This document shows, piece after piece, positions 1 through 64,000 of a DNA stretch of 64,000 nucleotides. Source of the stretch: Candidatus Nitrosocosmicus oleophilus (GTDB lineage: Archaea > Thermoproteota > Nitrososphaeria > Nitrososphaerales > Nitrososphaeraceae); NCBI RefSeq assembly GCF_000802205.1, contig NZ_CP012850.1, positions 3,250,587-3,314,586 on the forward strand. The letters are read 5' to 3'. Position 1 is the first letter of the stretch. Each line of letters starts with the position of its first letter. The position numbers were made by a program, and so were the translations under genes. The notes below the pieces were generated by a model. The model ran no database searches, was not told the DNA's origin, and worked only from the letters and a program-made list of their open reading frames with translations.

Positions 1-2
1 AG

Positions 3-578
3 CTCTCTACTTCTATGCTTTTTGTAGGAATGTTTAGTTCATTAAGCCTCATTCAAGATAAGAAATCCGGATATCTTAGAAGAATATTAGTCACACCTAC
101 CAGTAATCATACCATATTCTTATCAAAAGTATTAGGAGCTTCAACCCGTGGAATGTTACAAGTTCCAATCGTCTTTGTTGGTGTAATGTTGTTTGGAGTA
201 CACATCCCAGACATATTCGGAATAACGGCTTTTGTAGCGTCACTATTCCTTCTCAGCTTAGGTCTTTCTTCGGTATATCTATTTTTAACTATGAAAAGTT
301 CAGACTGGCAAATCCCTACTGTAGTAGCTAACTTCATAAACCTCCCCCTGATGTTTGCAAGTACCGCTTTATTTACGAGCGAAAACTTTCCACCTTGGAT
401 GCAAACAATTTCAAATATGAATCCTGTTTCATTTTCGTCGACTTTTGGAAGAGAGATAATTATTTCGGGTAGTATCGCTTCTGTTAACTGGATGTATTTT
501 TTTTATCTCTTTATTTTTACTACTTCCATGTTACTAATAGGGGTACTAATAGCGAACAAGACTTTGAAAATTGATTGA
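3..578 (+). CDS. ABC-2 type transporter permease, C-terminal part
   Basis: The reading frame is open to the left edge of the window, so the true start lies upstream and only the permease C-terminal part is seen. A cytoplasmic loop (DKKSGYLRRILVTPTSN) is followed by about four hydrophobic segments and the motif around FENFPPWMQ-type 'SENFPPWMQTIS...NPVSF', the usual last periplasmic loop of ABC-2 permeases. The family exports drugs, lipids or polysaccharide with a separate ATPase, which should lie just outside the window. The substrate cannot be inferred. No downstream partner gene is present. Confidence 0.85.
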   Translation, partial: LSTSMLFVGMFSSLSLIQDKKSGYLRRILVTPTSNHTIFLSKVLGASTRGMLQVPIVFVGVMLFGVHIPDIFGITAFVASLFLLSLGLSSVYLFLTMKSSDWQIPTVVANFINLPLMFASTALFTSENFPPWMQTISNMNPVSFSSTFGREIIISGSIASVNWMYFFYLFIFTTSMLLIGVLIANKTLKID

Positions 579-851
579 TCTAGAAAGTATATGATTTTGA
601 CTTTATTTCATCCCCTTACCAAAACTTTGATCTTTTAAAGACTAAATAATCAGATTGGGTGTGAACCACGTCAAACACGACTTTCCTTTAATTGTATTCG
701 TGCTAATATTCATCTTCAAATCTAAAGGCAACAAATTCTAGATTTATCCAAGCCATATCGAGTTGGATATACCTAGTGGAAAGTATGAAATACATGAAAA
801 CACTGGAAACGAATCATGAAGTCTTTTATACATTTTATTTTATAACAATTA
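579..851. other. intergenic, no gene seen
   Basis: AT-rich spacer between the permease and the interrupted HTH gene. I see no convincing reading frame or structured RNA. Confidence 0.5.
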
Positions 852-1427
852 ATGTATATAGAACAGAAGAAAATAGAAAAAGAAGGTAAAGTAATAGAAC
901 TGTATTTAAAAGGTTATACCCGGCGACAGATTGCTAAGGAACTTAAGATGAGTACTAGAGATGTATGCAGAATAATAAATAACTACAGAGAAAAAATAAA
1001 TCCCACATGAGAAGTATCAAACACATCAAAGGCCTTTACGATGTACTCCGAAGGTAAAGGACCCACAGAAGCAGTGATTGAGTTAGATATTTCACCTTCT
1101 GATGCAGAGAATATGTATTCAGACTATTTGAGATTGAGTGACCGGCAACAGGTAAATGCATTCTATGATGAATTAGAGGAACGTTTACCTGATTTACTTA
1201 GTCTTCATAAAATAGTAAAGAAATATGATAGGGTTGAAAATAGGAAAATCATTAAAAAAAGAACAACAGATCTTGAATATATAATTTCAAAACAGCTGCA
1301 GAAACTACACGATATAGAAATAGAAATCGAACAAAGCTTGGAATATAAATTCGGAATTAAACAGGAAATTCAAATATTAGAGGAACAGCTTGATAACTCT
1401 AGGAAGCGATTTACAAACCAATGGTGA
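852..1427 (+). pseudogene. HTH/coiled-coil protein interrupted by an in-frame TGA
   Basis: An ATG at 852 opens a 52-codon frame with a helix-turn-helix (GYTRRQIAKELKMSTRDVCRI) that ends at TGA 1008-1010. The same frame then continues without another stop to 1427. The continuation reads SKAFTMYSEGKGPTEAVIELD, then a Lys/Glu-rich coiled coil (about residues 110-190). From memory, Nitrososphaeria carry many single-chain proteins with exactly this order: N-terminal HTH, a second HTH-like repeat with a 'GKxPxxVAIELD' core, then a coiled coil. The downstream part could restart at ATG 1041. The likely reading is a recent nonsense mutation, or a gene split into two proteins. A sequencing error is also possible. 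Confidence 0.7.
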
Positions 1428-2016
1428 CAGGATGTATAATGAGTTGTAGGTGATGGTTCCTAGTCTATCAGTTACTAATACCATTTAACACTTGATGATC
1501 CTTTTTTGTGGACATTAATGCTAACACCAGTTAGACATGATCTGATCTACATGAAATGATTCAAAAACATATACTTTTGTATCAGTGTTACATAGGATTT
1601 GATAACAAACTTAATGTCCAAAAACTCACTTATCAGTTTGATCTTTTGATCGGATATTTTATTATGGTAAGGAAATATTCTTTTCCGCTGCTATCATCTA
1701 CCCTTATTTCTTTGATAAACTGTTTAACCAAGGACACCTTTTAAGATCTTTATTGTGTAATTTTGAGACTCTCATGCTTGGGATAATGGTAAAATCTAAA
1801 AGAACAGTCGAATTTTTTCTGTGATTTACCGACCCAATTTTTTGATAATGTTTCTATCCTTATCAACATAAGTAATATCTCCTAAATTAATTAATATAAA
1901 AGCAAAAATAGGAATGAATTGATTAATTCCTTACCTAAGAGTTGTATCATAAAAACAGTAGTTTTAATACTTTTATATTAAATTTATTAAAACTAGTTTA
2001 TGAATCCTATAATCCA
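1428..2016. other. intergenic, no gene seen
   Basis: About 590 bases of AT-rich sequence. A 62-codon frame at 1556-1744 has no recognisable features or promoter, and I do not believe it. Confidence 0.5.
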
Positions 2017-2142
2017 TGCGGTCACCGGGATTTGAATTCCCGCCATGTCTTTATTAAAAGGCACAGTCCCGGGTTACGGGCTTTCTCCATATGAAATCAT
2101 ATATGGAAGGCCAGTGTCCTAACCAAACTAGACGATGACCGC
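2017..2142 (-). tRNA. tRNA-Gly(TCC) with two introns
   Basis: On the minus strand a seven-base acceptor stem (GCGGTCA / TGACCGC, 2136-2142 with 2018-2024) encloses a D arm, an anticodon arm with loop CTTCCAA (anticodon TCC at 2105-2107) and a T arm. The mature molecule is about 73 nt. Two insertions must be removed. One of about 21 nt (2083-2103) lies after position 37, the canonical archaeal site, with a CCATAT/ATATGG central helix. The other, about 31 nt (2037-2067), lies between CCGGG and TTCAAAT in the T arm. Exact splice ends are ambiguous by a few bases. One anticodon-stem pair (28-42) is a U-C mismatch. The discriminator is A at 2017. Confidence 0.85.
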
Positions 2143-2227
2143 AACACAAATTCTTTATTTTGTTCTGATATTAAACTTTTCCAATATGATTATGTATTGT
2201 TAAAGAAAAGTTAATATTGATAACTTT

Positions 2228-2866
2228 TTACTTCCTCTTATTAGAAAAAATATAGTTTAAGAGTGTGTCTATTGCTTTGTTGCTTAATTTATGCTTATAA
2301 TAATTGGATCCTTTTTTTGGTTCCTCAGTTAGTTTGTCCCTTTGTATAAGGTCATAGGATCTATGATCAAGTGCACCCTCAAAATGAACCTTGAATTTCT
2401 TGAGTTTTGAAACTGCAATAGAATCAAAAACCTCTTTTTGCCAAACGGACCCTATGAAATAGATGGTTGGTGGGTTTGGAAGGTTAGTTACTTTAAAGAG
2501 AACGTTATTAATAACAGCTTCAATAGTTTTAGAACTATTATCATTTTCTAAATATTGCTCAGAAATGCCGCCAGCTATCAAGCGGTCGGCAATAACTCGG
2601 GTATATTCATTTTTTGATATCAAAATTACAGAGGTGTTAAACTTGTCGGGTTTTGATTTCATTATGATATCAAATGTTTGGATGCATAATGCAATTCTTC
2701 CAGAGACAAAATCAGGAAGTGATTCATGGACAGTATTATCGGCAGATTCATCGATTATTTCACCATTTGGGCCGTCATCTCTATTAAAATTACAATATAA
2801 AAGTATCAGATTACCATAAGTAAAAGCATTATCAGACAATTTGATAATATGATATATGCTTAACAA
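2228..2866 (-). CDS. DUF218/YdcF-like protein next to cobJ
   Basis: A 212-residue protein of unproven function. The middle has the layout of the DUF218 (YdcF/ElyC) fold: SGRIALCIQTFDIIMK, a strand VILISKNEYTRVIADRL, a segment ISEQYLENDNSSKTIEAV resembling the E-x-x-S-x-(N/K)-T-x-E motif, and a final IYFIGSVWQKEVF strand. It lies 46 bases downstream of cobJ on the same strand, so the two may be cotranscribed. A role in cobalamin synthesis is only a guess from position. The start is the first ATG; no ribosome-binding site is evident. Confidence 0.6.
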   Translation of the reverse strand: MLSIYHIIKLSDNAFTYGNLILLYCNFNRDDGPNGEIIDESADNTVHESLPDFVSGRIALCIQTFDIIMKSKPDKFNTSVILISKNEYTRVIADRLIAGGISEQYLENDNSSKTIEAVINNVLFKVTNLPNPPTIYFIGSVWQKEVFDSIAVSKLKKFKVHFEGALDHRSYDLIQRDKLTEEPKKGSNYYKHKLSNKAIDTLLNYIFSNKRK

Positions 2867-2912
2867 ATTTATAGATAACGAAAATCAACCAAATATGAGG
2901 TAAAGTTGATCT

Positions 2913-3686
2913 CTATTTTACCAATTGGTATTTAGATCGATACCCCCTCGGATTTATCATCATATCATCATAATTATACGAAGATGAATTTCCTATAATA
3001 ATCGTAGTTATCATGCCCATCATGTCAGGATAATCTAACATTTTTTCTAAATTAGTGAGAACAATTGACTGACTGTCTCTAAAAGCGCCTTTTACTATTG
3101 CAACTGGAGTTTCGGGGTTCCTATATTTTAGAAAAATTTCTCGTGCATCCTTAAGTTGGTGTATTCGTTTTTTACTCGATGGATTATACACAACAGTAAC
3201 GAAGTCGCCCAAAGCAGCAGCCTCAACTCGTTTAACGATAATCTCCCACGGTACCAACAGGTCACTCATGCTCACAACTGCAAAATCGGTCATCAGAGGG
3301 GATCCAATAAGTGCACTGCATGAATTCAAAGACGAGACTCCAGGTACACATTCAACATCAATTCCATTGCCTTTTTTCCATCCTTTTTCAGCGAGGATTT
3401 CATATATCAAACCAACCATTCCGTATATTCCAGGATCTCCTGATGAAACTAGTGATACAATACCCCCTTTTTCAGCGAAATCTATGGCTTGATTAGCTCG
3501 ATCTACCTCTTGAGTCATCGGATATCTGTAAACTTCTTTACCGCTAATAAGATCCTCTACCAATGATACATAAGTTTCATATCCCACGATGATTTGGCTC
3601 TCTTCAATTACTTGTTTAGCGCGAAAGGTCATATGATCATGATGGCCTGGCCCAACTCCCACAACGTATAATTTTCCTGAATTCAT
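2913..3686 (-). CDS. cobJ: precorrin-3B C17-methyltransferase (CobJ/CbiH)
   Basis: This enzyme uses SAM to methylate C17 of the tetrapyrrole with ring contraction during cobalamin synthesis. At 257 residues it is normal for the family. The N-terminal VGVGPGHHDHMT (residues 9-20), SSGDPGIYGM (81-90) and the PGVSSLNSCSALIGSP segment (115-130) are the standard tetrapyrrole methylase signatures, and the C-terminal TTIIIGNS strand is also typical. It is followed 46 bases later by a DUF218-like gene. No other cob genes lie in the window. It is relevant that a B12-binding protein is encoded at 36862-37779. Confidence 0.93.
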   Translation of the reverse strand: MNSGKLYVVGVGPGHHDHMTFRAKQVIEESQIIVGYETYVSLVEDLISGKEVYRYPMTQEVDRANQAIDFAEKGGIVSLVSSGDPGIYGMVGLIYEILAEKGWKKGNGIDVECVPGVSSLNSCSALIGSPLMTDFAVVSMSDLLVPWEIIVKRVEAAALGDFVTVVYNPSSKKRIHQLKDAREIFLKYRNPETPVAIVKGAFRDSQSIVLTNLEKMLDYPDMMGMITTIIIGNSSSYNYDDMMINPRGYRSKYQLVK

Positions 3687-3868
3687 TACAAGATATTAAC
3701 CATCTGTATTCATTTATTTATTTACTTTCTTTTCTTCAAATTAATTGCGCAAATCGTTGTATCATATTAAGATTCATGATAATCTAAATGATATCTATGT
3801 AATCGAAAGAAATAATCAAATTTGGATGCTTGGATATGTCATGTAAAATGTTATGATCACAAACTAAA

Positions 3869-5281
3869 TCAAAATGTCTTGCCTAAATTAAACTCTTTAT
3901 ACAATGACCTAACTGCTTTTTCACAATCATCATCCCTTACAATGAAGGCCAGATTCAGTTCAGAGGACCCCTGGACTATCATTATGACATTGACATCCTC
4001 CTTGGCTATGGAAGAAAAAACTCTGCCAGCAATTCCTTTGATTCCACGCATACCTGAACCCACTACAGTAACTATTGAAACATCCTCTAATACGTTTAGA
4101 TGTTTAATCACTTTTCCCAACAATTTCAACTCCAGGGATGTTATTGCCTTGCCCAAATCGTCCTTTCTCAATACCACAGAAATACTTGATTCAGAGGGAC
4201 CTTGAGATATCATCATTATGTTTACTTTATTCTTTGCCAGGGTATCAAAAATGTTTGCAGCTGTTCCAGGTGATCCCACCATTCCCCCACCACTAACGTC
4301 TATTAATGCAGTATTCCTTATTGCGATTATGGATTTAATGATATTGTTGGATATTCTCAAATTTTGGGTTATTGTAGTTCCCGGGTGAGACAAATTAAAT
4401 GCATTTCTTAATCTGAGTGGGATATTTGAATCCATTACTGGCTCCAAAGCTCTTGGATGGATATATTTTGCTCCGAATAGCACCATTTCAGCTGCTTCGC
4501 TATAAGATATTTCGTCAAGTACTTGTGCATCTTTTACGATCAAAGGTTCTGCAGTTAGTAAGCCATCCACATCACTCCATAAGTATACCTCGTCCGCATT
4601 AATACAGGAAGCTATTATTGTTGCAGTGTAATCAGAACCACTTCGACCCAAGGTTGTAATATATCCATGCTGGTCTGCTGCTATGTATCCAGTAATTACA
4701 GGAATTTTTCCTTCTAGAATCAAAGGAATAAGTTTAGCATTTACTCTGAACTTTGTGGTATTCATCAAAGGTCTTGCTTCACCAAAATTAGAATCTGTGA
4801 CGATACCAATCTCTTTTCCAGTAAGAAAATCAGAATCCAAGTTGTTATTTCGTAATGCATAACTCACTATTGGAGCTGCTAATCGTTCTCCAAATGATAA
4901 CATATGATCCAAAGACCTTGGAGTAATTTCAGAAATTAAGACTAATCCTTCTAGAATGGCTTGGAATTCTTTCATAGTATCCAAGATTACTTTCTTGGCT
5001 TCTGCTTGCAATTTCTGATCGGTTATGGCATTATTAATCAAATCAAGATGAAGACGGGTCATTTCATCTATGAAAGTCTTTATCGCACTCCTTTTTCCCT
5101 TTATTATCAGTTCAGAAAGCATGATAATTTTGTCTGTTACTCCAGAGATAGCAGAGATTACACAAACAATCTCATTATCTTTTCCCTCTAAGTTTTTAAA
5201 AGAATTTACAATATTTACAAGAGTCTTTATTTTTGACGATGAGTCTAATACAGACCCTCCGAACTTCATTATTATTCTCAT
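3869..5281 (-). CDS. lysC: aspartate kinase
   Basis: Aspartate kinase phosphorylates aspartate as the first step toward threonine, methionine and lysine. The 470-residue chain begins MRIIMKFGGSVLDSS with the KFGGS nucleotide site, carries SFGERL (129-134), the GRSGSDYTA motif (212-220) and WSDVDG (235-240), and ends with two ACT regulatory domains (about 320-390 and 395-465), the second starting VSIVTVVGSGM. This is the monofunctional, feedback-regulated form. No homoserine dehydrogenase lies alongside. It stands alone between cobJ and the pcn cluster. Confidence 0.95.
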   Translation of the reverse strand: MRIIMKFGGSVLDSSSKIKTLVNIVNSFKNLEGKDNEIVCVISAISGVTDKIIMLSELIIKGKRSAIKTFIDEMTRLHLDLINNAITDQKLQAEAKKVILDTMKEFQAILEGLVLISEITPRSLDHMLSFGERLAAPIVSYALRNNNLDSDFLTGKEIGIVTDSNFGEARPLMNTTKFRVNAKLIPLILEGKIPVITGYIAADQHGYITTLGRSGSDYTATIIASCINADEVYLWSDVDGLLTAEPLIVKDAQVLDEISYSEAAEMVLFGAKYIHPRALEPVMDSNIPLRLRNAFNLSHPGTTITQNLRISNNIIKSIIAIRNTALIDVSGGGMVGSPGTAANIFDTLAKNKVNIMMISQGPSESSISVVLRKDDLGKAITSLELKLLGKVIKHLNVLEDVSIVTVVGSGMRGIKGIAGRVFSSIAKEDVNVIMIVQGSSELNLAFIVRDDDCEKAVRSLYKEFNLGKTF

Positions 5282-5418
5282 ATCAACGAATTACATGGTT
5301 TATTAACCAATGGGATTAATAGAGTATTCTAAATCCAAAATTTGAACATGTTTTTCTAGGCTAATAGTCAATAAGGACATTTGAAATATGACTATAGTCT
5401 AGACAACTTTGTTCTGTT

Positions 5419-6180
5419 CTAATCTTGTACTCGTGGTGCTAAATAAAAATGAATTCTACCTATGTTGGCGATCCTAAATTCAAGACGTATTGGCATCTTT
5501 GTAGAATATTCAATCGCAGCTGACACACCAACAGTGCTCACCGATTTTACGATTTTCAAAAGATAGTCAAGACTATAAGTTGCCTTTGATTCTTCTTTAA
5601 CATTAATCTCTTCTAATCCTTCGCTATTTGGTTCCATCGTAACAACAGCTTCACCAGTATCACTTTTGCCTACAAACTCGATCCTATCAGGGTAGGATTC
5701 AATTTCAACATATTCTGATACAACCTCTATATCAGATAAGATCTTATCAAAAGAAGATAAAGAAAGCAGGAGTTTAGAATTAAATGATAGTTTTGGTAAC
5801 GGTGTAGATACAGTCGTACTCTCTATGAGACGCATTTTATATTCTCTTTTGTAACTACCCATAGTTTTTATCCTCAAGACATCTTCATCAATAATAGATA
5901 CCTCCAATTCATCTTTTTTGTCTGTTCGCTTTATCAATTTTGAAAATTCAGAAATTCGGACCCCAAATTTTAGCTCAGAATCGCATTTATAACTTTCAAA
6001 TGCAGTATTGGGCCAAAAAATATCAATTAATGCTACATGCGATGGGTCCATTCCCCTGAAGGAAATTCCCTCCGAAGTGGCTTCAAATGTGGCTTCATCT
6101 ACTAGAGTAGATATAGCTGAATTAACAACCTTCCATTCTTCTGGGGACTTTGTTTTCGCTTCAAACATCAAATTAATCAA
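5419..6180 (-). CDS. pcn: DNA polymerase sliding clamp (PCNA)
   Basis: PCNA forms the ring that tethers replicative polymerase, ligase and FEN1 to DNA. The 253-residue length, the FRGMDPSHVALIDIFWP segment near residue 41, KLLLSLSSFDKILSDIE, and the C-terminal MPIRLEFRIANIGRIHFYLAPR are characteristic. Translation may begin at the ATG at 6180 or at the internal ATG four codons later (MFEAKTKSPEEW), which fits the family better. It is the last gene of an rpoL-tfs-pcn cluster on the minus strand, linking transcription and replication genes. Confidence 0.95.
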   Translation of the reverse strand: MINLMFEAKTKSPEEWKVVNSAISTLVDEATFEATSEGISFRGMDPSHVALIDIFWPNTAFESYKCDSELKFGVRISEFSKLIKRTDKKDELEVSIIDEDVLRIKTMGSYKREYKMRLIESTTVSTPLPKLSFNSKLLLSLSSFDKILSDIEVVSEYVEIESYPDRIEFVGKSDTGEAVVTMEPNSEGLEEINVKEESKATYSLDYLLKIVKSVSTVGVSAAIEYSTKMPIRLEFRIANIGRIHFYLAPRVQD

Positions 6181-6228
6181 CTAAAAGAACAATCATCTAT
6201 AAATTCCATGGGATATCTAAAATCGTTC

Positions 6229-6573
6229 TTAAGAATAATTTCTCCAAGTATGGCTGCATTTTGTACACCTATAGAATTGAGTGGTGGCTTCATCAGCAGA
6301 TCTTGTCTGCAGCATCCACCAAAAGGCCATATTATTGAGACACTTTGGACATTCCATATTCGTTGTAGGCAGTGCCTCAATAGGCTTTTCAGAGTCCATT
6401 ATCTTTAGAGGATCATCAGAATAGTCATAATTAGAAACAGTTTGGATCACACTTGCAGTGGTAGTAGTACCATTTGTCTCACTCGCAACTATATGCCCAC
6501 ACTTTAGGCATGTTAGGACTTTTTCCTCTTGCCTATTCCTTAAACGTGCATCGCATTTTGGACAAAATTTCAT
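6229..6573 (-). CDS. tfs: transcription elongation factor TFS
   Basis: TFS resembles both RPB9 and TFIIS and stimulates transcript cleavage by stalled archaeal RNA polymerase. The 114-residue protein has an N-terminal zinc ribbon (C4, C7, C22, C25), a linker, and a C-terminal zinc ribbon (CPKC at 75-78, CTKC at 103-106). The acidic pair in RSADEATTQFYRC (D94, E95) is the cleavage-stimulating hairpin tip, so the protein should be active. It lies 48 bases upstream of pcn and 19 bases downstream of rpoL, and is probably cotranscribed with both. Confidence 0.93.
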   Translation of the reverse strand: MKFCPKCDARLRNRQEEKVLTCLKCGHIVASETNGTTTTASVIQTVSNYDYSDDPLKIMDSEKPIEALPTTNMECPKCLNNMAFWWMLQTRSADEATTQFYRCTKCSHTWRNYS

Positions 6574-6592
6574 TTACTAATTATCACCGCAT

Positions 6593-6871
6593 TCAATTTC
6601 CTATCGTGAGCTTTAGCATGCCGGCAAGATCATTTGTAAATTTAATAGCTGACTCTACGGATTCACCTAGTGCCTTATAAGGCTCGTTCTTATTGGTTAG
6701 TATCTTTAACATGTATTCTTTGATTAGAGGATGCTTTAATACAACACCTGCAAACTTATTATCAGCATTCTTTTGTAGTTCATGTTGAATTATATATAAA
6801 ATAGATATATCTACGTCGTGTATTTTAAATTCTAATTCTTTGTCCCTAGCATGTGTAACCTCAGCATGCAT
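6593..6871 (-). CDS. rpoL: RNA polymerase subunit L (Rpo11)
   Basis: This is the archaeal counterpart of RPB11, which pairs with subunit D to seed polymerase assembly. The frame is open further upstream to 7027, but I place the start at ATG 6871 (MHAEVTHARDKELEFKI). That gives a normal 92-residue RpoL, and an ATTTATATCC TATA box lies about 29 bases upstream (centre near 6900), fitting a leaderless transcript. The core KFAGVVLKHPLIKEYMLKILT matches the conserved 'HPL' strand of the family. It heads the rpoL-tfs-pcn cluster. Confidence 0.9.
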   Translation of the reverse strand: MHAEVTHARDKELEFKIHDVDISILYIIQHELQKNADNKFAGVVLKHPLIKEYMLKILTNKNEPYKALGESVESAIKFTNDLAGMLKLTIGN

Positions 6872-6895
6872 ATATAAAAGACAACTACATATTGA

Positions 6896-6906
6896 GGATA
6901 TAAATG
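6896..6906. promoter_or_regulatory. possible shared TATA box between divergent genes
   Basis: The sequence GGATATAAATG reads as a TATA box in both directions. It is about 29 bases from the rpoL ATG (6871) and about 26 bases from a TTG (6927) of the plus-strand gene. A second TATA-like run, ATATATAAAAG, lies at 6870-6880. Assignment is by spacing only. Confidence 0.5.
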
Positions 6907-6926
6907 ATACCTTCTCAGTATCTAAA

Positions 6927-7442
6927 TTGGACGAAAATGAAAGTCGAATCAGTGCTTTAACCTTGGGAGGAGCACAAGAAAGGCCAATGAATGAGAAATT
7001 GTATATGTTGACCTTAAGTTTTTCCATTGAGGGATTTATTCGACAAGTATTAACGCAAAAAAATTGGGAGAAAGCTTATAATAAACATGATAATTCACTG
7101 AGACTCACTATCAAACTAGACATCAAAAATAACGGAAGAATTATTGAATCAATAAAATTGATAAGAAAAGCTATTTTTTTCTGGACCAGAAATCCAAAAA
7201 TTGATCATAGGATTTGGATTATGATAGTTAAAGATGACACCCCTTTTTATCCATTAGAGGAGGAGGAAGCTAGACAGTTGTTATTTGATTTTAACAGAGA
7301 CATAGAAATAAAACCTGAAGCACTGAAGAAAGGCAAGAACAACATCGCTGTATTTGTGGAATTGTCATGGGGCAAGCATGAATTCATAGAGAAGAACACT
7401 TTGAAAAAAGAATCTAACATCCAACAGATAGAAAAAGATTAG
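6927..7442 (+). CDS. conserved-looking protein of unknown function
   Basis: The C-terminal 150 residues look like a folded domain: strands around RLTIKLDIKNNGRIIESIKL, a basic WTRNPKIDHRIWIMIVKDD stretch, an acidic helix PLEEEEARQLLFDF, and a strand NNIAVFVELSWGKHEF. I do not recognise the family. The frame is open from 6840, but TTG 6927 sits 26 bases after a good TATA box and is my preferred start; ATG 6987 (MNEKLYMLTLSFSIEGF) is the alternative. It is divergent from rpoL and shares its promoter region. Confidence 0.65.
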   Translation: MDENESRISALTLGGAQERPMNEKLYMLTLSFSIEGFIRQVLTQKNWEKAYNKHDNSLRLTIKLDIKNNGRIIESIKLIRKAIFFWTRNPKIDHRIWIMIVKDDTPFYPLEEEEARQLLFDFNRDIEIKPEALKKGKNNIAVFVELSWGKHEFIEKNTLKKESNIQQIEKD

Positions 7443-7495
7443 ACTTACTAATCAGAATAATTCAATTTAAATATAACATATAATTGCCATCTATT

Positions 7496-7642
7496 ATGGC
7501 TAAATTTGATGGTATCAAAGGACAAGAGCTTCTAGATGTTGAAGAGAAAGACAACGAATTGACATTAATATTCAAAGACAATAGGTTCTTATTTGTAAAA
7601 ACAGAAAACGGAAAATTGATAATTGATTCGGTACCAGAATGA
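7496..7642 (+). CDS. small hypothetical protein (48 aa)
   Basis: An ATG at 7496 opens a 48-codon frame beginning MAKFDGIKGQELLDVEEKD and ending IIDSVPE. It alternates charged turns and short hydrophobic strands (LTLIFKD, FLFVKT, KLIIDS), consistent with a tiny beta protein. A TATA-like TTTAAATATAAC lies about 26 bases before the start. Family unknown. Confidence 0.6.
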   Translation: MAKFDGIKGQELLDVEEKDNELTLIFKDNRFLFVKTENGKLIIDSVPE

Positions 7643-7700
7643 TATGCTAGTTAACCTATCTTAGGCCTCATGACTTGAATTTTAAGAAAATTAATCTATT

Positions 7701-8054
7701 TCATATTTCAACTAAAATTTTCTCATCATTTAAATGAATCTTGTAGATTTTAAGATCGTCAGAATGTCTCCATTGTTCATTTTGCTCAATCCAAGTTTCA
7801 TCTTTTTTCCATGACTTCATGTTTTCTAGTTTTCCTGTAAAAATATTATATTCGTATCCGTGCATATAACAAACTACCTTATCTCCAAGAAAGCTTCCCT
7901 TGGACAGAGACGCACCCTTATGTGGACACCTATTGTTAAAAGCATATATTCTATTGTTCCTTTTTCCAATCAAAATTTCTTCTCTTTCTACAGTGATTTT
8001 CTCAAAGGAATTTTCTTTTAATTCGTTCAATTTCAAACCGGTATCAAAAATCAC
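7701..8054 (-). CDS. Rieske [2Fe-2S] ferredoxin-type protein
   Basis: A 117-residue soluble Rieske domain. The cluster ligands are C43 and H45 in CPHKGASL and C62 and H65 in CYMHGYEY. There is no signal peptide or membrane anchor, so it is a cytoplasmic ferredoxin-like Rieske protein of the kind that feeds oxygenases or reductases, not the complex III subunit. No oxygenase gene is adjacent, so its partner is unknown. Confidence 0.88.
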   Translation of the reverse strand: MIFDTGLKLNELKENSFEKITVEREEILIGKRNNRIYAFNNRCPHKGASLSKGSFLGDKVVCYMHGYEYNIFTGKLENMKSWKKDETWIEQNEQWRHSDDLKIYKIHLNDEKILVEI

Positions 8055-8120
8055 GAATACAATTGAAAAAATCCTCTTTATAAATTGATCAAGGTTTTGT
8101 ACATCGATAAAATAAAAAAA

Positions 8121-8393
8121 TTAGAGTATTGGTTTTGTCATGGTTATTGATTCGGTCATTTGCTTATACAGTATCAGAAATCGTCTTCCTTTTTCAGTCA
8201 TCTTATAAATTTGAGCCCCATCATCATAAATGATCAAGTCGTTTTTCATAAGGTTAGATAAGTATTCTTTCATTTGAAGAAACGAAAGATATACTTTGTA
8301 CATGATTTTAGCCTGTATCGCTCCATTATCACCTACTGTTTCAAGGATCATTGCTATAATTTCTAGGCGGCTTCTATTTTTCATTTTATCCAA
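8121..8393 (-). CDS. winged-helix DNA-binding protein
   Basis: A 90-residue protein with the compact archaeal winged helix layout: helix SRLEIIAMILETV, recognition region GAIQAKIMYKVYLSFLQMKEYLSNLMKNDLI, and wing IYKMTEKGRRFLILYKQM. Proteins of this size and pattern are common transcription regulators in Nitrososphaeria. No effector domain is present. It is a single gene 66 bases downstream of the Rieske gene's start, on the same strand. Confidence 0.8.
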   Translation of the reverse strand: MDKMKNRSRLEIIAMILETVGDNGAIQAKIMYKVYLSFLQMKEYLSNLMKNDLIIYDDGAQIYKMTEKGRRFLILYKQMTESITMTKPIL

Positions 8394-8865
8394 ATTATTA
8401 AGAAATTTAAAAAATAAAAACGGAGCAATACTAAGACCAATAGATATCTTTTAGTGATTTTTTAGCTTTGATGGTATTGATATTATAATATAGATGATAC
8501 TAATCATTCAAACAAGCAGTTTAATATTAAAAAGATGACAATTAGGAATTTAACTAGGAGAATGAATGTTCATCTGCTGGTGAAAAAAATAAAAAGTCTT
8601 ACATTTAACCAAATCTTCCTTCCTTTATTGTAATATTGGAGAATTTAATCTATTAAGCCTGAGAGGAAATGTGCTCTGATTATTAAGCACAGTGTAAATA
8701 AAGACTGCATAAAAGAAACCCCCTTTCAAATTTGTAATTGCAGCATAGATATAGATTAATAGAATATTTCAAACTGGCATAGAGTATGCTACTTTGGAGA
8801 TCTTCCTTATTAATTCAATGCCATAGAGCAAAGATAAATAAAATATTTCAGTAACAAAGCATGTA
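8394..8865. other. intergenic, no gene seen
   Basis: About 470 bases of AT-rich sequence between divergent genes. I see no reading frame. The last part (AAATAAAATATTT near 8835) can hold the asnS TATA box. Confidence 0.5.
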
Positions 8866-10176
8866 TTGTTTAAGCGGATCGCAGATTTAAGAACAGAAGA
8901 CAATGTAGGAAAGACTATTCTATTAAGAGGCTGGATCCATAGACTACGAAAGCAGAAAGAAAAAACCTTCATAATATTAAGAGATGATAGAGGAGACATC
9001 ATTCAGGCTGTATGTCCTTCTAAATTTTGTGAGAATTTGATGATCGAATCTTCCATAGAGATACAAGGAAAATTAGAAAAAGATCCAAGAGCAGTTGAAG
9101 GTGGGTACGAGGTAAAAGTGGACAAAATATTGATTTTCAACATAGCTAATGCCGACTATCCTATAGGAGAGTACCAGAGTGATGAAATCCTACTTGATTT
9201 TAGGCATTTATCACTAAGGACAAGAAAAATGATAAATGTTGGAAAACTAAGAAATTCATTATTAAGATACTCCAGAGAATGGTTTGCTAAAGACGATTGG
9301 ATGGAAGTAACTCCACCAATACTCGTTCAGAGCTCTGTAGAGGGAGGGTCCACCCTATTTGAGGTGAAATATTTCAATGAAAAAGCATATTTGTCCCAAA
9401 GCTCTCAACTATACCTCGAGTCAATGATTTACTGCTTGGGTCCTGTATGGACCATTAGTCCCTCCTTTAGAGCAGAAAAATCAAGGACCATAAGACACCT
9501 AGCAGAATTCACCCATTTAGAAGCAGAAGCACCATGGATAAATATGACTGATCTTATTACGATTCAGGAGAAACTAATATTCAGTATTATAACTCAGATC
9601 AAGGAACACAATAAAAAGGAACTAGAATTTTTGAATGCTGCTGCAGCAAAAAAATTAGATGAAATTTCAACTCCATTTGAAAAAATAACCTATGACAAGG
9701 CAATAGATAATTTGAGATCCATCGAATGCAGAATCCGAGATAATGATGGAAAGGAAAGGCTAATTGAATGGGGAGACGATCTAAATCTTGAATCAGAAAG
9801 AGAACTAACGAGGGATAGATCTAATCCAATATTTGTAACAAATTACCCTTTGCGCATAAAACCCTTCTACGTTAAACAAGATCCGCTGAATGAGAAGACA
9901 GGGTTAGCGGTGGACCTTTTGGCTCCTCAAGGATATGGTGAGATTTCAGGTGGCGGGATTAGAGAAGACAATCTTGAAAAATTAACCAAAAGGATAAGAG
10001 AGACTGATCTAAATCCAAATGATTATTCATGGTATTTGGATCTTAGAAAATATGGGTCAGTACCACATGGAGGATTTGGTCTAGGCTTGGAGAGACTGCT
10101 GAGATGGATATTAGATTTTGACGACATCAAAAACGTAACACTATTTCCTAGAACAATGACAAGGATCTTGCCTTAA
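8866..10176 (+). CDS. asnS: asparaginyl-tRNA synthetase
   Basis: This class II enzyme charges tRNA-Asn. The N-terminal OB-fold anticodon-binding domain (GKTILLRGWIHRLRKQKEKTF) is followed by motif 2 (FRAEKSRTIRHLAEFTHLEAE, about residues 201-221) and motif 3 (GFGLGLERLLRWIL, near the C terminus). The AYLSQSSQLYLESMI segment is typical of archaeal and bacterial asparaginyl enzymes. An archaeal-type AspRS is the main alternative. The start is TTG 8866 (reading FKRIADLR next); a nearby ATG at 8861 is out of frame. The length of 436 residues is normal. Confidence 0.88.
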   Translation: MFKRIADLRTEDNVGKTILLRGWIHRLRKQKEKTFIILRDDRGDIIQAVCPSKFCENLMIESSIEIQGKLEKDPRAVEGGYEVKVDKILIFNIANADYPIGEYQSDEILLDFRHLSLRTRKMINVGKLRNSLLRYSREWFAKDDWMEVTPPILVQSSVEGGSTLFEVKYFNEKAYLSQSSQLYLESMIYCLGPVWTISPSFRAEKSRTIRHLAEFTHLEAEAPWINMTDLITIQEKLIFSIITQIKEHNKKELEFLNAAAAKKLDEISTPFEKITYDKAIDNLRSIECRIRDNDGKERLIEWGDDLNLESERELTRDRSNPIFVTNYPLRIKPFYVKQDPLNEKTGLAVDLLAPQGYGEISGGGIREDNLEKLTKRIRETDLNPNDYSWYLDLRKYGSVPHGGFGLGLERLLRWILDFDDIKNVTLFPRTMTRILP

Positions 10177-10990
10177 AGACAATTATGCGATCATAAATCC
10201 TATCTTTTTTCTCCATCAAGGAGTAAAAAATTGATGGTGCATAGTCAGACCATTTTTTAATGTAGACAATTCTTTTGATTCTAGACCTGTCCGTGTCGTC
10301 AATTGAAGGTTATAGGAGTCAGACAAGTTATCGTATCTTTTTTAGCAACAAGGTATGAGATATCATTCCTTCCCAATGGGCAAATGAAACCTAGCAGGAT
10401 CTTTCCTTGAACCTTTCGTCCCAAAAATTAACTTCGCTGTTGACGTTTGTGCTCTGCACTACCTGTTGATTCACCAACACCTTTTAGAAAGTAATTCTTT
10501 GAAGATCGAAGGTGGCATAGCATCTATTTGACATTTGTTCGCCCAATCAACATGTTTTGGTATGTTATATCAAACTAGTATCGTTACTATATTTAAGTAA
10601 AACAAAACAAAGTAAAGGAATTTGCGGTTATATACAGACTGTTCTTACTACTTATCGACCTTATTATTTATTTAGTCAAAAGCCAATCAACAGATGAAAG
10701 GAGATCAAAATATTTCCGGTTGTCTTTTAATATATCAGCAACTGCTTTTTGGATTTCAGATAGATAGGTGGGTCATATGCCATGAATAACACTACCTATA
10801 ATTTCTGATTGTGATTTGGGACAAAACTACTATACTGACATTCTTGGAAAACCATTGAAAGTCTAGCAATGCTGTTGTTATAATTTATCAATATGGTAAA
10901 TTGAGATATTGATAGAATCGTCTAAACGAAAAATAGGTTGTCAAATAATGGGATAAAATAATATTATATTGTGCCATTAGATAACCAAAG
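10177..10990. other. long intergenic region with a possible coding relic
   Basis: No intact gene is visible. On the minus strand near 10430-10565 a short stretch reads like protein (PKHVDWANKCQIDAMPPSIF, then KELLSKR before a stop). A neighbouring frame continues NSEVNFWDERFKERS, suggesting a decayed, frameshifted gene. The identity is not recognisable. The last 50 bases carry ATAAAATAATATTATATTG, which probably includes the promoter of the next gene. Confidence 0.35.
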
Positions 10991-12151
10991 ATGCATCTTA
11001 CGCGTGATGAGGAAAAAGGACTGTATGGAGAATATGGCGAGGCTACTTCTACTGCTTACAGAATATTAGTAGCAATAGGGGAAGCAACAGATGCAGAAAA
11101 GCTTGTACCCATCAAATGGGCACATGTTTCAGGAGTTAACTATAATACAATAGGAGATAGTGGATTAGAGTTTCTAAGAGAAATTAGCAAGGACGGGAAA
11201 GTGAGGGTAAACACATCACTTAATCCAATGGGCTTTGATAGAGAAAATCTACCGGAATTATCACCTGAATTCATTGAAAAACAGTTTGAAATAGCAAGTG
11301 CTTATGAAAAGATAGGAGTCACACCAACCTTTTCATGTATTCCATACGAAATTTTACCTATACCACAAGAGGGTACCCAAGTTAGTTTTGCTGAAAGCAG
11401 TGCTGCTGTTCTGGCAAATTCTCACCTTAATATTATTACAAATAAAGAAAGCGCCTTAAGCGCATTAGCCAGTGCGTTAACTGGAAAATCCCCTTATTCG
11501 GATTTGAGGATTGATGAAAATAGATCACCAATGGTAGAAATCGTTAACGAGACGGATTTAGAAAATGAACTTGATTATGGACTATTGGGATATTTTACAG
11601 GAAAGACAATTCAAAAGAGTTGTACCGGCATTTGTAGTATCTCCGAAAATACCGATATGTGGAGTTTGAAGTCACTTGCCGCGGGAATAGGAACTTCGGG
11701 TTCCTGCGGAATGTTTCAATCCAAAAAACCATCAAGATCCCTCGAAAAAGTAAATTATGGAAAAAAGGAGATGAATGAAACTAGAGATGAATTGAATACT
11801 TCAGAGGACGGGCAACTAATAACATTTGGGAGTCCGCAGCTTGGATTTGAAGAGATAAGTAAAATTCAAACACTGATGGATGGAAAGAAATTCAGTAAAC
11901 CTTGTAAGATCTTTTGTCCAAAATCGGTATTTTGCAAGGCTAAACAATATGGAATCATCGACTCATTACAGAAATCAGGAGTAGAATTTATTTCTGATGC
12001 GTGTACCTGCTTAACACCGCTTATAAATAAGAAAAATTATGATAGCATAATTACTAACAGCGTCAAGGCATCATATTATATGAAAACATCAAATAAGGTT
12101 TCAGTAGCTTTAAAGAGTCTTAAATCAATATTAAAAGGATATACGGTATAA
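10991..12151 (+). CDS. aconitase X large subunit; likely phosphomevalonate dehydratase
   Basis: Aconitase X large chains (DUF521) bind an Fe-S cluster and dehydrate a hydroxy acid. In most archaea this protein converts mevalonate 5-phosphate to trans-anhydromevalonate 5-phosphate in the modified mevalonate pathway. The 386-residue protein shows the family motifs WAHVSGVNYNTIGD (43-56), PTFSCIPYE (112-120), FAESSAAVLANS (133-144), SCTGIC (210-215), CPKSVFC, and DACTCL near the C terminus, whose cysteines are candidate cluster ligands. The small subunit follows 44 bases later. A UbiD-family enzyme at 46166 could catalyse the next step. Confidence 0.9.
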   Translation: MHLTRDEEKGLYGEYGEATSTAYRILVAIGEATDAEKLVPIKWAHVSGVNYNTIGDSGLEFLREISKDGKVRVNTSLNPMGFDRENLPELSPEFIEKQFEIASAYEKIGVTPTFSCIPYEILPIPQEGTQVSFAESSAAVLANSHLNIITNKESALSALASALTGKSPYSDLRIDENRSPMVEIVNETDLENELDYGLLGYFTGKTIQKSCTGICSISENTDMWSLKSLAAGIGTSGSCGMFQSKKPSRSLEKVNYGKKEMNETRDELNTSEDGQLITFGSPQLGFEEISKIQTLMDGKKFSKPCKIFCPKSVFCKAKQYGIIDSLQKSGVEFISDACTCLTPLINKKNYDSIITNSVKASYYMKTSNKVSVALKSLKSILKGYTV

Positions 12152-12195
12152 GTTAGCTTGGAATTACTTTTAATGTAATAGAGTGGAGATTTGAT

Positions 12196-12621
12196 TTGGA
12201 AATAAAATGTAAAAAAATAGTTGGAGGGAGAGCTAAAGGCAATTTATTGTTGTCAAAAAAACCCATTAATTTTCTTGGAATGGTTAATACTCAATCAGGA
12301 GAAATAACAAATACTAGTAACGGTTTTGAAAGACAAAATTTAAAGGGAAAAATCCTCGTTTTTCCTAATTCAATTGGTAGTAGCGTAGGAGCATATACAA
12401 TTTATTCTCTAAAGAGCAACAATGTAGCGCCTAATGGCATAATTTGTACTAACAACGTGGATATAACTACTGCATCAGGTTGTGCGATTTCAAATATACC
12501 ATTAGCTTTCATCGACAGCCTAAGGTATAATGATTTGGTCAAATGTGTAGAACTTTCAGGTACAAACAAGGAAATGGAAATCACTTTAGATACAGAAGAA
12601 GGGAAGATTATTATCAATTAG
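12196..12621 (+). CDS. aconitase X swivel-domain subunit
   Basis: This is the small (DUF126) partner of the preceding aconitase X catalytic chain; the pair forms one enzyme. The 141-residue swivel domain shows GRAKGNLLLSKKPINFLG, the SGEITNTSN loop, and the hallmark FPNSIGSSVGAYTIYSL (about residues 56-72) that shapes the active site. Translation appears to begin at TTG 12196, since no in-frame ATG fits. Its position directly behind the large subunit supports a two-gene operon. Confidence 0.9.
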   Translation: MEIKCKKIVGGRAKGNLLLSKKPINFLGMVNTQSGEITNTSNGFERQNLKGKILVFPNSIGSSVGAYTIYSLKSNNVAPNGIICTNNVDITTASGCAISNIPLAFIDSLRYNDLVKCVELSGTNKEMEITLDTEEGKIIIN

Positions 12622-12629
12622 AGAAAATC

Positions 12630-12638
12630 TATATAATC
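12630..12638 (+). promoter_or_regulatory. TATA box of candidate small RNA
   Basis: TATATAATC lies about 25 bases before a structured element starting near 12659. No open frame of any interest starts at that distance, which is why I link it to an RNA. Confidence 0.45.
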
Positions 12639-12658
12639 TATACTTTTCAACTAATGTG

Positions 12659-12737
12659 TCGCGGCATATGGCTTTCGATGGGCGAACGGACCATTTTAGA
12701 ATGGAATGAAGATAAAAGTCCATATGCCGGGACGAGA
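12659..12737 (+). ncRNA. candidate structured small RNA
   Basis: A perfect 10-bp inverted repeat, CGGCATATGG (12662-12671) with CCATATGCCG (12720-12729), closes a loop. The loop contains a second stem, CCATT/AATGG (about 12691-12704). A TATA box lies at the right distance upstream. The element is GC-richer than its surroundings. It does not match tRNA, SRP RNA or a clear C/D-box RNA, and no ACA box sits at the expected place. Confidence 0.4.
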
Positions 12738-12952
12738 GGTAAATAAGATTGGTCTGTAAAATTAGTTTGAGATTGAATACCTATGATGATGAATACTGGT
12801 TTGGTTTGATCTGGCAGATCTAAGATTACAATTCAAACTGCATAGTGCCGCCTTCATTGAATTACTATTCAGTGAGGAATATTCATGTTATCATAATAAG
12901 GATTGATCAATAAGCCAAAACATATTAGTATAAATCTTTACAAGTTATTATA

Positions 12953-13162
12953 TTGGTCAAATTTTGTCCCGAATGTGGAGGTAGCTTGAATTTTGATACA
13001 ATTACTAAGAACTTTATTTGTAGGGGTTGTGGTCTTTATGCTCCCAGAGAGAAATTCGAAGAATTGCATGAGAAAATAAATACGGATGATCGGAAGAATA
13101 GAAGCGATGACTATCTAGATTGGTGGCAATCGTCTAAAAAAGATAAGAAGAACGATCACTAG
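12953..13162 (+). CDS. small zinc-ribbon protein
   Basis: A 69-residue protein with one four-cysteine zinc ribbon, CPECGG then CRGCG (residues 5-26), followed by a charged tail ending SSKKDKKNDH. It resembles the N-terminal ribbon of RNA polymerase subunit M/TFS but lacks the second ribbon. The start is TTG 12953, 24-26 bases after the TATA box AGTATAAATC. Its last four bases overlap the convergent thiolation gene. Confidence 0.75.
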   Translation: MVKFCPECGGSLNFDTITKNFICRGCGLYAPREKFEELHEKINTDDRKNRSDDYLDWWQSSKKDKKNDH

Positions 13163-14106
13163 TTCTTTAGTTTTTTTTTATTCATATCCAACATTAATAC
13201 GGTTTTGCAAACGGAACAAATTTCGTCGGTCGAGATTCCACCACAATTTAGACAAGCATTTTTGATCTGTTTATCATTATTGGAATTTTTTACTATTCTA
13301 GATAGTTTGTTCATGGAATTGAAACAATTGTATTTTATGCCCGGGTGGATTTTTTCTAGATCATTGAAAAACGCTCGAAAGTCGCTACGGATGCTTTCGT
13401 TCATATAAGGACATTCATCTGCCTGAAATTCAATACCCATATGGAAGGCGTAAAATACTATTTCATTCTCATATAACTCAACAAGTGGCTTAATTTTCTT
13501 TAATCCATTTTGATATGTTATGGGTTGAGGATACATCCAACCAATTCTCCCAACATCACCAGAAAACAAATTTATCATAAATGTTTGAAGGTGATCATCT
13601 AAATTATGTGCAGTTGCAAGAATGTCTGATTGCATTGAAAGAGCTGCAACATCTAATGCCCTTCTCCTAAATGTTCCACAAATGGAACAAGAGCTAACTT
13701 TTTTTGATGGCCTTTTTACTACCGCTTCATCCATACTCGACCCAAAAAGGTCCTTGTAACTGAAAATCTTAAAAGGCACCTCCAATTCATTGCAAAAATC
13801 CTTCACAATGGTGAGAGATTCATCACGGTAACCTTCAATTCCTTCATCGATTGTGATTGCGATAATATCATTATTGTTATTTTTTGAAATTTTTTTTAAG
13901 ATGTAAAGAAGAACAAGACTGTCTTTCCCGCCAGATACTCCTACAGCTACTCGTTGACCATAATTAATCATGGAATATTTTGAAATGGTGTGCAAAGTTT
14001 TCTTTTCAATTGAATGTATGAAACAAGATTTACAGAGAGCTTCACCAGAGTAAAGCCGGTTAAACACCACTGGTCTTTTATTACATTTATTGCACGTAGG
14101 CACCAA
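13159..14106 (-). CDS. tRNA 2-thiolation protein (TtuA/NcsA family)
   Basis: Members of this PP-loop family adenylate and thiolate a uridine in tRNA (position 34 or 54). The 315-residue chain has an N-terminal double CxxC zinc finger (C5, C8, C25, C28), the PP-loop ATP site SGGKDS (58-63), a central CSICG cysteine pair that can hold an Fe-S cluster, the AHNLDDHLQTFMINL helix, and a C-terminal zinc finger CLNCGG...CSVC. This matches the archaeal TIGR00269-type group. Whether it acts at U34 or U54 cannot be told from sequence alone. Confidence 0.88.
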   Translation of the reverse strand: MVPTCNKCNKRPVVFNRLYSGEALCKSCFIHSIEKKTLHTISKYSMINYGQRVAVGVSGGKDSLVLLYILKKISKNNNNDIIAITIDEGIEGYRDESLTIVKDFCNELEVPFKIFSYKDLFGSSMDEAVVKRPSKKVSSCSICGTFRRRALDVAALSMQSDILATAHNLDDHLQTFMINLFSGDVGRIGWMYPQPITYQNGLKKIKPLVELYENEIVFYAFHMGIEFQADECPYMNESIRSDFRAFFNDLEKIHPGIKYNCFNSMNKLSRIVKNSNNDKQIKNACLNCGGISTDEICSVCKTVLMLDMNKKKLKN

Positions 14107-14673
14107 AGCGCTAAGTACAGCATACTAACAAACAAGATAAAAGTGTTAAAGTCAAAATATCATCATCAGTTTTCAAATTTGTAAATTTAATTATTTATGT
14201 TTACTCCAACATGGTAATAATGATCGTCTATGCTCCTTTTATAATTCAAAAAAAGCATCGAAGATCAACCTAGGATCAAGTTTTGTGGTGAAATATTTCA
14301 AAGTGAATGTATAATGGTCACGATTTCTTTATCAATTAGCCCCTTACCGTGATCTTGAATCAGCGGATTATTAGTCTCTACAAAGGTTGCAGTAACTTGT
14401 GCTCACTCACGTATGTTTGTTCTAGAAAATCTTTGGATCTTCCAATAAATTATAATATCAATACGAATCCCTGGGTGAAATGTACCAGAATTAAGTCTCA
14501 CATTCTTGATAAGCTTCAAAAAAAAATACTAATAATTTTAGCTCAATCTATCAAAAATGTGAAATATCTAAAAGACATCCTACTATAGGAATAGTAAGGC
14601 AAAATAAATTAATTTAATACTGTAAAAATCATCTAAAAAAATTAAGAAATGACTGAGTGGGTTAAATAAAGGT
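14107..14673. other. intergenic with possible radical-SAM relic
   Basis: A plus-strand frame (14349-14588, 79 codons) reads LYKGCSNLCSLTYVCSRKSL and later NTNPWVKC. This resembles the cysteine cluster and following 'WVK' region of Rv2578c/SplB-type radical SAM proteins (NPYxGCxxxCxYCY...). The CxxxCxxC spacing is broken and no upstream or downstream coding continues in frame. I take it as a decayed fragment, with low certainty. Confidence 0.3.
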
Positions 14674-15183
14674 TTATTTATTTTGATAAAAAGATCTGAT
14701 AAAAGCATTCCAGGCATTAAAGGCGTTTGTGATATATTCGGTATATGCATCTAATGTTTTGTTATATAGCTTTACATTTTCACGAGTAGTATCGATTGCA
14801 TCAAAATTAAATTGATTATTGGCGGTAATTGCTTTTACAAAGTTATCCACATTTTCATTGGTTTTATTGAAGAGTTGTTGATATGTTTCATTAGGCTGTG
14901 ATTGAGACACATTTACATATTCCCTTATCAATTCTTTTTGATGTGTAATTGTCTTGGTAATAGCGTCCTTTGAAGATTGAATCACTTCAAGTTGAAAATC
15001 AGAAACAGACTGTAGAAATCGTGGTTGAATTTTAACATATTCATCAAATGATTTTATCATATTATTTTGCAAAGTATCAAGGGTTTTTTCTGCCGATTGT
15101 TCCGAGAGGTTGATATAAGAATTTACTTTTTTTTCTACGTTGGTAGAGATATTTGAATTTGTTGTATTAACTTCTTTACTCAT
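14674..15183 (-). CDS. phasin-like coiled-coil protein
   Basis: A 169-residue, almost wholly helical, Asn/Gln/Lys-rich protein without cysteines or membrane segments (NLSEQSAEKTLDTLQNN, QKELIREYVNVSQSQP). It ends in an amphipathic helix, AYTEYITNAFNAWNAFIRSF. Size, composition and periodic hydrophobics match phasins, which coat polyhydroxyalkanoate granules; soil Nitrososphaeria are known to encode PHA synthases. No phaC or phaE is in the window, so this is inference from composition. Confidence 0.5.
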   Translation of the reverse strand: MSKEVNTTNSNISTNVEKKVNSYINLSEQSAEKTLDTLQNNMIKSFDEYVKIQPRFLQSVSDFQLEVIQSSKDAITKTITHQKELIREYVNVSQSQPNETYQQLFNKTNENVDNFVKAITANNQFNFDAIDTTRENVKLYNKTLDAYTEYITNAFNAWNAFIRSFYQNK

Positions 15184-15274
15184 ATGTTATAATTACAAAA
15201 GGTGACTTATAAACTTTACCAGAATTACCCATTTAATTCCAATAAAAACCGTTAAATGGTCTAAACAAAAAAAA

Positions 15275-15697
15275 TTAGACTTTGGTTCCGCAGGCTCCAC
15301 AGAACTTTTGTCCGTCGCCTATTTGGTTACCACAGTGAGTGCAGAACTTGCCACTGACAGAAGTACCACCAGCTGCAACAGCCACATGTTTCTTCTTAAC
15401 ACCAACGGTGCTTGCAGCAAAGAATGCAGCAGCAACTCCGCCAATAACTACAGTTATTACAATTATCATCAACACTGTGCTATCCAAATTAGTTCCAAAC
15501 ATTGCAGTACCAGAACCATATGCACCTTGTTGTTGAGCGTTACTAATTTTCTCTTTAGCCAAGGTAAGTTGTTCTTCCAAAGTTGCAGCCCCGGGTTGAC
15601 CGCTATATTGAGCATATGCAATATTTAATACTGGTAATAATAGTATAGAACCAATTACCAATGAAAAAGCCGCTACCATTGAGTATGCCTTGTTCAT
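15275..15697 (-). CDS. signal-peptide membrane protein with C-terminal zinc ribbon
   Basis: The 140-residue protein starts with a signal sequence (MNKAYSMVAAFSLVIGSILL, ending near AYAQ). It then has an extracellular Gln/Gly-rich segment with EEQLTLAKEKISNAQQQ, a transmembrane helix (about 73-95, VLMIIVITVVIGGVAAAFF) and a C-terminal zinc ribbon FCTHCGN...FCGACGTKV. The ribbon should lie in the cytoplasm. Function unknown; such zinc-ribbon membrane proteins are common in archaea. Confidence 0.75.
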   Translation of the reverse strand: MNKAYSMVAAFSLVIGSILLLPVLNIAYAQYSGQPGAATLEEQLTLAKEKISNAQQQGAYGSGTAMFGTNLDSTVLMIIVITVVIGGVAAAFFAASTVGVKKKHVAVAAGGTSVSGKFCTHCGNQIGDGQKFCGACGTKV

Positions 15698-15793
15698 ATT
15701 AAAAATTACTCAGATAGGAATTATATAACTTTTATGTTAAAGAATAATGATAACATTTAAGATATGTAAATTTTCATATTAAGACAGAGAAAA

Positions 15794-16240
15794 ATGGCGC
15801 GAACTCATGCCCACACACATGGAAAATCACATTCTATTAGACCAACTTCTAAAAATGCACCCTCTTGGGCTATCGATAGTCAAGAGATTATTAAACAAAT
15901 TGTAGAGTTCGGAAAGGATGGTATGACCGCGAGTGAGATAGGATTAAGGTTAAGAGACGAATTTGCAGTCCCATTAGTTAAACCAATTATTGGAAAAACC
16001 ATTACTCAAATTATGCAGGAAAATGATATTCAGAGAGCAATGCCTGAAGATCTAGAAAGACTGGTACGCAAGGCTTTGGGATTACAAAAACATTTGAATG
16101 TCCACAATAGTGATAAGAGAAATGTCAGGTCGTTGGAGTTGATAGAATCTAAAATACATAGATTATCCAGATATTATAAAAAAACAGGTAAAGTAACCAA
16201 ATCTTGGAAATATGCATCAGTAATCGCTAAACTAGAGTAG
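15794..16240 (+). CDS. rps15: 30S ribosomal protein S15
   Basis: The 148-residue archaeal form of uS15. It has the N-terminal extension MARTHAHTHGKSHSIRP and PSWAIDSQEI, then the four-helix rRNA-binding core ending DKRNVRSLELIESKIHRLSRYYKKTGK. It begins an operon with a RecJ-like gene (3-base gap), pcc1 and serS, an order seen widely in archaea for the first members. Confidence 0.95.
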   Translation: MARTHAHTHGKSHSIRPTSKNAPSWAIDSQEIIKQIVEFGKDGMTASEIGLRLRDEFAVPLVKPIIGKTITQIMQENDIQRAMPEDLERLVRKALGLQKHLNVHNSDKRNVRSLELIESKIHRLSRYYKKTGKVTKSWKYASVIAKLE

Positions 16241-16243
16241 AGA

Positions 16244-17770
16244 ATGCGATATACTGATCGTGACCATATATTAAATACAGCAAGTCAAAAATTATTAAAT
16301 CAAATAGAACACCGAAAAGATATTTTTATTCTTTCTAATTCAACCGTAGATGGCCTAGTGGGAAGTGCCATATTACTAAGTTCCATTCATAATTCGAACG
16401 GAAATACGACAATTAGATGTTTTAATTCATTAAAATTTGAAGACTTTAAGAAAGAATTGATAAAGGTAGTTGATGAGAAACACGATTTTTATGTTTTTGT
16501 AGATTTTGATTCAAACTTCTTTGATCTTATAGCCAACTCCATCCAAGAAAGCTATTACTTGTTTGTTAATTCAGATTCATGCAATTTGGATCAACTTATA
16601 GAAAAAGATAAAACCGTAACCTTTGTGAATTCGATGGTATGGCAGAGGGATAATGACAAAGAAACAAAACATACTTCGTCCAGTTTGACATATCTAATAG
16701 CTAAAAACTTTGATAGAAAGATAATTAATAGTTCTTTTTTACCCATCGTAGCTGCATTTTCAAAGAACATTGATTTTAACAATAATGATCAGACTGAACT
16801 CAAAGAAATCTTACAATCGGCACTGGACCTCAACTTAATCGAGAGAAAGAAGGGACTAAACTTTGGGGTAAGCGAAACCACACCAATTGTAGATGCGATG
16901 GAAAATAATACAGCCCATTTTATCAAAGGGGTTACATGGAATAAAGAAAATTCAATTAAGATATTAGAAAAGGCGGGCATCCAAATTAAGGATAATCAAA
17001 GGATTAGAACTTGGAGAGAGCTTGAGGATGAAGACTTCAACAAAATATTCAATGCCGTTGAAAAGTACATAGAAGAAGATGGTCATCATAAAAACAAAAG
17101 CGATGATAATATCAAAGAGATGAAAAAAAGAAATCGAGACTTGTTGTTTGGGTATAACTACATCTTGACTAACGAAGAACCAGGTAGTATCTTAAAAAAT
17201 ATTAGGTCATTTTCTAAAGCTCTAGACTTGTGTGTAAGAAATCAAACTTTTGGACTTGGATTATCCATTTGCCTCGGTGACAGAGACGACGCAATGAAAC
17301 AGATAAAGAATCAATCTATAGATCATGACAATCTCATAAAAAAAGTAAGTAATAAGATATTTGATGAAAAGTGGAGATTCTTTGATGACAAGGAAACCAT
17401 TTACATTAATGCGGAGGGAATTTTAGATGAAAAAAATATTGATCTTTTCACTTCAATCCTCGAAAAATCTGTTTCATTTGCAGATAGATTGATTTGTCTT
17501 AGAATCCTGTCAACGGAGAGTGATGAAGAATACAAATATACTTTAATAAAACCCAAATTAGCAAAAGTAGACTTTGTTAAAATAAAAGAAAAGATTTATG
17601 ATCTTGCCGAAATCCATGGCGATTTGAATAGTAATAATACTAGAGCCAGTTCAACAACTAGTGTTATAGTAGACGTTGTTGACAAGATAGAGATCAGAGT
17701 TCCCATAGTTAATTTAGAAGTCTTTTTATCGAATATTAAAAAAATAGTTTTGGATGCAAAAAGATCCTGA
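16244..17770 (+). CDS. RecJ/Cdc45-like protein with lost catalytic motifs
   Basis: The gene sits between rps15 and pcc1, where archaea place their RecJ-like (GAN/Cdc45) gene. The 508-residue length and overall order fit. However the first DHH-family motif reads SNSTVDGLVGSAIL (31-44), with only one Asp of the usual DxD pair. The expected DHH triad is replaced in VFVNSDSCNLDQ (about 107-116). A motif FVDFDS (85-90) remains. The protein is therefore probably not a nuclease, and more likely a structural Cdc45-like partner of GINS and MCM. Weak similarity elsewhere limits certainty. Confidence 0.72.
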   Translation: MRYTDRDHILNTASQKLLNQIEHRKDIFILSNSTVDGLVGSAILLSSIHNSNGNTTIRCFNSLKFEDFKKELIKVVDEKHDFYVFVDFDSNFFDLIANSIQESYYLFVNSDSCNLDQLIEKDKTVTFVNSMVWQRDNDKETKHTSSSLTYLIAKNFDRKIINSSFLPIVAAFSKNIDFNNNDQTELKEILQSALDLNLIERKKGLNFGVSETTPIVDAMENNTAHFIKGVTWNKENSIKILEKAGIQIKDNQRIRTWRELEDEDFNKIFNAVEKYIEEDGHHKNKSDDNIKEMKKRNRDLLFGYNYILTNEEPGSILKNIRSFSKALDLCVRNQTFGLGLSICLGDRDDAMKQIKNQSIDHDNLIKKVSNKIFDEKWRFFDDKETIYINAEGILDEKNIDLFTSILEKSVSFADRLICLRILSTESDEEYKYTLIKPKLAKVDFVKIKEKIYDLAEIHGDLNSNNTRASSTTSVIVDVVDKIEIRVPIVNLEVFLSNIKKIVLDAKRS

Positions 17771-18032
17771 TATTTGTATTGATACAAAAATAGTGATAGA
17801 GTGTAAAGATGAAAAAGATGTACAAACCATTTTCAAGACTCTAAATCCCGATAACAAAGAATTTCCCAAGGGACTGGAAATGGAAGTCCAGACGAACAGA
17901 ACACAGTTTTTGTTGAAAGTAGCATTCAGAGATAATAATGGGGAAAAAAATAATATTAATACGCTTATAAACACGATTGAAGAGATCATGGAGCATATTG
18001 CAATCATCAAAGAAGTGACCAAAATTGATTGA
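17754..18032 (+). CDS. pcc1: KEOPS complex subunit Pcc1
   Basis: Pcc1 is the dimerising subunit of KEOPS, which makes the t6A modification of tRNA. The 92-residue chain has the family's strand-helix order: KIVIECKDEKDVQTIFKTLNPDN, then LEMEVQTNRTQFLLKVAFRD, then a final helix NTLINTIEEIMEHIAIIKEV. It overlaps the RecJ-like gene by 17 bases and serS by 8 bases, so all are translated from one operon. Position behind the RecJ-like gene supports the call. Confidence 0.82.
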   Translation: MQKDPDICIDTKIVIECKDEKDVQTIFKTLNPDNKEFPKGLEMEVQTNRTQFLLKVAFRDNNGEKNNINTLINTIEEIMEHIAIIKEVTKID

Positions 18033-19365
18033 TCCAAAGATCATAAAAGAAAATCAGGTATTAGTAAAGGAAATGCTAGTCAATAGAAATATGGATTTTC
18101 CCCTGGATGCACTATTCAATGCAGACAAACAAAGACGAGATTTGATAGTTGAATTACAACATGTAAAACATCAGAAAAATGTACTATCTAAGGAGATATC
18201 AGAAAGGAAGAAGAGAAAAGAGGACGTATCTTCGAAAATCCATGAAATGAGTGAGATAGGTATGGAGATAAGCAGACTGGAAGAAGAAAGTAGAATAAAT
18301 GAAGAATCATTCTCAAAATACATTCGTAGCTTACCTAATTTCTTTCACGAAACTGTGCCATTGGGTAAAGATGAAAATGACAATAAAATAACAAGAGAGT
18401 ACAACGGCAAGCTAAAGGTAATAAAAAAACCTACTGACGGAATTGAAAAATCAGAGAAAGAAATCATAGTCAATAAGGAAGTTCCAGGGATTTTACAAAT
18501 TAAAAATCATATAGACCTTACGGATGGACTGGGTCTGATCGATTTAGAACGGGCAGGAAAAATTTCAGGATCCCGTTTTTATTTCTTAAAAAATGAAATG
18601 GTCAAGCTGAGCATGGCACTAGCTAACTTTGCAACAGATTATTTGATTAAAGAGGGATATACAGTAGTGCAACCTCCTTTCATGATCAGAAGAGACGCAA
18701 TGGAAGGAGCAGTCATCTTGAGCGATTTTGAGGAAACCATTTACAAGATAGAAAATGAAGACTTGTATATGATCGGCACCTCAGAACATCCCCTAGCATC
18801 AATGCACATGAATGAAATACTGAATGGGAAAAATCTTCCCATCCGATATGGTGGGATTAGTACTTGTTTTAGGAAGGAGGCAGGTGCACACGGTAAAGAT
18901 ATGAAAGGACTTTTTAGGGTACATCAGTTTGAAAAAGTAGAACAATTCGTCTTTTGCAAACCAGAAGAGTCTTGGAAGGAACATGAAAGACTCTTACAAA
19001 TTACTGAAAAATTTTATGAAATTCTAGAGATTCCATTTCGGACAATAATTTTGTGCTCTGGAGATCTCGGAAAGGTGTCTGCAAAGACTTACGACATAGA
19101 AGCATGGTTTCCCGCTCAAAATTCTTATAGAGAGATATGTTCGTGTTCGAATTGCACCGATTATCAAGCAAGAAGTCTAAGGATAAGGTATAGAAACAAT
19201 CCTAACGATCAAACATCATTAGTTCATACACTAAATAGTACTCTTGTAGCAATTCAGAGAACCCTAGTCGCTATCCTAGAAAATTATCAGACCGTTAAGG
19301 GGACAATCATAGTTCCGGAGGCTTTGAAAAAGTACATGGGCGGTATAGATGAAATAGGTAAATAA
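18025..19365 (+). CDS. serS: seryl-tRNA synthetase
   Basis: A class II enzyme that charges tRNA-Ser. The 446-residue protein has the long N-terminal antiparallel coiled coil (about residues 30-100, rich in K, E and R), motif 2 FRKEAGAHGKDMKGLFRVHQFEKVE (quoted from residue 280 onward only in part: GKDMKGLFRVHQFEK), the ISTCFRKE approach and the SCSNCTDYQARSLRIRYR segment. It is the common SerRS, not the methanogen type. The start is TTG 18025, overlapping pcc1 by 8 bases. Confidence 0.94.
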   Translation: MIDPKIIKENQVLVKEMLVNRNMDFPLDALFNADKQRRDLIVELQHVKHQKNVLSKEISERKKRKEDVSSKIHEMSEIGMEISRLEEESRINEESFSKYIRSLPNFFHETVPLGKDENDNKITREYNGKLKVIKKPTDGIEKSEKEIIVNKEVPGILQIKNHIDLTDGLGLIDLERAGKISGSRFYFLKNEMVKLSMALANFATDYLIKEGYTVVQPPFMIRRDAMEGAVILSDFEETIYKIENEDLYMIGTSEHPLASMHMNEILNGKNLPIRYGGISTCFRKEAGAHGKDMKGLFRVHQFEKVEQFVFCKPEESWKEHERLLQITEKFYEILEIPFRTIILCSGDLGKVSAKTYDIEAWFPAQNSYREICSCSNCTDYQARSLRIRYRNNPNDQTSLVHTLNSTLVAIQRTLVAILENYQTVKGTIIVPEALKKYMGGIDEIGK

Positions 19366-19536
19366 ATAAATAAAAATATAAAATATCCATGTTCTATAAA
19401 AATTCATTTATGCTATTAAGACGTTCAAATAGTTTGGTTTTCAGATAAACGGAGAAATATCATTGCTAATGAGATATTGTTTTGCAAAATAAAGTAACCA
19501 AAATGTATATATCTTAGTTGTCAGGCTCATATTATA

Positions 19537-19812
19537 ATGAGCTTGTTAAACGTACTGTCTCAAACAAGTAGTATGTTCCAAAACTTTGGCTTACAAATCG
19601 GGCCTCAATATGATCCATTGTTCTATGATGTAATGATATACATTTTTGGAACTATGTTATTTGGAGTATTCTTGCTGAGTGTAATTTCATTTTGGTTGAG
19701 AAGGAAGGGCCTTGGGGGCGCATCTGCTAAAGAGAAATGGACCCAAGAGTTAGAGAAATACTTTGAAAAAGAACAAATAGGGTTAATACCTGACGCGACA
19801 CACCACTGGTAA
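19537..19812 (+). CDS. small single-span membrane protein
   Basis: A 91-residue protein with one strong transmembrane helix (about 33-53, MIYIFGTMLFGVFLLSVISFW), a basic RRKGLGG cytoplasmic flank, and a C-terminal amphipathic tail KWTQELEKYFEKEQIG ending THHW. I do not recognise the family. The upstream region has TATATATCTTAG-like promoter sequence (near 19505). It is followed at once by a 14-bp hairpin. Confidence 0.65.
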   Translation: MSLLNVLSQTSSMFQNFGLQIGPQYDPLFYDVMIYIFGTMLFGVFLLSVISFWLRRKGLGGASAKEKWTQELEKYFEKEQIGLIPDATHHW

Positions 19813-19843
19813 TAAATAAAAAGGACTGATCCTTTTTATTTAT
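19812..19843 (+). terminator. perfect 14-bp hairpin at a gene end
   Basis: ATAAATAAAAAGGA (19812-19825), loop CTGA, then TCCTTTTTATTTAT (19830-19843). The stem starts on the last base of the preceding stop codon, and its 3' arm is T-rich, suiting transcript termination or 3'-end protection. Confidence 0.55.
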
Positions 19844-19874
19844 ATAATAAATTTTTAATTATTGTTAGTTTCTC

Positions 19875-20528
19875 TTGTATCAAATTATAGTTGGCCAGTG
19901 GGGATTATCTCTTGGTGAAATTGAGACCATCAACAATCTTTTTAAAGACTATTATGTTTTAGAAAATCCTCTAAATCAAAATGTAGGCTACGCAAGTACT
20001 TTAGAAATCGAGTTTTTAAAAAACAAAGATACAGACTTTTTCGATTGCATAACAATCGAAAAATGGACAGATCTGGTAGGAATTATCAAGAACATTAAGA
20101 AAAGAAGGGGAAGAAAAGGGCTGAAATTGAAAATAACTATAGCAGATTATTTTGAATCTGGAGATACCATTGATGTTGATGCTAACATCAAAAATGGTGA
20201 TGATGCAGACATCGAAAGGGAGGTTGAGTTATTATTTTTTAAGAGAACAATTTTTTTACTAATGCATAAGATTGACTCGGAATTTATTAAGGGGCTTGAA
20301 AGAATCGAGGTAGCGATTGAAAACTTTACAGAATTATCCAAAAAAATATCCCAATCCTCAATTTCAGAGGATCAAAATGAAAAGAATAGACATGAATACG
20401 GCAAAGCCGAGGAGAATTACCACAGTCTAAGCAATAACTACAACATGTCTACTGGTAATAGAGAAAGCGAGATCCAAATGCAGATCTTTTTATTTGATGA
20501 CAAGAAGAGGGTTTGGAAAAATCTTTAG
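19875..20528 (+). CDS. hypothetical protein (217 aa)
   Basis: An acidic soluble protein with no recognised motif. The first half seems globular (QIIVGQWGLSLGEIETINNLF, LEIEFLKNKDTDFFDCI) and contains a very basic turn KKRRGRKGLKLK. The centre ELLFFKRTIFLLMHKIDSEF is helical, and the last 50 residues are low complexity. The start is TTG 19875; the following gene on the same strand starts 88 bases later. Confidence 0.6.
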   Translation: MYQIIVGQWGLSLGEIETINNLFKDYYVLENPLNQNVGYASTLEIEFLKNKDTDFFDCITIEKWTDLVGIIKNIKKRRGRKGLKLKITIADYFESGDTIDVDANIKNGDDADIEREVELLFFKRTIFLLMHKIDSEFIKGLERIEVAIENFTELSKKISQSSISEDQNEKNRHEYGKAEENYHSLSNNYNMSTGNRESEIQMQIFLFDDKKRVWKNL

Positions 20529-20615
20529 TTCTATATTAATATAAATAAAGAAAACATAGTAGAGCGGTTGCTCAATCCATAGAATTAAAAAAGACCATCT
20601 TTAGGAAGATAAAGT

Positions 20616-21008
20616 ATGGGGAAAAAGGATGACACAAGTGGTCTTGAAAAAACTATGGATATTTTTCTAGATTTCAAGAACAAAGAAATCAACGTTGGAG
20701 AAGAGTTAGAGTGTATAATAACAATAAACTATACTGGTAGATTTGACAGCATAAGTATTAATTCCCAGATTGAAGATTCGTCGGATGTATTTACATACAC
20801 GCAGATTAACGGTAAGAAAATTAATCACCCCTATGCGAGACTTTCTATAATGAAAAAAGAACTTCAAGATCCTAGTAGCATAAAATTAAAAGCTACTACA
20901 CAACATGTTCCCAAAAATACTGAATCAGTTGTAAAGCTTAGAGCCACACTAATTCAAGAACATAAAGAAATAGCATCGGATATCAAATTCATCAAAATAA
21001 AAAAATGA
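20616..21008 (+). CDS. beta-sandwich-like hypothetical protein (130 aa)
   Basis: A 130-residue cytoplasmic protein, mostly predicted beta strands (MDIFLDFKNKEINVGEELEC, IITINYTGRFDSISINSQI, VVKLRATLIQEHK). The pattern resembles an arrestin- or Ig-like sandwich such as the 'Spo0M/arrestin' group, but similarity is too weak for a name. It is convergent with the cupredoxin gene, with stops 8 bases apart. Confidence 0.6.
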   Translation: MGKKDDTSGLEKTMDIFLDFKNKEINVGEELECIITINYTGRFDSISINSQIEDSSDVFTYTQINGKKINHPYARLSIMKKELQDPSSIKLKATTQHVPKNTESVVKLRATLIQEHKEIASDIKFIKIKK

Positions 21009-21015
21009 GATAAAT

Positions 21016-21492
21016 TTAGCCGAAGCTAGGTTCAACTGATACCTGGCCAGTCATCCAAGGATGAGGTTCGCAATGATACAGATACTCACCCCGTTGGGTA
21101 AAGGTGAAGTCATATGTACCTTGAGGAGGAATTAGACCTATCGAATCTAGAGAATTAAATGGTCCATTCACAGGATCTACATAGTTAGTATCACTCGTTA
21201 CCGAATGTGCAGTAATATCATCATTTGTCCAAACCACTTTATTTGAGACCCCCAGTGATGCTCTTATTTCTTTGGGAACAAAGAAGGTTGGATTTGCAGG
21301 CAGCGAAGAGCCTTCGGCTATTTTAATATCAGTAGTTCCAGATGGATTCAAGATTTCCTCAGATACTTCAGGTTTTGCATTTATTGCAGGAGTAAAAACG
21401 AATTGATAGTATGCTAAACTAACAGTGACTATTACTACAAAGGAAATAATACTAATCCCGCCAATTTGGGACTGTTTTTTTACATTTTCCAA
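21016..21492 (-). CDS. membrane-anchored cupredoxin (plastocyanin-like)
   Basis: A type I copper protein anchored by one N-terminal helix (about 11-32). The cupredoxin domain carries H96 (AHSV), C141, H144 and M147 in YHCEPHPWM, the complete blue-copper ligand set. These proteins replace cytochrome c as electron carriers in ammonia-oxidising archaea. It lies 115 bases downstream of the cytochrome b gene, so it may accept electrons from this Rieske-cytochrome b complex. The domain faces the outside. Confidence 0.9.
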   Translation of the reverse strand: MENVKKQSQIGGISIISFVVIVTVSLAYYQFVFTPAINAKPEVSEEILNPSGTTDIKIAEGSSLPANPTFFVPKEIRASLGVSNKVVWTNDDITAHSVTSDTNYVDPVNGPFNSLDSIGLIPPQGTYDFTFTQRGEYLYHCEPHPWMTGQVSVEPSFG

Positions 21493-21607
21493 TTAGATTT
21501 TATTCCTTCAGTCAATAATAAATATTTTTTTTTATGAGACCCTAAAAATAGAAAGTACTTGTTATCTAAAAAGAATTAAAGGATATGATTGTAGGAATAA
21601 AAAAAAA

Positions 21608-23410
21608 TTAGGTAAGATTCTTGTCAGGATTAGTAGTTTTTGATCCACCCATATCCGAAATTGAAGTAGTATTGGGTGATTTAGTGGAATTAGTCTGTTG
21701 GGGTAATTCTCCATCATTTTGATCATTCTTGATAGAATATAATGAACCAGCAGTTGTTCGTATATTCTGACTATAGTCATTAGCTGGTCCAGGTCCAGTA
21801 CTAGCATCAACACCTGTTGCGGAATTCTTTGAGGACGGCGGTATAGAACTTCCTTTTGAAGAGGATATTTCAGGAACCGGAACGGGTTTTTTGTCTTCTA
21901 GTGACTTATCCGATGGAGCATTAAAGATACGATCCGACGAATCAGATAGTTCGCCAACTGTGGCAGGTTTGGACGGCAATGACTTTGTGGAACCTGCACC
22001 AAAAGACGGAAAAACAAATTTACGCTTATTGGTAGTTACAACTTCCACATTAGACTTGGTAAGTCCACGTCCATACCTATAAAGATGGAACATTCCCGCA
22101 AATACGAGCATCAATATACCCATCAAGAAGAGAGAGTAGTTTTTCATACCATTTAATACAGCGTAGTATGCAGCTATGTTCAAGTATACTTGGAATGCGA
22201 TTAATGCTATAAAGAGAATATACAACCATTTAGATGGAAGCTGTATTGGATTTTTCTCGGCGGGTTTTTGTTTTTTCGCGTTAGCCTCTGCATTTTTAGC
22301 CAGCTTGATCATCAGGTACGTAAAGCCAAATGACAAGGGAACCAGCAAGGCCATTACGGTGTATAGGAAAATTGGGTCAATTACCAGTCTCTCCAACAAA
22401 GACTTAGTCCTGTCTGGATCGATATAAAATCCCCAATAAGTAGTAATTATGATCTGCGCTATGCTAGTTATACCTATTGCGGTTATAATCGGCCTGTCCT
22501 TCCAAGAGAATTTTTTGTATTTATCTATGAAAGGAATTATTAACAATGTGAATATGAATAGTCCAGGCCACGCTACACCGGTAGTAAACTTGTCGAATTG
22601 ACTTCTTAAGAAAGAATACAATCCTGTAAGATACCATTCTGGAACAGTGATTCCCGGCGGCACATTTGGATCAAATTTAAGGCCCATATCAATTGGAAAT
22701 ACACCTCCGGTCAACATTATCGCCCCCGAAACGGCCATCACCATAGGAACATCAAATACCAAAAATCGAGGAAAATGTACTACCATTAAACCCAGCAGTA
22801 CAATGGGCAAGAAGAAAACATGGAAAGCATAGAATCTGAGCACAAAGTCATGAAACCCAGACCCGAAAAACGCGTTCATCATGTCGGGCCCCAAAATAGG
22901 AATGGAATTAGTCAGCGACGCCGCTATAGAAATAGCAAGTTCAGCTCTTTCGCTAAAAATAATATCATAGCCGGTAAAAGCTTCGAGAATAGTTAGTACG
23001 CCTAATAGGATTCCTGTTACCCACAGCATTTCATTTCGGATTTTATATCTACCACTGAAAAACTGGTAGTACATGTGCAAAATTGCAAGCATAACCATGG
23101 CATTTGAGGCATGATAATGTATATTTCTCATATGGAATCCGTACGGTATAGTGTCGTTAATCTTACTAACACTATCCCATGCCCTATCGAGTATAGGTTC
23201 GTACCATAACATCAAGAATGCTCCTGTGATGCCTAATATGATAAAAACTACAAAAGTTAACATACCAAGGAATCCAAGTGGGCTGACAAACTTGGTGGGG
23301 AGTGTAAATTTTAGCCCCATGAATATCGTTCTATCGAAACCTGTGTAAATCCACTTGAACAGCCTTACCAGGCTGTTATCTTGATTATGTAAGGAAGCGC
23401 CCATATCCAA
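21608..23410 (-). CDS. cytochrome b subunit with long disordered tail
   Basis: The membrane subunit of a cytochrome bc1/b6f-like complex. It has the paired haem histidines in helix B (H-x-x-x-H within NIHYHASNAMVMLAILH) and helix D (FYAFHVFFLPIVLLGLMVVH), and the quinol-site loop PEWYLTGLYSF. It combines the b6-like and subunit IV-like parts in one chain of about 480 residues. The final ~110 residues are Ser/Pro/Asn-rich and probably disordered. Its start overlaps the Rieske gene by 26 bases, indicating cotranscription. Confidence 0.93.
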   Translation of the reverse strand: MDMGASLHNQDNSLVRLFKWIYTGFDRTIFMGLKFTLPTKFVSPLGFLGMLTFVVFIILGITGAFLMLWYEPILDRAWDSVSKINDTIPYGFHMRNIHYHASNAMVMLAILHMYYQFFSGRYKIRNEMLWVTGILLGVLTILEAFTGYDIIFSERAELAISIAASLTNSIPILGPDMMNAFFGSGFHDFVLRFYAFHVFFLPIVLLGLMVVHFPRFLVFDVPMVMAVSGAIMLTGGVFPIDMGLKFDPNVPPGITVPEWYLTGLYSFLRSQFDKFTTGVAWPGLFIFTLLIIPFIDKYKKFSWKDRPIITAIGITSIAQIIITTYWGFYIDPDRTKSLLERLVIDPIFLYTVMALLVPLSFGFTYLMIKLAKNAEANAKKQKPAEKNPIQLPSKWLYILFIALIAFQVYLNIAAYYAVLNGMKNYSLFLMGILMLVFAGMFHLYRYGRGLTKSNVEVVTTNKRKFVFPSFGAGSTKSLPSKPATVGELSDSSDRIFNAPSDKSLEDKKPVPVPEISSSKGSSIPPSSKNSATGVDASTGPGPANDYSQNIRTTAGSLYSIKNDQNDGELPQQTNSTKSPNTTSISDMGGSKTTNPDKNLT

Positions 23411-24008
23411 CTACCCCGTTTCCAGATGGAGTCCAATTAGGAGGTTTGATCCAAACATTGCCTTCATCATCAACCTCAAGATCTAACATTGGTAAGACAT
23501 TAGAGGGTGGCGCTTGAAGTGAGGCAGGCCCTGCAAAAGCTTCCCCAGTCATAGGATCATACATTGACCCGTGGCATGGACATTCTCCACGCTTTCTACC
23601 ATCTTCCGGCCAATATTTCCACAAGCACCATAAATGCAAGCAGACCATACTATACATTCTGAAGGCAGATGCATCTTTTTTTTCGCCTCCTAGTTCTGGT
23701 GGTAACCTAATAAACTGCCATGTCCTGAAGGCCTCTTCATTTAATACAGGATCTTCCGATACTGGAAAAACAACAGCTTCAGCATGATTTATTTTGAAAG
23801 TGTTAACATTTGCTTGACTTCCGTCAGGCAGAACCACCTTTGATCGCTCTCCCGTACTTTCTCTCGGATTAGGTAAAAATTTTCCCCAATCTACGAAAGG
23901 AGTGAAGGTCATAACTGTACCTGCGGCTGCAAGCAATTTTAAAAAATCTCTACGTGAAATCTTGCCTCCGTCAACATTTGGAGGTTGTCGTTGAGACATT
24001 ATATTCAA
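23385..24008 (-). CDS. Rieske iron-sulfur subunit of a complex III
   Basis: The Rieske protein passes electrons from quinol to the copper or haem carrier. A twin-arginine signal/anchor (SRRDFLKLLAAAG, residues 18-30) is followed by the cluster domain: C123, H125, C143 and H146 are the [2Fe-2S] ligands, with C128 and C145 placed for the stabilising disulfide (CLHLWC and CPCHGS). The 207-residue length is usual. It is first in the Rieske - cytochrome b - cupredoxin cluster. Confidence 0.94.
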   Translation of the reverse strand: MNIMSQRQPPNVDGGKISRRDFLKLLAAAGTVMTFTPFVDWGKFLPNPRESTGERSKVVLPDGSQANVNTFKINHAEAVVFPVSEDPVLNEEAFRTWQFIRLPPELGGEKKDASAFRMYSMVCLHLWCLWKYWPEDGRKRGECPCHGSMYDPMTGEAFAGPASLQAPPSNVLPMLDLEVDDEGNVWIKPPNWTPSGNGVVGYGRFLT

Positions 24009-24215
24009 AAATGTGGAAAGATATCTTATAAATCTTTATTTAGATTTTGTGCATTTAACACCAAGATTTGCGCCACGAATAAATTCTTATTGATTTAGTT
24101 TTTTCCAAAAATAAAACTAATGCTTACCGGCATAAGATTTAGAACTGATAAAGTATAGCAATTGTACAAGAAGATAAATGTTTGTGGACATTTCTAAATT
24201 ACAATTACATTAATT

Positions 24216-25256
24216 TCAATTCACATCTAGCCTTATTCTGATAATTCCATTTCTAGCAGAAACATTTGAGATATGGAGAATGGTATTCGCCGGATGTGAA
24301 ACTGGTATATCATATCTCTTGTTAGTATCAATAATAAGTACGGATAAGGTGTTTATGGATTCATCAAAATTTGCTTGAATTTGAGTATCACTCAAAGTAT
24401 CCCGATCTTCTATTATTATATCGATAAATTTATCTCCAATTATGATTTCCGGGGTAAAGGATTTTTCCAACTTATCAGTATTTATGGATTTTGAACGGTC
24501 GTCATATCTATTTGATGAATCATTTGAAAAAGGGGGTGAGGATAGAGAAGACCTTCGTCGATAGTTTTGTGAAGGGTATTGCTTTTGTTTAATTAATATA
24601 TTCGAAAAGAACTTCCATCCAAAAGCTGTTCCCAAGCCGATAATGAACCCACCTATGTGAGCCAGATATGCAACTCCGCCTGATTGACCGATAAATGCAA
24701 ATACTAACTGCATTATGAACCAAAATGGAATGTATGCTATTGCAGGAATTCTGACGGTAGTTATGAAAAATGCAAATATGATGGTATGAATCTTAGCATG
24801 AGGATAGAAAACTAAGTAAGCCCCTAGAACACCCGATATTGCTCCGGAGGCACCAATTGCGGGTATATCTCCTTGACCTGTAGCTACAGCGTAAATACTG
24901 TGTGCGAAAGCAGCCATAACCCCCCAAAAAAGATACAGCATTAAATACTTAAAATGACCAAAACGATCCTCTAAATTATCGCCAAAAACATGAAGAAAAA
25001 ACATGTTACCTAAAAGATGTGCTATGCCACCATGCATGAACATTGAACTAAAAATTGAACCCAAGTTTTGACCTGAAAGAATCAAATCTGGTATAGCACC
25101 ATAATTGTAAAATAGTGCAATAACTGCTGTTCTATTTGAAAAGTTAGAAGTGACAATAACTTCATAAATGAAAATGACAATATTCATACCAATAAGGCCA
25201 TAGTTTACATATGGCCGTCCATTTAATCGAGGAGTATCATCATGAATCGGGAACAT
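24216..25256 (-). CDS. rhomboid protease with alpha-crystallin-like C-terminal domain
   Basis: An intramembrane serine protease. The six-helix core has H75/H80/N84 in MHGGIAHLLGNM, the nucleophile S137 in GASG (135-138) and the catalytic H200 in AHIGG. After a Ser-rich, basic linker (about 225-265) comes a C-terminal ~80-residue beta domain (KFIDIIIEDRDTLSDTQI ... NGIIRIRLDV) laid out like the HSP20/alpha-crystallin domain. That fusion is unusual; the C-terminal assignment is from strand pattern only. The active site looks intact. Confidence 0.85.
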   Translation of the reverse strand: MFPIHDDTPRLNGRPYVNYGLIGMNIVIFIYEVIVTSNFSNRTAVIALFYNYGAIPDLILSGQNLGSIFSSMFMHGGIAHLLGNMFFLHVFGDNLEDRFGHFKYLMLYLFWGVMAAFAHSIYAVATGQGDIPAIGASGAISGVLGAYLVFYPHAKIHTIIFAFFITTVRIPAIAYIPFWFIMQLVFAFIGQSGGVAYLAHIGGFIIGLGTAFGWKFFSNILIKQKQYPSQNYRRRSSLSSPPFSNDSSNRYDDRSKSINTDKLEKSFTPEIIIGDKFIDIIIEDRDTLSDTQIQANFDESINTLSVLIIDTNKRYDIPVSHPANTILHISNVSARNGIIRIRLDVN

Positions 25257-25303
25257 AATTCAAGCGGGTTGTCAATCATAAAATAGAAGAATATTTGTGT
25301 TTT

Positions 25304-25489
25304 TCATGTGCCAAAAGGGTTGAAATTAGGCATATCACTATTTGTTTCACTATGAGCTTTTCTAACATGTCGTCGTAGCCGATCATCTTCGTCGAAGATC
25401 ATGTCACAATATTTGCATTTCTTTTTATTATCATCTTTCTCATTTTTTTTATTTTTATCCTTTGTATTTTTTTTAGAAAATAATTTCAC
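25304..25489 (-). CDS. small C2H2 zinc-finger protein
   Basis: A 61-residue protein with a very basic N terminus (KKNTKDKNKKNEKDDNKKK) and one C2H2 finger, CKYCDMIFDEDDRLRRHVRKAH, spanning about residues 25-46 with linker length typical of classical fingers. Probably binds nucleic acid. It lies 47 bases downstream of no close partner; the next gene upstream on this strand starts at 25815. Confidence 0.72.
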   Translation of the reverse strand: MKLFSKKNTKDKNKKNEKDDNKKKCKYCDMIFDEDDRLRRHVRKAHSETNSDMPNFNPFGT

Positions 25490-25584
25490 AATTATTTACA
25501 AAATGAGGATATAAATTAAAGTTGCTATCAATGTCTCTTACCAAAAATCTACCAAACTTGAATAAAGTAATAAATGGAAATGGA

Positions 25585-25815
25585 TTACTCCATTACTATC
25601 ATAGTCAAAGTAGATTTAACCCCATTCAGTTTTCTTAGCTTCCATGTTATAGTTTCTTTCACTTTATCCATGCTTTCACCTTCTACCAAAGCTACTATAT
25701 CATAGACACCATAAACCTGGTAAACATGTTTTACTAGATCTATTTTTTTTAATTCATTAACAATCGATTCCTCACTACCCAATTCTGCATTCATAAGCAC
25801 AAAAGCTTCTGGCAT
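25585..25815 (-). CDS. stand-alone Lrp/AsnC ligand-binding (RAM) domain
   Basis: A 76-residue single RAM domain: AFVLMNAELGSEESIVNEL, VKHVYQVYGVYDIVALVEG, then TLTMIVME. It lacks the DNA-binding half of Lrp/AsnC regulators. Such stand-alone domains are frequent in archaea and may sense amino acids or modulate a partner Lrp protein. No HTH is encoded alongside. Confidence 0.85.
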   Translation of the reverse strand: MPEAFVLMNAELGSEESIVNELKKIDLVKHVYQVYGVYDIVALVEGESMDKVKETITWKLRKLNGVKSTLTMIVME

Positions 25816-25893
25816 ATACCAGATTACTACCTATAACAAATATAAAAATGTGATTTAGAATCAAATTTATTAGTTCAATGGCATTTGAGAATA

Positions 25894-26703
25894 TCAGATT
25901 TCTGGACTTAATTTTGATTCATCAAATAATTTAGCCCTGGCCCATTCATAATCGAAAAAGTCTTCACACCATTCATGGAATGCGGCGTCTTTGCTATAAA
26001 ACATGATATTAAGATCAGGTTCCCCCTTTAAGGTTGGAAAGGATATGCAGGATTCTTTTTCATTAAATATTGTCACTATGTTTGTTTTATCCATCATTCG
26101 TCGTTCCACAATTCCTTTAGATACAAGATTTTTCCACCCAAGTTTTTTTAATAGTTCATTTCTCCCTTTGGGTATCACAACATTAGCAGGGAAGATGTAA
26201 CAGAATTTAACATTATTATTCACTCTTTCAGCAATGGTTTCTATTAAATCGATTGGAACTTGGGAGATAACTTCCTTGATATAGTCTTGAGAATTGTGAT
26301 AAACAGCCTTCCACCGTTGAAGAACAGCCATTACACCCACAACCACTTCACAATTGTTTAAGGAACCAATTCTCTGAATGAATTTTAATGGTAGGTTACT
26401 AAGTGTATGTTCTTGAAAATAGTCTTTGTGTTTAAATGGGAAATTAAAGTTTGGAATAAGAGAAACAATAATCTCGCCGTACGGAGTTAATAACAATTCG
26501 CCTTCTCCTGTTTTTTTCACAAGTTTTGAATCAATTAGGCGGTTTATATTACGATGTGACTCCTGCATGGTGGCATTTAGGTCCGTTGCCAGCTGAGATA
26601 AGCGATAAGGTTTTATTGATAATTTCAGGAGCATGTATATTCGCAGGTCTCCTGCAAGTTCAAAGAAAACTGATTGAAAGTCATCGTCGGCCTGGCTGAG
26701 CAT
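25894..26703 (-). CDS. HTH regulator of the FilR1-middle-domain (DUF1724) type
   Basis: The N-terminal ArsR-like winged helix (DLRIYMLLKLSIKPYRLSQL, then ATMQESHRNINRLIDSKLV, residues 18-62) is followed by a ~150-residue domain matching the layout of archaeal regulators with the FilR1 middle domain (strands NNVKFCYIFPANVVIPKGR and ERRMMDKTNIVTIFNEKES, ending FYSKDAAFHEWCEDFFDYEW). The effector is unknown. It is a single gene just upstream, in the opposite sense, of tRNA-Asp. Confidence 0.75.
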   Translation of the reverse strand: MLSQADDDFQSVFFELAGDLRIYMLLKLSIKPYRLSQLATDLNATMQESHRNINRLIDSKLVKKTGEGELLLTPYGEIIVSLIPNFNFPFKHKDYFQEHTLSNLPLKFIQRIGSLNNCEVVVGVMAVLQRWKAVYHNSQDYIKEVISQVPIDLIETIAERVNNNVKFCYIFPANVVIPKGRNELLKKLGWKNLVSKGIVERRMMDKTNIVTIFNEKESCISFPTLKGEPDLNIMFYSKDAAFHEWCEDFFDYEWARAKLFDESKLSPEI

Positions 26704-26815
26704 ACGTTAAATTGAGAGAACTGGAATTTAAACTTGATAATTTAAATGAAGTGAACCTACGTAGAGTATAAAACAAAACGTTTTAATTGGTTTTGGTAAT
26801 GATAAAATTTGAAGT

Positions 26816-26914
26816 GCCCGGGTAGTATAGAAATGCATTAATTGCATTGTAAAGTCCGGTCCAGTATGGGGGACTGTCACTCCCTTGACCCGGGTTCGAA
26901 TCCCGGCCCGGGCG
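26816..26914 (+). tRNA. tRNA-Asp(GTC) with a D-loop intron
   Basis: GCCCGGG (26816-26822) pairs with CCCGGGC (26907-26913). The anticodon loop CTGTCAC gives GTC, the T arm CCGGG-TTCGAAT-CCCGG is perfect, and the discriminator is G. A 24-nt insertion at about 26831-26854, AATGCA-TTAA-TTGCATT in core, interrupts the D loop. Removing it yields a standard 75-nt tRNA-Asp (GTATAG joined to TCCGG). The splice point can slide by two bases. Confidence 0.9.
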
Positions 26915-27269
26915 CTTTATAGATTCTAGTTTTTGGCTTGGGATAACTCTCATTAAGGTTCTTGATAATAGGACGTTTTCAAAGAGTCTATATCAAATTA
27001 ATAATTTTGTTAGCACTGCAAATAGAGGTTGTTGAATTCAAGTGCCATCAATCGTTAAATATTATTTAACAATAGTATCAATGACCAAACTAGAGGAACT
27101 TTATTGCAGACATCAAATGTTTTATTGGGTTTACTAAACACGCCATTCTGTGGGAATTCAGGTCTAGAGAATAATGAAGACAGACAGTCAGAAAGTAGTA
27201 GTAGTAATGCAAATATCCAAAAATTGACCAAAACTAATTTTAGTCAATTGTTAGATATTGATTATGGTT

Positions 27270-27545
27270 TTAGGATGGAATGGCTGGATTCTTTTTGTCC
27301 GTCTTGGTATACCATCCAAAGAGCGATACAGCCCATCCAACAATAATTAACATAATAGATACCACTTCTGCGTCTACCATCGGATTTCGGAATTCTACTT
27401 CATTTGGAGGAGATTGTATATTATATTCCGTATCAGGAATGGAATCTTGAATTACAACAGGTGCTGTAATAGATACCCCTATTACCCCAACAACTACCAT
27501 GATTAAACCAGCTACTAGTATTGGTTTATAACTGACCTTGACCAT
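27270..27545 (-). CDS. small two-span membrane protein
   Basis: A 91-residue protein with two transmembrane helices (about 8-30, ILVAGLIMVVVGVIGVSIT, and 60-78, VVSIMLIIVGWAVSLFGWY), joined by an external Pro/Glu loop and ending in a basic tail. Function unknown; small proteins of this type are common in the group. Confidence 0.65.
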   Translation of the reverse strand: MVKVSYKPILVAGLIMVVVGVIGVSITAPVVIQDSIPDTEYNIQSPPNEVEFRNPMVDAEVVSIMLIIVGWAVSLFGWYTKTDKKNPAIPS

Positions 27546-28357
27546 GCAAAGAACTACATTTTTTCCCTTATAAATATAACTCTATTTCAATAAAGTTAAA
27601 ACAGCCTACATCCATATGTTAGCCACTTTATACCTAACTATCCGATGATCAATCAACGATAAAATTAAGAAGCAGCAATATATAATAGAAAATTGATCTT
27701 CATCACCTAGCAAAAGTAATAAAAGATATTTTTGATAATATCAGAAAAGTGAGTTGATTATTTCATATCTAACCGGTAAAGTTTTCAGGAGATTCGACCA
27801 AATTGAATCTCTACAAATTGATTCATGAATATTTTTCAATATGCCCAATAGCATATGTTAATACAGCTGACAAAAAAACATCAACAACAACAAAGTAGTC
27901 ACACTATATCATACCAAGATTCCTAAAAAACTAAATGCAGTAAACGTCACTATTAATTGAGTTTCTTTTTCCAAATAACAACTGATAATATTATACGGTG
28001 CCATTTGATTTCCAAAACAGGATCCATTTCTTTGACATGAATCAAATATCACAACCTACAAAGTTACTTTCCTATGAATTTTTTCTATTTATTGTCTTAA
28101 GGTTAATCGTGGCCCATTGATAAAAACATCAAAATGATCAAACTATACTGTACAAGATATTGATATTTATTGAAGTAACATAATACATCAAGATTATTAT
28201 TGTTATTAGGCGTTTCACTAATAAAATTATGGTAATTATATAAGTAGTTAAACTTATTCGTAAACATCAAATACATTCTCTAACACACCTTTGCTTTTGT
28301 TTTTTCTTGGAAACATATTTATCAAGAATTTCAAAGTTTATTTATTGTTCTTGTACT
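27546..28357. other. intergenic, no gene seen
   Basis: About 800 bases of AT-rich sequence with many stops in all frames. I find no RNA structure or reading frame to support a feature. Confidence 0.5.
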
Positions 28358-28531
28358 ATGGTGCCTATGGATAATAATGATGATGAGAAAAATGGAGAAA
28401 CACTGAATAGCGACAAATTAAAAAGAGAAATGCTTAAGCCTATAACCAAAGCAAAAACCGAAGTAGACGAAGAACTAAAGGAGTTAGAAGTAGAAAGTTC
28501 GGGTGGCGGAAAAGACGGAGGAGGAGGGTAA
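28358..28531 (+). CDS. small acidic protein with poly-glycine tail
   Basis: From ATG 28358 (MVPMDNNDDEKNGE) the 57-residue protein is charged and helical (KPITKAKTEVDEELKELEVE) and ends in SSGGGKDGGGG. An upstream extension of 17 codons is open but looks like non-coding. A second small protein in the window (45551) also ends in a Gly run. Family unknown. Confidence 0.5.
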   Translation: MVPMDNNDDEKNGETLNSDKLKREMLKPITKAKTEVDEELKELEVESSGGGKDGGGG

Positions 28532-28744
28532 GAAAATTAATCCTACAAATGAAATGAGAAGATATAGTAAATGATATTTCTATAATTCCCACATTTTCAA
28601 ACTTGGATATGTTTTTGACTACATATTCATTAATGATCAAAAACATTCACTATTTCAATAACTCGTTTTCTATACCTAATGCATTGCCATCTATACTCAG
28701 GCACCATGTATTTCTATTTCATAAAATGCCATAATCATTGAACC

Positions 28745-29030
28745 TCACAAAAATCTGGCATCGTTTAGTGCTTTCGCTTTATCTTCATCATAGGATGTTG
28801 GAATAATTATCACTTTTTCTATTCCACTTTCCCTTAACATTTAGTTCTTTTCCCTTTTTGATCTCCTCAATAGCAGTTATCAAAATGTCTTTTAAGTTAG
28901 CATGATTTGTATCGTCAGTAACTAATCCATCTCTTTCTTCTCAGGCCAGTCTCGCAGATTGCAGACCTGAACTAACGATACAGAAAGAAATTACGCACAG
29001 ATTTATTATTCTAATGAGAATTTTTGACAT
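28745..29030 (-). pseudogene. decayed gene with in-frame stop and frameshift
   Basis: Reading from ATG 29030: MSKILIRIINLCVISF, then IVSSGLQSARLA, a TGA, then EERDGLVTDDTNHANLKDIL and AIEEIKKGKELNVK. After a one-base shift the frame continues LRESGIEKVIIIPTSYDEDK and AKALNDARFL to a stop at 28745. The smooth coding quality on both sides of the breaks shows a former gene of about 95 codons. The identity is unclear; the start and the SSG turn hint at a DsrE-like or small Rossmann protein, but this is weak. Confidence 0.6.
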
Positions 29031-29078
29031 AACTTATACCCTATCTTACGAACAATCTCATTAATGGTAACAATAATA

Positions 29079-29477
29079 TTAGTTTCTGATTTGTCTATTT
29101 GATTGTTTGTTGACTAAATCTATTGCTAATTCATTCAGCTTAGATAGCTTAAATGGTTTAATCAGCAATTTAATGTTTTTAGCGACGAATTTTTTCTCGC
29201 TATTAAAAGATTGTTTAACTGAGTCATATGCAGAAATGATCAGAATGGATGCAAATGGATATTCTCCAAATATCTCATTTGCCGCTTCAAGCCCATTTTT
29301 ACCATCTGGTAGTTTGTAATCCAAAATGACAAGGTCGGGTTTGAATTCTTCATAGTCACTCAGAACATTTGAAGCGGTGGTGTTTGTAACAGAAATGTGA
29401 TATCCCTTGTTTATCAGAAAATCTTTATAAAGATTTAACAAATCCTGCTCATCTTCAATGATCATTATCTTTATCAC
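29079..29477 (-). CDS. orphan response regulator (receiver domain only)
   Basis: A 132-residue CheY-like receiver. Acidic residues E8/D9, phospho-acceptor D53 (LVILDYKLPDGKNG), S82 and K107 (LIKPF) are all in place, so it can be phosphorylated. It has no output domain and no histidine kinase next door, so it probably acts by protein contact. A 10-bp inverted repeat lies just upstream of its start. A second in-frame ATG (residue 5) is possible. Confidence 0.9.
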   Translation of the reverse strand: MIKIMIIEDEQDLLNLYKDFLINKGYHISVTNTTASNVLSDYEEFKPDLVILDYKLPDGKNGLEAANEIFGEYPFASILIISAYDSVKQSFNSEKKFVAKNIKLLIKPFKLSKLNELAIDLVNKQSNRQIRN

Positions 29478-29498
29478 TTCAGTAAGATATCAAGTACA

Positions 29499-29526
29499 AC
29501 ATACATTAATAAATTCTAATGTATGT
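29499..29526. repeat. inverted repeat upstream of the response regulator
   Basis: ACATACATTA (29499-29508), eight-base spacer, TAATGTATGT (29517-29526), a perfect 10-bp palindrome. It starts 22 bases before the regulator's start codon, overlapping where its TATA box should be. It is a candidate operator. Confidence 0.5.
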
Positions 29527-29541
29527 ATTTAGCAGATAAGA

Positions 29542-29762
29542 CCAAAGTGCAGATTTGGTATACATAGGTATGATTAAAAATATTTATCCATCAGATCGTA
29601 TATTAAATAATTCCATCATTCCGTCAGCCATCAATAGCACCACATGTTTGCTATCCATTCGTTACTAACATCTCAGTTGGAAATCACATTTCAGGAATTT
29701 AAACATGCATCATTGATTCCAAACAAAACGAGTGATTCTTGCCAAAACGCAGATTTGGTATA
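29542..29762. repeat. pair of 21-bp direct repeats 200 bp apart
   Basis: CCAAAGTGCAGATTTGGTATA (29542-29562; quoted 20 of 21 as CCAAAGTGCAGATTTGGTAT) and CCAAAACGCAGATTTGGTAT (29742-29761, also followed by A) differ at two positions. Each contains CCAAA-N7-TTTGG, an inverted repeat. They flank the gap between the response regulator and the PRC-like gene. Possible binding sites of one regulator. Confidence 0.4.
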
Positions 29763-29798
29763 AAACTCGTAGAATTTGGTAATTCTTACAATTTCTAT

Positions 29799-30032
29799 CT
29801 ACTGTTTATATTTAGAGGCATCTTGTTCAGAGACGTTAAAATGCAAATTATGTCCATCAAAGTTAGATACTAATATTTTAGGTATCATGAATCTAGTTTT
29901 GTCAACTACGCCTTTTTCCGCAACAATATAGTCTTCACTAATTTCTTGGACCTCTCCCAAATCATAGTCGTTAACTCCTCTTGCTTCTTTTTTAATTACA
30001 TCTGACCAGTTTATATTCAGATTACCTGACAT
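29799..30032 (-). CDS. PRC-barrel-like small protein
   Basis: A 77-residue beta-rich protein. The line VIKKEARGVNDYDLGEVQEISEDYIVAEKG matches the PRC-barrel/DUF2171 pattern in which an 'R-G-x-D-x-x-x-x-G-x-V' strand-turn-strand opens the barrel. Such proteins in archaea and bacteria are often stress- or RNA-linked, but no partner is adjacent. Confidence 0.6.
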   Translation of the reverse strand: MSGNLNINWSDVIKKEARGVNDYDLGEVQEISEDYIVAEKGVVDKTRFMIPKILVSNFDGHNLHFNVSEQDASKYKQ

Positions 30033-30488
30033 ACAATGTCATATAAAACAAGTTTTAAATAGATCACATAATAGGATAAAAATTTTATTATTTATTTTGA
30101 ATGAAGGTAATCTATAGCCAGATTGCTGATAGATGCTTTTCTTGTTCTTCCAGATCTAATTAACCAAAGAAATTGTTAGTCAAGAGATTGAAAGAAAACT
30201 ACATTGGAATAAATAATGTTATACTCCGATATTGGTTATCGTCCGGTCTTATTACAGACCCTAAAGTAATTATCTGGAATTTCTGCAATAATAACAACAA
30301 GGTAGTCCCACAATAATCGAAACAATATTCCATGACATGATTCTTGAGGTGTGCTAACTTAATTATTTGAGTTGGCAAGATCAAAAATGAAGGACAACCT
30401 ATTATTTGTGAGACATTTTCGACTTAACTAGACTAGACTTGGATATTCAGCAATAAATATAATAACTTCAAATACAATAATAGATTGG
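30033..30488. other. intergenic, no gene seen
   Basis: About 450 bases without a convincing frame. A 61-codon minus-strand frame at 30199-30384 lacks features. Confidence 0.45.
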
Positions 30489-30770
30489 TTGAACACAGAA
30501 AAAGAAAGTAATGTTCCTACACCTGCTGCCGCGAAATCTGTGGAATATGTTCTTTTAGATGGGTTTATAAACGAATTATGGGAAGTGGATTATGAAAATG
30601 GAATTGCATTAAATGTCACAGAGATAATAAAAGCAGAATCGGCTGGAAACATAATAAAGTATTCCGGCAAGATCGAAGATTTCCTATCAAATGAAAGAGG
30701 TTTCAAGAAACTTCACTTTCATGAATCAGTCAACTTTCCAATGCGAGTCCATTTTGAGACTTTAAAGTAA
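30489..30770 (+). CDS. hypothetical protein (93 aa)
   Basis: A small soluble protein, apparently from TTG 30489. After a polar start (NTEKESNVPTPAAAKS) it has alternating strands (YVLLDGFINELWEVDYENGIAL, NIIKYSGKIEDFL) and ends FPMRVHFETLK. Family not recognised. Confidence 0.5.
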   Translation: MNTEKESNVPTPAAAKSVEYVLLDGFINELWEVDYENGIALNVTEIIKAESAGNIIKYSGKIEDFLSNERGFKKLHFHESVNFPMRVHFETLK

Positions 30771-30882
30771 AAAGTAAATTAACAAGAATAATATATATTT
30801 AAAATTGCACCCAAAGTTATTCTACGGATCAGATATTTAGATCAAAGACTAAAAAAACAGAATTTTTTAAAATTACGATATC

Positions 30883-31338
30883 TCAATTATTACCCAAAAG
30901 GAGGCTGTAATTCAGCTCCCCATACGTTCCTACTGCATTTGGATCGGCATCACCGTTTGGTTCTTCAGTTATAATAAATTGTATATATGTATATGGGTTA
31001 ACCATATTCTCAGAAAACTTCAAATTGCTTACTTCTATTACACCCAAACTCAATTTATAGTTTGAACCATCGGCCTGAACTAACCAACCTTCAAATACCT
31101 TATCTTGTTTTGGAGTAACGATTAGGTTTGCAGAAACATCCAATGTGTTATTATTAGAATCAATGGTAAGGGTACCTAATTTATCAGTACCAAATCCAGG
31201 ACCCGGTTCATTAGCTTTATTGATATCCATAGTCACGGGTTCGGCCACGCCCGATTGTATAAACCGAGTCATTGAAAATATAGTTGCAATCACAATTCCA
31301 AATAACGACAGACTTATTTTAGACATTGAAAAGATCAA
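30883..31338 (-). CDS. secreted protein with RskA-C/CHRD-like domain
   Basis: A signal peptide (KISLSLFGIVIATIFSMTRF) is followed by a ~115-residue beta domain. GTLTIDSNNNTLDVSANLIV, FEGWLVQADGSNYKLSLG, LKFSENMVNPYTYIQFIIT and EEPNGDADPNAVG together match the extracellular anti-sigma-K (RskA C-terminal)-like domain found widely in Nitrososphaeria secreted proteins. No sigma factor exists in archaea, so the role must be different and is unknown. Confidence 0.6.
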   Translation of the reverse strand: MIFSMSKISLSLFGIVIATIFSMTRFIQSGVAEPVTMDINKANEPGPGFGTDKLGTLTIDSNNNTLDVSANLIVTPKQDKVFEGWLVQADGSNYKLSLGVIEVSNLKFSENMVNPYTYIQFIITEEPNGDADPNAVGTYGELNYSLLLGNN

Positions 31339-31509
31339 CTGTTCAAACTATAAACAGGCCACATGAAGGAAGGACTCAAATATATTAATCTAGAATTTAA
31401 GAAAAAATTCCCACATGAAGTAACAGTCTTGGCGCTCAACCGAGGTTACCATGTAAAATATCAACAATCAAGACAGAAAAAATGATTTTAAATATGTAGT
31501 GTAAAATAC

Positions 31510-31716
31510 TTAAATATCTTTTACTTCTTCCTTTAGCTTTTTTTCTCTGTATTCGGTACCAAGGTCAACATTTGGATCTTTTATTTTGTTTCCCATCGCT
31601 TTAGCGCCAGCTTTTATCGTATCTCCTGTTTCGTCAAGGCCTTCTTCCACATGATCTGCTGTATCCCTTATATCTTGTTCAACGTCATCCTTTCTGTTAA
31701 TAGGTTCTTCTGACAT
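31510..31716 (-). CDS. CsbD/LEA-like stress protein
   Basis: A 68-residue, highly charged helical protein (DDVEQDIRDTADHVEEGLDE then GDTIKAGAKAMGNKIKDPNV) lacking hydrophobic core, resembling small stress-induced CsbD or LEA-like proteins. Single gene; no direct functional evidence. Confidence 0.5.
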   Translation of the reverse strand: MSEEPINRKDDVEQDIRDTADHVEEGLDETGDTIKAGAKAMGNKIKDPNVDLGTEYREKKLKEEVKDI

Positions 31717-31805
31717 TACAACATCCTATATAACAAAGTTTTTATTTATCAATAGAAAAAAGGACTGGCGAGAGTTGTTTTTGCTTGTATGAAATAACAG
31801 ACCAT

Positions 31806-32342
31806 TTATTCCGATAAACTAATCTTTATTTTTACAGAGTACTCGGTAATATCAATTTCGGCATCTATACCCAAAGTTTGGTCGAGTAATGATTTAAAAA
31901 ATCCTGATAGAAACTTTGAACCCTTTCCTTCCAATCTATGTCTAATTACAATTACTTTGTACTCACTGGTATTCAATTCATCGTATGTTCCAATATATCC
32001 ATAAGTACATACTATTTTTTCAATATACTCCAAAACACCATCAAACGTGATATCTTTTTTCCAGAATAGAATAGTATCATTAGGAATGTCCTTGCCCATT
32101 TCAAGGCCAAAGTTATATACATCATCGTCATTTAATCGGCACAGTAAAGATTTGAATACTTCACGATTTACAACAAGCATGTCTAATTTTGACTGAAATC
32201 TCGTAAATTCAGTATACTGTTTAAGGACCGAGTTTATCATAGCATTTACAGATATACCCATTCGCTCTGCCTCTGAATTTAGAATTTCAGAAAGGGATTT
32301 ATCAATACGAAAGGATCTGACAGTAGACGATTGGCCACCCAC
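31806..32342 (-). CDS. ribbon-helix-helix regulator with C-terminal sensor-like domain
   Basis: The N-terminal 45 residues fit an RHH DNA-binding fold (SSTVRSFRIDKSLSEILNSE then RMGISVNAMINSVLKQYTEF). The C-terminal half ends HRLEGKGSKFLSGFFKSLLDQ and AEIDITEYSVKIKI. That pattern of an amphipathic helix and paired strands recalls V4R/H-NOX-like or other small-molecule domains. The start is GTG 32342. It is divergent from the unusual TFB; three GTAAY repeats at exactly 10-bp steps lie between, just upstream of its own TATA-like TTTTAAGA. Confidence 0.7.
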   Translation of the reverse strand: MGGQSSTVRSFRIDKSLSEILNSEAERMGISVNAMINSVLKQYTEFTRFQSKLDMLVVNREVFKSLLCRLNDDDVYNFGLEMGKDIPNDTILFWKKDITFDGVLEYIEKIVCTYGYIGTYDELNTSEYKVIVIRHRLEGKGSKFLSGFFKSLLDQTLGIDAEIDITEYSVKIKISLSE

Positions 32343-32372
32343 GACATTACTTTGTATTCATATCTTAAAACT

Positions 32373-32405
32373 GTAACTGCTTGTAACCGTTTGTAATCGA
32401 ATTAC
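32373..32405. promoter_or_regulatory. 10-bp-phased repeats in the RHH/TFB divergent promoter
   Basis: GTAAC (32373), GTAAC (32383) and GTAAT (32393) recur at exactly one helical turn. The last forms GTAAT-CGA-ATTAC, a short palindrome. Sites on one face of the helix are how RHH dimers usually bind in tandem. The TFB TATA box, CCTTATATCC, lies at about 32433-32442, 26 bases before the TFB ATG. Confidence 0.55.
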
Positions 32406-32462
32406 GATAAATGCAATTCGGTATACATAGTCGCCTTATATCCTGCGACACAACATCCCTCA

Positions 32463-33374
32463 ATGTATAATAAGTTAATAGTTAAAAATATAGAAAAATA
32501 TTCACCAGTACACCAACATGCTGTTATTTATGACTACGAAAAAGGTGAAAAGCTTTGCAAGTCATGTGGTGTCATCGTACAAGATAAGATATATGATGCC
32601 GAGTTGGATACTGATTTTCATAAATATAAAAGCGATACTAACACCGTATTGCCTCATTCCATTATTCTTAATGATAAAGGAATGTCAACAGCAATTGCAG
32701 ATTATGATACAAGTACATCTAAAAGATTTTCAAATAGGAAAGAACATAATAAGATAGAGTTTCTGAATAAAATAGTTAGCTGCTCAAACAAGAAGAGAAA
32801 TTTGAAAATAGTTATAGATCTTTTGAATCGTATAAAAGATAAATTATCCTTGACATCGTTCTGTATAGAAGAAGCACTGTCCTATTACAAGAAGGCATTA
32901 GAAAAGGGACTAATTAAAGGAAGATCAATAAAGGAAATGATTGTTTCATGCGTATATCTAGTTTGCAAGAAAACCAACATTCCAAGAACATTGCCAGAAA
33001 TCTCCCAAATAGTGCAAGCTGATGAAATCTTTGCCGCCAGGTGCTATCGTCTTTTAATGAGAGAGTTAAAAATTACCCATGTACAATTCAAACCAACTAT
33101 TTTTATAAGAAAGATAGCAGACGAGGCAGAAATTAGCGAGAGGACAGCAAGAGAGTCAATAGATTTGCTTTTGGCCATACAAAATGAGAATGTTTTCTCT
33201 GGTAAGAACTCGCTCTCAATCGCAGCAGCCATCCTTTACATAACATGTAGAAAACATAAACAAAAAATATCACAGGCAAAAATCGCTTCGGCAGCTAATA
33301 TTAACATAATGACTCTAAGAAAAAGACTTTCAGAAGTCAAAAATGTAGTAGTAAATGCATCATTTCTTAATTAA
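32463..33374 (+). CDS. tfb: divergent transcription factor B (TFB paralog)
   Basis: TFB bridges TBP and RNA polymerase at archaeal promoters. The two cyclin-fold repeats are clear (KRNLKIVIDLLNRIKDKLSL, then EEALSYYKKALEKGLIKGRS; second repeat starting FIRKIADEAEISERTARES and ending SAANINIMTLRKRLSEV). The N-terminal zinc ribbon is altered: the second pair C32/C35 (CKSCG) is present but the first pair is missing and H17/H19 (PVHQHAV) stand there. The 303-residue length is normal. It is likely one of several TFBs and may serve special promoters. Confidence 0.88.
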   Translation: MYNKLIVKNIEKYSPVHQHAVIYDYEKGEKLCKSCGVIVQDKIYDAELDTDFHKYKSDTNTVLPHSIILNDKGMSTAIADYDTSTSKRFSNRKEHNKIEFLNKIVSCSNKKRNLKIVIDLLNRIKDKLSLTSFCIEEALSYYKKALEKGLIKGRSIKEMIVSCVYLVCKKTNIPRTLPEISQIVQADEIFAARCYRLLMRELKITHVQFKPTIFIRKIADEAEISERTARESIDLLLAIQNENVFSGKNSLSIAAAILYITCRKHKQKISQAKIASAANINIMTLRKRLSEVKNVVVNASFLN

Positions 33375-33375
33375 T

Positions 33376-33386
33376 GCTTTTTTTTA
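33376..33386 (+). terminator. T-rich run after tfb
   Basis: An unbroken run of eight T residues directly after the tfb stop, of the sort that ends archaeal transcripts. Position-based call. Confidence 0.4.
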
Positions 33387-33587
33387 TAACTTGTAACTTT
33401 ATTTAAAATTACAACAAATAATATTATATTAGAATCTGATCTTTTGAAGGTAATTTTTTTTGTCTTGCCGACTGATAAATTTTATTCAAACATCCTATAA
33501 CCATTGATATCGTTTATGACCTATTTTAATACAAATAATAACAAGAATGATTCGTTTAAATAATTTTCATGATATTCATAACAGTAA

Positions 33588-34859
33588 TTGACATTAAAGG
33601 AGGACGCAATAAATTTACATCGATTACTTAGAGGGAAAATAGAGATCTCAAGCAGGATATCTTCAGATAATATTTTTGAAAATTCAAAAGAAGAGGGCAA
33701 AGGAACATTAAGCTCGATCTATACTCCAGGAGTCGCCTATGTTTCAATTGAAATCCAAAAGAATAAAGAATTGGCATATGAATACACCTCAAAATGGAAT
33801 AATATAGCAATAGTGTGTGATGGGACGAGAGTCCTAGGACTAGGCGATATCGGCCCAGAAGGAGCATTACCCGTAATGGAAGGAAAAGCAGTCTTATTTA
33901 AAACCCTTGGTAATGTAAATGCATTTCCCCTTTGCATATCTATCAAAGATAAGGAGGAAATTATCAAATTTGTCAAAGCTATTGAACCTTCATTTGGTGC
34001 CATAAATATAGAGGATATCGAATCTCCCAAGGTTTTAGAAATAGTAGAAAGACTTCAAAAGGAAATGTCAATTCCAATTTTTCATGATGATAGGCATGGT
34101 ACAGCTGTCATCACGTTTGCTGCTTTAATAAATGCATTACGAATAGTACGAAAGAACTCAAAGAATGTTAAAGTGGTGATTGCTGGTGCAGGATCTGCAG
34201 GGTATGGCATCTTTAAGATTTTGTCTAGGGCAGGCTTCGAAGAGGTAATAGTAATAGATAAGGAAGGAGCCATTTACGACGGAAGAGATAACAGAGAAAA
34301 TAATGAAAAATTAAGCAATCTCGAATTAAACAAACGAAGCGATTCAAAGCACGATAGTAGTGTTATCTTGAATTCCTTTAAGAGAGAAATAGCCTTAAAC
34401 TCCAACCCAAACAAAATAAAAGGTAATCTAGAAACAGTAATCAAAGAATCAGATATCTTTATTGGAACATCAGGGATCGGAAATCTCATGAATTCACAAA
34501 TGGTAGCATCGATGAAAAAAGATCCAATTATTTTTGCATTGAGCAATCCTACACCAGAAATTTTACCCGATGATGCAAAGAATGCAGGTGCTAGAATTAT
34601 TGCCACAGGTAGATCGGATTTTCCAAATCAAATTAATAACGCGGTAGTTTTCCCATCAATATTTAGAGCACTACTAGATTTAAGAGTAAAAAATTTAGAT
34701 GAAGATATATTGATTTCTATTTCAAAGTCTATAGCAGACCTAGTTGACATTAAGCATTTGAATGAAGAATTCATCATACCTAAAATAAACGATCCGAGGA
34801 TACTACCAGTAGTTACTAATTCCCTAAAGGAATATATCATGAATCAAAATCCAAGTTGA
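33588..34859 (+). CDS. malic enzyme (NAD(P)-dependent, decarboxylating)
   Basis: Converts malate to pyruvate and CO2. Motifs: YTPGVAYVS near residue 45, GDIGPEGALPVMEGKAVLFK (about 90-109), the metal site EDIESP and FHDDRHGTAVI, the Rossmann turn VVIAGAGSAGYG, and ALSNPTPEI. The 423 residues are longer than average because of a polar insert (about 230-285, rich in Asn, Asp and Lys) inside the NAD domain. No phosphotransacetylase fusion. The start is TTG 33588 with in-frame TTA AAG following. It feeds the pyruvate pool from the C4 side. Confidence 0.9.
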   Translation: MTLKEDAINLHRLLRGKIEISSRISSDNIFENSKEEGKGTLSSIYTPGVAYVSIEIQKNKELAYEYTSKWNNIAIVCDGTRVLGLGDIGPEGALPVMEGKAVLFKTLGNVNAFPLCISIKDKEEIIKFVKAIEPSFGAINIEDIESPKVLEIVERLQKEMSIPIFHDDRHGTAVITFAALINALRIVRKNSKNVKVVIAGAGSAGYGIFKILSRAGFEEVIVIDKEGAIYDGRDNRENNEKLSNLELNKRSDSKHDSSVILNSFKREIALNSNPNKIKGNLETVIKESDIFIGTSGIGNLMNSQMVASMKKDPIIFALSNPTPEILPDDAKNAGARIIATGRSDFPNQINNAVVFPSIFRALLDLRVKNLDEDILISISKSIADLVDIKHLNEEFIIPKINDPRILPVVTNSLKEYIMNQNPS

Positions 34860-35238
34860 TCTGAATACAATTCAAAAATAAGATCATGATGTATCAGGCA
34901 ACGGCATACTTAGAACCATCAAATAAGGTCAAATTTATCAAACAGGTATTTTACCTGTCTAAAGGAAAATATCAAATATAATTATCAAGTTTCTTTAAAT
35001 ATGGAAACATCCAAGAATCATGATTTTAATCTCAATGAGAATGCAGCAGACCATATGATGAGCATGTTATAAGAAAGAAGAAGAAACAAAGTATATCAAT
35101 AATATAGAAAAAGATGAATAAGTAAGTATAACTTCTATTTTATCAAAACTTAGATCCTAGTGGTAACAAAAATAAAAATTTGGTAATCTTATTAAGAGTT
35201 TAGCATATCATAGCTAATCATAGTAGGGAACAGGGGTT
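34860..35238. other. intergenic, no gene seen
   Basis: A very short ATG frame (35001-35072, 23 codons) is open behind TTTCTTTAAAT but has no other support. Confidence 0.4.
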
Positions 35239-36696
35239 ATGAAAAGAGACGACATTGACAACTCTCAATACGAAAGCACAGATAAGAAAAATAGTAATCC
35301 CAACGGTTTGGATTTATATAAAGATAAAATAGTTATCTTGATCACCGGTGCGAGCGGGTTTATTGGAAGTAGACTATTGAACGAATTAATTGAAAATAAA
35401 GAACATAAAAACTTTAGTTATTCTATACGAGGTTTATCTAGACATAAAATCCAATTTGACATTGAAAAATTAAGGGATTCGAAGGTTCCAGTTGAAATTA
35501 TTGAAGGTGATTTAAGTAATCATAATGATTGCATAAGGGCATTATCAGGTGTTGATATAGCCTATTACCTTGTTCATTCAATGGAAGGGTCATCTAGAAA
35601 TTGGAAAAAATTCTCAGAAAGAGAAAAAATTACTGCTGAAAATTTTAAGAACGCAGCAAATCAATGTAGTGTAAAAAGGATCATCTATCTAGGCGGATTA
35701 ATCTACGGCAAAGACGATGAATTATCTCAACATATGAAAAGTAGAAAACAAGTAGGAGACATATTAAAAAGATCAAAATCCCAGGTAACAATTTTCCGTG
35801 CAGCAGTAATTTTAGGTAGTGGCGGAGGATCATTTGAAATGTTAAGGTATTTGGTGGAAAGATTGCCGTTAATGGTATGTCCTAAATGGGTATTGACAAA
35901 GTGTCAACCAATATTCGTAGGCGATGTAATAACATATCTTTCTAAATCTACAGAGATAAAAGAAACAGAAGGAAGGACCTTCGACATAGGAGGTCCAGAC
36001 ATACTTTCCTATTTAGACATGATGAAGATCTACGCCAAAATTCTTAACAAATCTTTCAAGATACTAATAATCCCTTTTTTGACTCCAAGGTTGTCCTCAT
36101 ATTGGGTAGATTTAGTAACACCTATAAAAGCATCATTAGCTAGACCTTTAATTGACAGTCTAAAGCACGAATCAACAGTAAGAGACGATTCAATTCTCAA
36201 AATTATTCCAACTGAATTGAAATCGTTTAAGGAATCATTAGAATTCTGTATGAAGGAAGAGAAAAAATACAAGAAAAAGGGTACAAGAAATTTGAAGAAA
36301 GAAAGAACATCTCTGTCAATAAATTATAAGATTCTGCTAATTTCTTTATTATTACTACTAGTTATAGGAACTACCTACTATTTTCTGGATGATAGAAAGA
36401 CCTTCTTGGAACCATTTTGGTTATCTATAGCGATCGTTTGGTATATACTAATTTTAACAGCCATTTACTTTGTACGCTTCGGGGCCAGGCTTGGTGCCTT
36501 GATTGCTGGAATACTTGCCTGGGTAACACTATTCTTCTGGATCTTGGATAATGCATATGTTGTATTTGGATATCCAATAATAGCACAAAAACCAGGAGCA
36601 GATGAAACATGGAGAGACATGATTGGCATGATAATTGCAGCCTTTACTATTTTATCAGCACACAATATCTTTCACAAGATTAGACTACATAGCTAA
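35239..36696 (+). CDS. atypical SDR / NAD-epimerase with membrane C terminus
   Basis: The N-terminal 300 residues form an atypical short-chain dehydrogenase: ITGASGFIGSRLLNELI (about 36-52) is the NAD(P)-binding turn, and DIAYYLVHSMEGSS with FRAAVILGSGGGSFEMLRYL are typical of NAD(P)H-binding, DUF2867-type proteins. The catalytic YxxxK is not clear. The last 130 residues hold four transmembrane helices (LLISLLLLLVIGTTYYFL and others). A membrane-anchored reductase or quinone-linked protein is likely; the substrate is unknown. The next gene is a B12-binding protein in the same direction. Confidence 0.78.
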   Translation: MKRDDIDNSQYESTDKKNSNPNGLDLYKDKIVILITGASGFIGSRLLNELIENKEHKNFSYSIRGLSRHKIQFDIEKLRDSKVPVEIIEGDLSNHNDCIRALSGVDIAYYLVHSMEGSSRNWKKFSEREKITAENFKNAANQCSVKRIIYLGGLIYGKDDELSQHMKSRKQVGDILKRSKSQVTIFRAAVILGSGGGSFEMLRYLVERLPLMVCPKWVLTKCQPIFVGDVITYLSKSTEIKETEGRTFDIGGPDILSYLDMMKIYAKILNKSFKILIIPFLTPRLSSYWVDLVTPIKASLARPLIDSLKHESTVRDDSILKIIPTELKSFKESLEFCMKEEKKYKKKGTRNLKKERTSLSINYKILLISLLLLLVIGTTYYFLDDRKTFLEPFWLSIAIVWYILILTAIYFVRFGARLGALIAGILAWVTLFFWILDNAYVVFGYPIIAQKPGADETWRDMIGMIIAAFTILSAHNIFHKIRLHS

Positions 36697-36861
36697 TTTT
36701 CTTTTCCTCAAACGCCGGAGCCATACTGAGACTCAAGAATAAAAGATATCATCGTTTATCCTGAATCGTCATCTCAATAATATTCATCCTTGAGGATATG
36801 AGTTAGCACTAGCTGCACTATTTAGCACTATGTTAATATCTTTGTAACAACATTTAAGAGT

Positions 36862-37779
36862 ATGGTTTTCATACGAGTAAAAAAAGTAAAGGGTTTAGAG
36901 TATTATTACCTGGTGAAGAGCCAATGGGATTCGAAAAGAAAGATATCTATGCAACATACAATAAAATATTTGGGAAAGGCTGCTGATGTAACAATTGACA
37001 GTATTCCTCCAGAATATAAGAATGATCCCAAAATCTTATCCTTGTTAACATCAGTTTCTCAAGAACATGAAAACAAAGTGGTCGTTACAGCAGCATTGAA
37101 AAAAATGGTTTTTGATGCATTAAAGAATGGGGACATCGAAAAGATGGTAGATGTTGCAGGAAAATACAAAGAACAGACAAGCTTGGCTGAATTTTATGAT
37201 GACATTCTGAGACCAGTTCTATATGAGGTGGGATATCTCTGGCAAGAAAATAAATTAGATATTGGAATGGAGCACGTCTGCAGCAACACTGCAAACAAAA
37301 CAATACACAAGATCACTGGTTCAATCAAATCTAACGAAAGAATGGAGAATATCATAATATGTACTCCTGATGGAGAACTCCACAACATAGCCTGCAATAT
37401 TATAGAATCATTACTATTTGAAAAAGGGTTTCGAGTTATTAACGTATCACCTTCAATTCCCACTGATTCAATGATTAACTATATAGATGAAACTAAACCA
37501 GTTATGATACTCATTTCAGTAACTCTTAAAGATAACATAGGTTCGACAGTAAGACTCATAAAAAAGATCAGTACAATATTTAGTATTCCAATTTTGGTTG
37601 GAGGATTAGCCATAAATCATAGTAGTGATATTGAAAGAAAAAACATAGAAGCTACTAGTCCCTGCGTTAGAATAATTGTAAACTCTCCTTTAAGTGCAAT
37701 CGTGAAAACTGTTAAGGGCATAGCCAAGGATAACACCACAAGAAATTTCAAGAATCTTGAACCGGAGTTGATAGTTTAA
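36862..37779 (+). CDS. B12-binding protein with CarH-like photosensor motif
   Basis: The C-terminal 220 residues are a B12-binding cap helix bundle plus Rossmann domain, as in CarH/LitR and corrinoid proteins. The cap shows W127-x9-E137-H138, the 'Wx9EH' signature that holds the adenosyl group in light-sensing CarH. The Rossmann part shows GELHNIA (E172-x-H174), matching the cobalt-ligand motif, and a strand IPILVGGLAINHSSD. There is no MerR-type HTH at the N terminus. Instead residues 1-45 (IRVKKVKGLEYYYLVKSQW then KISMQHTIKYLGK) resemble the start of some IS-family transposases. Output is thus unknown; light or B12 sensing is inference. Confidence 0.8.
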   Translation: MVFIRVKKVKGLEYYYLVKSQWDSKRKISMQHTIKYLGKAADVTIDSIPPEYKNDPKILSLLTSVSQEHENKVVVTAALKKMVFDALKNGDIEKMVDVAGKYKEQTSLAEFYDDILRPVLYEVGYLWQENKLDIGMEHVCSNTANKTIHKITGSIKSNERMENIIICTPDGELHNIACNIIESLLFEKGFRVINVSPSIPTDSMINYIDETKPVMILISVTLKDNIGSTVRLIKKISTIFSIPILVGGLAINHSSDIERKNIEATSPCVRIIVNSPLSAIVKTVKGIAKDNTTRNFKNLEPELIV

Positions 37780-38023
37780 TTAAAAGGGCCTTCCTTCAGT
37801 AAGACGCTGATGGGATAATAAAATGAAAAGCAGGTCAAACGGACGAAAGATTAACTAATAAACATTTCTTATGTATAGAGGCCGATTAAATAATAATCAC
37901 CTACATAAATTATAAAAAACGTCTTTAAGTAAATACGTGGATTAGTACTACAGATATTGGCATTTCAACGTATTTTTCTTATTGCTCGTAAATAACAATT
38001 TACAAACAAAAACAAATGAAAAA
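37780..38023. other. intergenic, no gene seen
   Basis: AT-rich spacer between convergent genes. Nothing further to report. Confidence 0.4.
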
Positions 38024-38326
38024 CTAGAAATTGTCACCAAAATTTTTCATATTGGAATCTACCTGGTCTTGAGGATTTCCAGTCCCTTTCTGTTTATGTT
38101 CACTCTTATGAACCCTGGCATCCATTGCTTTTTCATGTTCTTCCCGTACATGATGTAATCTATCTTTTTCGTGAATGAATTCTTTTCCACATTTATGGCA
38201 TTTTAAGATTAACTTATGATGAACTGTTTTATAATGATTCATCAAATCTTCCTCAGAACTAAACTTTTCTCCATCAACTTCGCAAGAATATTTTTTATGA
38301 AAGAAATCCACACATCTTCTAGTCAT
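38024..38326 (-). CDS. C2H2 zinc-finger protein (two fingers)
   Basis: A 100-residue protein with an imperfect finger, CEVDGEKFSSEEDLMNHYKTVHH, and a clear one, CHKCGKEFIHEKDRLHHVREEH (about 43-64). A polar tail follows. A likely nucleic-acid-binding protein of the small archaeal C2H2 type, akin to the one at 25304. Confidence 0.75.
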   Translation of the reverse strand: MTRRCVDFFHKKYSCEVDGEKFSSEEDLMNHYKTVHHKLILKCHKCGKEFIHEKDRLHHVREEHEKAMDARVHKSEHKQKGTGNPQDQVDSNMKNFGDNF

Positions 38327-38548
38327 AAGATATTATTAAGTTCTTTTGTTATGTATTAGTAAAAACATAGTGACAATAAGAAAAAATCATCATCAATGAT
38401 ATTTCAAATTATGAGATTGAATATCTTTTATAATAATGGATTAGTCAAATCCATGAAATGAGAATAAAAAGCATTTGTATATGAAGCCAAGTATTTATCA
38501 GACTAAGAATTCATAATATTCTAAAATATTACATAAATTGATAAAGGA

Positions 38549-39349
38549 TCAGTTTATCAGGTTAGTTATCCATTCATACATAGGGATATTGGCAACAGCT
38601 ATGAATGACATCCTAGAGTTCACAGAAAGATTAGTATTTAATTCCTTTCCAGAAGTATCGAAAATTAACCCCCCCGCTTCCCTAGCTATTAGATAACATG
38701 CGGCCATATCTATTGCCCTTATCTTGTCTCGGATATCAATATATGCATCTATAGAACCACGTGCAAAATAGCATAATTCTAATGCATTTGCGCCTAGGTG
38801 TCTAACGTGACTAATTGACGATACCAATTTTGAAATGGATAAAAAATGATCTTCCGAAAGTCCAGAAATATTTAATCCAATTACCATTTCTTTTATTGAA
38901 AGTGAAGGTTCCTTCGCAGTTTGGATTTTCTTTTCATTCATGAATGAGCCTGTGGATAGGGAAGCATGGTATAAATCTCCAGATACTAGATTAAATACCA
39001 CAGCATCAGTAACGGATTTTAAATTAGTATCTGAAGAATAAGCAAGGGAACAGCAGTAAAATGGCAATCCACAGTTAGCGTTGGTTGTACCGTCAACTCC
39101 ATCCATAACAACCAATCCATTATCTTTGCCTTCTATAAAACCGCATTCCTCTCCCACAATGTTAGGATTAAAGGAATTCTTCTTTAGAATCTCAAAAACA
39201 GATTTTTCGGCAAGTAAATCAATTTTCGTGGATACATCACCGCCGGCACCGATTTCAAACTTTTCTTGTCCCTCAATGGTTCCAATCAAATCATGGGTAT
39301 TTTTATAAACATTAATAGCACATTCTTTTAATATATCTAAGATCGGCAC
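38549..39349 (-). CDS. inositol monophosphatase / FBPase family protein
   Basis: The metal-binding site of the family is seen in GEECGF and VVMDGVDGTTNANCGLPFY (about 75-93), close to the consensus DPIDGTxN but with MDGVDGTTN. The second site appears as IRAIDMAACYLIAREAGG. The 266-residue length is normal. In archaea these enzymes hydrolyse inositol-1-phosphate or fructose-1,6-bisphosphate; the choice here is not decided by sequence. Confidence 0.85.
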   Translation of the reverse strand: MPILDILKECAINVYKNTHDLIGTIEGQEKFEIGAGGDVSTKIDLLAEKSVFEILKKNSFNPNIVGEECGFIEGKDNGLVVMDGVDGTTNANCGLPFYCCSLAYSSDTNLKSVTDAVVFNLVSGDLYHASLSTGSFMNEKKIQTAKEPSLSIKEMVIGLNISGLSEDHFLSISKLVSSISHVRHLGANALELCYFARGSIDAYIDIRDKIRAIDMAACYLIAREAGGLIFDTSGKELNTNLSVNSRMSFIAVANIPMYEWITNLIN

Positions 39350-39717
39350 ATTGAATCACAATGATCTTATTTTAACAAGCAAATAAAAACTATGAAATCA
39401 GGATTCATGGTGTAGACAATAAATCTAGACGATTATATACAAAAATACTAACCTTGATCACGAATTGCAATTACATATTATTTAATCACAGGATTATGAA
39501 ATATTCTTAACATCGATAACTATATTGTACTATATATATCAAATGAGAATAGAATTGCAAATTTCATTTCCCCGAAACTATCTAGGAGTCCAAACTCTAT
39601 CAAATGATGAAACTATGAATGATTAGGCCTCATAAGTCATTAGTTTTGTCTGAAAATTATCTTAATTAGAACCTAATGACAAATAATAAAAACTCCAATC
39701 TCCTAACTACTGCATAA
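39350..39717. other. intergenic, no gene seen
   Basis: AT-rich promoter space between divergent genes. I see nothing else. Confidence 0.45.
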
Positions 39718-41316
39718 ATGCGTAGGGAGCTGAATAAATTACAGAATGATTTGACGACGACGAATGGGGAACTTCTAGGTGTGGTCATAGGCGTAACTAA
39801 ACCAGGATACATTACTTTTGAAGGTAAAGAACCTGTAGGCTTGGGAGAATACATCACAATAACTGACGGTTTTCAAAAAAGGATTCTGGGTGTAGTGGAA
39901 TCATGTTCTATTAAGAGTGATGCACTAGATGAGATTTCCAACTTTGAAGAAGCTCTAGAGAGTAAGGTAGTAGCTGAAATAAACAAAAGAGATAAGAGCT
40001 TTAAGGTTAACGTAAAAATTCTCGGTATGCTTGACATGTTAAAAAAATCAAAAGCCATCTTACCTGAAATACCCCCACTACCAGGAACCGAGGTATATAG
40101 AGCGAAAAAAGATGATCTAAAAGACATTTTTGATTCTGAAGAAGAATCATGGCTAAAGATAGGTACGCTCTTGAGAAATGCAAATGTGAATGTTAGAGTC
40201 AACATCAATAGACTTACAACTAGACACCTAGGGATTTTGGCAATGACAGGTATGGGGAAAAGTAATTTAGTCAGTGTAATTGCAAAATCGATAGCAAAAA
40301 TTCCGGGCACTATGGTGATCTTTGACTATCACGACGAATATCGTTTTCTACAGGGAGAGAACATAAATTTTGTCCAAGCTCAGATAAACCCAAGATTATT
40401 AACATCCGATAAGTTTGGAGAAGTCATAGAGATAAGAGAAAATGCAGACATTCAAAACACAATATTACTAAAGGCGTATGATAACGATGACCTGAAAAAG
40501 AAAATAGGGGATGACTTTTGGGAGGAATTAGAGAAAAATGTAAAAGACATAGGTCTTAGGGAGAAGAGATTTGCAAGTTCTGCAGACAGAGTATTAGACA
40601 AGATCAAGGAAGCTAGGAGAAGATTTGATAGCATTTTGATTCCAAATGCATCAGATCCTGTTTCTCAAATCAGAGAAGGTTGTATAAATATAATAAATCT
40701 GATAGAATTTACTGAGAAACAAGCTAATGTAGCGATAGCGTTTTACCTCGAATCAATACTGTATCAAAGAAAGCTCTCAAAGAGCCAGAGCTTTAAATCA
40801 AGTTATCAAAGCACTGACCAAATATTATTTCATAGTCCAGTTATTGTGGTAATTGAAGAAGCCCATGTATTCATGCCAAAAAATGAGAATACTGATACAA
40901 AGTATATTGCTTCAAAGGTTGCAAGAGAAGGAAGAAAATTTGGGGTAGGGCTAATAATAGTGTCTCAACGACCACGTACTTTGGATCCAAATGTATTAAG
41001 TCAAATGGGCTCCCTAGCAATAATGAAGTTGGTTCAACAAGAAGACCAATCACAAATTGAATCATCTAGTGAATCAATAAACGGTAAGATTATTGAGCAA
41101 TTACCATCTCTTAACCCCGGAGAAGCGTTGTTAGTAGGTCAGTGGGTAAATTTACCTTCGTTTGTAAGAATTGATGAAATAGTAGAGAGAACAATGGGAA
41201 AGGATCCAGAGCCAGTAAACGAGTGGAAAAACATCAAAGAGAAAAAAGAGATGTCAATCGAGGATAGTCGGATGTATATCAGAGAGGATTACATAGAAGA
41301 GGAATACATAGAATAA
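39718..41316 (+). CDS. herA: HerA DNA translocase
   Basis: HerA is a hexameric ATPase that works with NurA, Mre11 and Rad50 in end resection. The 532-residue chain has the HAS barrel at the N terminus, Walker A AMTGMGKSNL (about 175-184), Walker B VIVVIEEAHVFMP, and the sensor region GLIIVSQRPRTLDPNVLSQM. The C-terminal arm ends acidic. NurA is not beside it. rad50 and mre11 lie 0.8 kb downstream on the opposite strand rather than in one operon. Confidence 0.94.
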   Translation: MRRELNKLQNDLTTTNGELLGVVIGVTKPGYITFEGKEPVGLGEYITITDGFQKRILGVVESCSIKSDALDEISNFEEALESKVVAEINKRDKSFKVNVKILGMLDMLKKSKAILPEIPPLPGTEVYRAKKDDLKDIFDSEEESWLKIGTLLRNANVNVRVNINRLTTRHLGILAMTGMGKSNLVSVIAKSIAKIPGTMVIFDYHDEYRFLQGENINFVQAQINPRLLTSDKFGEVIEIRENADIQNTILLKAYDNDDLKKKIGDDFWEELEKNVKDIGLREKRFASSADRVLDKIKEARRRFDSILIPNASDPVSQIREGCINIINLIEFTEKQANVAIAFYLESILYQRKLSKSQSFKSSYQSTDQILFHSPVIVVIEEAHVFMPKNENTDTKYIASKVAREGRKFGVGLIIVSQRPRTLDPNVLSQMGSLAIMKLVQQEDQSQIESSSESINGKIIEQLPSLNPGEALLVGQWVNLPSFVRIDEIVERTMGKDPEPVNEWKNIKEKKEMSIEDSRMYIREDYIEEEYIE

Positions 41317-41371
41317 GATGATAAAGAGTTAAATACATAAATTTGTCAGATTCTATCCCCTATCTATAATA

Positions 41372-41665
41372 ATGAACATCGCCATGATTACCAAAACTAG
41401 GGAAAGGATAAATCTAAAGCTGTATGATGAAGATCTAAAAAATTTGACTAGCGAGATTTTTGAGGATATATATACATTGAATTTCTTCTTACAAACTATC
41501 CCAAAAACTTTTGGTCCAGACAAGACGCTCTTGATTTTTAACGATTTGGAAATAACAAATAGCGTTTTAGACCTGCCTGATAAAGATGCAAATCTAGAAG
41601 GTTATAACCACAATGTAAAACTTTTACTGGCCAAAGATGAAAATTCTTATTTCATACAAGAATAG
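41372..41665 (+). CDS. hypothetical protein (97 aa) downstream of herA
   Basis: A small acidic soluble protein beginning MNIAMITKTRERINLKLY. It is probably in the herA transcript (55-base gap). The family is unknown; it is too small to be NurA. Confidence 0.55.
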   Translation: MNIAMITKTRERINLKLYDEDLKNLTSEIFEDIYTLNFFLQTIPKTFGPDKTLLIFNDLEITNSVLDLPDKDANLEGYNHNVKLLLAKDENSYFIQE

Positions 41666-41726
41666 ATAACCTTTTTACTCGGCAAAGGATCATAAAGAAA
41701 GAAAAAATGCTTATTTCATTTATTTC

Positions 41727-41978
41727 CTATGTTTCAGGATTATTATACTTGAAACATTTTCTGGCTATTGAAACCTTGCTTATAGAGTGACATATAGGAC
41801 ATTCAGCCCAGTTTTTTCCCCCAGAGTATCTCCAATAATAATTACATTTTTGGTACATACATTGAATCCAAAATGTTTTTTTTGGACCCTTCAACCAGTT
41901 TTCTTGCAATGGCTTGCGAGTTCTTCGTGCCTCTCTTGGCAAACGAGATAATTTCATGGTGTTTACGACAACTACCAT
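41727..41978 (-). CDS. zinc-ribbon protein (83 aa)
   Basis: The C-terminal half carries two cysteine pairs, CMYQKC and CPIC (about residues 40-62), in a ribbon whose Trp/Tyr-rich loop (NYYWRYSGGKNW) is distinctive. The first seven residues may not be translated; MKLSRLPREARRTRKPL is the alternative start. It is encoded between the stops of the herA-side gene and rad50, on the rad50 strand. Confidence 0.55.
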   Translation of the reverse strand: MVVVVNTMKLSRLPREARRTRKPLQENWLKGPKKTFWIQCMYQKCNYYWRYSGGKNWAECPICHSISKVSIARKCFKYNNPET

Positions 41979-42082
41979 ATTTGCTCATGATCTATTAATC
42001 TTTTCTATGCATGTAATCTTACTGTTTTGATATTACGAAAACGAATGCTAATGAGGTATATGCATACACGCTACCGAATTTT

Positions 42083-44236
42083 TTAGACAATACTTACATT
42101 GGAACCCTTCTCAGTCATCTTGAATTTATACACTTGTTCAACCTCAGAATTTTCAAATATCTCTTCATCATGAGTAATAATTATCATTTGGGACAACGGA
42201 CTCATTCCTTTACTAAAGACATCTGAAATAATTTTTACAAATGATCGACGCCTCTCCTCATCCAAATTTGTCGTAGGTTCATCTAAAACTATGAAATCAA
42301 TTTTTGATGATCCCATCAAGAATGCAATCCCCATCCTAATAGCCAATGATACAGCGACTTTTTCGCCTCCACTCAATGATACAGTATCAATTTCTCCTCG
42401 CTTTCCATAACAAAGTACCTTTATTTCTCGCGGTTTTTCAATCAATGTAATTTTTGACAGTCCAACGTTGAAAATGTTAATGTATTCAGAGGCCTTGGTA
42501 GAAATCAAGTTTAGTGCCCGTGTCCTTAAACTTGAACTTACGATACCATCTCTGTTAAAGACTATGGAGCGAATATTTTCAAGATCAGAAATAAATTTTG
42601 CAGCCGATGATAACTCTGTTATCAATGTTTGAAATTCCGAATTTTCTCTCTGAACGTCTACAATTGTTTTTTCCAATATCGCTTTTTGACTATGTATATT
42701 AACGATTTCTGTTGAAAGCTTGTTTTTGGTTAATTTTTTTTGCTGATAAGAATTTAAATCAACCTCTATTACATCTTTCCTCATGTTTTGAATAATATCT
42801 ATCAGATTTGCAGAATATTCATCTAATTTGTAAGTAGATAGATCGATATTTTTTAATGTATCCAATTGTAGTTTGGATAGGCTATGGTGATCTTTCCTTA
42901 GATCCTCTAGTTTATACTCTAAGGTATCGATACTGTCATTAATATCAAAATCATAATTTAATAGAGTACGCTCTGCAGATATTATATTTTTCTCCTTTCT
43001 TTTGAATTCCATTTCCTCTTTGTTGAGTTTAGAAATTTCAGAGAGTAGAAGCTGCTTCTCTTTGATCTTTTCGTTGAGTTCAAGATTGATATGAGAAATA
43101 TCAAACATTTGGTTAAGGGAAATGATTTTAGAGTTACAAACAGGACATTTGCCATCTTTAATTTGGATTTTTTGAGCGCATTCGGTAAATCCTTTTAACT
43201 TTCCTATCTCCCCCTCTACTTTGATAACCTTACTGTTCAATTCATCTAATTCGGAACTAACCATCTGAATAGTGATAAAGACTTCATCTTTGTCCGTCAA
43301 AAAACCGACGGCATTTTTTATATCCACAATCATTCTTTGTGATTTATCAATTTCTGTTTTCAAAGTATTCGATCGTTCTCTAAAATATCTTAGTAAAGTA
43401 TGTTCTAGCGATTTGATCTCAGAAAGTTTAGCTATTTTTGGCTCAAGAATTTCGATTTGTTTTTCCAATTCATTCAATGTTTCTGTTTTTTGAGATAATT
43501 GTACGAGGACAGTGTTTAATGATTGTTTTGATTGGAAAAATCTAGATTCATTATCTTTGGTTTTCTTAATGAGGATGTTTATTTGATTATCGTCATAACC
43601 TTGGGTTTTTTCTCGTAGTATTTTTCTAAAATCTTCTATAACATTATGCATGTTACTAAAAGATTTATCTAATCTATCTAATCCGATCATATTATTTAGT
43701 AATTCTTTAAATTCCTTAGGCTGTGAATCTATTATCTTACTAATTTCACCTTGTTGAATAATACCTGCAATTTGCAATTTAGTATAGTTAATCCCCATGA
43801 TAGACTCCGTTTCATGGATTACTGATTCACCAAGTTGTTTTCGTTCTCCAGAAATGATTGATCTGTAATGGGATTTGTCATTTTGATCCATATTCAAATT
43901 ATTGATGCTACTTTTAACCTTCTGTTCTAATCTAACTGAAGTCAGTCTGCCTTGGCTATCTATTTGTCTTTTGATCCTATAATTTGTAGAACCTATGGAA
44001 AATTCTAAAATTACAAAAGATCCCGTTTCATTATTAACATATCCACCCATTCCTCTTGTTAGCAAATTCTTGTGAGATTTGCGAGTGTGTTCATCGAATA
44101 GTGCAAATGTTATAGAATCAATAATACTGGATTTACCGGAACCGTTGTGCCCTACGAAAACTGTGATTCCAGGATGGAATTCAAGAGAAGTATCAGTGTG
44201 AGATAAAAAGTTATTTAAAACTATCCTTTTTATCAA
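42083..44236 (-). CDS. rad50: Rad50 ATPase
   Basis: SMC-like partner of Mre11. Walker A is GHNGSGKSSIID (29-40), the CxxC zinc hook CPVC sits near residue 362, the ABC signature LSGGEKVAVSLA near 617, followed by Walker B FIVLDEPTTNLD. At 717 residues the coiled coil is shorter than in many archaea (about 880). The start is 2 bases after the mre11 stop, so the two are translated together. Confidence 0.95.
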   Translation of the reverse strand: MIKRIVLNNFLSHTDTSLEFHPGITVFVGHNGSGKSSIIDSITFALFDEHTRKSHKNLLTRGMGGYVNNETGSFVILEFSIGSTNYRIKRQIDSQGRLTSVRLEQKVKSSINNLNMDQNDKSHYRSIISGERKQLGESVIHETESIMGINYTKLQIAGIIQQGEISKIIDSQPKEFKELLNNMIGLDRLDKSFSNMHNVIEDFRKILREKTQGYDDNQINILIKKTKDNESRFFQSKQSLNTVLVQLSQKTETLNELEKQIEILEPKIAKLSEIKSLEHTLLRYFRERSNTLKTEIDKSQRMIVDIKNAVGFLTDKDEVFITIQMVSSELDELNSKVIKVEGEIGKLKGFTECAQKIQIKDGKCPVCNSKIISLNQMFDISHINLELNEKIKEKQLLLSEISKLNKEEMEFKRKEKNIISAERTLLNYDFDINDSIDTLEYKLEDLRKDHHSLSKLQLDTLKNIDLSTYKLDEYSANLIDIIQNMRKDVIEVDLNSYQQKKLTKNKLSTEIVNIHSQKAILEKTIVDVQRENSEFQTLITELSSAAKFISDLENIRSIVFNRDGIVSSSLRTRALNLISTKASEYINIFNVGLSKITLIEKPREIKVLCYGKRGEIDTVSLSGGEKVAVSLAIRMGIAFLMGSSKIDFIVLDEPTTNLDEERRRSFVKIISDVFSKGMSPLSQMIIITHDEEIFENSEVEQVYKFKMTEKGSNVSIV

Positions 44237-44238
44237 TT

Positions 44239-45492
44239 CTAGTTGCCTTTCCCAGCTATTTTTGATTCGTCCAAATTCTGATAAATAGATTTATTATTTT
44301 CAAAAAACTTCCAAACATAATTGGCAACTTGATTGTTCTTATCTTTATCAATATTCTTATTGTCGTGGGTGTCATCTTGATTATGAAACATACTGATTAG
44401 ATCCAATGATAGATGAGTCAAAGGTTCAGAATGAAGAGATTTTAGAATTAGTGAAGACATCTCTTTATCCATGTCAAAATCTCCCGTATTATCGTAAGAA
44501 AATCCAGTATCGGGATCTTTGTCTAAAATGCTCCAATTATAGTATAAAAATGGAGCTTCTAATTGCAATAATTGTCTAGATAATATTTTGGGATCTATAT
44601 CTGCTCCGCTTATTTTTAGATCAATAACAGGTTTTTTTGAATATCGAGTAGATTCTTGTACGATATTACGCAGCTTATCATCTAATTCGGGATATTCTAT
44701 TTGGCATTCAAACTGATGTCGCCTCTTTTCTAGCTTTATCCAATGAGTATTGACGTTTGTAGAGACTTCTGAAAGGTCTACAAGTAAAAATCCCTTCTCC
44801 ACATCTGAGATGGCTTCGTTATGTCCTAGATCAATCGAACCAGGATAAGCCACCAAACCATCGTTTAGAGAAGTAAATCTCTTTTCTATGTGGTCGTGAT
44901 AATGACCCATAGCATAATAATCAAATCCGATTGGCAAATCATTAGAAAAAATTTCGCCTGCAAATTTGTTAAAATCATATAGGCCCTGATGAAGAACAAG
45001 TATCTTTTTTAACCGATGATTTTGAACTTTAGGTTTTTGGATGTCATTTTTCAAGATAGACTCTAATTTTCTAAATGGCCTGATCAATCCGTTATCAATA
45101 TTTGAACGACGTTCCTTATTGAATCCATAGATTAGTAGATTGTCAATTTGAACCGGTGAATCGGGTCGGAGTCTTCTTGCTAATCCCAAATTATGAAATA
45201 GGTAAGGTAGAGGTACATCATTGGATCTACTTATATCGTGCTCACCTAATACAAAAAATACGGGTATGGATTTTTCTTTAAGTTTTTTTAATTCTTGGGC
45301 AAGCCTAATTATGGCCGCACCATTTGGCTTTGGATTGTGAAATATATCACCGGCCAAAATGATAGCTTTTACGTGCTCACTGATGGATTTTTCAATAGCC
45401 TCTCCAAATACTTCGTATAGATCTTCTTCTCGCTCTTGGAGATTGAATTGAGCATAACCCAAATGAATATCTGAAATATGAGATATAAGCAA
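44239..45492 (-). CDS. mre11: Mre11 nuclease
   Basis: The nuclease of the Mre11-Rad50 complex. Metal-binding motifs are DIHLGY (7-12), GDIFHNPKP (47-55), GEHDISR (where GNHD is usual; about 81-87) and AMGHYHDH (about 193-200). The 417-residue length is usual. It lies directly upstream of rad50. The Asn to Glu change in the third motif could affect nuclease activity, since that Asn contacts the substrate phosphate in the family. Confidence 0.93.
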   Translation of the reverse strand: MLISHISDIHLGYAQFNLQEREEDLYEVFGEAIEKSISEHVKAIILAGDIFHNPKPNGAAIIRLAQELKKLKEKSIPVFFVLGEHDISRSNDVPLPYLFHNLGLARRLRPDSPVQIDNLLIYGFNKERRSNIDNGLIRPFRKLESILKNDIQKPKVQNHRLKKILVLHQGLYDFNKFAGEIFSNDLPIGFDYYAMGHYHDHIEKRFTSLNDGLVAYPGSIDLGHNEAISDVEKGFLLVDLSEVSTNVNTHWIKLEKRRHQFECQIEYPELDDKLRNIVQESTRYSKKPVIDLKISGADIDPKILSRQLLQLEAPFLYYNWSILDKDPDTGFSYDNTGDFDMDKEMSSLILKSLHSEPLTHLSLDLISMFHNQDDTHDNKNIDKDKNNQVANYVWKFFENNKSIYQNLDESKIAGKGN

Positions 45493-45550
45493 CTATGGTT
45501 CAAAAGATCAATGCCATATTTTATTTATTAATTGAAATCTGCATTCGAAC

Positions 45551-45733
45551 TTACCCGCCACCTGCTCCACCTCCCAATGTACCCCATTGAACTTCTTGAT
45601 AATTATCAATTAACTCATTTAACAAATCATTGATATCCTTATCTTGTTGTTTTGATGAAATATACTCGCTTAACAATGATTGGAGTCTTTTATAAGTAAT
45701 GTCATCTACTTGCAGGTTTCTCATTTCTATCAA
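45551..45733 (-). CDS. small protein with glycine-rich C terminus
   Basis: The 60-residue protein starts with an RHH-like or coiled segment (NLQVDDITYKRLQSLLSEYI then SKQQDKDINDLLNELI) and ends QWGTLGGGAGGG. The N-terminal part resembles antitoxin-like RHH proteins. It lies 58 bases before mre11 on the same strand. Confidence 0.55.
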   Translation of the reverse strand: MIEMRNLQVDDITYKRLQSLLSEYISSKQQDKDINDLLNELIDNYQEVQWGTLGGGAGGG

Positions 45734-45826
45734 GACTATCTTGAGAATTTAATTATAGATATAGATTTGCACGTATGTTCAAAGAAAGATTTAACAGTAA
45801 TATAATTTACCTTAAAATCATCAATA

Positions 45827-46165
45827 ATGTCGATTAATTATCCTACTGAGATTTTTTCAAACACGCTGGGCAGAAAATTTCTCTTAAACATACTAAGATT
45901 TGATAACGGTTATTTTATTTCAATATCAGAGAATGAATCAAAGCTTGGATCTATCTCTGTATCATTAGCTGTGACAAACAAATCTAACACGGCTAGGGTG
46001 ATTCAAGACAAAAATGATCAATTATTTATTGATACTCTTTCTACCAGGATTTCCCTGATGAAAAATGGTATCTGCATCATATCAATGTTCACAAAAAATA
46101 AATTACATTTAGATGACATGAAAATAATTAATGAAAAGATCCTGTCGGCAATAGAGGAGAAATAA
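45827..46165 (+). CDS. hypothetical protein (112 aa) coupled to UbiD gene
   Basis: Its TAA is immediately followed by the ATG of the UbiD gene. The pattern of strands (KFLLNILRFDNGYFISISEN, SISVSLAV) and a final helix (HLDDMKIINEKILSAIEE) vaguely recalls a proteasome-assembly-chaperone or profilin-like fold. I cannot name it. Confidence 0.6.
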   Translation: MSINYPTEIFSNTLGRKFLLNILRFDNGYFISISENESKLGSISVSLAVTNKSNTARVIQDKNDQLFIDTLSTRISLMKNGICIISMFTKNKLHLDDMKIINEKILSAIEEK

Positions 46166-47647
46166 ATGATAAAAAAAGAAAAAAACAACCATAACAACAA
46201 GGATCGCAAAGGTATTTTGAGAAACAAAAATACTAGAAATCTTGATTCAAAGTCCGACCAAAAGAAAGTTGAAAATATCACCATAAAAGAAGACTCAGAA
46301 TTAAAACATGAGTATGATTTGAGAAGCTTTTTATCATACCTCGAGAAAAGGGGGGAACTAATAACAATACACAAGAAAGTAAAAAAGAAGTTTGAACTTG
46401 CTGCAATAATAAGTAAGTTTGATAAGAAAGAGGCTGTAATGTTTACCAACGTTGATGAATCTAAATTCAAAGTCGTTTCGAATATCTTAGGGACCAGGGA
46501 GCGCTTTTTTTATGGGATCGAGTCTTCAGGTCCAATCAACAAAATCGATTTATCTAACTTAGGCAACATAGGACCAGAATATTACCCTAAAGAATTTTCC
46601 AATGACGCACCATTCTATAGTAACAGTACTAAAAATCTCTATGATCTTCCTATCGTAAGTCATTTTGAAAAAGATGCTGGTCCATTTATTACTTCATCTA
46701 CAGTATATGTAAAGGATCAAGAGAATGGAAATCAAAACTCTTCAGTTCATAGAATGTTACTGCTTAATAATAGCCAAATGGCGATAAGAATGGTAGAGGG
46801 CAGGCATCTTCATAAATGCTTCGTTTACGCTAAAGAGCATAAAGAAGATTTAAAAATCAATGTTGTAGTTGGAGTGCATCCAGCCCTGAATATTGCAGCG
46901 GCATATCAAGCAGCGTATGGAATTGATGAAATTACAATAGCAAATTATCTCTTAAATGGCAATCTGAAGCTTGCAAAGAATAATTATTCTGACTTAATGA
47001 TACCAAAGCACAGCGAGGTAGTATTAGATGGTAAAATACTTCATGACGAAGTATCTGAAGAATGGATGGTCGAAATGCTGAGGACATATGACTTTAAACG
47101 AAAACAGCCAGTTTTTGAAATTAACAAAATTTGGTACAGAGATAATCCCATATATTATGACATTTTACCGGGATACACGGAACACAGATTATTAATGGGA
47201 TTGCCTATAGAAGCCAAAATTTTTAGTTACGTTAAGAATACTGTTCCCTCCACTAGAACTGTACACTTATCCGATGGAGGGAGTAATTGGTTAACTGCAG
47301 TAGTACAAATAAAGAAGAGACTAGAGGGTGAACCAAAAAATGCAATTCTAACTGCATTTGCAGCACATCCCTCTCTTAAGACTGCAATTATAGTTGATGA
47401 GGATATTAATCCCTGGAATCCTGTAGAAGTAGATTATGCCGTTTCTACTAGAACCCAAGCTGATAAAGATTTTCTAATAATAACAAATGCAAAGGGTTCA
47501 AGTTTAGATCCCTCTAGTGATCAAACCAATTTATTAACTACAAAATTAGGAATAGATGCTACGATTTCTCTTCTTAAAGATAGGGAGAGATTTGAGATTG
47601 CTAAAATACCTGGTGCAGATAATATCGATATCAAAAAGTATGTATAA
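46166..47647 (+). CDS. UbiD-family prenyl-FMN decarboxylase
   Basis: UbiD-type enzymes use prenylated FMN for (de)carboxylation. After a basic, probably disordered 50-residue leader, the chain follows the family: DLRSFLSYLEKRGELITIHK, VVGVHPALNIAAAYQA, IPKHSEVVLDGKI, and TRTQADKDFLIITN near the C terminus. In archaea one UbiD member decarboxylates anhydromevalonate phosphate to isopentenyl phosphate, directly after aconitase X. Both are in this window, so that role is the best inference. The prenyl-FMN synthase UbiX is not seen here. Confidence 0.88.
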   Translation: MIKKEKNNHNNKDRKGILRNKNTRNLDSKSDQKKVENITIKEDSELKHEYDLRSFLSYLEKRGELITIHKKVKKKFELAAIISKFDKKEAVMFTNVDESKFKVVSNILGTRERFFYGIESSGPINKIDLSNLGNIGPEYYPKEFSNDAPFYSNSTKNLYDLPIVSHFEKDAGPFITSSTVYVKDQENGNQNSSVHRMLLLNNSQMAIRMVEGRHLHKCFVYAKEHKEDLKINVVVGVHPALNIAAAYQAAYGIDEITIANYLLNGNLKLAKNNYSDLMIPKHSEVVLDGKILHDEVSEEWMVEMLRTYDFKRKQPVFEINKIWYRDNPIYYDILPGYTEHRLLMGLPIEAKIFSYVKNTVPSTRTVHLSDGGSNWLTAVVQIKKRLEGEPKNAILTAFAAHPSLKTAIIVDEDINPWNPVEVDYAVSTRTQADKDFLIITNAKGSSLDPSSDQTNLLTTKLGIDATISLLKDRERFEIAKIPGADNIDIKKYV

Positions 47648-47771
47648 AAAGAAAAAGAAAGTTACATGGTATCAAAGTTCTAAATATGTGTATTCCCGCA
47701 TAGGAATCTTTGGGCTGAGATTAATTCAAAAGGATTAGAAATACTCGATTTAGCAAGAATGAAAAAGAAGT

Positions 47772-48230
47772 TTAGATAATTGGCATCATGAGAGCAGACA
47801 GAATCACACCATACACTAAATGGCCAGTTAAACTTGTAATGGCTGGACCAAGTCCTAATGGATGTTTAAGTGGATCAATTCCGGTTATGGGTTTGTGAAT
47901 TGGTAGCAGCGTTAGAACCCATAAAACTAGACCATATAGAATGCCTACGAAAAACAGCATAGTGATTAAAGATGGACTCAAAGTCAATAAAAAATAAAAA
48001 CCAATTCCCCCCAATCCACCATTTACAAAATGAAGAAAAAGAAGTCCAGGAAAATTGATCTTTGCTCTATCCGTTCTAAAAAATTTGCTATATAACACCT
48101 GATTTTCATGCCATTCAAGCACTCCTTCTAGACCCCACTTTCTCCAAAAAGGAAATTCAAAAAAAGTCATCATCAATGTAGAAAATAATCCCGTCAATAA
48201 ACTCAAAAACATGGAAAAATAATCAAACAT
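47772..48230 (-). CDS. multi-pass membrane protein (152 aa)
   Basis: Four hydrophobic segments (first SMFLSLLTGLFSTLMMTFF; others GLLFLHFVNGGLGGIGFYFL, MLFFVGILYGLVLWVLTLL and ITSLTGHLVYGVILSALMM). The conserved-looking HENQVLYSKFF loop has no known match. The role is unknown. Confidence 0.7.
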   Translation of the reverse strand: MFDYFSMFLSLLTGLFSTLMMTFFEFPFWRKWGLEGVLEWHENQVLYSKFFRTDRAKINFPGLLFLHFVNGGLGGIGFYFLLTLSPSLITMLFFVGILYGLVLWVLTLLPIHKPITGIDPLKHPLGLGPAITSLTGHLVYGVILSALMMPII

Positions 48231-48734
48231 GCGATTATAGCCAAGTTATATGGAATATAATGTATCATCGGCCTGCAAATTAGTTAGCATCAGGGAGGAA
48301 ACAAGGTAAGCAAGTAAACAAGTAGACTCCGATAATTGTAATATTAGGATTGTAAAACGCAGGAATTGAACTATATATCGATGCTCAGATCAAAATATTA
48401 TGTGATCTTAATAGACATCAGCAAAAAGAATCCTGTCTTTAACAATCGTTCTAGGTCAGTTTATCTCACTCCACCTCTTATCATCTCACCTCATCTCACC
48501 TCACTCCACCTTACCAAAATAAATCATGGAGAAATGTTGGGTATCCCATCGTAATCAAACATAACTATAAAGCCACACACCTTTGTTTGATAAAGAGTCT
48601 CCAAATATTACCAGTAATCAGGATATTTACAAAAGAAATAATCAGAATCAGAATTCTGATGCTTTTATGGACTCAAAAACACAAACAATAGGTTGTTATG
48701 CGAGTTTTATAGAAGGATCAAAAATACGTATCCT
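48231..48734. other. intergenic with pyrimidine-rich tract
   Basis: A C/T/A-rich, G-poor tract at 48462-48513 contains repeated CTCACCTCA units (CATCTCACC appears twice in tandem). A frame of 62 codons crosses it but I regard it as chance. Confidence 0.45.
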
Positions 48735-48836
48735 ATGAAATCAAGTTTTGACTATAATCAAATATCAACAAAAGTAGAATCAAAATCAATAGCAGAAGGA
48801 AAATACTGTATCATATGCGGACAGGTATTAGAGTAA
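48735..48836 (+). CDS. micro-protein with one CxxC (33 aa)
   Basis: ATG 48735 opens a 33-codon frame, ending KYCIICGQVLE. A single CxxC knuckle could bind zinc as a dimer. The frame is followed after 37 bases by the next small gene. Support is by composition only. Confidence 0.4.
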   Translation: MKSSFDYNQISTKVESKSIAEGKYCIICGQVLE

Positions 48837-48873
48837 TGTAGAAGAATAAATACTAGGAAATTTATAGTTTAGT

Positions 48874-49077
48874 ATGAACCGCCTGATAGTCGAATCCTAC
48901 ACCAACTCGACAATAAACACAATTTTAGATGACATATCTAAAAAGTATCAAATTGATACGTCCAAAGAACAGCTTGATGAGGATATCCCGATTAATGAAA
49001 TCAAATTCAAATATAGAACTTACTCTGAATGCGTTAAAATGCTCTACAAGAGTGCAGGCGTAGTCAACGCAATTTAG
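48874..49077 (+). CDS. small hypothetical protein (67 aa)
   Basis: Soluble, starts MNRLIVESYTNSTINTILDD. A TATA-like AATAAATACTAGG lies about 25 bases before the ATG. Convergent with a zinc-finger gene overlapping its stop. Function unknown. Confidence 0.55.
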   Translation: MNRLIVESYTNSTINTILDDISKKYQIDTSKEQLDEDIPINEIKFKYRTYSECVKMLYKSAGVVNAI

Positions 49078-49232
49078 GTTCTAACTTTCATTAGTTTTAT
49101 ATGACCAGTAGTACAAGCTTCTGAACCTTCTTCATGTTCGTGCAAAAGCTGTTTTGCATTTTCCTCAGGTAATTTTTCTGTTGAAATATAACCACATTTT
49201 TCACAAATAACAATATAGCTCCAGCCAACCAA
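49074..49232 (-). CDS. small zinc-finger protein (52 aa)
   Basis: Reads from TTG 49232: LVGWSYIVICEKCGYIST, then KLPEENAKQLLHEHEEGS, EACTTGHIKLMKVRT. Cysteines C10/C13 and H31/H33/C40 could form one zinc site. A TATA-like CATATAGATAAATATCG lies about 30 bases upstream on this strand. Too short for automatic calling, but the residue pattern argues for a real gene. Confidence 0.6.
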   Translation of the reverse strand: MVGWSYIVICEKCGYISTEKLPEENAKQLLHEHEEGSEACTTGHIKLMKVRT

Positions 49233-49646
49233 ATAGATATCATTTTAGTTATCAGCCTTCGATATTTATCTATATGTCCAAATTAACAGATAAGGATCTG
49301 CATGCTTATCACACGCATAATTTGACAAAGAATATGCAGATTAAACCAATAGAATTGGGATGAGATTTTGGAAATTTCTACTCAGGTTAGATCGAAATAC
49401 TAATTACATGTAAGTTTGTTTTGCTTTTAAGTCATGTAGAAAGATATTATGTTGTAAATTATGTTGTAAATTTTTTTGCAAGTCAGATTTCTTTTAATTT
49501 TTTTATTGACCTTGAATAAATAAATGACCTTTTGATTGAAACAAGCAGATGGACATGATCCACAAAAGACAGTGGTTTCAGTCTAGCTGAGTCTTGGATT
49601 AGTAGATCGTAAAATCTTAAATAGAGATTTGATTCTGCTATGTGTA
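49233..49646. other. intergenic, no gene seen
   Basis: AT-rich, includes tandem ATTATGTTGTAA units (49449-49468). No gene seen. Confidence 0.45.
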
Positions 49647-50285
49647 ATGAGTTGCAAAGACAGTTTTGCTCGATATCCACTATTTATTACCATAATAATT
49701 ATGGGAACAGGGATAGTATTGATGTTTCAAAATTCAAATACAATAGAAGCAGGTGCTACAACTTTTATGCAAGATAACTCAAACAGCACCACTTCTTCTA
49801 CTCCTAGCACAGCTGTGGCCACGACATCTGCTTTGAATAATACATTCTATCATGATTCTGATGGTGAAATTAATAAACTAACATCGGCATTTGGATTACC
49901 ATTTTATGAACTAACGGATGCCAAAGATACCGGTAAAGAAGTACTAAATATCGATCCACAACAAACCAAGGACTCTTACATTGCTCAGGGCAATATGAAA
50001 GGAATAGGCAATGTTACTGAATATGGTACTTATATATCAACTTATTCATCACCTGAAATTAGCAGCACTGGTAAAGGAATGATAGTTCAGAATGATAATG
50101 TAGCAACGTTTACTGCTGAGGATACTGGGAAATATGACAACGACGGGAACTTACTATTGAAAGGAACTATGTTTTTCCAATCTGATGATAAGAAAATGGA
50201 GAGCATTGACGGAAAGATAGGACTTTATCTTTACTGGAAAGATGCTAACGGTACCGACTGGACAAAAACATGGTTATGGAAATAG
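49647..50285 (+). CDS. secreted protein, calycin/DUF3224-like domain
   Basis: From ATG 49647 (MSCKDSFARYPLF) there is one signal or anchor helix (ITIIIMGTGIVLMF), a Ser/Thr-rich linker, then a ~130-residue beta domain. Strands such as IGNVTEYGTYISTYSSPEIS, GKGMIVQNDNVATFTAEDTG and GTMFFQSDDKKMESIDG match a pattern also seen in the protein at 52643, which has no signal sequence. The repeated layout resembles DUF3224/lipocalin-like barrels. Function unknown. Confidence 0.65.
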   Translation: MSCKDSFARYPLFITIIIMGTGIVLMFQNSNTIEAGATTFMQDNSNSTTSSTPSTAVATTSALNNTFYHDSDGEINKLTSAFGLPFYELTDAKDTGKEVLNIDPQQTKDSYIAQGNMKGIGNVTEYGTYISTYSSPEISSTGKGMIVQNDNVATFTAEDTGKYDNDGNLLLKGTMFFQSDDKKMESIDGKIGLYLYWKDANGTDWTKTWLWK

Positions 50286-50828
50286 AGAATTACTGACAAG
50301 ATAATGGAGTGTAGGGAAAGGATACAGTCTAAAGACAACAAATACAATTTTTTTACTTTTAGTTAATAGAACAGACCGATTTCTTTTAGATAGCCTCATC
50401 AGGGTTTTGGGGATCCAAATATTTATGCTATAAACTATAGGTGCAAAAACTAGGTTCTCGTTTAATAATTTAAATCCCTCTAATAATTTTGATGATGATC
50501 AAAGGATCATTATCATCCTTTGAAAAACAAATTCTCAACAATTTGTATTTTATCTTGTTTCATACTATTTTTATCATAACCAAGTAATGTCATCTTAAGA
50601 ACGATTTGAGAAATCGAGTGGCAGTGTAGTAAAATTAAGGATATGATTTTTTGATGACAGGTGGCAGGGATATTTTATATTTATCCTGATATCAATTGAA
50701 ATTAAATTTCTAAAGCAGTACTTTTGATCAGGTTTAAAATCATATAAGGTACAAGTACATCACAAAACAGTGTATCCGATTACACGAGAAACGCCCTGGT
50801 TATTTATCCCTTTTTATCTAAAGCTCAT
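50286..50828. other. intergenic, no gene seen
   Basis: Holds a small hairpin AAAGGAT-CATTATC-ATCCTTT (about 50499-50519). Otherwise featureless; probably the promoter region of the copper oxidase. Confidence 0.45.
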
Positions 50829-51854
50829 ATGAAAAGTATAGACCTAGCAAGAATAATTCCTCGCAAAAAGACCCTAGAAGCACTAACAATGATAATGTTA
50901 CTCTCTTTTTCATCTGCGATTGTCTCGGATTTCAACTCCGATAATAGAATAGCCATAGCGAGCCAACAAACTCAAAAAACTAAAGAGTTTACATTGATAG
51001 CAGATGAAACAATACTAAATATTTCTCCAAGTAAAAAAATTAATGCATGGACTTATAATGATACCATCCCTGGTCCGACTATTCGTGTTACTGAAGGAGA
51101 TAAAGTAGTTGTACATTTCATAAATAATCTAAAGTTATCACATACTATTCACTTTCATGGTGGTCATAATGGAACTGTGGATGGAGTTTTTGAAATAGTC
51201 CCTCCAAACCAGACATTTACCTATGAATTTATAGCCACTCCAGCCGGTGCATTGATGTATCATTGCCACGTCATGCCAGTGGTTGAACATGTAAGAATGG
51301 GACTATACGGAGCATTTATCGTTGATCGCAAAGTCCCTTTGCCTCCAGCAAAAGAATTTTTGCTTGTATTTGGAGACCATGATTCAACCAATACACTCAC
51401 CTCTGATCCAGAAAGTATGTTTTTTAATGGATATGAAAACATTCACTATGACAATCCGCTTCCAGTATACGAAAATGAAACAGCAAGAGTTTATTTAATA
51501 AACTTGGCGCAGCTTCCCGCATATGGATATCATGTGCATGGGACGTTATTTAAGACTTGGATTTCGGGTATTCTTATGAATGATCCTATATATACTCAAA
51601 CTTGGGCAACTGCGTCAGGTGATGCGGCGGTTTTTGAATTGAAATGGCCGTGGACTGGAAATTTTCTCTTTCATATGCATGGAATTCCTGAAGAACGAGG
51701 GTCTATGGGATATTTCAATGTCTCTTTGCCTAATGAACACCTGGTAGACGGAAAGGATATAGCGATTACAAAGTCAGTCAGTATGATAGACTGGCAGCAG
51801 AACCTTACAAAAACATTGCAAAATGCTTCATCCATATCAGATCAAACAAAATAA
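50829..51854 (+). CDS. two-domain multicopper oxidase
   Basis: A signal peptide (about 15-45) leads to two cupredoxin domains. Domain 1 has HTIHFH (H108, H110) and HCH-x6-H (H145, C146, H147, H154), with M157 or nearby as axial ligand; the C146 site is a type 1 copper. Domain 2 has HVHG (235-238) and HMHG (282-285) but no type 1 cysteine. This matches a two-domain oxidase with T1 copper in domain 1 only (type C), which forms trimers with trinuclear sites between subunits. Copper-containing nitrite reductase (NirK) is a related alternative. Location is extracytoplasmic. Confidence 0.85.
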   Translation: MKSIDLARIIPRKKTLEALTMIMLLSFSSAIVSDFNSDNRIAIASQQTQKTKEFTLIADETILNISPSKKINAWTYNDTIPGPTIRVTEGDKVVVHFINNLKLSHTIHFHGGHNGTVDGVFEIVPPNQTFTYEFIATPAGALMYHCHVMPVVEHVRMGLYGAFIVDRKVPLPPAKEFLLVFGDHDSTNTLTSDPESMFFNGYENIHYDNPLPVYENETARVYLINLAQLPAYGYHVHGTLFKTWISGILMNDPIYTQTWATASGDAAVFELKWPWTGNFLFHMHGIPEERGSMGYFNVSLPNEHLVDGKDIAITKSVSMIDWQQNLTKTLQNASSISDQTK

Positions 51855-52113
51855 CTTCTCTTTTTTTGATTATGAGATTAACTTTCGACGTGACCGTTTA
51901 ATCTATTAGATCAGATTATTATTAAAAATATTGAGAAAAGACATCTCTAATTTACAGGGTTAGCATATCTAAAATTATGAGAAGTCTGCAGAATAATTAA
52001 TGAGTAATAAAATGTTACTAAAATAATCACAGAAAAATAAATATTGACCATCTTTTTCCAATAAGAAAGCTAAATAACTATTTGAGGCAAGCGGTAAATA
52101 TCATATCTTTTCA
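51855..52113. other. intergenic, no gene seen
   Basis: AT-rich spacer. No feature identified. Confidence 0.4.
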
Positions 52114-52440
52114 ATGCAAAACATGGATAAATTAATTACTAAAATTCTTTCAGTTTTTATAGTAACAGGCATATTGGGTGATTATATTCCAAATGTGTTG
52201 GCAACTTTAGGCACACCATTGGAAGTTTGTACTGGGAATAGCGCTGCAGGGCAAACAGGCAATAGTGCTGCCGAACAGGAGACGGAATAAGGACAGACCG
52301 GTGACACAGGAGCACAATCGGTTTCTCCAGAACTTAATGCATTAACAGGAAATAACCTGGGTGTTGAAGCACATCAAAATGGTAAGTGCATACCAACTTT
52401 TGAACAACCACCGACCGATTCAACAATTTCTCGAAATTAG
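52114..52440 (+). pseudogene. secreted protein gene with one in-frame TAA
   Basis: ATG 52114 starts a typical signal peptide (MDKLITKILSVFIVTGIL then PNVLA) and a mature region LEVCTGNSAAGQTGNSAAEQ ETE, stopped by TAA 52288-52290. The same frame runs on for another 49 codons (GQTGDTGAQSVSPELNALTG, HQNGKCIPTFEQPP) to TAG 52440. Cys residues on both sides and the shared composition indicate one former protein of 108 codons. The stop lies in a low-complexity linker. Confidence 0.6.
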
Positions 52441-52642
52441 AAATAGGATAAGAGATAAAGACAGCTCATTCAATAAATGTTCCTAGTTTTCTTTTTTCTT
52501 CTTTTTTTTGGTATCAATTACGGAGTCAATTCTAAAAAGTATTTTTCGATAGTTATAAGTTCCTAACATACATTAGTGAGATTACGAATATCAATCATCA
52601 TTACGCAACATCTTTTAAAAGGTGTGAAAAAGATATGGATTA

Positions 52643-53053
52643 ATGATCAATATTGGAAAAAAAATATTTGAGGAAGTAGATTTTCCAACCAATAGCACAA
52701 TAATTTCGGAGGATAAAGATAAATCAATCATCGAAAGAGAAAGTAGCTGGACTGGGAAGATTAAAGGAATAGACTCATTTCCAAGCGGTACTGTAGAGGG
52801 TCATGGACGTTCAGTAATTTTTGAAAATGGCGTCTCTATTTCTAACTGGCAGGGTATTTGGGCTATAGAAAGCGGGCAAGAAATTTCGTTTATTGGAAAA
52901 GATACAAGCCGAAATGGCAAATACTATGTAATAAGAACATACTTTACTCGCAATGAGGAGTTAAAAGATCTTGACGGCATGGTGTGTTTTTTAGACGGAA
53001 TATTTGATTCCAGAAATAAATCCTATATTTGTAGTGGATACAGATTGATCTAG
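52643..53053 (+). CDS. DUF3224/calycin-like protein without signal
   Basis: A 136-residue beta protein: TVEGHGRSVIFENGVSISNW, EISFIGKDTSRNGKYYVIRT and YFTRNEELKDLDGMVCFLDG give the strand order of a lipocalin-like barrel. It resembles the C-terminal domain of the secreted protein at 49647. Presumed cytoplasmic. Unknown function. Confidence 0.65.
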   Translation: MINIGKKIFEEVDFPTNSTIISEDKDKSIIERESSWTGKIKGIDSFPSGTVEGHGRSVIFENGVSISNWQGIWAIESGQEISFIGKDTSRNGKYYVIRTYFTRNEELKDLDGMVCFLDGIFDSRNKSYICSGYRLI

Positions 53054-53270
53054 AAATACATTTTTCATTACTTTACCCGTCTGGTGGCAGGAGTGGGTAT
53101 CCTTATTATGATTTAGATCAAAAAAATAATCTCAATGTAAGCAAGTGTTTGATAACTTGATGCTCGAAGAATGAACGTTTTCTTTATTATATGCATTGAC
53201 TTTGATTGTTTTTGTTATCAAGATCAATACTAAAAACCGTATTATCAATTCTGGACCGAGTTGAACCGTA

Positions 53271-53411
53271 TCATAGTGTAAAACTAGGACAATTACACCC
53301 CTCAACCTTGCAAAAAGGAGGAGCATTGCCCATACCCATAGCCACATGAAGAGATTTCGGGTGGTTGCATACTTTACATGTTATAAAATCTTCAGGTTTA
53401 CTAATGCTCAT
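53271..53411 (-). CDS. small cysteine-rich protein (46 aa)
   Basis: From ATG 53411: MSISKPEDFITCKVCNHPKS, LHVAMGMGNAPPFCKVEG, then CNCPSFTL. The spacing C12-x2-C15 and C34-x4-C39-x-C41, with H17 and H22, fits a zinc-binding knuckle pair. It is short and easily missed by gene callers, but its residue use is clearly protein-like. A longer frame on the same strand here (53132-53347) is the wrong phase. Confidence 0.62.
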   Translation of the reverse strand: MSISKPEDFITCKVCNHPKSLHVAMGMGNAPPFCKVEGCNCPSFTL

Positions 53412-54091
53412 ACATATTGATTAGTTATTATTTTATAAAAAGCATAACCATTTCAGGCGATATCTACTCTGAAAGAATTTTCTATTAATAATAAATTTCT
53501 GTGGTGCAAACAAAAATGACAAAAAAGTATGGTTGCTCGATAAATCGTAAAAATGTCAGACTCCAAGATTGGTTTCTCTCCTCAACCGAGTCAGATTCCA
53601 TTATTTTGTTTTCTTTCAAGAAAATTGACTTGTTTAGCTCATCATCGAATTACTCAAACCCCATCATTGGTATCTAGTATCGATGATTATGATGGATAAA
53701 TTCTCTCGGTAATATTTTATTGAGTTGGATATGCATTGTGAAAATGATATGACAAACAAAGAATTAGAAATTGCTGCTAAGGACTTTTTTAAAAAAAATG
53801 CGAAACTTGAGTTAAGAAATATATTTTTTACCTCAGGTATAACAGCGATTAGTCAATAATCCATAAAATCAATGCATTTAGAATTATTTTAAACCCCTTT
53901 TCTTTTTGTAAGATAGACAAACATAATACTACAACTAGAGAATCCCTGGGTCATGCCGGAATGACATCTCTCCCTTCAAATATACAAAACCCGTTGTTAA
54001 CGCAAGGACAACGAGATAAACAAACTGACTTGTCGGTTACAAAAAAACTAAAAAAAGAAATTGGATCTAAAAGCTTTTTCTGATCTAATAA
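53412..54091. other. intergenic with one doubtful micro-frame
   Basis: A 36-codon frame at 53749-53859 (MTNKELEIAAKDFFKKN...) is possible on the plus strand. No other sign of genes. Confidence 0.4.
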
Positions 54092-54310
54092 TTAAGCGGA
54101 GGCAGTAGTTACTGCAGGTTGACTATCAAAAAAGAGAGCTGATGAAGAAGATAAACATTCTCTCTCACTACCACCGCCATCACCACCTTCGGATGCATTG
54201 ACTTGCTGAATTGTAGAAGAAACATTGATTGTTCCTGGGATTGCTGCAACTAGTGAGAACAATGTCACGATTGCCAGGAGGCCAAGCCCCAAAATTTTTG
54301 GACTATTCAT
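54092..54310 (-). CDS. small secreted protein (72 aa)
   Basis: From the ATG at 54310 (MNSPKILGLGLLAIVTLFSL) a signal peptide leads to a short mature chain, STIQQVNASEGGDGGGSERE, then CLSSSSALFFDSQPAV. One Cys and a Gly/Asp patch. A start eight codons upstream is less likely. Unknown function. Confidence 0.55.
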   Translation of the reverse strand: MNSPKILGLGLLAIVTLFSLVAAIPGTINVSSTIQQVNASEGGDGGGSERECLSSSSALFFDSQPAVTTASA

Positions 54311-54726
54311 TATACAAATAAACCCATATGCCAATATTTAAAATTGATGGCAACCAACAATGGGTCTTTTGATCTGAGGAGGGTATAAAATATCTCAAAA
54401 GTGATTTTTATGTAGGTATGTAGGTTGAAGGGCGTTGTTTTCTAGCCAAGTCTATCCGAATAAATCTGCTATTTTATTAGATGTCATTATTATATGTCTT
54501 CTCAAATAATCGCTCAGGGAAACAAATCAAACAAGACAATGTTTTTTTTTGAAATCCTATGAAATAGACATGTTGACATGTTTCCAACATACATCGGGAG
54601 GTTACAAAAACGCAGATTATTATTCCATCTTATGACGGATATGCAATATTATGACACTCTCTTTGAGCTCTCACAAAAAACAGAATTTATTACAAAGTAT
54701 AACAAGAAATTTGCAAAGTCTAGAGT
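54311..54726. other. intergenic, no gene seen
   Basis: AT-rich, apparently empty. A plus-strand frame from 54578 overlaps the next gene's 3' end and is likely chance. Confidence 0.4.
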
Positions 54727-55335
54727 TCATTCTCTCTGTTTCAATTTGGAAATGAAATCAGATAGTCTAAAGGGCATGGTTAGAATGTCCCCCTCCTCTA
54801 TCATTGCAGACTTTAAGACATTCTTTGATAAGTATTCCTTTGGAGTTGTCGTAACCACAATTATTCGTTGGGTGGGGCTAATATCATGTATCATTTTTGC
54901 TAGATCAAGACCATTTAGACCCTTTAAGTGAGTATCCAAAACGACCACGTCGTACGGTTTACCCTTGTTTTCCTTCTCAAGAAAAAATTCAAGGGCTGCC
55001 TCACCATCAGCGACTGTAGCCGACCTTACTCCCAGAGTTTCTAGAAATGTCTTAAACAAGGTTAGAATATCGGATTCGGGTTCTGCAATTAAGATGTTGG
55101 CCGGTTCAAATTCTTTTGTTAAGGAATTAGTAGGTTTGACAACTTCAGATTTGTTTGATGTTCTTTTGTAATGATCGGATAAGATGGTATCTGCAACAGT
55201 TGCGGTTGAATTAGATGTTTTTTCTTTATACATAACAGTTTCAGCGTGTTCTTTGTAGAACTTGTCCCCAGGTTTTTCAAATGGTTGTTCGCGTTGGAAT
55301 TCACACTCTACAAAGTTCATAACCATTTCATTCAC
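54727..55335 (-). CDS. response-regulator-like receiver with disordered N terminus
   Basis: The C-terminal ~125 residues are a CheY-like receiver: ILIAEPESDILTLF (acidic pair weakened), D134 in VVVLDTHLKGLNG, T162-T164, but the conserved Lys of the KPF motif is Met (ILTMPFRLSDF, M187). The first 75 residues are polar and unlike any domain. No kinase is adjacent. The Lys to Met change suggests altered or phosphorylation-independent signalling. Confidence 0.8.
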   Translation of the reverse strand: MNEMVMNFVECEFQREQPFEKPGDKFYKEHAETVMYKEKTSNSTATVADTILSDHYKRTSNKSEVVKPTNSLTKEFEPANILIAEPESDILTLFKTFLETLGVRSATVADGEAALEFFLEKENKGKPYDVVVLDTHLKGLNGLDLAKMIHDISPTQRIIVVTTTPKEYLSKNVLKSAMIEEGDILTMPFRLSDFISKLKQRE

Positions 55336-55728
55336 CTTAGACTACAAACATATAATCAACATAGCTTAAATACATCGTTTTAAATCCTAATGTCTAATTT
55401 GTTCTGGTAACATAATGCTAAATGCGAGGTTCGCTTTTACAGTGGAATTTAGAATCTATATTCAAATTCTTGACATAAAAGCAAGAACATCATGATCTTT
55501 CAAACACCATTTATAGACAATATCAACCCAAAATTGATAGAGAAAAGAATAAGCATTTTAGTAATTCAGATGAATAACATTGGCAAGTTAGCTTGCCAAA
55601 TCTTACGGAAAAGAATAGTTGGTAAAAGTATATCAAACGAATCAATATAAAGATTCTTTTCCCATTCTGATCAGATATTTTCAAGTTGGATAGGTAGCGA
55701 AATGACCGTTAAATAAGATAAATAATTA
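55336..55728. other. intergenic with a perfect palindrome
   Basis: TTGGCAAG-TTAG-CTTGCCAA at 55580-55599 is an 8-bp inverted repeat, a possible operator. It lies about 130 bases before the start of the next gene. Confidence 0.45.
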
Positions 55729-56115
55729 TTGCATACAACCATAATATTTAGACCTGTGAATAAGGATTTAGAAATAACAAAAAGTATAATGACCCATATA
55801 CATCTGATATTAGGAAACGAACCTGAGAAAAATCATACATTTAATTCCCTACAGGAGTTATATGATAAAATAGATGCGAGGCTCGAACCCTATGATACAA
55901 CCGAGGAAACAAGTTATCATAGAAAGGAACTATTATTTACATTTGAAAAAAATATTGAATGGATGATAGTAAGAAAAATAATCATTTCCGATCATGATAA
56001 GAAAAGTGGCACTTTAGCTATTAAAATAGATAAAGAAAAGTTGGTAAAATACATTGTAGATCCCGAGAGGTCATTAATAGAAACAAATGAAGATAATGAG
56101 ATAGACAAAATGTAA
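55729..56115 (+). CDS. hypothetical protein (128 aa)
   Basis: An acidic soluble protein, read from TTG 55729 (HTTIIFRPVNKDLEIT). It contains helices ELYDKIDARLEPYDTTEETS and strands WMIVRKIIISDHDKK, GTLAIKIDKEKLVKYIVD. Family unknown. Confidence 0.55.
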   Translation: MHTTIIFRPVNKDLEITKSIMTHIHLILGNEPEKNHTFNSLQELYDKIDARLEPYDTTEETSYHRKELLFTFEKNIEWMIVRKIIISDHDKKSGTLAIKIDKEKLVKYIVDPERSLIETNEDNEIDKM

Positions 56116-56177
56116 CATCGTCATAGTCTTCACTATTGTAAAATTATGAAATTGTATGCTCTATGCCAAAAACCCTA

Positions 56178-57020
56178 CTATCTTTTTGCAATGGTCAATA
56201 GGTAACCCAATCCAATACTATTGTCAAAGACATAAGGACCTATTGCTTTCAAGAAATCATCTCTAAGTAAATCGGTTTCACTAGAATCACCGCGATTATT
56301 TAATATTTGAATAGTATTAATCAATGGTCCATATTTTGTACTCATAAACTCCCAAAAGTGATTTGGACTAAGAATCGGAAAGAGTGCTGTACCACGCTCA
56401 AAATGCACTTTTGATACTTCATTTAATCTTTTTTCTATTACTTCAGGAACACCCCAAAGTATTGGAGAAGGAGGACTATTAACTGGTTTAGGTAAATGTT
56501 TACCATTTGCTTTAAATATTGATCCAATCGCAAGCTCGGGTGGCCAAGTTGCGAATCCTATCCGACCACCTTTCTTTGTCACTCGCATCATTTCTTTGGC
56601 AACGAGGTCTGGCTGAGGGGCAAACATGTGTCCAAAGGTTGAAAGAACAACATCAAAGGATTCGTCCTCAAAGGGTAAATTCTGGGCATCACCCGCCCTC
56701 CATGTTATCCCATCAACCTGGGCAATTTTCGCTTCTTCTGCAGCAAGGTCTAATAGTTCCGTCGTGATATCAATTCCGGTTACATTTGCACCTATTCTCC
56801 CTGCCGTAATTGCAGTGTTTCCATTTCCGCAGGCGATGTCAAGAACATCCTCTCCAGATTGAACATTTATTGATCTCACCAGGTGAGAAGATATTGAAGG
56901 AAGCATCGTAGAGATACTACGATAATCCCCTAGTTTCCAAACATTCTCGGTTTTTTTATTTTTCAAACTTTCTTTTTCACTTGCTTCATTCTCTTTATTT
57001 GACAGATTTAATTGACTCAT
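56178..57020 (-). CDS. SAM-dependent methyltransferase, UbiE-like (copy 1)
   Basis: Class I methyltransferase. The SAM-binding motif VLDIACGNGNTAITAGRIGA is followed by the acidic ID (VTGIDITTELL), then WRAGDAQNLPFEDESFDVVL and motif IV STFGHMF, giving a UbiE/MenG-like pattern. The start chosen is ATG 57020 (MSQLNLSNKENEASEKE); 21 further upstream codons are open but run through two palindromes and are probably promoter. A close paralog lies at 58841-59656. The substrate is unknown. Confidence 0.85.
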   Translation of the reverse strand: MSQLNLSNKENEASEKESLKNKKTENVWKLGDYRSISTMLPSISSHLVRSINVQSGEDVLDIACGNGNTAITAGRIGANVTGIDITTELLDLAAEEAKIAQVDGITWRAGDAQNLPFEDESFDVVLSTFGHMFAPQPDLVAKEMMRVTKKGGRIGFATWPPELAIGSIFKANGKHLPKPVNSPPSPILWGVPEVIEKRLNEVSKVHFERGTALFPILSPNHFWEFMSTKYGPLINTIQILNNRGDSSETDLLRDDFLKAIGPYVFDNSIGLGYLLTIAKR

Positions 57021-57023
57021 ATT

Positions 57024-57041
57024 GTGATATCGTGATATCAC
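57024..57041. promoter_or_regulatory. operator-like palindrome 1
   Basis: GTGATATC-GT-GATATCAC is a perfect 8+8 inverted repeat just before the methyltransferase ATG. It lies where that gene's transcript should begin (its TATA box, ATTTATATG, centres near 57050 on the minus strand). Confidence 0.6.
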
Positions 57042-57060
57042 CATATAAATAGTTTTCTTT

Positions 57061-57082
57061 TGATGATATCTCGATATCATCA
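57061..57082. promoter_or_regulatory. operator-like palindrome 2
   Basis: TGATGATATC-TC-GATATCATCA is a perfect 10+10 inverted repeat directly upstream of the TATA box (CTTATATTG, about 57084-57092) of the RHH gene. It shares the GATATC-NN-GATATC core with palindrome 1; centres are 39 bp apart. Confidence 0.6.
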
Positions 57083-57112
57083 CTTATATTGCTCTGAAGA
57101 TTTCATAAAGTT

Positions 57113-57772
57113 ATGGCCCGTAACATGATAATCCGAGGCTTCGATGATGAGATTCACTCTCAACTTGGCGATCAATCAAAAAAGAAGGGTGTTTCCATAA
57201 ATTCAATTGTGAAGGACGCCGTGGATCAGTGGCTAAAAAAACAAGACGAAATACCAAAACGACACCATTTACTTCTATACGATAACGCGGAATCTGTGAT
57301 TCGAATGATCAAGTCATTAGATAAATTGGCCAAGGAAGGTGAATGGTTTAGATGTTTCGTACGGTCATCTAATTCTTCAGTTACAGAGGCACTAGAAAAA
57401 CTAGACTGGTTTGATGGGACAATAACACCATACAAGCCGTCTCAAAAAGATCCTCTGAATCATCTTAAAGACATATTGCAAAATATTTCGCAGAATTCTA
57501 ATAATAAAGAAATATGTTTACTTGATTTCCTCATCAATGATATTGCAGACTCTTCAATTAAGGAAGCATGCTTTCTTGAAAAAGAATATGACAAGAATAG
57601 ATTAGAGGGCCTAGTATTTTGTGCATATGATTTGAATAACATGTTTAAAGCTTCTACAACAGAAATGATAGAAATGTTCGAGTTACATGATCAGGTATTT
57701 ATCCTTAATGATGATCAGATTTACAAATTGCATTTGACCAAAGAAAATATGCATAAACTTTTCTTGAGCTAG
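57113..57772 (+). CDS. RHH regulator with MEDS/DcmR-like sensor domain
   Basis: Residues 1-45 form a CopG-like ribbon-helix-helix (RNMIIRGFDDEIHSQLGDQS then KKGVSINSIVKDAVDQWL). The remaining ~165 residues start HHLLLYDNAESVIRMIKSL and follow the MEDS (DcmR sensory) layout also seen in the protein at 59728, a domain proposed to sense small hydrocarbons or redox cofactors. ATG 57113 is 25 bases after a TATA box, so it is leaderless. The gene is divergent from a methyltransferase with two palindromes between, so it probably controls both genes. Confidence 0.75.
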   Translation: MARNMIIRGFDDEIHSQLGDQSKKKGVSINSIVKDAVDQWLKKQDEIPKRHHLLLYDNAESVIRMIKSLDKLAKEGEWFRCFVRSSNSSVTEALEKLDWFDGTITPYKPSQKDPLNHLKDILQNISQNSNNKEICLLDFLINDIADSSIKEACFLEKEYDKNRLEGLVFCAYDLNNMFKASTTEMIEMFELHDQVFILNDDQIYKLHLTKENMHKLFLS

Positions 57773-57972
57773 TGATATAAGCGAATAAGAAGATAGTACA
57801 GAAATCAAATATGAAATAATAAAAAATACCATATTAGATCCAACTAGATCCAAACATTTTAGATCCCCTTTTTTTGAAATAGTCGGACATTGTTACCGAT
57901 CTTTCAATTCATTAAATAGATAAAGATTATAAAATTCAATGTTTCTTAGAGTATAGTAAAAACAAAAAAAAT
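57773..57972. other. intergenic, no gene seen
   Basis: A T-rich run (57867-57876) could serve as terminator. Nothing else. Confidence 0.4.
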
Positions 57973-58239
57973 TTATTGTTGGCCTAGTGCCAAGTCGCCT
58001 AGTTGTTCTTGTAATTGTATTCCTACATTGTTACATGATGCTAAGGTAAATTCACCAGATACACATTGTGCATTCTGTTCGCTTGATTGACCTTGTTCAA
58101 TTCCCTGCTCTGCTTTGTTATGTTTACCTGTTGCAAATGCCATGTTATCTCCAAATGCTACGACTGAACCAACGAGAGCTGTAGCAATAAACATCATTGC
58201 AAATACTCCAATCTTACTAGTTTTTGTTATGTTACTCAT
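57973..58239 (-). CDS. small secreted glutamine-rich protein
   Basis: From ATG 58239 (MSNITKTSKIGVFAMMFIA) a signal peptide ends near AFA; the mature 55-residue chain is Gln-rich (KAEQGIEQGQSSEQNAQ) with two cysteines (CVSGEFTLASCNN), a likely disulfide. Its Q/N-rich tone and paired Cys match the broken gene at 52114. Probably extracytoplasmic; role unknown. Confidence 0.65.
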   Translation of the reverse strand: MSNITKTSKIGVFAMMFIATALVGSVVAFGDNMAFATGKHNKAEQGIEQGQSSEQNAQCVSGEFTLASCNNVGIQLQEQLGDLALGQQ

Positions 58240-58399
58240 TATAATCATAATGTATAGATGAAATTTATTATATCATAGTTTGGATACTCATTGCTATCAC
58301 ATTTCTATAAAATACTTAACCAGTAAAATATTCTGATAAATGATTTTGTGAAAATATTCAGATGATTATTTAGCATGAATGTATTGATTAGTCACACCC

Positions 58400-58470
58400 T
58401 CTCAAATTGGTTTGCCAAGGAGATCTAAAAAGGTAGAACCGATCAAGGTTTCCATTTCGCCAATTTGAGA
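58400..58470 (+). ncRNA. candidate hairpin leader upstream of the multiubiquitin gene
   Basis: TCTCAAATTGG (58400-58410) pairs perfectly with CCAATTTGAGA (58460-58470). Inside, AACC-GATCAA-GGTT forms a second stem. The 71-nt element ends about 50 bases before the ATG at 58519. It could be a 5' leader, a small RNA or, if double-stranded DNA matters, an extended binding site. Confidence 0.4.
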
Positions 58471-58518
58471 CCCCCTGTGCTAGTTTTATAAATTATGATC
58501 ACAATACTACATCATATA

Positions 58519-58758
58519 ATGGAATTAACGAAAGTTGAGAGAGAAAACAAAGTGTATGTAAATGATAAAGCAATAGTTCTGGATAAGAATGCCATCACTG
58601 CATCTGAATTATTAGAATTAGCTGGATTTTCATCCCTTGCGTATAATATTTACTTGGTTTTGGATAGAAAGAGGAAGAAGAGCAAATTGTTGGGTGAAAA
58701 TAAGAAAATTAAGGTTGAAACCGGAATGCGCTTTGATGCAACCTTAAAACAGACTTAG
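58519..58758 (+). CDS. stand-alone multiubiquitin-domain (Ub-fold) protein
   Basis: A single domain of about 79 residues from ATG 58519 (MELTKVERENKVYVNDKAIV). The pattern VYVNDKAIVLDKNAITASEL, LLELAGFSSLAYNIYLVLDR and KKIKVETGMRFDATL closely follows the Multiubiquitin family (beta-grasp). In bacteria these domains appear in arrays next to E1, E2 and JAB genes. Here it is alone and its tail (TLKQT) lacks a Gly-Gly end, so conjugation is doubtful. No E1/E2/JAB gene lies in the window. Upstream codons from 58495 are possible but less likely. Confidence 0.72.
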   Translation: MELTKVERENKVYVNDKAIVLDKNAITASELLELAGFSSLAYNIYLVLDRKRKKSKLLGENKKIKVETGMRFDATLKQT

Positions 58759-58840
58759 TTATGATATCACGGATAGATTAGACAATTTACTTTAGTTCTA
58801 GAATTTTCTTGTCAACTTTCTCAGGGAAAAGGTACTGTAA

Positions 58841-59656
58841 TTATACCTTCGTTGCCATTGTTAGCAAATAACCTAATCGCACTATATTATCATGTATGTA
58901 TGGTTCTATGGTTTTTAGATAGTCTTGTCTAATCAATTCTATTTTTTCCATTTTATTCTCCTCTTCAAGTGCCTGAATTAGTTGAATCAGTGAGCCTGAT
59001 TTTGTTGCCATCTCCTGCCAGTAGTGATTTGGGCTAAGGATAGCATATTCAACGGTATCCCTTTCAAAAAATATATCCTTCACATCACACAATAGTTCTT
59101 GAATTTTGTCCGGGATTCCCCACTGCATAGGGGACGGAGGAGGAGGTGTCATTGATTGGTTATTTTGAACAGTGGGTATATACTTTGATATCGTATCATA
59201 CATTCTTCCCCATGCAAGCTCTGGAGACCAAGTAGCAAAGCCTACGCGTCCACCTTTCTTGAGAACCCTTTGCATCTCGAATGCCGTTGCCTTTTGGTTT
59301 AATGCAAACATGTGACCAAATGTTGACAATACAATATCAAATGATTCATCTTCAAATGGAAGGCTTTCAGCGTTACCCTCTCTCCAATCAATCCCACTGA
59401 CTTTTGCAATGGACTCCTCCTCCTTTGCTTGAGCTAAAAGCTCAGGTGTAATGTCTATACCTGTCACCTTTGCACCGGCTCTGCGTGCAGTTATTGCAGT
59501 GTTACCGAATCCACACGCCACATCTAAAACAGAATATACAGGTTTAACATTAACAAGTCTTACTAACTTAGCTGAGACTGGAGAAATCACTTTGCCAATA
59601 CTTCTGTAATCACCTAAGGCCCATCTTTTCCTGATGCTCTGGTTTGAATTATTCAA
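58841..59656 (-). CDS. SAM-dependent methyltransferase, UbiE-like (copy 2)
   Basis: A paralog of the protein at 56178: both share KRWALGDYRSIGKVIS-like openings, VLDVACGFGNTAITARRAGA, WREGNAESLPFEDESFD and the STFGHMFA segment. At 271 residues it is complete. The start MNNSNQSIRKRW has no palindromic operators like copy 1, suggesting different control. It is the downstream neighbour of the tandem-MEDS gene (71-base gap) on the same strand. Confidence 0.85.
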   Translation of the reverse strand: MNNSNQSIRKRWALGDYRSIGKVISPVSAKLVRLVNVKPVYSVLDVACGFGNTAITARRAGAKVTGIDITPELLAQAKEEESIAKVSGIDWREGNAESLPFEDESFDIVLSTFGHMFALNQKATAFEMQRVLKKGGRVGFATWSPELAWGRMYDTISKYIPTVQNNQSMTPPPPSPMQWGIPDKIQELLCDVKDIFFERDTVEYAILSPNHYWQEMATKSGSLIQLIQALEEENKMEKIELIRQDYLKTIEPYIHDNIVRLGYLLTMATKV

Positions 59657-59727
59657 CCTAAAATCATGCCTCAGCTTAGCCTGATAAACTTTAATATTGT
59701 ATTCATGATGAGATACAGTAACAGGGC

Positions 59728-60924
59728 TTATAACATATACTCGTGAATCAATTTTCCATTGCTATCTATAATTACATCATGATTATGAATGAGTCTTGAA
59801 AGGAAAGCATTGAATGGATATCGATCAAGTAATGACTTTGGATATGGACACACATATGAACCGTCAAAAGGTTTTTCGTGCCACCAATCCTCCAGATTGA
59901 TGCATTCCTCAAAATGCTTGTTCTTAAGCAACAGAGTAGCACAATCTGCGGTTAAACGTATGTGCTTGTCCTTTCTGTTTATGTCTTGATTGGCTCTAAA
60001 AATCATTTCTTCTTTCAATTTATTAAAAGATTCTAAATTTCCTTCCATCGCATTAACATAATAAGGTACCAAGTCAATAACAATAAGATTTCCTTTTTCG
60101 ATGTTTTCTTGATAATTTGTAATCTGTGATGAAAAGTTTTCTAAATAGCTTTCATTTGCTAAACTAACAGAGGCGTGGATACATATCTGACCTCGTTTTA
60201 AGCCTTCGTTAATGTATGTTGAAACCGCCTTGTCTAAATCATCTTGTTTATCATATAAAAGAATGACATGCATATTGGCGCTAGGGTCAATCAACGCGTC
60301 ATAGTTCATTTCATTTATTAGTGTATGATTCTTTACCAACGTTCTAAAAGCTTCTGGACTTATCTCTTGCATCAAGCCTATTTCATAAGCACACAAAGTA
60401 TGTGTTGGATTGGAAGCACCTTTTTGTGTTGATTCATAGTTGATCAACGCCTCGTAATATTTCTTTTCAAAAAACGGTTTCATATCGTAAAAAGCTCGAA
60501 ATCTTTTTTTGCTGTCCATTGGTAAAACAAAATGACTACCTTCAATATTATCTTCATTCTCCATACTAGTATCATTATGCATCGGAGAAGGATTTTTGCT
60601 CATTGTCATCCCACCAGAGGGCGACAGCTTACCCGTTTCTAACATGTCACCAAAAAAATACCATTGGGTACTCGACAAGATAGTAATTACCCCATCATTT
60701 ACTAAGGTAGAGATATTGAATCGAAATTGACAAATCTTTTTTAGTCTTTCTATAATTTCTTCCTTAGAAAGGTCATCTGTTACAAACAAGATAGATTCAT
60801 CTTTTTCCAAACCCTCAATCAAAAATTGAAAACCAGCATCCAATTTCTCTTGACTATTAGAATAAATGGAAAATGCATGTGAAATATCATCATTCTTTTT
60901 GGGTTTATATACATTAATTGTCAA
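59728..60924 (-). CDS. tandem MEDS/DcmR-like sensory protein
   Basis: Two similar halves. Half 1 (about 15-205) has ISHAFSIYSNSQEKLDAGFQ, ILFVTDDLSKEEIIERL and a Gly/Ser-rich insert (about 110-130). Half 2 (about 215-398) opens NMHVILLYDKQDDLDKAVST. Each follows the MEDS layout (strand-helix with 'H-x-x-x-x-Y-x-x-x-x-x-L' opening), the sensor domain of DcmR and thaumarchaeal regulators. No DNA-binding domain is present. It precedes the second methyltransferase and may modulate it. Confidence 0.75.
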   Translation of the reverse strand: MTINVYKPKKNDDISHAFSIYSNSQEKLDAGFQFLIEGLEKDESILFVTDDLSKEEIIERLKKICQFRFNISTLVNDGVITILSSTQWYFFGDMLETGKLSPSGGMTMSKNPSPMHNDTSMENEDNIEGSHFVLPMDSKKRFRAFYDMKPFFEKKYYEALINYESTQKGASNPTHTLCAYEIGLMQEISPEAFRTLVKNHTLINEMNYDALIDPSANMHVILLYDKQDDLDKAVSTYINEGLKRGQICIHASVSLANESYLENFSSQITNYQENIEKGNLIVIDLVPYYVNAMEGNLESFNKLKEEMIFRANQDINRKDKHIRLTADCATLLLKNKHFEECINLEDWWHEKPFDGSYVCPYPKSLLDRYPFNAFLSRLIHNHDVIIDSNGKLIHEYML

Positions 60925-61036
60925 GACTATACACTATTCTATTCTGATTATGAAGTATAAGTGCATTATTAAGAATCAAAAAAATAGATTTGAGATAGGA
61001 AAACCGTAAAGTGACCTAGCATATCCTCAAGTATGT

Positions 61037-61840
61037 TTACTTTTCAATACTTGCGTTATTATACGCCTTCGCCAATACTTGGCTATTCAAAAGATCCCCT
61101 TGATTAAGATGTTGACTTGGATTTCCGATAGCTGAAGGCAGACTGGCAACCGGTGTTTGATTTGTTATTATGCTACCAATAGGAACAAGGGTATTATCCT
61201 GGATTTCAACTCCTACTACAATGCTTCCAAGCCTTATGACAACATTATTACCTATTTTTGAATCAAGTACTGCACTTTTTACTCCTACTATGGTGTTATT
61301 TCCAATCCAAACAGGTCCGTGGACTACTGAATCATGTGCTAGGCTTACATTGCCACCGATGAAAATAGCATATCCCTGATCAAACCTCGTATCATTTCCA
61401 AGTAGTCGTTCTCCATTTTGAGAGAATCTTTTGTTATCATTATTTATCCCAACTTTAACAGCATCAATAGCATGTAGTATGACACCATCTTGTATGTTAG
61501 AATAACCCCCGTTGTGAATTGGAACACCTTCATCTGCTCTGCAAACGGCTGTAGGGGCCACTAATACATCTTTCCCTATAAAGCAATCACCTATAACAAC
61601 GGCAAAGGGATGTATAAAAGCTGAATCAACAATTTTAGGAGAGAAAACATTTGAAACTACAAATGTTTTTACATTAGACATTATGTTAAGCCATTGGTTT
61701 GTTACTCTTGTGTCATTAGTTTCCTGTTCTAGTGCTAGTGGTCCTTGATGACCAACAAAGGCAATTATTTCCATTACTATTAAAGAGGTCATGATTGTTA
61801 TTTGTATAGTAATATTCTTCTTCTTTGTATTATTTCTCAT
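61037..61840 (-). CDS. secreted gamma-class carbonic anhydrase (Cam type)
   Basis: A signal peptide (about 8-30) leads to a left-handed beta-helix. The catalytic set of Cam is seen: R101, D103, E104 (VCRADEGVPIH, the acidic loop), Q117, and metal ligands H123, H169 and H174 (LAHDSVVHGP). The proton-shuttle Glu near the first His is Asp here (HAID). It would hydrate CO2 outside the cell, supplying bicarbonate for fixation. The final ~40 residues are Asn/Gln-rich. Confidence 0.9.
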   Translation of the reverse strand: MRNNTKKKNITIQITIMTSLIVMEIIAFVGHQGPLALEQETNDTRVTNQWLNIMSNVKTFVVSNVFSPKIVDSAFIHPFAVVIGDCFIGKDVLVAPTAVCRADEGVPIHNGGYSNIQDGVILHAIDAVKVGINNDNKRFSQNGERLLGNDTRFDQGYAIFIGGNVSLAHDSVVHGPVWIGNNTIVGVKSAVLDSKIGNNVVIRLGSIVVGVEIQDNTLVPIGSIITNQTPVASLPSAIGNPSQHLNQGDLLNSQVLAKAYNNASIEK

Positions 61841-62231
61841 GAGATCAATCGCATATCTCTATATATATAAACAAATGAGAGGTGGATGAATATTGATTCA
61901 AAAAGATACTTCCGTTTTGGAATCATTCACTTTGCTCCTTTTCATTTTTATAATATGTTCCCTTAAGAAATAGAACAGGCCATTTTTATTTGAGATTGTG
62001 TGATAATCAAATTAAAATCTCAAAGTGAAAAATTGCATGAAGGATTTGAATCAAGATTATCGAATAAGCAAGATACAAAATTAGATTATCAACAGAAAAC
62101 TATTTTCGATCTATTAGTCGATGATATTTACAATGATAAAATATTAGTCTCAATCAATACTATCTTTTATTCAAAATCGATATTAGAATAATTATATCCA
62201 AAAACTTGTGAAAATTCAATAAAAATTTGTT
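61841..62231. other. intergenic with a doubtful small frame
   Basis: A 63-codon plus-strand frame beginning GTG 62000 (IIKLKSQSEKLHEGFESRLS...) is possible but has no promoter or family support. The rest is AT-rich. Confidence 0.35.
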
Positions 62232-62770
62232 TTGTTATATATCCTGATCACCTCCGTATTTGTGATTTCGATTGTGTTGAGTCCATTTGAACTTACATTT
62301 GCACAGAAGGAAGATAACAATATAATTAGACAAGAAGGGGATGGAAATGACGCTTCTTAAAGCGAAGATAATTCCCAAGAAGCAGATCAAAATAGTCAAT
62401 ATGTTTCCGGAGACAGTAATTTCTTTAGTTGTAACAACGGAAGTTCAAACATTATCGGTACAAGTGAACAAGGAACATCAGGAATAGGATTTCCAGTAAT
62501 CATCAGTAATGACAATATTTATGTGCGGGATGGAAATCGAGCTCCTGCCACTGGTTCTGACACAGCCCTTTCAACCGTAGCGTGCGATGCCGGGGATGCT
62601 TTGATAAGTGGAACCTCAAACTTTGAACCTTCAGATGGATCATCCTTAAAATCTATAAATATTTTCTAAGGCATCTTGGTTTTTCCTGGAATGTTCAAGG
62701 TACAGCTCAGGATAGCGGGGAGATCACTGTTACTGCCAAGATTTTGTGCTATAACAATCCATCCCCATAA
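62232..62770 (+). pseudogene. secreted protein gene with in-frame stop and frameshift
   Basis: TTG 62232 starts a signal peptide (LYILITSVFVISIVLS, cut near TFA). The frame is stopped by TAA 62358-62360, reopens for 102 codons (DNSQEADQNSQYVSGDSNFF, NGSSNIIGTSEQGTSGIGFP) to TAA 62667. A different frame then continues WNVQGTAQDSGEITVTAKIL, ending CYNNPSP at 62770. The three segments read as one former secreted protein of about 175 codons. Two lesions make loss of function likely. Confidence 0.65.
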
Positions 62771-63104
62771 TTTTGTGTTTATTAGTAAAAAATTTTTCTG
62801 GTTAATTTAATTAAGAATGATTCCTAAAATAAAAATTCTTGAAGTGTGATAAATTAGCTTATTTTACATTTGATATTCCTCAATTTTGCAGAAATTAATT
62901 ATCAGATCTAAAATATTCTACTTTCATTCGGAGGTTCAAAATTCACTCCTTGTGTTTAAGATCATTTCAAAATGTCGTCATCATCTAGTGGATACGTGCA
63001 CAATGATCCTATGACACTATGGAAAAACATAAGCAGCGTATAAAAAATATCAAATTCGGACATAAATGTAAATACTTATTTACCTACGGCTTGGATAAAC
63101 CTTG
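62771..63104. other. intergenic, no gene seen
   Basis: AT-rich; contains TATAAAAAATATC near 63041 upstream of the next gene. Confidence 0.4.
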
Positions 63105-63464
63105 ATGAACAAAATTAGAAATTTAAGCATCTTTATCGTAGCATTTTCTGTACTGATGATTGGTGCATCAGCAGTATCCACCTTAGGTTCTATTAGCCCA
63201 GTATTTGCTACCACAGAAGATTCTGATAATGATCAATCTAACAATGATCAATCTAACAATGATCAATCTAACAATGATCAATCTAACAATGATCAATCTA
63301 GTTCAAGTCAAACAGATAATGAACAACCATCATTAGAGACTGTAGACACCCATTTGGAAAGTTGTATTCAACAAATAGAAAATGATAATACTGATGAAGC
63401 CTTAAACGATTGTCAAAATGCTGATAATGAGTTAGACAGATTAATAGCTAATTCAACTGGATGA
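63105..63464 (+). CDS. small secreted repeat protein
   Basis: A signal peptide (MNKIRNLSIFIVAFSVLMIG, cut near VFA) and then a low-complexity stretch of five DQSNN units (in-frame 15-bp repeats), followed by a compact helical domain with two cysteines (LESCIQQIENDNTDEALNDC). The ATG at 63105 follows a TTG and is preferred. The repeat invites length change by slippage. Function unknown. Confidence 0.7.
   Translation: MNKIRNLSIFIVAFSVLMIGASAVSTLGSISPVFATTEDSDNDQSNNDQSNNDQSNNDQSNNDQSSSSQTDNEQPSLETVDTHLESCIQQIENDNTDEALNDCQNADNELDRLIANSTG
63225..63299 (+). repeat. 15-bp tandem repeat, five copies
   Basis: AAC/GAT followed by AATGATCAATCT, repeated five times and encoding (N/D)NDQS inside the secreted protein. 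The copies are nearly identical at DNA level, including third positions, so recent expansion is likely. Confidence 0.85.
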
Positions 63465-64000
63465 TGAATGTAGAGTTCAAAATATAGCAAATTCGCCTTA
63501 GCTGAATAAATCGACTCCAATCAATCCTTTAATTTTTTTATCACCAATTCAAGTTTATGATTGTTAAAATTTATGAAATTACTGTATGTATACCTACTAA
63601 ACGGATCAGTATCAGTAGATCAGATCATAATTCTAGATGGACAAATATTGTTGTAACTTGACAGGTAATTCTTTACTCATATTAAGACTGACACTTGCTT
63701 TGTTTAGCATTGAATTAACTTCTCATTGGGATTTAGAAGGTAAAACTGGACAAAGAATTTGAAAATTCTATTAGGTAGTTTTCATTGAAATATTAAAACT
63801 ATTCAAAACCACCTTTACACGTATTAAAGAAAGTGATTAGACTTGATTAGTCGGTTAGTTAGTTTGATCATTATTGGGTAGCACACTCACATGATTTCAA
63901 AATTAGTAATGCTTCATTCTCTGTTTGTCCTTATGTAACTACATTCAATTCTCAAAGTACAAATAGATAAGAAACCATTTTCTAGTATTGCGTAAATGTG
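63465..64000. other. intergenic, no gene seen
   Basis: The final 536 bases have no gene. A dyad-like AATTCAA/TTGAATT pattern is visible but weak. Confidence 0.45.

Follow-up and report, generated by a model that had tools for sequence, protein, structure and literature searches.

A candidate vitamin B12-based light sensor joined to a transposase-like domain in ammonia-oxidising archaea

Background

The CarH and LitR proteins of bacteria are MerR-family photoreceptor repressors that use adenosylcobalamin, combining a MerR winged-helix DNA-binding domain with a cobalamin module made of a four-helix cap and a Rossmann domain. CarH-type cobalamin modules assemble head to tail in the dark, and CarH binds direct rather than inverted repeats; light releases the adenosyl group and the assembly leaves the DNA (PMC8156234). 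The light-response signature of the cobalamin photoreceptor domain has been published as four motifs: GxxW, EH, GxxH and GxxxP (PMC11796333). The closest solved cobalamin modules to the one examined here are those of the photocobilins (SasPcob 8j2w/8j2x, AbPcob 8j2y) and of CtMerR (8jbs). In Pseudomonas, a class II LitR region includes named genes for photolyase, a short-chain dehydrogenase and an FAD-dependent oxidoreductase (PMC9758184), and DUF1722 is part of RudS, which is reported in LitR-controlled light operons (PMC11417400).

Ammonia-oxidising archaea (AOA) are major nitrifiers, and their sensitivity to light is often discussed without a known photoreceptor or light regulon. We examined a gene from an ammonia-oxidising soil archaeon, Candidatus Nitrosocosmicus oleophilus, within a stretch of 64,000 nucleotides (contig NZ_CP012850.1, positions 3,250,587 to 3,314,586), which we refer to as the window. 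The initial annotation had proposed that this gene encodes a CarH-like B12 photosensor without a MerR helix-turn-helix, with a start resembling that of some transposases, and that it might be a light or adenosylcobalamin sensor with a new output. Our analysis confirms the sequence features on which that proposal was based and supports its interpretation, although adenosylcobalamin binding, the response to light and DNA binding are inferred. It further identifies an upstream operator, a conserved neighborhood and a broad family, none of which had been noted. If the inference is correct, this would be the first archaeal member of a light-sensor type that is so far known to us only from bacteria; the papers on B12 photoreceptors that we read speak of bacteria, and we found no published description of such a family or of an archaeal B12 photoreceptor in a search that covered open papers only.

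The cobalamin-binding module

The open reading frame is intact, beginning with ATG and remaining open throughout its 305 codons. Pfam assigns two B12-binding domains to it (Table 1), whereas residues 1-70 match nothing and there is no MerR match at E<=1. To ask whether the signature residues could have arisen by chance, we aligned 24 full-length homologues from GTDB genomes, and found G124, W127, E137, H138, E172, H174, S219, T221, G247 and G248 to be invariant. In a wider sample of 58 full-length members, 57 carry GxxWx9EH, 57 carry G[ED]xH and 56 have both, whereas only 2 of 341 other ORFs of at least 200 aa have Wx9EH. Three of the four published light-response motifs are exact in the protein, and the fourth is present as S196xxxP200, lacking a Gly that is reported to make no obvious contact with AdoCbl (PMC11796333).

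Table 1. Features of the focal gene and its surroundings, in window coordinates.
Position (strand)	Feature	Basis
36862..37779 (+)	Predicted AdoCbl-dependent light-sensing transcription regulator, 305 aa (focal gene)	ORF, Pfam, alignment, AlphaFold2 model, profile search
36862..37065 (+)	N-terminal domain, residues 1-68; transposase-N-terminus-like; predicted DNA-binding output domain	Predicted antiparallel beta strands 2-9, 12-23 and 28-39, then helix
37087..37320 (+)		B12-binding_2 (PF02607), residues 82-147, E 2e-10; AlphaFold2 helices 56-88, 92-105, 108-128, 134-153
37231..37275 (+)	GxxW-x9-EH photoreceptor signature: G124, W127 (37240-37242), E137-H138 (37270-37275)	Alignment; signature defined in PMC11796333 and PMC8156234
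37336..37731 (+)	Rossmann cobalamin-binding domain (residues ~159-290)	B12-binding (PF02310), residues 164-250, E 1e-10; alternating strands and helices in the AlphaFold2 model
37372..37383 (+)	G171-E172-L-H174; predicted lower axial cobalt ligand His174	Aligned to GEWH/GDLH of photoreceptor structures
36803..36830 (+)	Operator: direct repeat TTAGCACTA (36803-36811) and TTAGCACTA (36822-36830), 19-bp period	Zero-mismatch pair; conserved before the orthologous gene across families
36833..36839 (+)	TATA-box-like TTAATAT about 26 bp before the ATG; implies a leaderless transcript and an operator over the BRE position	Inference; same geometry in the other promoters
35239..36696 (+)	SDR (NAD-binding epimerase-like) with C-terminal transmembrane part, immediately upstream	Conserved partner gene
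32463..33374 (+)	TFB (TFIIB) paralogue; functional link uncertain	Recurrent neighbor in two families
38024..38326 (-)	Small protein with C2H2 zinc-finger-like motifs, downstream of the focal gene	zf-C2H2 just below cut-off; conserved in close relatives

The same B12-binding fold and a lower-ligand His are also found in methyltransferase corrinoid proteins (MtbC, MttC, the MetH domain), and we asked whether the protein is a better match to these. With the single sequence, NCBIfam models cannot separate the two possibilities (pyl_corrinoid 36.8 bits, CarH 36.0 bits, with MtbC scoring equally), and the CarH score is far below the equivalog cut-off of 400. The family resolves this: CarH is the best model across members, matching 24 of 24 with a best E-value of 3e-18. 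Likewise, a profile search of PDB sequences ranks photocobilin (8j2x/8j2w, 1.2e-18) and the CtMerR photoreceptor (8jbs, 2.7e-18) above corrinoid methyltransfer proteins (1y80, 4e-14; 7xcn, 1.5e-13) and MetH, and in those alignments the W and EH columns are kept in photoreceptors and absent in methyltransfer proteins. The AlphaFold2 model (mean pLDDT 86) matches 8j2w, 8jbs and, a little lower, methionine synthase 1bmt and full-length CarH 5c8d by Foldseek, so fold alone does not separate sensor from enzyme; the residues do. The D/ExHxxG context also differs from that of the methyltransferase proteins, and the other B12-domain protein of this genome, which is MetH-like and 872 aa in length, has GDVHDIG and no Wx9EH.

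The module is nevertheless not identical to that of TtCarH (5c8d). His132 of TtCarH, which lies next to the Trp, is absent from all members checked, and the bis-His light state (PMC8156234) is therefore not expected, although CtMerR and photocobilins reportedly may use other routes. The photocobilins and CtMerR share the W, EH and GxxH residues and, in the alignments obtained, SasPcob and CtMerR also have no His after the Trp, but the archaeal protein has no globin-like biliverdin domain, no GGDEF and no MerR domain. The genome encodes an ATP:cob(I)alamin adenosyltransferase, and AOA are inferred to make cobalamin (PMC7554672), so the chromophore should be available.

The N-terminal domain

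In place of the MerR helix-turn-helix, the protein begins with a predicted beta domain of ~68 aa that is continuous with a long helix into the cap. The alignment shows a second set of invariant residues here (M1, K7, K10, Y14, Y16, V18, W22, Q31, Y36, L37, G38, I48 and P49). No solved structure resembles the domain by sequence or fold; weak hits to the RNA helicase A dsRBD (E 0.4) and to PC4 were not trusted. A profile of residues 1-69 does, however, match short proteins of other archaea of the phylum and the N terminus of a DDE_Tnp_1 (IS4-like) transposase (locus L135 in our set, E 4e-4; shorter relatives down to 5e-11, within the small set searched), aligning a Y-x-Y-x-(L)V/T ... Q/K ... YLG pattern and supporting the resemblance to transposases proposed in the initial annotation. 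No catalytic DDE domain is present in the 305 aa. The domain is basic, with 10 K/R against 3 D/E in residues 1-45, but that it binds DNA is inferred from operator co-occurrence. In this genome the domain also occurs alone, as a 74-aa ORF behind a second copy of the SDR gene (together at contig C1, 1042672-1044474), with one TTAGCACTA half-site upstream, and this may be a DNA-binding-only paralogue.

Distribution and gene neighborhood

We searched 150 genomes of the order that were at least 90% complete, and found the two-domain protein in 64 of them, in Nitrososphaeraceae-type and Nitrosopumilaceae-type genomes (family names that we infer from contig titles and genome size) and in two further families. 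A scan of viral contigs found no relatives, and a plasmid collection gave only ~25% identical bacterial relatives, one of them in a PP2C/STAS neighborhood like photocobilins.

The same 150 genomes hold only 22 photolyase (PF03441) genes, of which 15 lie within 10 kb and 13 within 5 kb of a family gene, where well under one would be expected by chance (binomial about 7e-22). The commonest partner is the SDR-plus-membrane protein, with 38 of 66 copies within 2 kb of the family gene, co-directional here and divergent in most Nitrosopumilaceae-type genomes. Co-occurrence of the family with the SDR (Fisher 1e-18) and with photolyase (Fisher 6e-7) is strong but is not corrected for phylogeny; these tests ignore shared ancestry, though gene orientation differs between lineages. 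Other recurrent neighbors are an FAD oxidoreductase of the desaturase/amine-oxidase kind, a polyketide-cyclase-like protein, DUF1722 and a TFB. Photolyase, SDR, FAD oxidoreductase and DUF1722 match the gene kinds reported for the class II LitR/RudS light regulons of Pseudomonas, although here the organism and the DNA-binding domain of the regulator are different, no LOV partner was seen and DUF1722 stands alone. The genome of the focal gene has no PF03441 photolyase. In one genome (G261) a second full-length copy of the family gene (locus L115, position 8438) lacks Wx9EH and has no paired operator upstream but lies about 3 kb from photolyase, and may be a B12- or light-independent paralogue, like CarA beside CarH.

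A conserved direct repeat at the promoter

Examination of the upstream regions revealed a conserved direct repeat, TTAGCACTA-N10-TTAGCACTA. In the window, the copy before the focal gene is the only match with up to 2 mismatches (0.13 expected). In the whole 3.43-Mb genome there is only one other perfect pair, ~30 bp before a gene for a 65-aa membrane protein (locus L126, 5182-5209, minus strand; contig C1, 1561181-1561208); near-matches elsewhere in the genome with 2 mismatches are near the control rate.

In 61 loci plus two further stretches of this genome we found 134 pairs at a period of 18-20 bp (98 of them at 19), against 7 in the 931 kb of loci read backwards. Of these, 46 precede the family gene itself, 30 precede secreted proteins with GVPxWVKxNAGWWAxG repeats, 9 precede the FAD oxidoreductase, and others precede the SDR, small membrane proteins (including those in loci L091 and L096 of other genomes) and c22, a conserved membrane-protein neighbor. 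The secreted proteins, in which the repeated motif is GVPxWVKxNAGWWAxGTISDGEF (loci L060, L066, L109, L114 and others), are the most frequent targets besides the regulator; their function is unknown, and the one tested had no Pfam match. The second half-site ends about 30 nt before the ATG with a TATA-like box between, so that it covers the BRE of what look like leaderless promoters, and in divergent SDR/family-gene regions there are two mirrored pairs, one per promoter.

Across the 150 genomes the pair is found in 54 of 64 with the gene and in 4 of 86 without it (Fisher 1.7e-25, not corrected for phylogeny). The motif was derived from loci that carry the gene, which favors those genomes, but the control pattern read backwards gives only 5 matches in all 150 genomes. 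One of the four exceptions (G461) has SDR and photolyase too and may simply lack the gene in its draft assembly. We also looked for the operator before photolyase, DUF1722, SRPBCC and TFB genes and found no good pairs, although in several genomes a single TTAGCACTA half-site lies before TFB; control of photolyase is therefore supported only by linkage, and we do not claim it to be direct. Like the operator of CarH, the repeat is direct and overlaps the promoter, but it consists of 9-bp half-sites at a ~19-bp period rather than tandem 11-bp repeats, and it lies at an archaeal TATA/BRE promoter.

Proposed mode of action and alternatives

We consider it likely that the gene encodes an adenosylcobalamin-dependent, light-sensing and autoregulated transcription regulator that works like bacterial CarH/LitR but uses a different, transposase-derived DNA-binding domain; by the defining MerR domain it is not a CarH. 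In the dark, AdoCbl would be held between the four-helix cap, with W127 and E137-H138 around the adenosyl group, and the Rossmann domain, with His174 on cobalt, favoring head-to-tail dimers or tetramers. The N-terminal domains of neighboring subunits would then bind the two repeats, probably keeping TFB/TBP away from the promoter. Light would break the Co-C bond, the assembly would fall apart, and the genes would be switched on: the regulator itself, the SDR and, in other genomes, the FAD oxidoreductase operon, secreted repeat proteins and small membrane proteins. By our estimates regulator function is very likely and light is likely to be the signal, whereas repression in the dark is only somewhat favored over activation; an activator that recruits TFB from the same site is possible. 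In this genome, which lacks photolyase, the regulon may be small: the gene itself, one membrane protein and possibly the SDR. It is more likely than not that this represents a previously undescribed light-response circuit spread across ammonia-oxidising archaea, in which case it would include the first B12 photoreceptor in archaea and a new class of archaeal transcription factor, would show that the sensor module can be joined to a non-MerR domain, and would offer a possible optogenetic switch for archaeal-type promoters.

The domain and operator evidence would apply equally to a regulator that senses cobalamin, either AdoCbl level or B12 status, rather than light, with the upper-ligand pocket used for ligand sensing. 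CarA-like B12 proteins act without B12 or light (PMC8156234), so a cobalamin module need not be a light sensor; we nevertheless regard this possibility as unlikely. Photolyase linkage and a direct-repeat operator support a light-responsive transcriptional output. Less likely still, the repeat could be a promoter element read by a specialised TFB paralogue or another factor while the B12 protein acts elsewhere. The proximal half-site does sit at the BRE position next to the TATA box, and TFB genes are often encoded nearby, but two half-sites at a fixed 18-20 bp period reach beyond TFB contacts, and the operator tracks the presence of the family gene across 150 genomes and is commonest before that gene itself.

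Two further readings are very improbable. A corrinoid methyl-transfer protein with an odd N terminus would be compatible with the single-sequence NCBIfam scores, but is disfavored by the profile ranking and signature residues described above, and no methyltransferase gene was recognised among recurrent neighbors. A decayed domesticated transposase fragment, or an accidental fusion without function, might be suggested by the stand-alone N-terminal ORF and by the few relatives that are frameshifted or carry stops (in genomes G017, G018 and G005). Decaying copies include one with an internal 23-aa deletion, one with a frameshift and others with several stops (L003/L011, L004/L012, G005:C33 and G018:C8), so the gene is being lost in some Nitrosocosmicus. 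Against a decayed fragment or an accidental fusion, however, residues in both domains are invariant across families, and both gene order and the promoter are conserved.

Follow-up and report, generated by a model that had tools for sequence, protein, structure and literature searches.

A predicted autoregulated switch with twin operators and a ribbon-helix-helix/MEDS-like regulator in ammonia-oxidizing archaea

Within 5 kb of a 64,000-nucleotide stretch of the Candidatus Nitrosocosmicus oleophilus genome (the window, analysed at its full length) lie a ribbon-helix-helix (RHH) regulator, two methyltransferases, a ubiquitin-fold protein and a MEDS protein. The question raised by this locus is whether the five genes constitute a single functional unit, as supposed by the first-pass annotation when it proposed a sense-and-methylate module, or whether a smaller unit is embedded among them. 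Judged from sequence comparison, the five-gene block is made of two unrelated neighbours, and its core is the divergent pair formed by the methyltransferase MT1 and the RHH-sensor. It is likely that this RHH-sensor, together with the twin operators of the shared promoter, constitutes a one-component switch that regulates itself and controls detoxification genes.

MT1 (56178..57020, minus strand) encodes a UbiE-like class I SAM-dependent methyltransferase of 280 aa and is the divergent partner of the regulator, as supported by Pfam, ortholog starts and its linkage to the RHH gene. In agreement with the annotation, which had described two paralogous UbiE-like methyltransferases, both MT1 and MT2 match PF08241 (E 3.7e-23 and 1.1e-22) and are 55% identical. 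NCBIfam cut-offs rule out MT1 as a true UbiE, since the UbiE/MenG menaquinone methyltransferase model TIGR01934 scores 78.7 bits for MT1 and 76.1 for MT2, both below the curated cut-off of 158.35, and a PDB sequence search with MT1 retrieved generic methyltransferases only (MitM, YcgJ and others). The start codon of MT1 is the ATG at 57020 (CAT at 57018-57020), the equivalent of which is used by its orthologs; an alternative GTG at 57083 was rejected on this basis, and a reading frame from it would cross both palindromes.

These twin palindromes, already noticed in the divergent promoter by the first reading, are the key clue to the switch. Predicted operator 1 (GATATCGTGATATC, 57026..57039) comprises two 6-bp boxes 8 bp apart and lies between the MT1 start codon, from which a 5-bp gap separates it, and the putative MT1 TATA-like box (TATTTATAT on the minus strand, 57043..57051). 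Predicted operator 2 (GATATCTCGATATC, 57065..57078) starts 39 bp from the start of operator 1, just upstream of the regulator's own putative TATA-like box (TTATATT, 57084..57090, plus strand). Each TATA-like box, assigned from sequence and aligned composition, stands about 26 bp from the respective ATG. Three palindrome matches with at most one mismatch occur in the window, compared with 0.47 expected, a number reached by 4 of 100 shuffles; two of the three are exact and both of these lie in the MT1/RHH promoter. The entire 3.43-Mb genome holds three exact copies, including these two. When one mismatch is allowed, 22 palindromic places are found genome-wide: 15 inside open frames, two in the MT1/RHH promoter, one before an MGMT gene and four intergenic ones with no clear target. 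A degenerate pair search of the 64-kb window returned a single pair, that of the MT1/RHH promoter.

The same arrangement recurs in relatives. Two 14-bp sites, each GATATCNNGATATC or a variant of it, occur together beyond chance in 49 of 67 RHH upstream regions at p<=0.01 and in 54 at p<=0.05, as estimated from 200 dinucleotide shuffles with an allowed start-to-start distance of 33-41 bp. The spacing is 36-39 bp in 48 of the 49 regions and 35 bp in the remaining one. Across 775,716 bases of relatives' loci (overlaps included), the degenerate search recovered 55 pairs in RHH promoters and seven elsewhere. Of 54 footprinted loci, 41 have 5-8 bp between site 1 and the partner ATG, and the aligned composition reveals a TATA-like sequence after each site, on the expected side. 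Thirteen of the 67 regions miss p<=0.05. By eye, two degenerate, sub-threshold sites can be discerned in L066, L087, L122, L124 and L133, a single clear site in L083, L094, L106 and L123, and no site near the start in L127, L128 and L129, the start of the last having been misassigned by the script; in L021 the pair is located downstream of the RHH gene instead of upstream.

The operator sequence also changes along with the DNA-reading strand of the RHH-sensor, as far as the aligned sequences indicate. Proteins with Thr at ribbon position 4 are accompanied by GCTAGC or GATAGC/GCTATC in 28 of 32 boxes, and those with Asn or Asp by GATATC in 119 of 172. His, Ser or Tyr at ribbon position 6 coincides with non-canonical sites in 3/3 loci, compared with 2/51 of the others (Fisher 4e-4, a value that carries no tree correction and ignores relatedness).

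Orthologs of the RHH-sensor are present in 32 of 70 family genomes and 47 of 300 class genomes, comprising ammonia oxidizers from soil as well as marine ones. The two closest relatives carry a disrupted gene, split over two frames in G016 and with an internal stop in G009 (contig C358); G009 additionally has an intact second copy. G018 lacks an RHH match, yet three tandem boxes are kept before its MT1 ATG. The divergent partner varies between loci (OsmC, MGMT, UbiE-like methyltransferase, hydrolase and others), and in most of them it is not a methyltransferase but OsmC, MGMT, a hydrolase or some further gene. Of the sense-and-methylate idea, the sensing switch is retained; methylation as its shared output is too narrow. 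The regulator and the promoter layout appear to be kept across ammonia-oxidizing archaea, with a partner that is swapped, mostly among predicted detoxification or repair enzymes. A predicted site is also carried by an unlinked MGMT gene of the N. oleophilus genome, with its promoter region at G000:C1:11480-11590; within the genus, a full-match site precedes the TATA of this gene in 6 of 11 evaluable genomes, all six of which have an MT1-linked RHH gene. Of the five genomes lacking the site, G007 alone has such a gene. No such site is present at OsmC genes that are more distant and lie apart from RHH (L197, L200 and L201). For methyltransferase homologs that are unlinked or more distant, a tandem site of at least 10/12 was sought within 250 bp, and 21 of the 22 promoters have none; the sole exception, L082, shows a weak match of 10/12 at 193 bp upstream. 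Sequence comparison shows the regulator family, its twin sites, their fixed geometry, the covariation of site and protein, the exchange of partners and the unlinked predicted target.

The RHH-sensor itself (57113..57772, plus strand), a protein of 219 aa, consists of an RHH domain (about residues 1-44) and a RecA/KaiC-type, MEDS-like domain (about 48-216), as delimited by Pfam, a structural model and orthologs. In the earlier claim of a MEDS-type sensor fused to an RHH DNA-binding domain, the RHH part is upheld by the ParG profile at the N-terminus (25.1 bits, cut-off 21.4), which assigns it to the ribbon-helix-helix proteins, and by the predicted helices 12-25 and 29-44 of a model in which the ribbon itself is of low confidence. 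In eight other members ParG is below the cut-off in seven and absent in one. Of the two MEDS-type sensors announced, the protein at 59728-60924 is one by Pfam (PF14417, 85.3 bits), whereas the RHH protein is MEDS-like only, with no PF14417 match at E<=1 either in the window's protein or in eight relatives. The likeness lies in a motif, H-x4-Y at strand 1 followed by E...CxY and a final H: H51, Y56, C170 and H192 are invariant among 39 RHH-sensors, and E131, C145 and Y147 among 22 MEDS domains, where H5 is nearly so. Profile comparison by hhalign gives 90% (E 1.6e-6), with a match confined to the last 50 columns; an earlier run from shallow alignments was weak (35%, E 4e-4). The model matches 2ekd (Z 12.6), 2w0m (Z 11.7) and KaiC (Z about 11), a RecA/KaiC-like fold; the window's Pfam-positive MEDS domain belongs to the same fold class (FlaH Z 14.8, KaiC Z 13.9, 2ekd Z 12.4), with strands and helices in identical order. 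The second half of the RHH-sensor is MEDS-like by motif, profile comparison and fold, below Pfam detection. The structural matches speak of a common fold only and say nothing on the ligand.

In the proposed switch, the RHH-sensor would bind both operators, most likely with one RHH dimer per 6-bp box and two dimers per operator. On operator 1, flanked by the partner's TATA box and start codon, it would block the partner promoter; on operator 2, which borders its own TATA box on the upstream side, it would set its own level. A small molecule accommodated in the MEDS-like domain, with its invariant His51, Tyr56, Cys170 and His192, would alter DNA binding and induce the partner, the predicted targets in N. 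oleophilus being MT1, the regulator itself and the unlinked MGMT gene. Physical binding, repression over activation, leaderless promoters, the ligand and induction are what we infer here. As to the signal, it is conceivable, though rather doubtful, that the switch serves as an electrophile alarm, in which side-oxidation by ammonia monooxygenase yields epoxides and alkylating products of a similar kind. These would be sensed by the MEDS-like pocket, and the switch would then turn on whatever scavenger or repair enzyme each lineage has placed behind the standard promoter. The side-oxidized substrates considered are alkenes and other hydrocarbons, and the enzymes OsmC, MGMT, epoxide-hydrolase-like proteins and the methyltransferase.

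Site conservation fits repression and activation alike. Archaeal activators bind just upstream of the TATA box, which is where operator 2 and the site of the MGMT promoters are found, and a ligand-bound RHH-sensor might recruit TBP/TFB there and turn the partner on. This is unlikely, however, as operator 1 lies between the TATA-like box and the partner ATG, 5-8 bp from the latter in the loci counted above, a position that suits steric repression.

The remaining genes of the block are judged to be chance neighbours of this switch. MT2 (58841..59656, minus strand) is downstream of MEDS2 (59728..60924, minus strand), which has tandem MEDS domains, runs in the same direction and revealed no DNA-binding domain when one was looked for. 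MT2 is placed outside the switch, the window's only operator pair being that of MT1/RHH. The pairing of MEDS and methyltransferase genes holds twice in this window, but the MT2/MEDS2 pair was seen only in G000, the genome of the window, and in G016, G009 and G011. Proximity of a MEDS gene carries little weight because such genes abound in the family, occurring in 36 of 41 genomes with as many as 18 matches in one. The ubiquitin-fold gene (58495..58758, plus strand; its true start may be the ATG at 58519) encodes, as annotated, a stand-alone protein; it has a single domain and 87 aa and passes Multi_ubiq PF14452 (29.0 bits, cut-off 24.5). It is flanked by a 91-aa protein (57973..58248, minus strand) with an N-terminal hydrophobic stretch and no Pfam match, which accompanies the ubiquitin-fold gene rather than the switch. 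Multiubiquitin operons combine Multi_ubiq with E1/E2/JAB-type genes; the locus shares PF14452 with them but has a single repeat and no C-terminal Gly-Gly, and the nine proteins scanned between 54.7 and 61.8 kb include no E1/E2/JAB member; such a conjugation operon was discarded. A joint action of all five genes with methylation as output could draw on their proximity, on the MEDS-type protein beside each methyltransferase and on the retention of the whole block in G016 and G009. It is nevertheless highly improbable, and the five-gene module is ruled out on linkage across relatives. The ubiquitin-fold gene adjoins MT2/MEDS2 in 4 of 14 strong loci (E<1e-20), near relatives only, and RHH in three; all three genes co-occur in four genomes only; G011 and G006 keep the ubiquitin-fold gene and its small neighbour with a different gene in place of MT1/RHH; partners elsewhere are mostly other enzymes; and the window's sole operator pair belongs to MT1/RHH. 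On the neighbourhood comparison that the annotation had suggested, the RHH-sensor/MT1 pair is conserved, with a divergent RHH gene in 9 of 15 MT1-type loci (at least 60% identity; absent in four, cut by contig ends in two), and the larger module is not. Scarcely credible, too, is a toxin-antitoxin-like or partition system in which the RHH protein would be an antitoxin- or ParG-type autoregulator and its partner a toxin or cargo: in Pfam, the N-terminus matches ParG and the FitA-type antitoxin RHH best, and RHH proteins of this sort typically have tandem sites for autoregulation, but the genes are divergent rather than in an operon, the partners belong to known enzyme families and no ParA-type or toxin gene is found among the same nine proteins.

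The proposed switch would make one regulator family, whose site can be read, whose promoter layout is fixed and whose targets have been exchanged, traceable in soil lineages and marine ones alike. Its predicted binding sites are directly testable, and DNA-alkylation repair, OsmC and methyltransferases are joined in one predicted regulon. It would also offer a route to learn which small molecule ammonia-oxidizing archaea must defend against, and a natural data set on the joint change of an RHH protein and its operator. Literature searches retrieved no described sequence-specific switch of the RHH-MEDS kind in ammonia-oxidizing archaea.

Known systems share parts of this design. With MetJ/CopG/ParG-type repressors the RHH-sensor has in common the RHH domain and an 8-bp box repeat, as in MetJ operators, where boxes are repeated every 8 bp; it differs in the fusion of the RHH to a MEDS-like sensor and in having two operators 36-39 bp apart that face two divergent promoters. 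The DNA-binding domain of DcmR is a helix-turn-helix, whereas the DNA-binding half here is an RHH according to Pfam and the model. In Methylorubrum (Methylobacterium) DM4, DcmR/dcmA serve dichloromethane use, and the published account describes one motif in both the dcmA and dcmR promoters (PMC9320726). On that account, a MEDS-type regulator, a divergent detoxification enzyme and a motif shared by both promoters are common to the two systems; the motif there is GATC(C/G)ATAGCCT, in bacterial promoters and with one enzyme, in contrast to the exchanged partner here. In work on EtnR1/EtnR2 and on MEDS-HTH regulators of alkene/epoxide oxidation genes, MEDS has been proposed as a sensor of small hydrocarbon derivatives, and EtnR2, itself a MEDS protein, has been suggested to act with a separate CdaR-type DNA-binding protein (PMC11507031, PMC8784404); as described there, the MEDS domain is what both have in common with the RHH-sensor, and the RHH is found only in the latter. 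By analogy, the best reading of the locus is a switch whose layout would resemble that of dcmR-dcmA, the DNA-binding domain being an RHH instead.

Comparative sequence evidence for a ribbon-helix-helix (RHH) regulator and its putative twin operators is strong. This regulator, the RHH-sensor (57113-57772, plus strand), is encoded in a single-contig host genome of 3.43 Mb (G000) within the gene order MT1 (56178-57020, minus), RHH-sensor, a 91-aa small protein (57973-58248, minus), a single Multi_ubiq gene termed Ub (58495-58758, plus), MT2 (58841-59656, minus) and the tandem-MEDS gene MEDS2 (59728-60924, minus). As stated in the first-pass annotation, MT1 and MT2 are paralogous UbiE-like methyltransferases, both placed in a generic UbiE-like group; their identification as UbiE itself was rejected. 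MT1 starts at the ATG at 57020, the position that its orthologs also use; a longer GTG frame, which would read across both palindromes, was discarded.

At the protein level, the RHH-sensor (219 aa) carries an N-terminal RHH domain (ParG, 25.1 bits, Pfam), and no Pfam family exceeds its cut-off in the C-terminal domain. Structural comparison of its AlphaFold2 model (mean pLDDT 85.5), as well as Foldseek, assigned residues 47-208 to the RecA/KaiC class (2ekd, Z 12.6, rmsd 3.1, 153 residues); no P-loop motif was seen in the sequence. The modelled Pfam-positive MEDS domain at 59731-60282 shows the same order of elements and kind of structural matches, and profile comparison links the RHH-sensor and MEDS families at the E...CxY...H end (90%, E 1.6e-6, 50 columns). 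The RHH part of the previously annotated RHH-fused MEDS sensor stands, and its C-terminal domain is MEDS-like by fold and profile, not a member of PF14417. Residues R8, H51, Y56, W99, D143, G166, C170 and H192, among others, are invariant across 33 RHH-sensor sequences, and R8, H51, Y56, W99, S148, G166, C170 and H192 remain so in 39 rows including marine members. Named close relatives of the gene belong to Candidatus Nitrosocosmicus. In the two nearest relatives (L076, G016:C222; L075, G009:C358) it is disrupted by frameshift and internal stop with both operators intact, in fragmented assemblies where error is possible.

The proposed targets are formed by GATATC boxes at 57026, 57034, 57065 and 57073, arranged in two pairs (8 bp inside a pair, 39 bp from pair to pair) that constitute site 1 (57026-57039, partner side) and site 2 (57065-57078, regulator side). 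A consensus-free scan for two mutually alike palindromic 14-mers 33-41 bp apart was applied to 67 upstream regions with 200 dinucleotide shuffles each, L134 being omitted for too little upstream DNA. Twin sites exceeded the shuffles at p<=0.01 in 49/67 regions and at p<=0.05 in 54/67, counts that overstate the number of separate events because the genomes are related. Distances in the 49 were 35 bp (1), 36 (4), 37 (22), 38 (13) and 39 (9), and the twin-site loci cover soil and marine families. A degenerate pair of G[AC]TA[TG]C boxes (at least 11/12 per site) was found once in the window. Across 775,716 bases of loci (overlaps included), 55 such pairs lie in RHH promoters and 7 at other positions; since these loci were mostly chosen for RHH, the genome remainder is covered only by the own-genome site search. 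By position, five of these 7 (L021, L067, L074, L094, L101) lie about 300 bp or less from an RHH gene, the L021 pair being between the RHH gene and the following methyltransferase gene, with none upstream of RHH. A third exact genomic copy of GATATCNNGATATC is intergenic, without a clear target gene (G000:C1:2743614-2743627, L084).

In site-aligned loci, a TATA-like sequence follows site 1 toward the partner (the divergent gene) and site 2 toward the regulator, and site 1 lies 5-8 bp from the partner ATG in 41/54 loci (3-14 bp in 46/54). This geometry places site 1 between the partner TATA and start codon, with site 2 bordering the regulator TATA on its upstream side. Repression and induction by the RHH-sensor are a likely prediction. 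In two species where MT1 is unlinked to RHH (G008, G018), a similar site still directly precedes its ATG; in G018, where no RHH-sensor was detected, three tandem GATATC boxes lie ahead of MT1 (L079, G018:C16). The unlinked MT1-type genes G010:C173 and G051:C145 have no site of at least 10/12.

Ribbon positions 4 and 6 (Arg being position 8) covary with the site, as direct protein-DNA contact would give, in counts that ignore relatedness: Thr4 accompanies GCTAGC/GATAGC sites and Asn4 or Asp4 GATATC, and, at one locus each, His6 is seen with GGTACC-type, Ser6 with GCTAGC-type and Tyr6 with GCAAGC-type sites whose register differs. The marine homolog L125, with His at position 6, has GGTACC boxes in two pairs 36 bp apart.

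Partners assigned by motif at the 67 loci were OsmC (22), MGMT (9), UbiE-like methyltransferase (8, or 9 with L075), alpha/beta hydrolase (5), ArsR-type HTH (5), Rv2258c-like methyltransferase (3), HisKA (1), other (12, including L075) and none (2). For one or two representatives per class, Pfam confirmed OsmC (PF02566), MGMT (PF01035), Abhydrolase (PF00561), HTH_65 plus methyltransferase, HTH_5 and SCO4226-like. The OsmC motif is expected to contain a second cysteine. In L089, L074 and L112 the first is kept (GCLTT/GCVTT) and Ser-Pro-Val takes the place of the second, which makes a classical two-cysteine peroxidase doubtful. Within the genus, an RHH-unlinked MGMT carries one full site upstream of its TATA in G000, G016, G009, G006, G005 and G017 and lacks it in G008, G018, G007, G013 and G014; G011 (cut), G015 (linked), G010 and G012 (no MGMT match at threshold) fall outside this count. 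An MT1-linked RHH gene is present in 6/6 genomes with the site versus 1/5 without (Fisher 7/462 = 0.015 one-sided, by hand, relatedness ignored). A linked partner in other genera, MGMT thus emerges independently in this genus as a likely in-trans target.

The neighbouring genes fall outside this predicted switch. The earlier proposal of a sense-and-methylate module including Ub, MT2 and MEDS2 was not borne out, because among 14 strong Ub loci (E<1e-20) only 4 adjoin MT2/MEDS2 and 3 adjoin RHH. In G011 and G006 the 91-aa protein adjoins Ub, followed by a homolog of the 55729-56115 gene, and a different gene occupies the MT1/RHH place; no methyltransferase neighbour was recognised for the MEDS2 homologs in L137 and L138. 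MT2 and MEDS2 (58841-60924) lie 71 bp apart on one strand, a pairing seen only in four closely related genomes, and MT2 is broken into two frames in G011 (L077). PF14417 domains are expanded, with 13 matches in G000, 18 in G026 and 36/41 family genomes positive. Ub (58495-58758), without Gly-Gly, belongs with L036 and L045-L047 to a family in Nitrosocosmicus whose proteins have a single Multi_ubiq domain and of which G008 has three copies. The 91-aa protein (also L077 6497-6772 and L085 5375-5650) has an N-terminal hydrophobic stretch, no Pfam match and strong conservation beside Ub in several species. The gene at 61037-61840 encodes a left-handed beta-helix protein of the gamma-type carbonic anhydrase/CcmM-like kind; its NCBIfam carb_anhyd score of 161.7 bits is below the cut-off of 380.

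The RHH-sensor was found in 32/70 genomes of the family (11/12 genera) and in 47/300 sampled class genomes, all from three families of one order. Archaeal AmoA was matched in 43 of these 47 versus 201/300 overall, both 300-genome draws being taken as one sample (handles agree); those without a match are G015 (95% complete) and G057, G312 and G322 (78-87% complete). The RHH-sensor is thus confined to ammonia-oxidizer lineages and patchy within them.

Regarding the signal, small hydrocarbon derivatives are the proposed ligands of known MEDS regulators, and passages of PMC11507031 and PMC8784404 report MEDS proteins accompanying alkene/epoxide oxidation genes. Together with the OsmC, MGMT and hydrolase partners, these precedents suggest that reactive organic compounds may be the signal. 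A single literature search on co-oxidation and epoxide in ammonia-oxidizing archaea yielded no paper; according to passages of PMC13006922, N. arcticus has a MEDS protein, and in passages of PMC7554672 OsmC appears only in a figure legend. Titles and starts of abstracts, mostly outside subscription journals, yielded no description of an RHH-MEDS-like regulator. In the part of PMC9320726 dealing with dcmR and dcmA, these genes are divergent and one motif is common to both promoters; the RHH-sensor can be filed as a variant among such one-component MEDS regulators.
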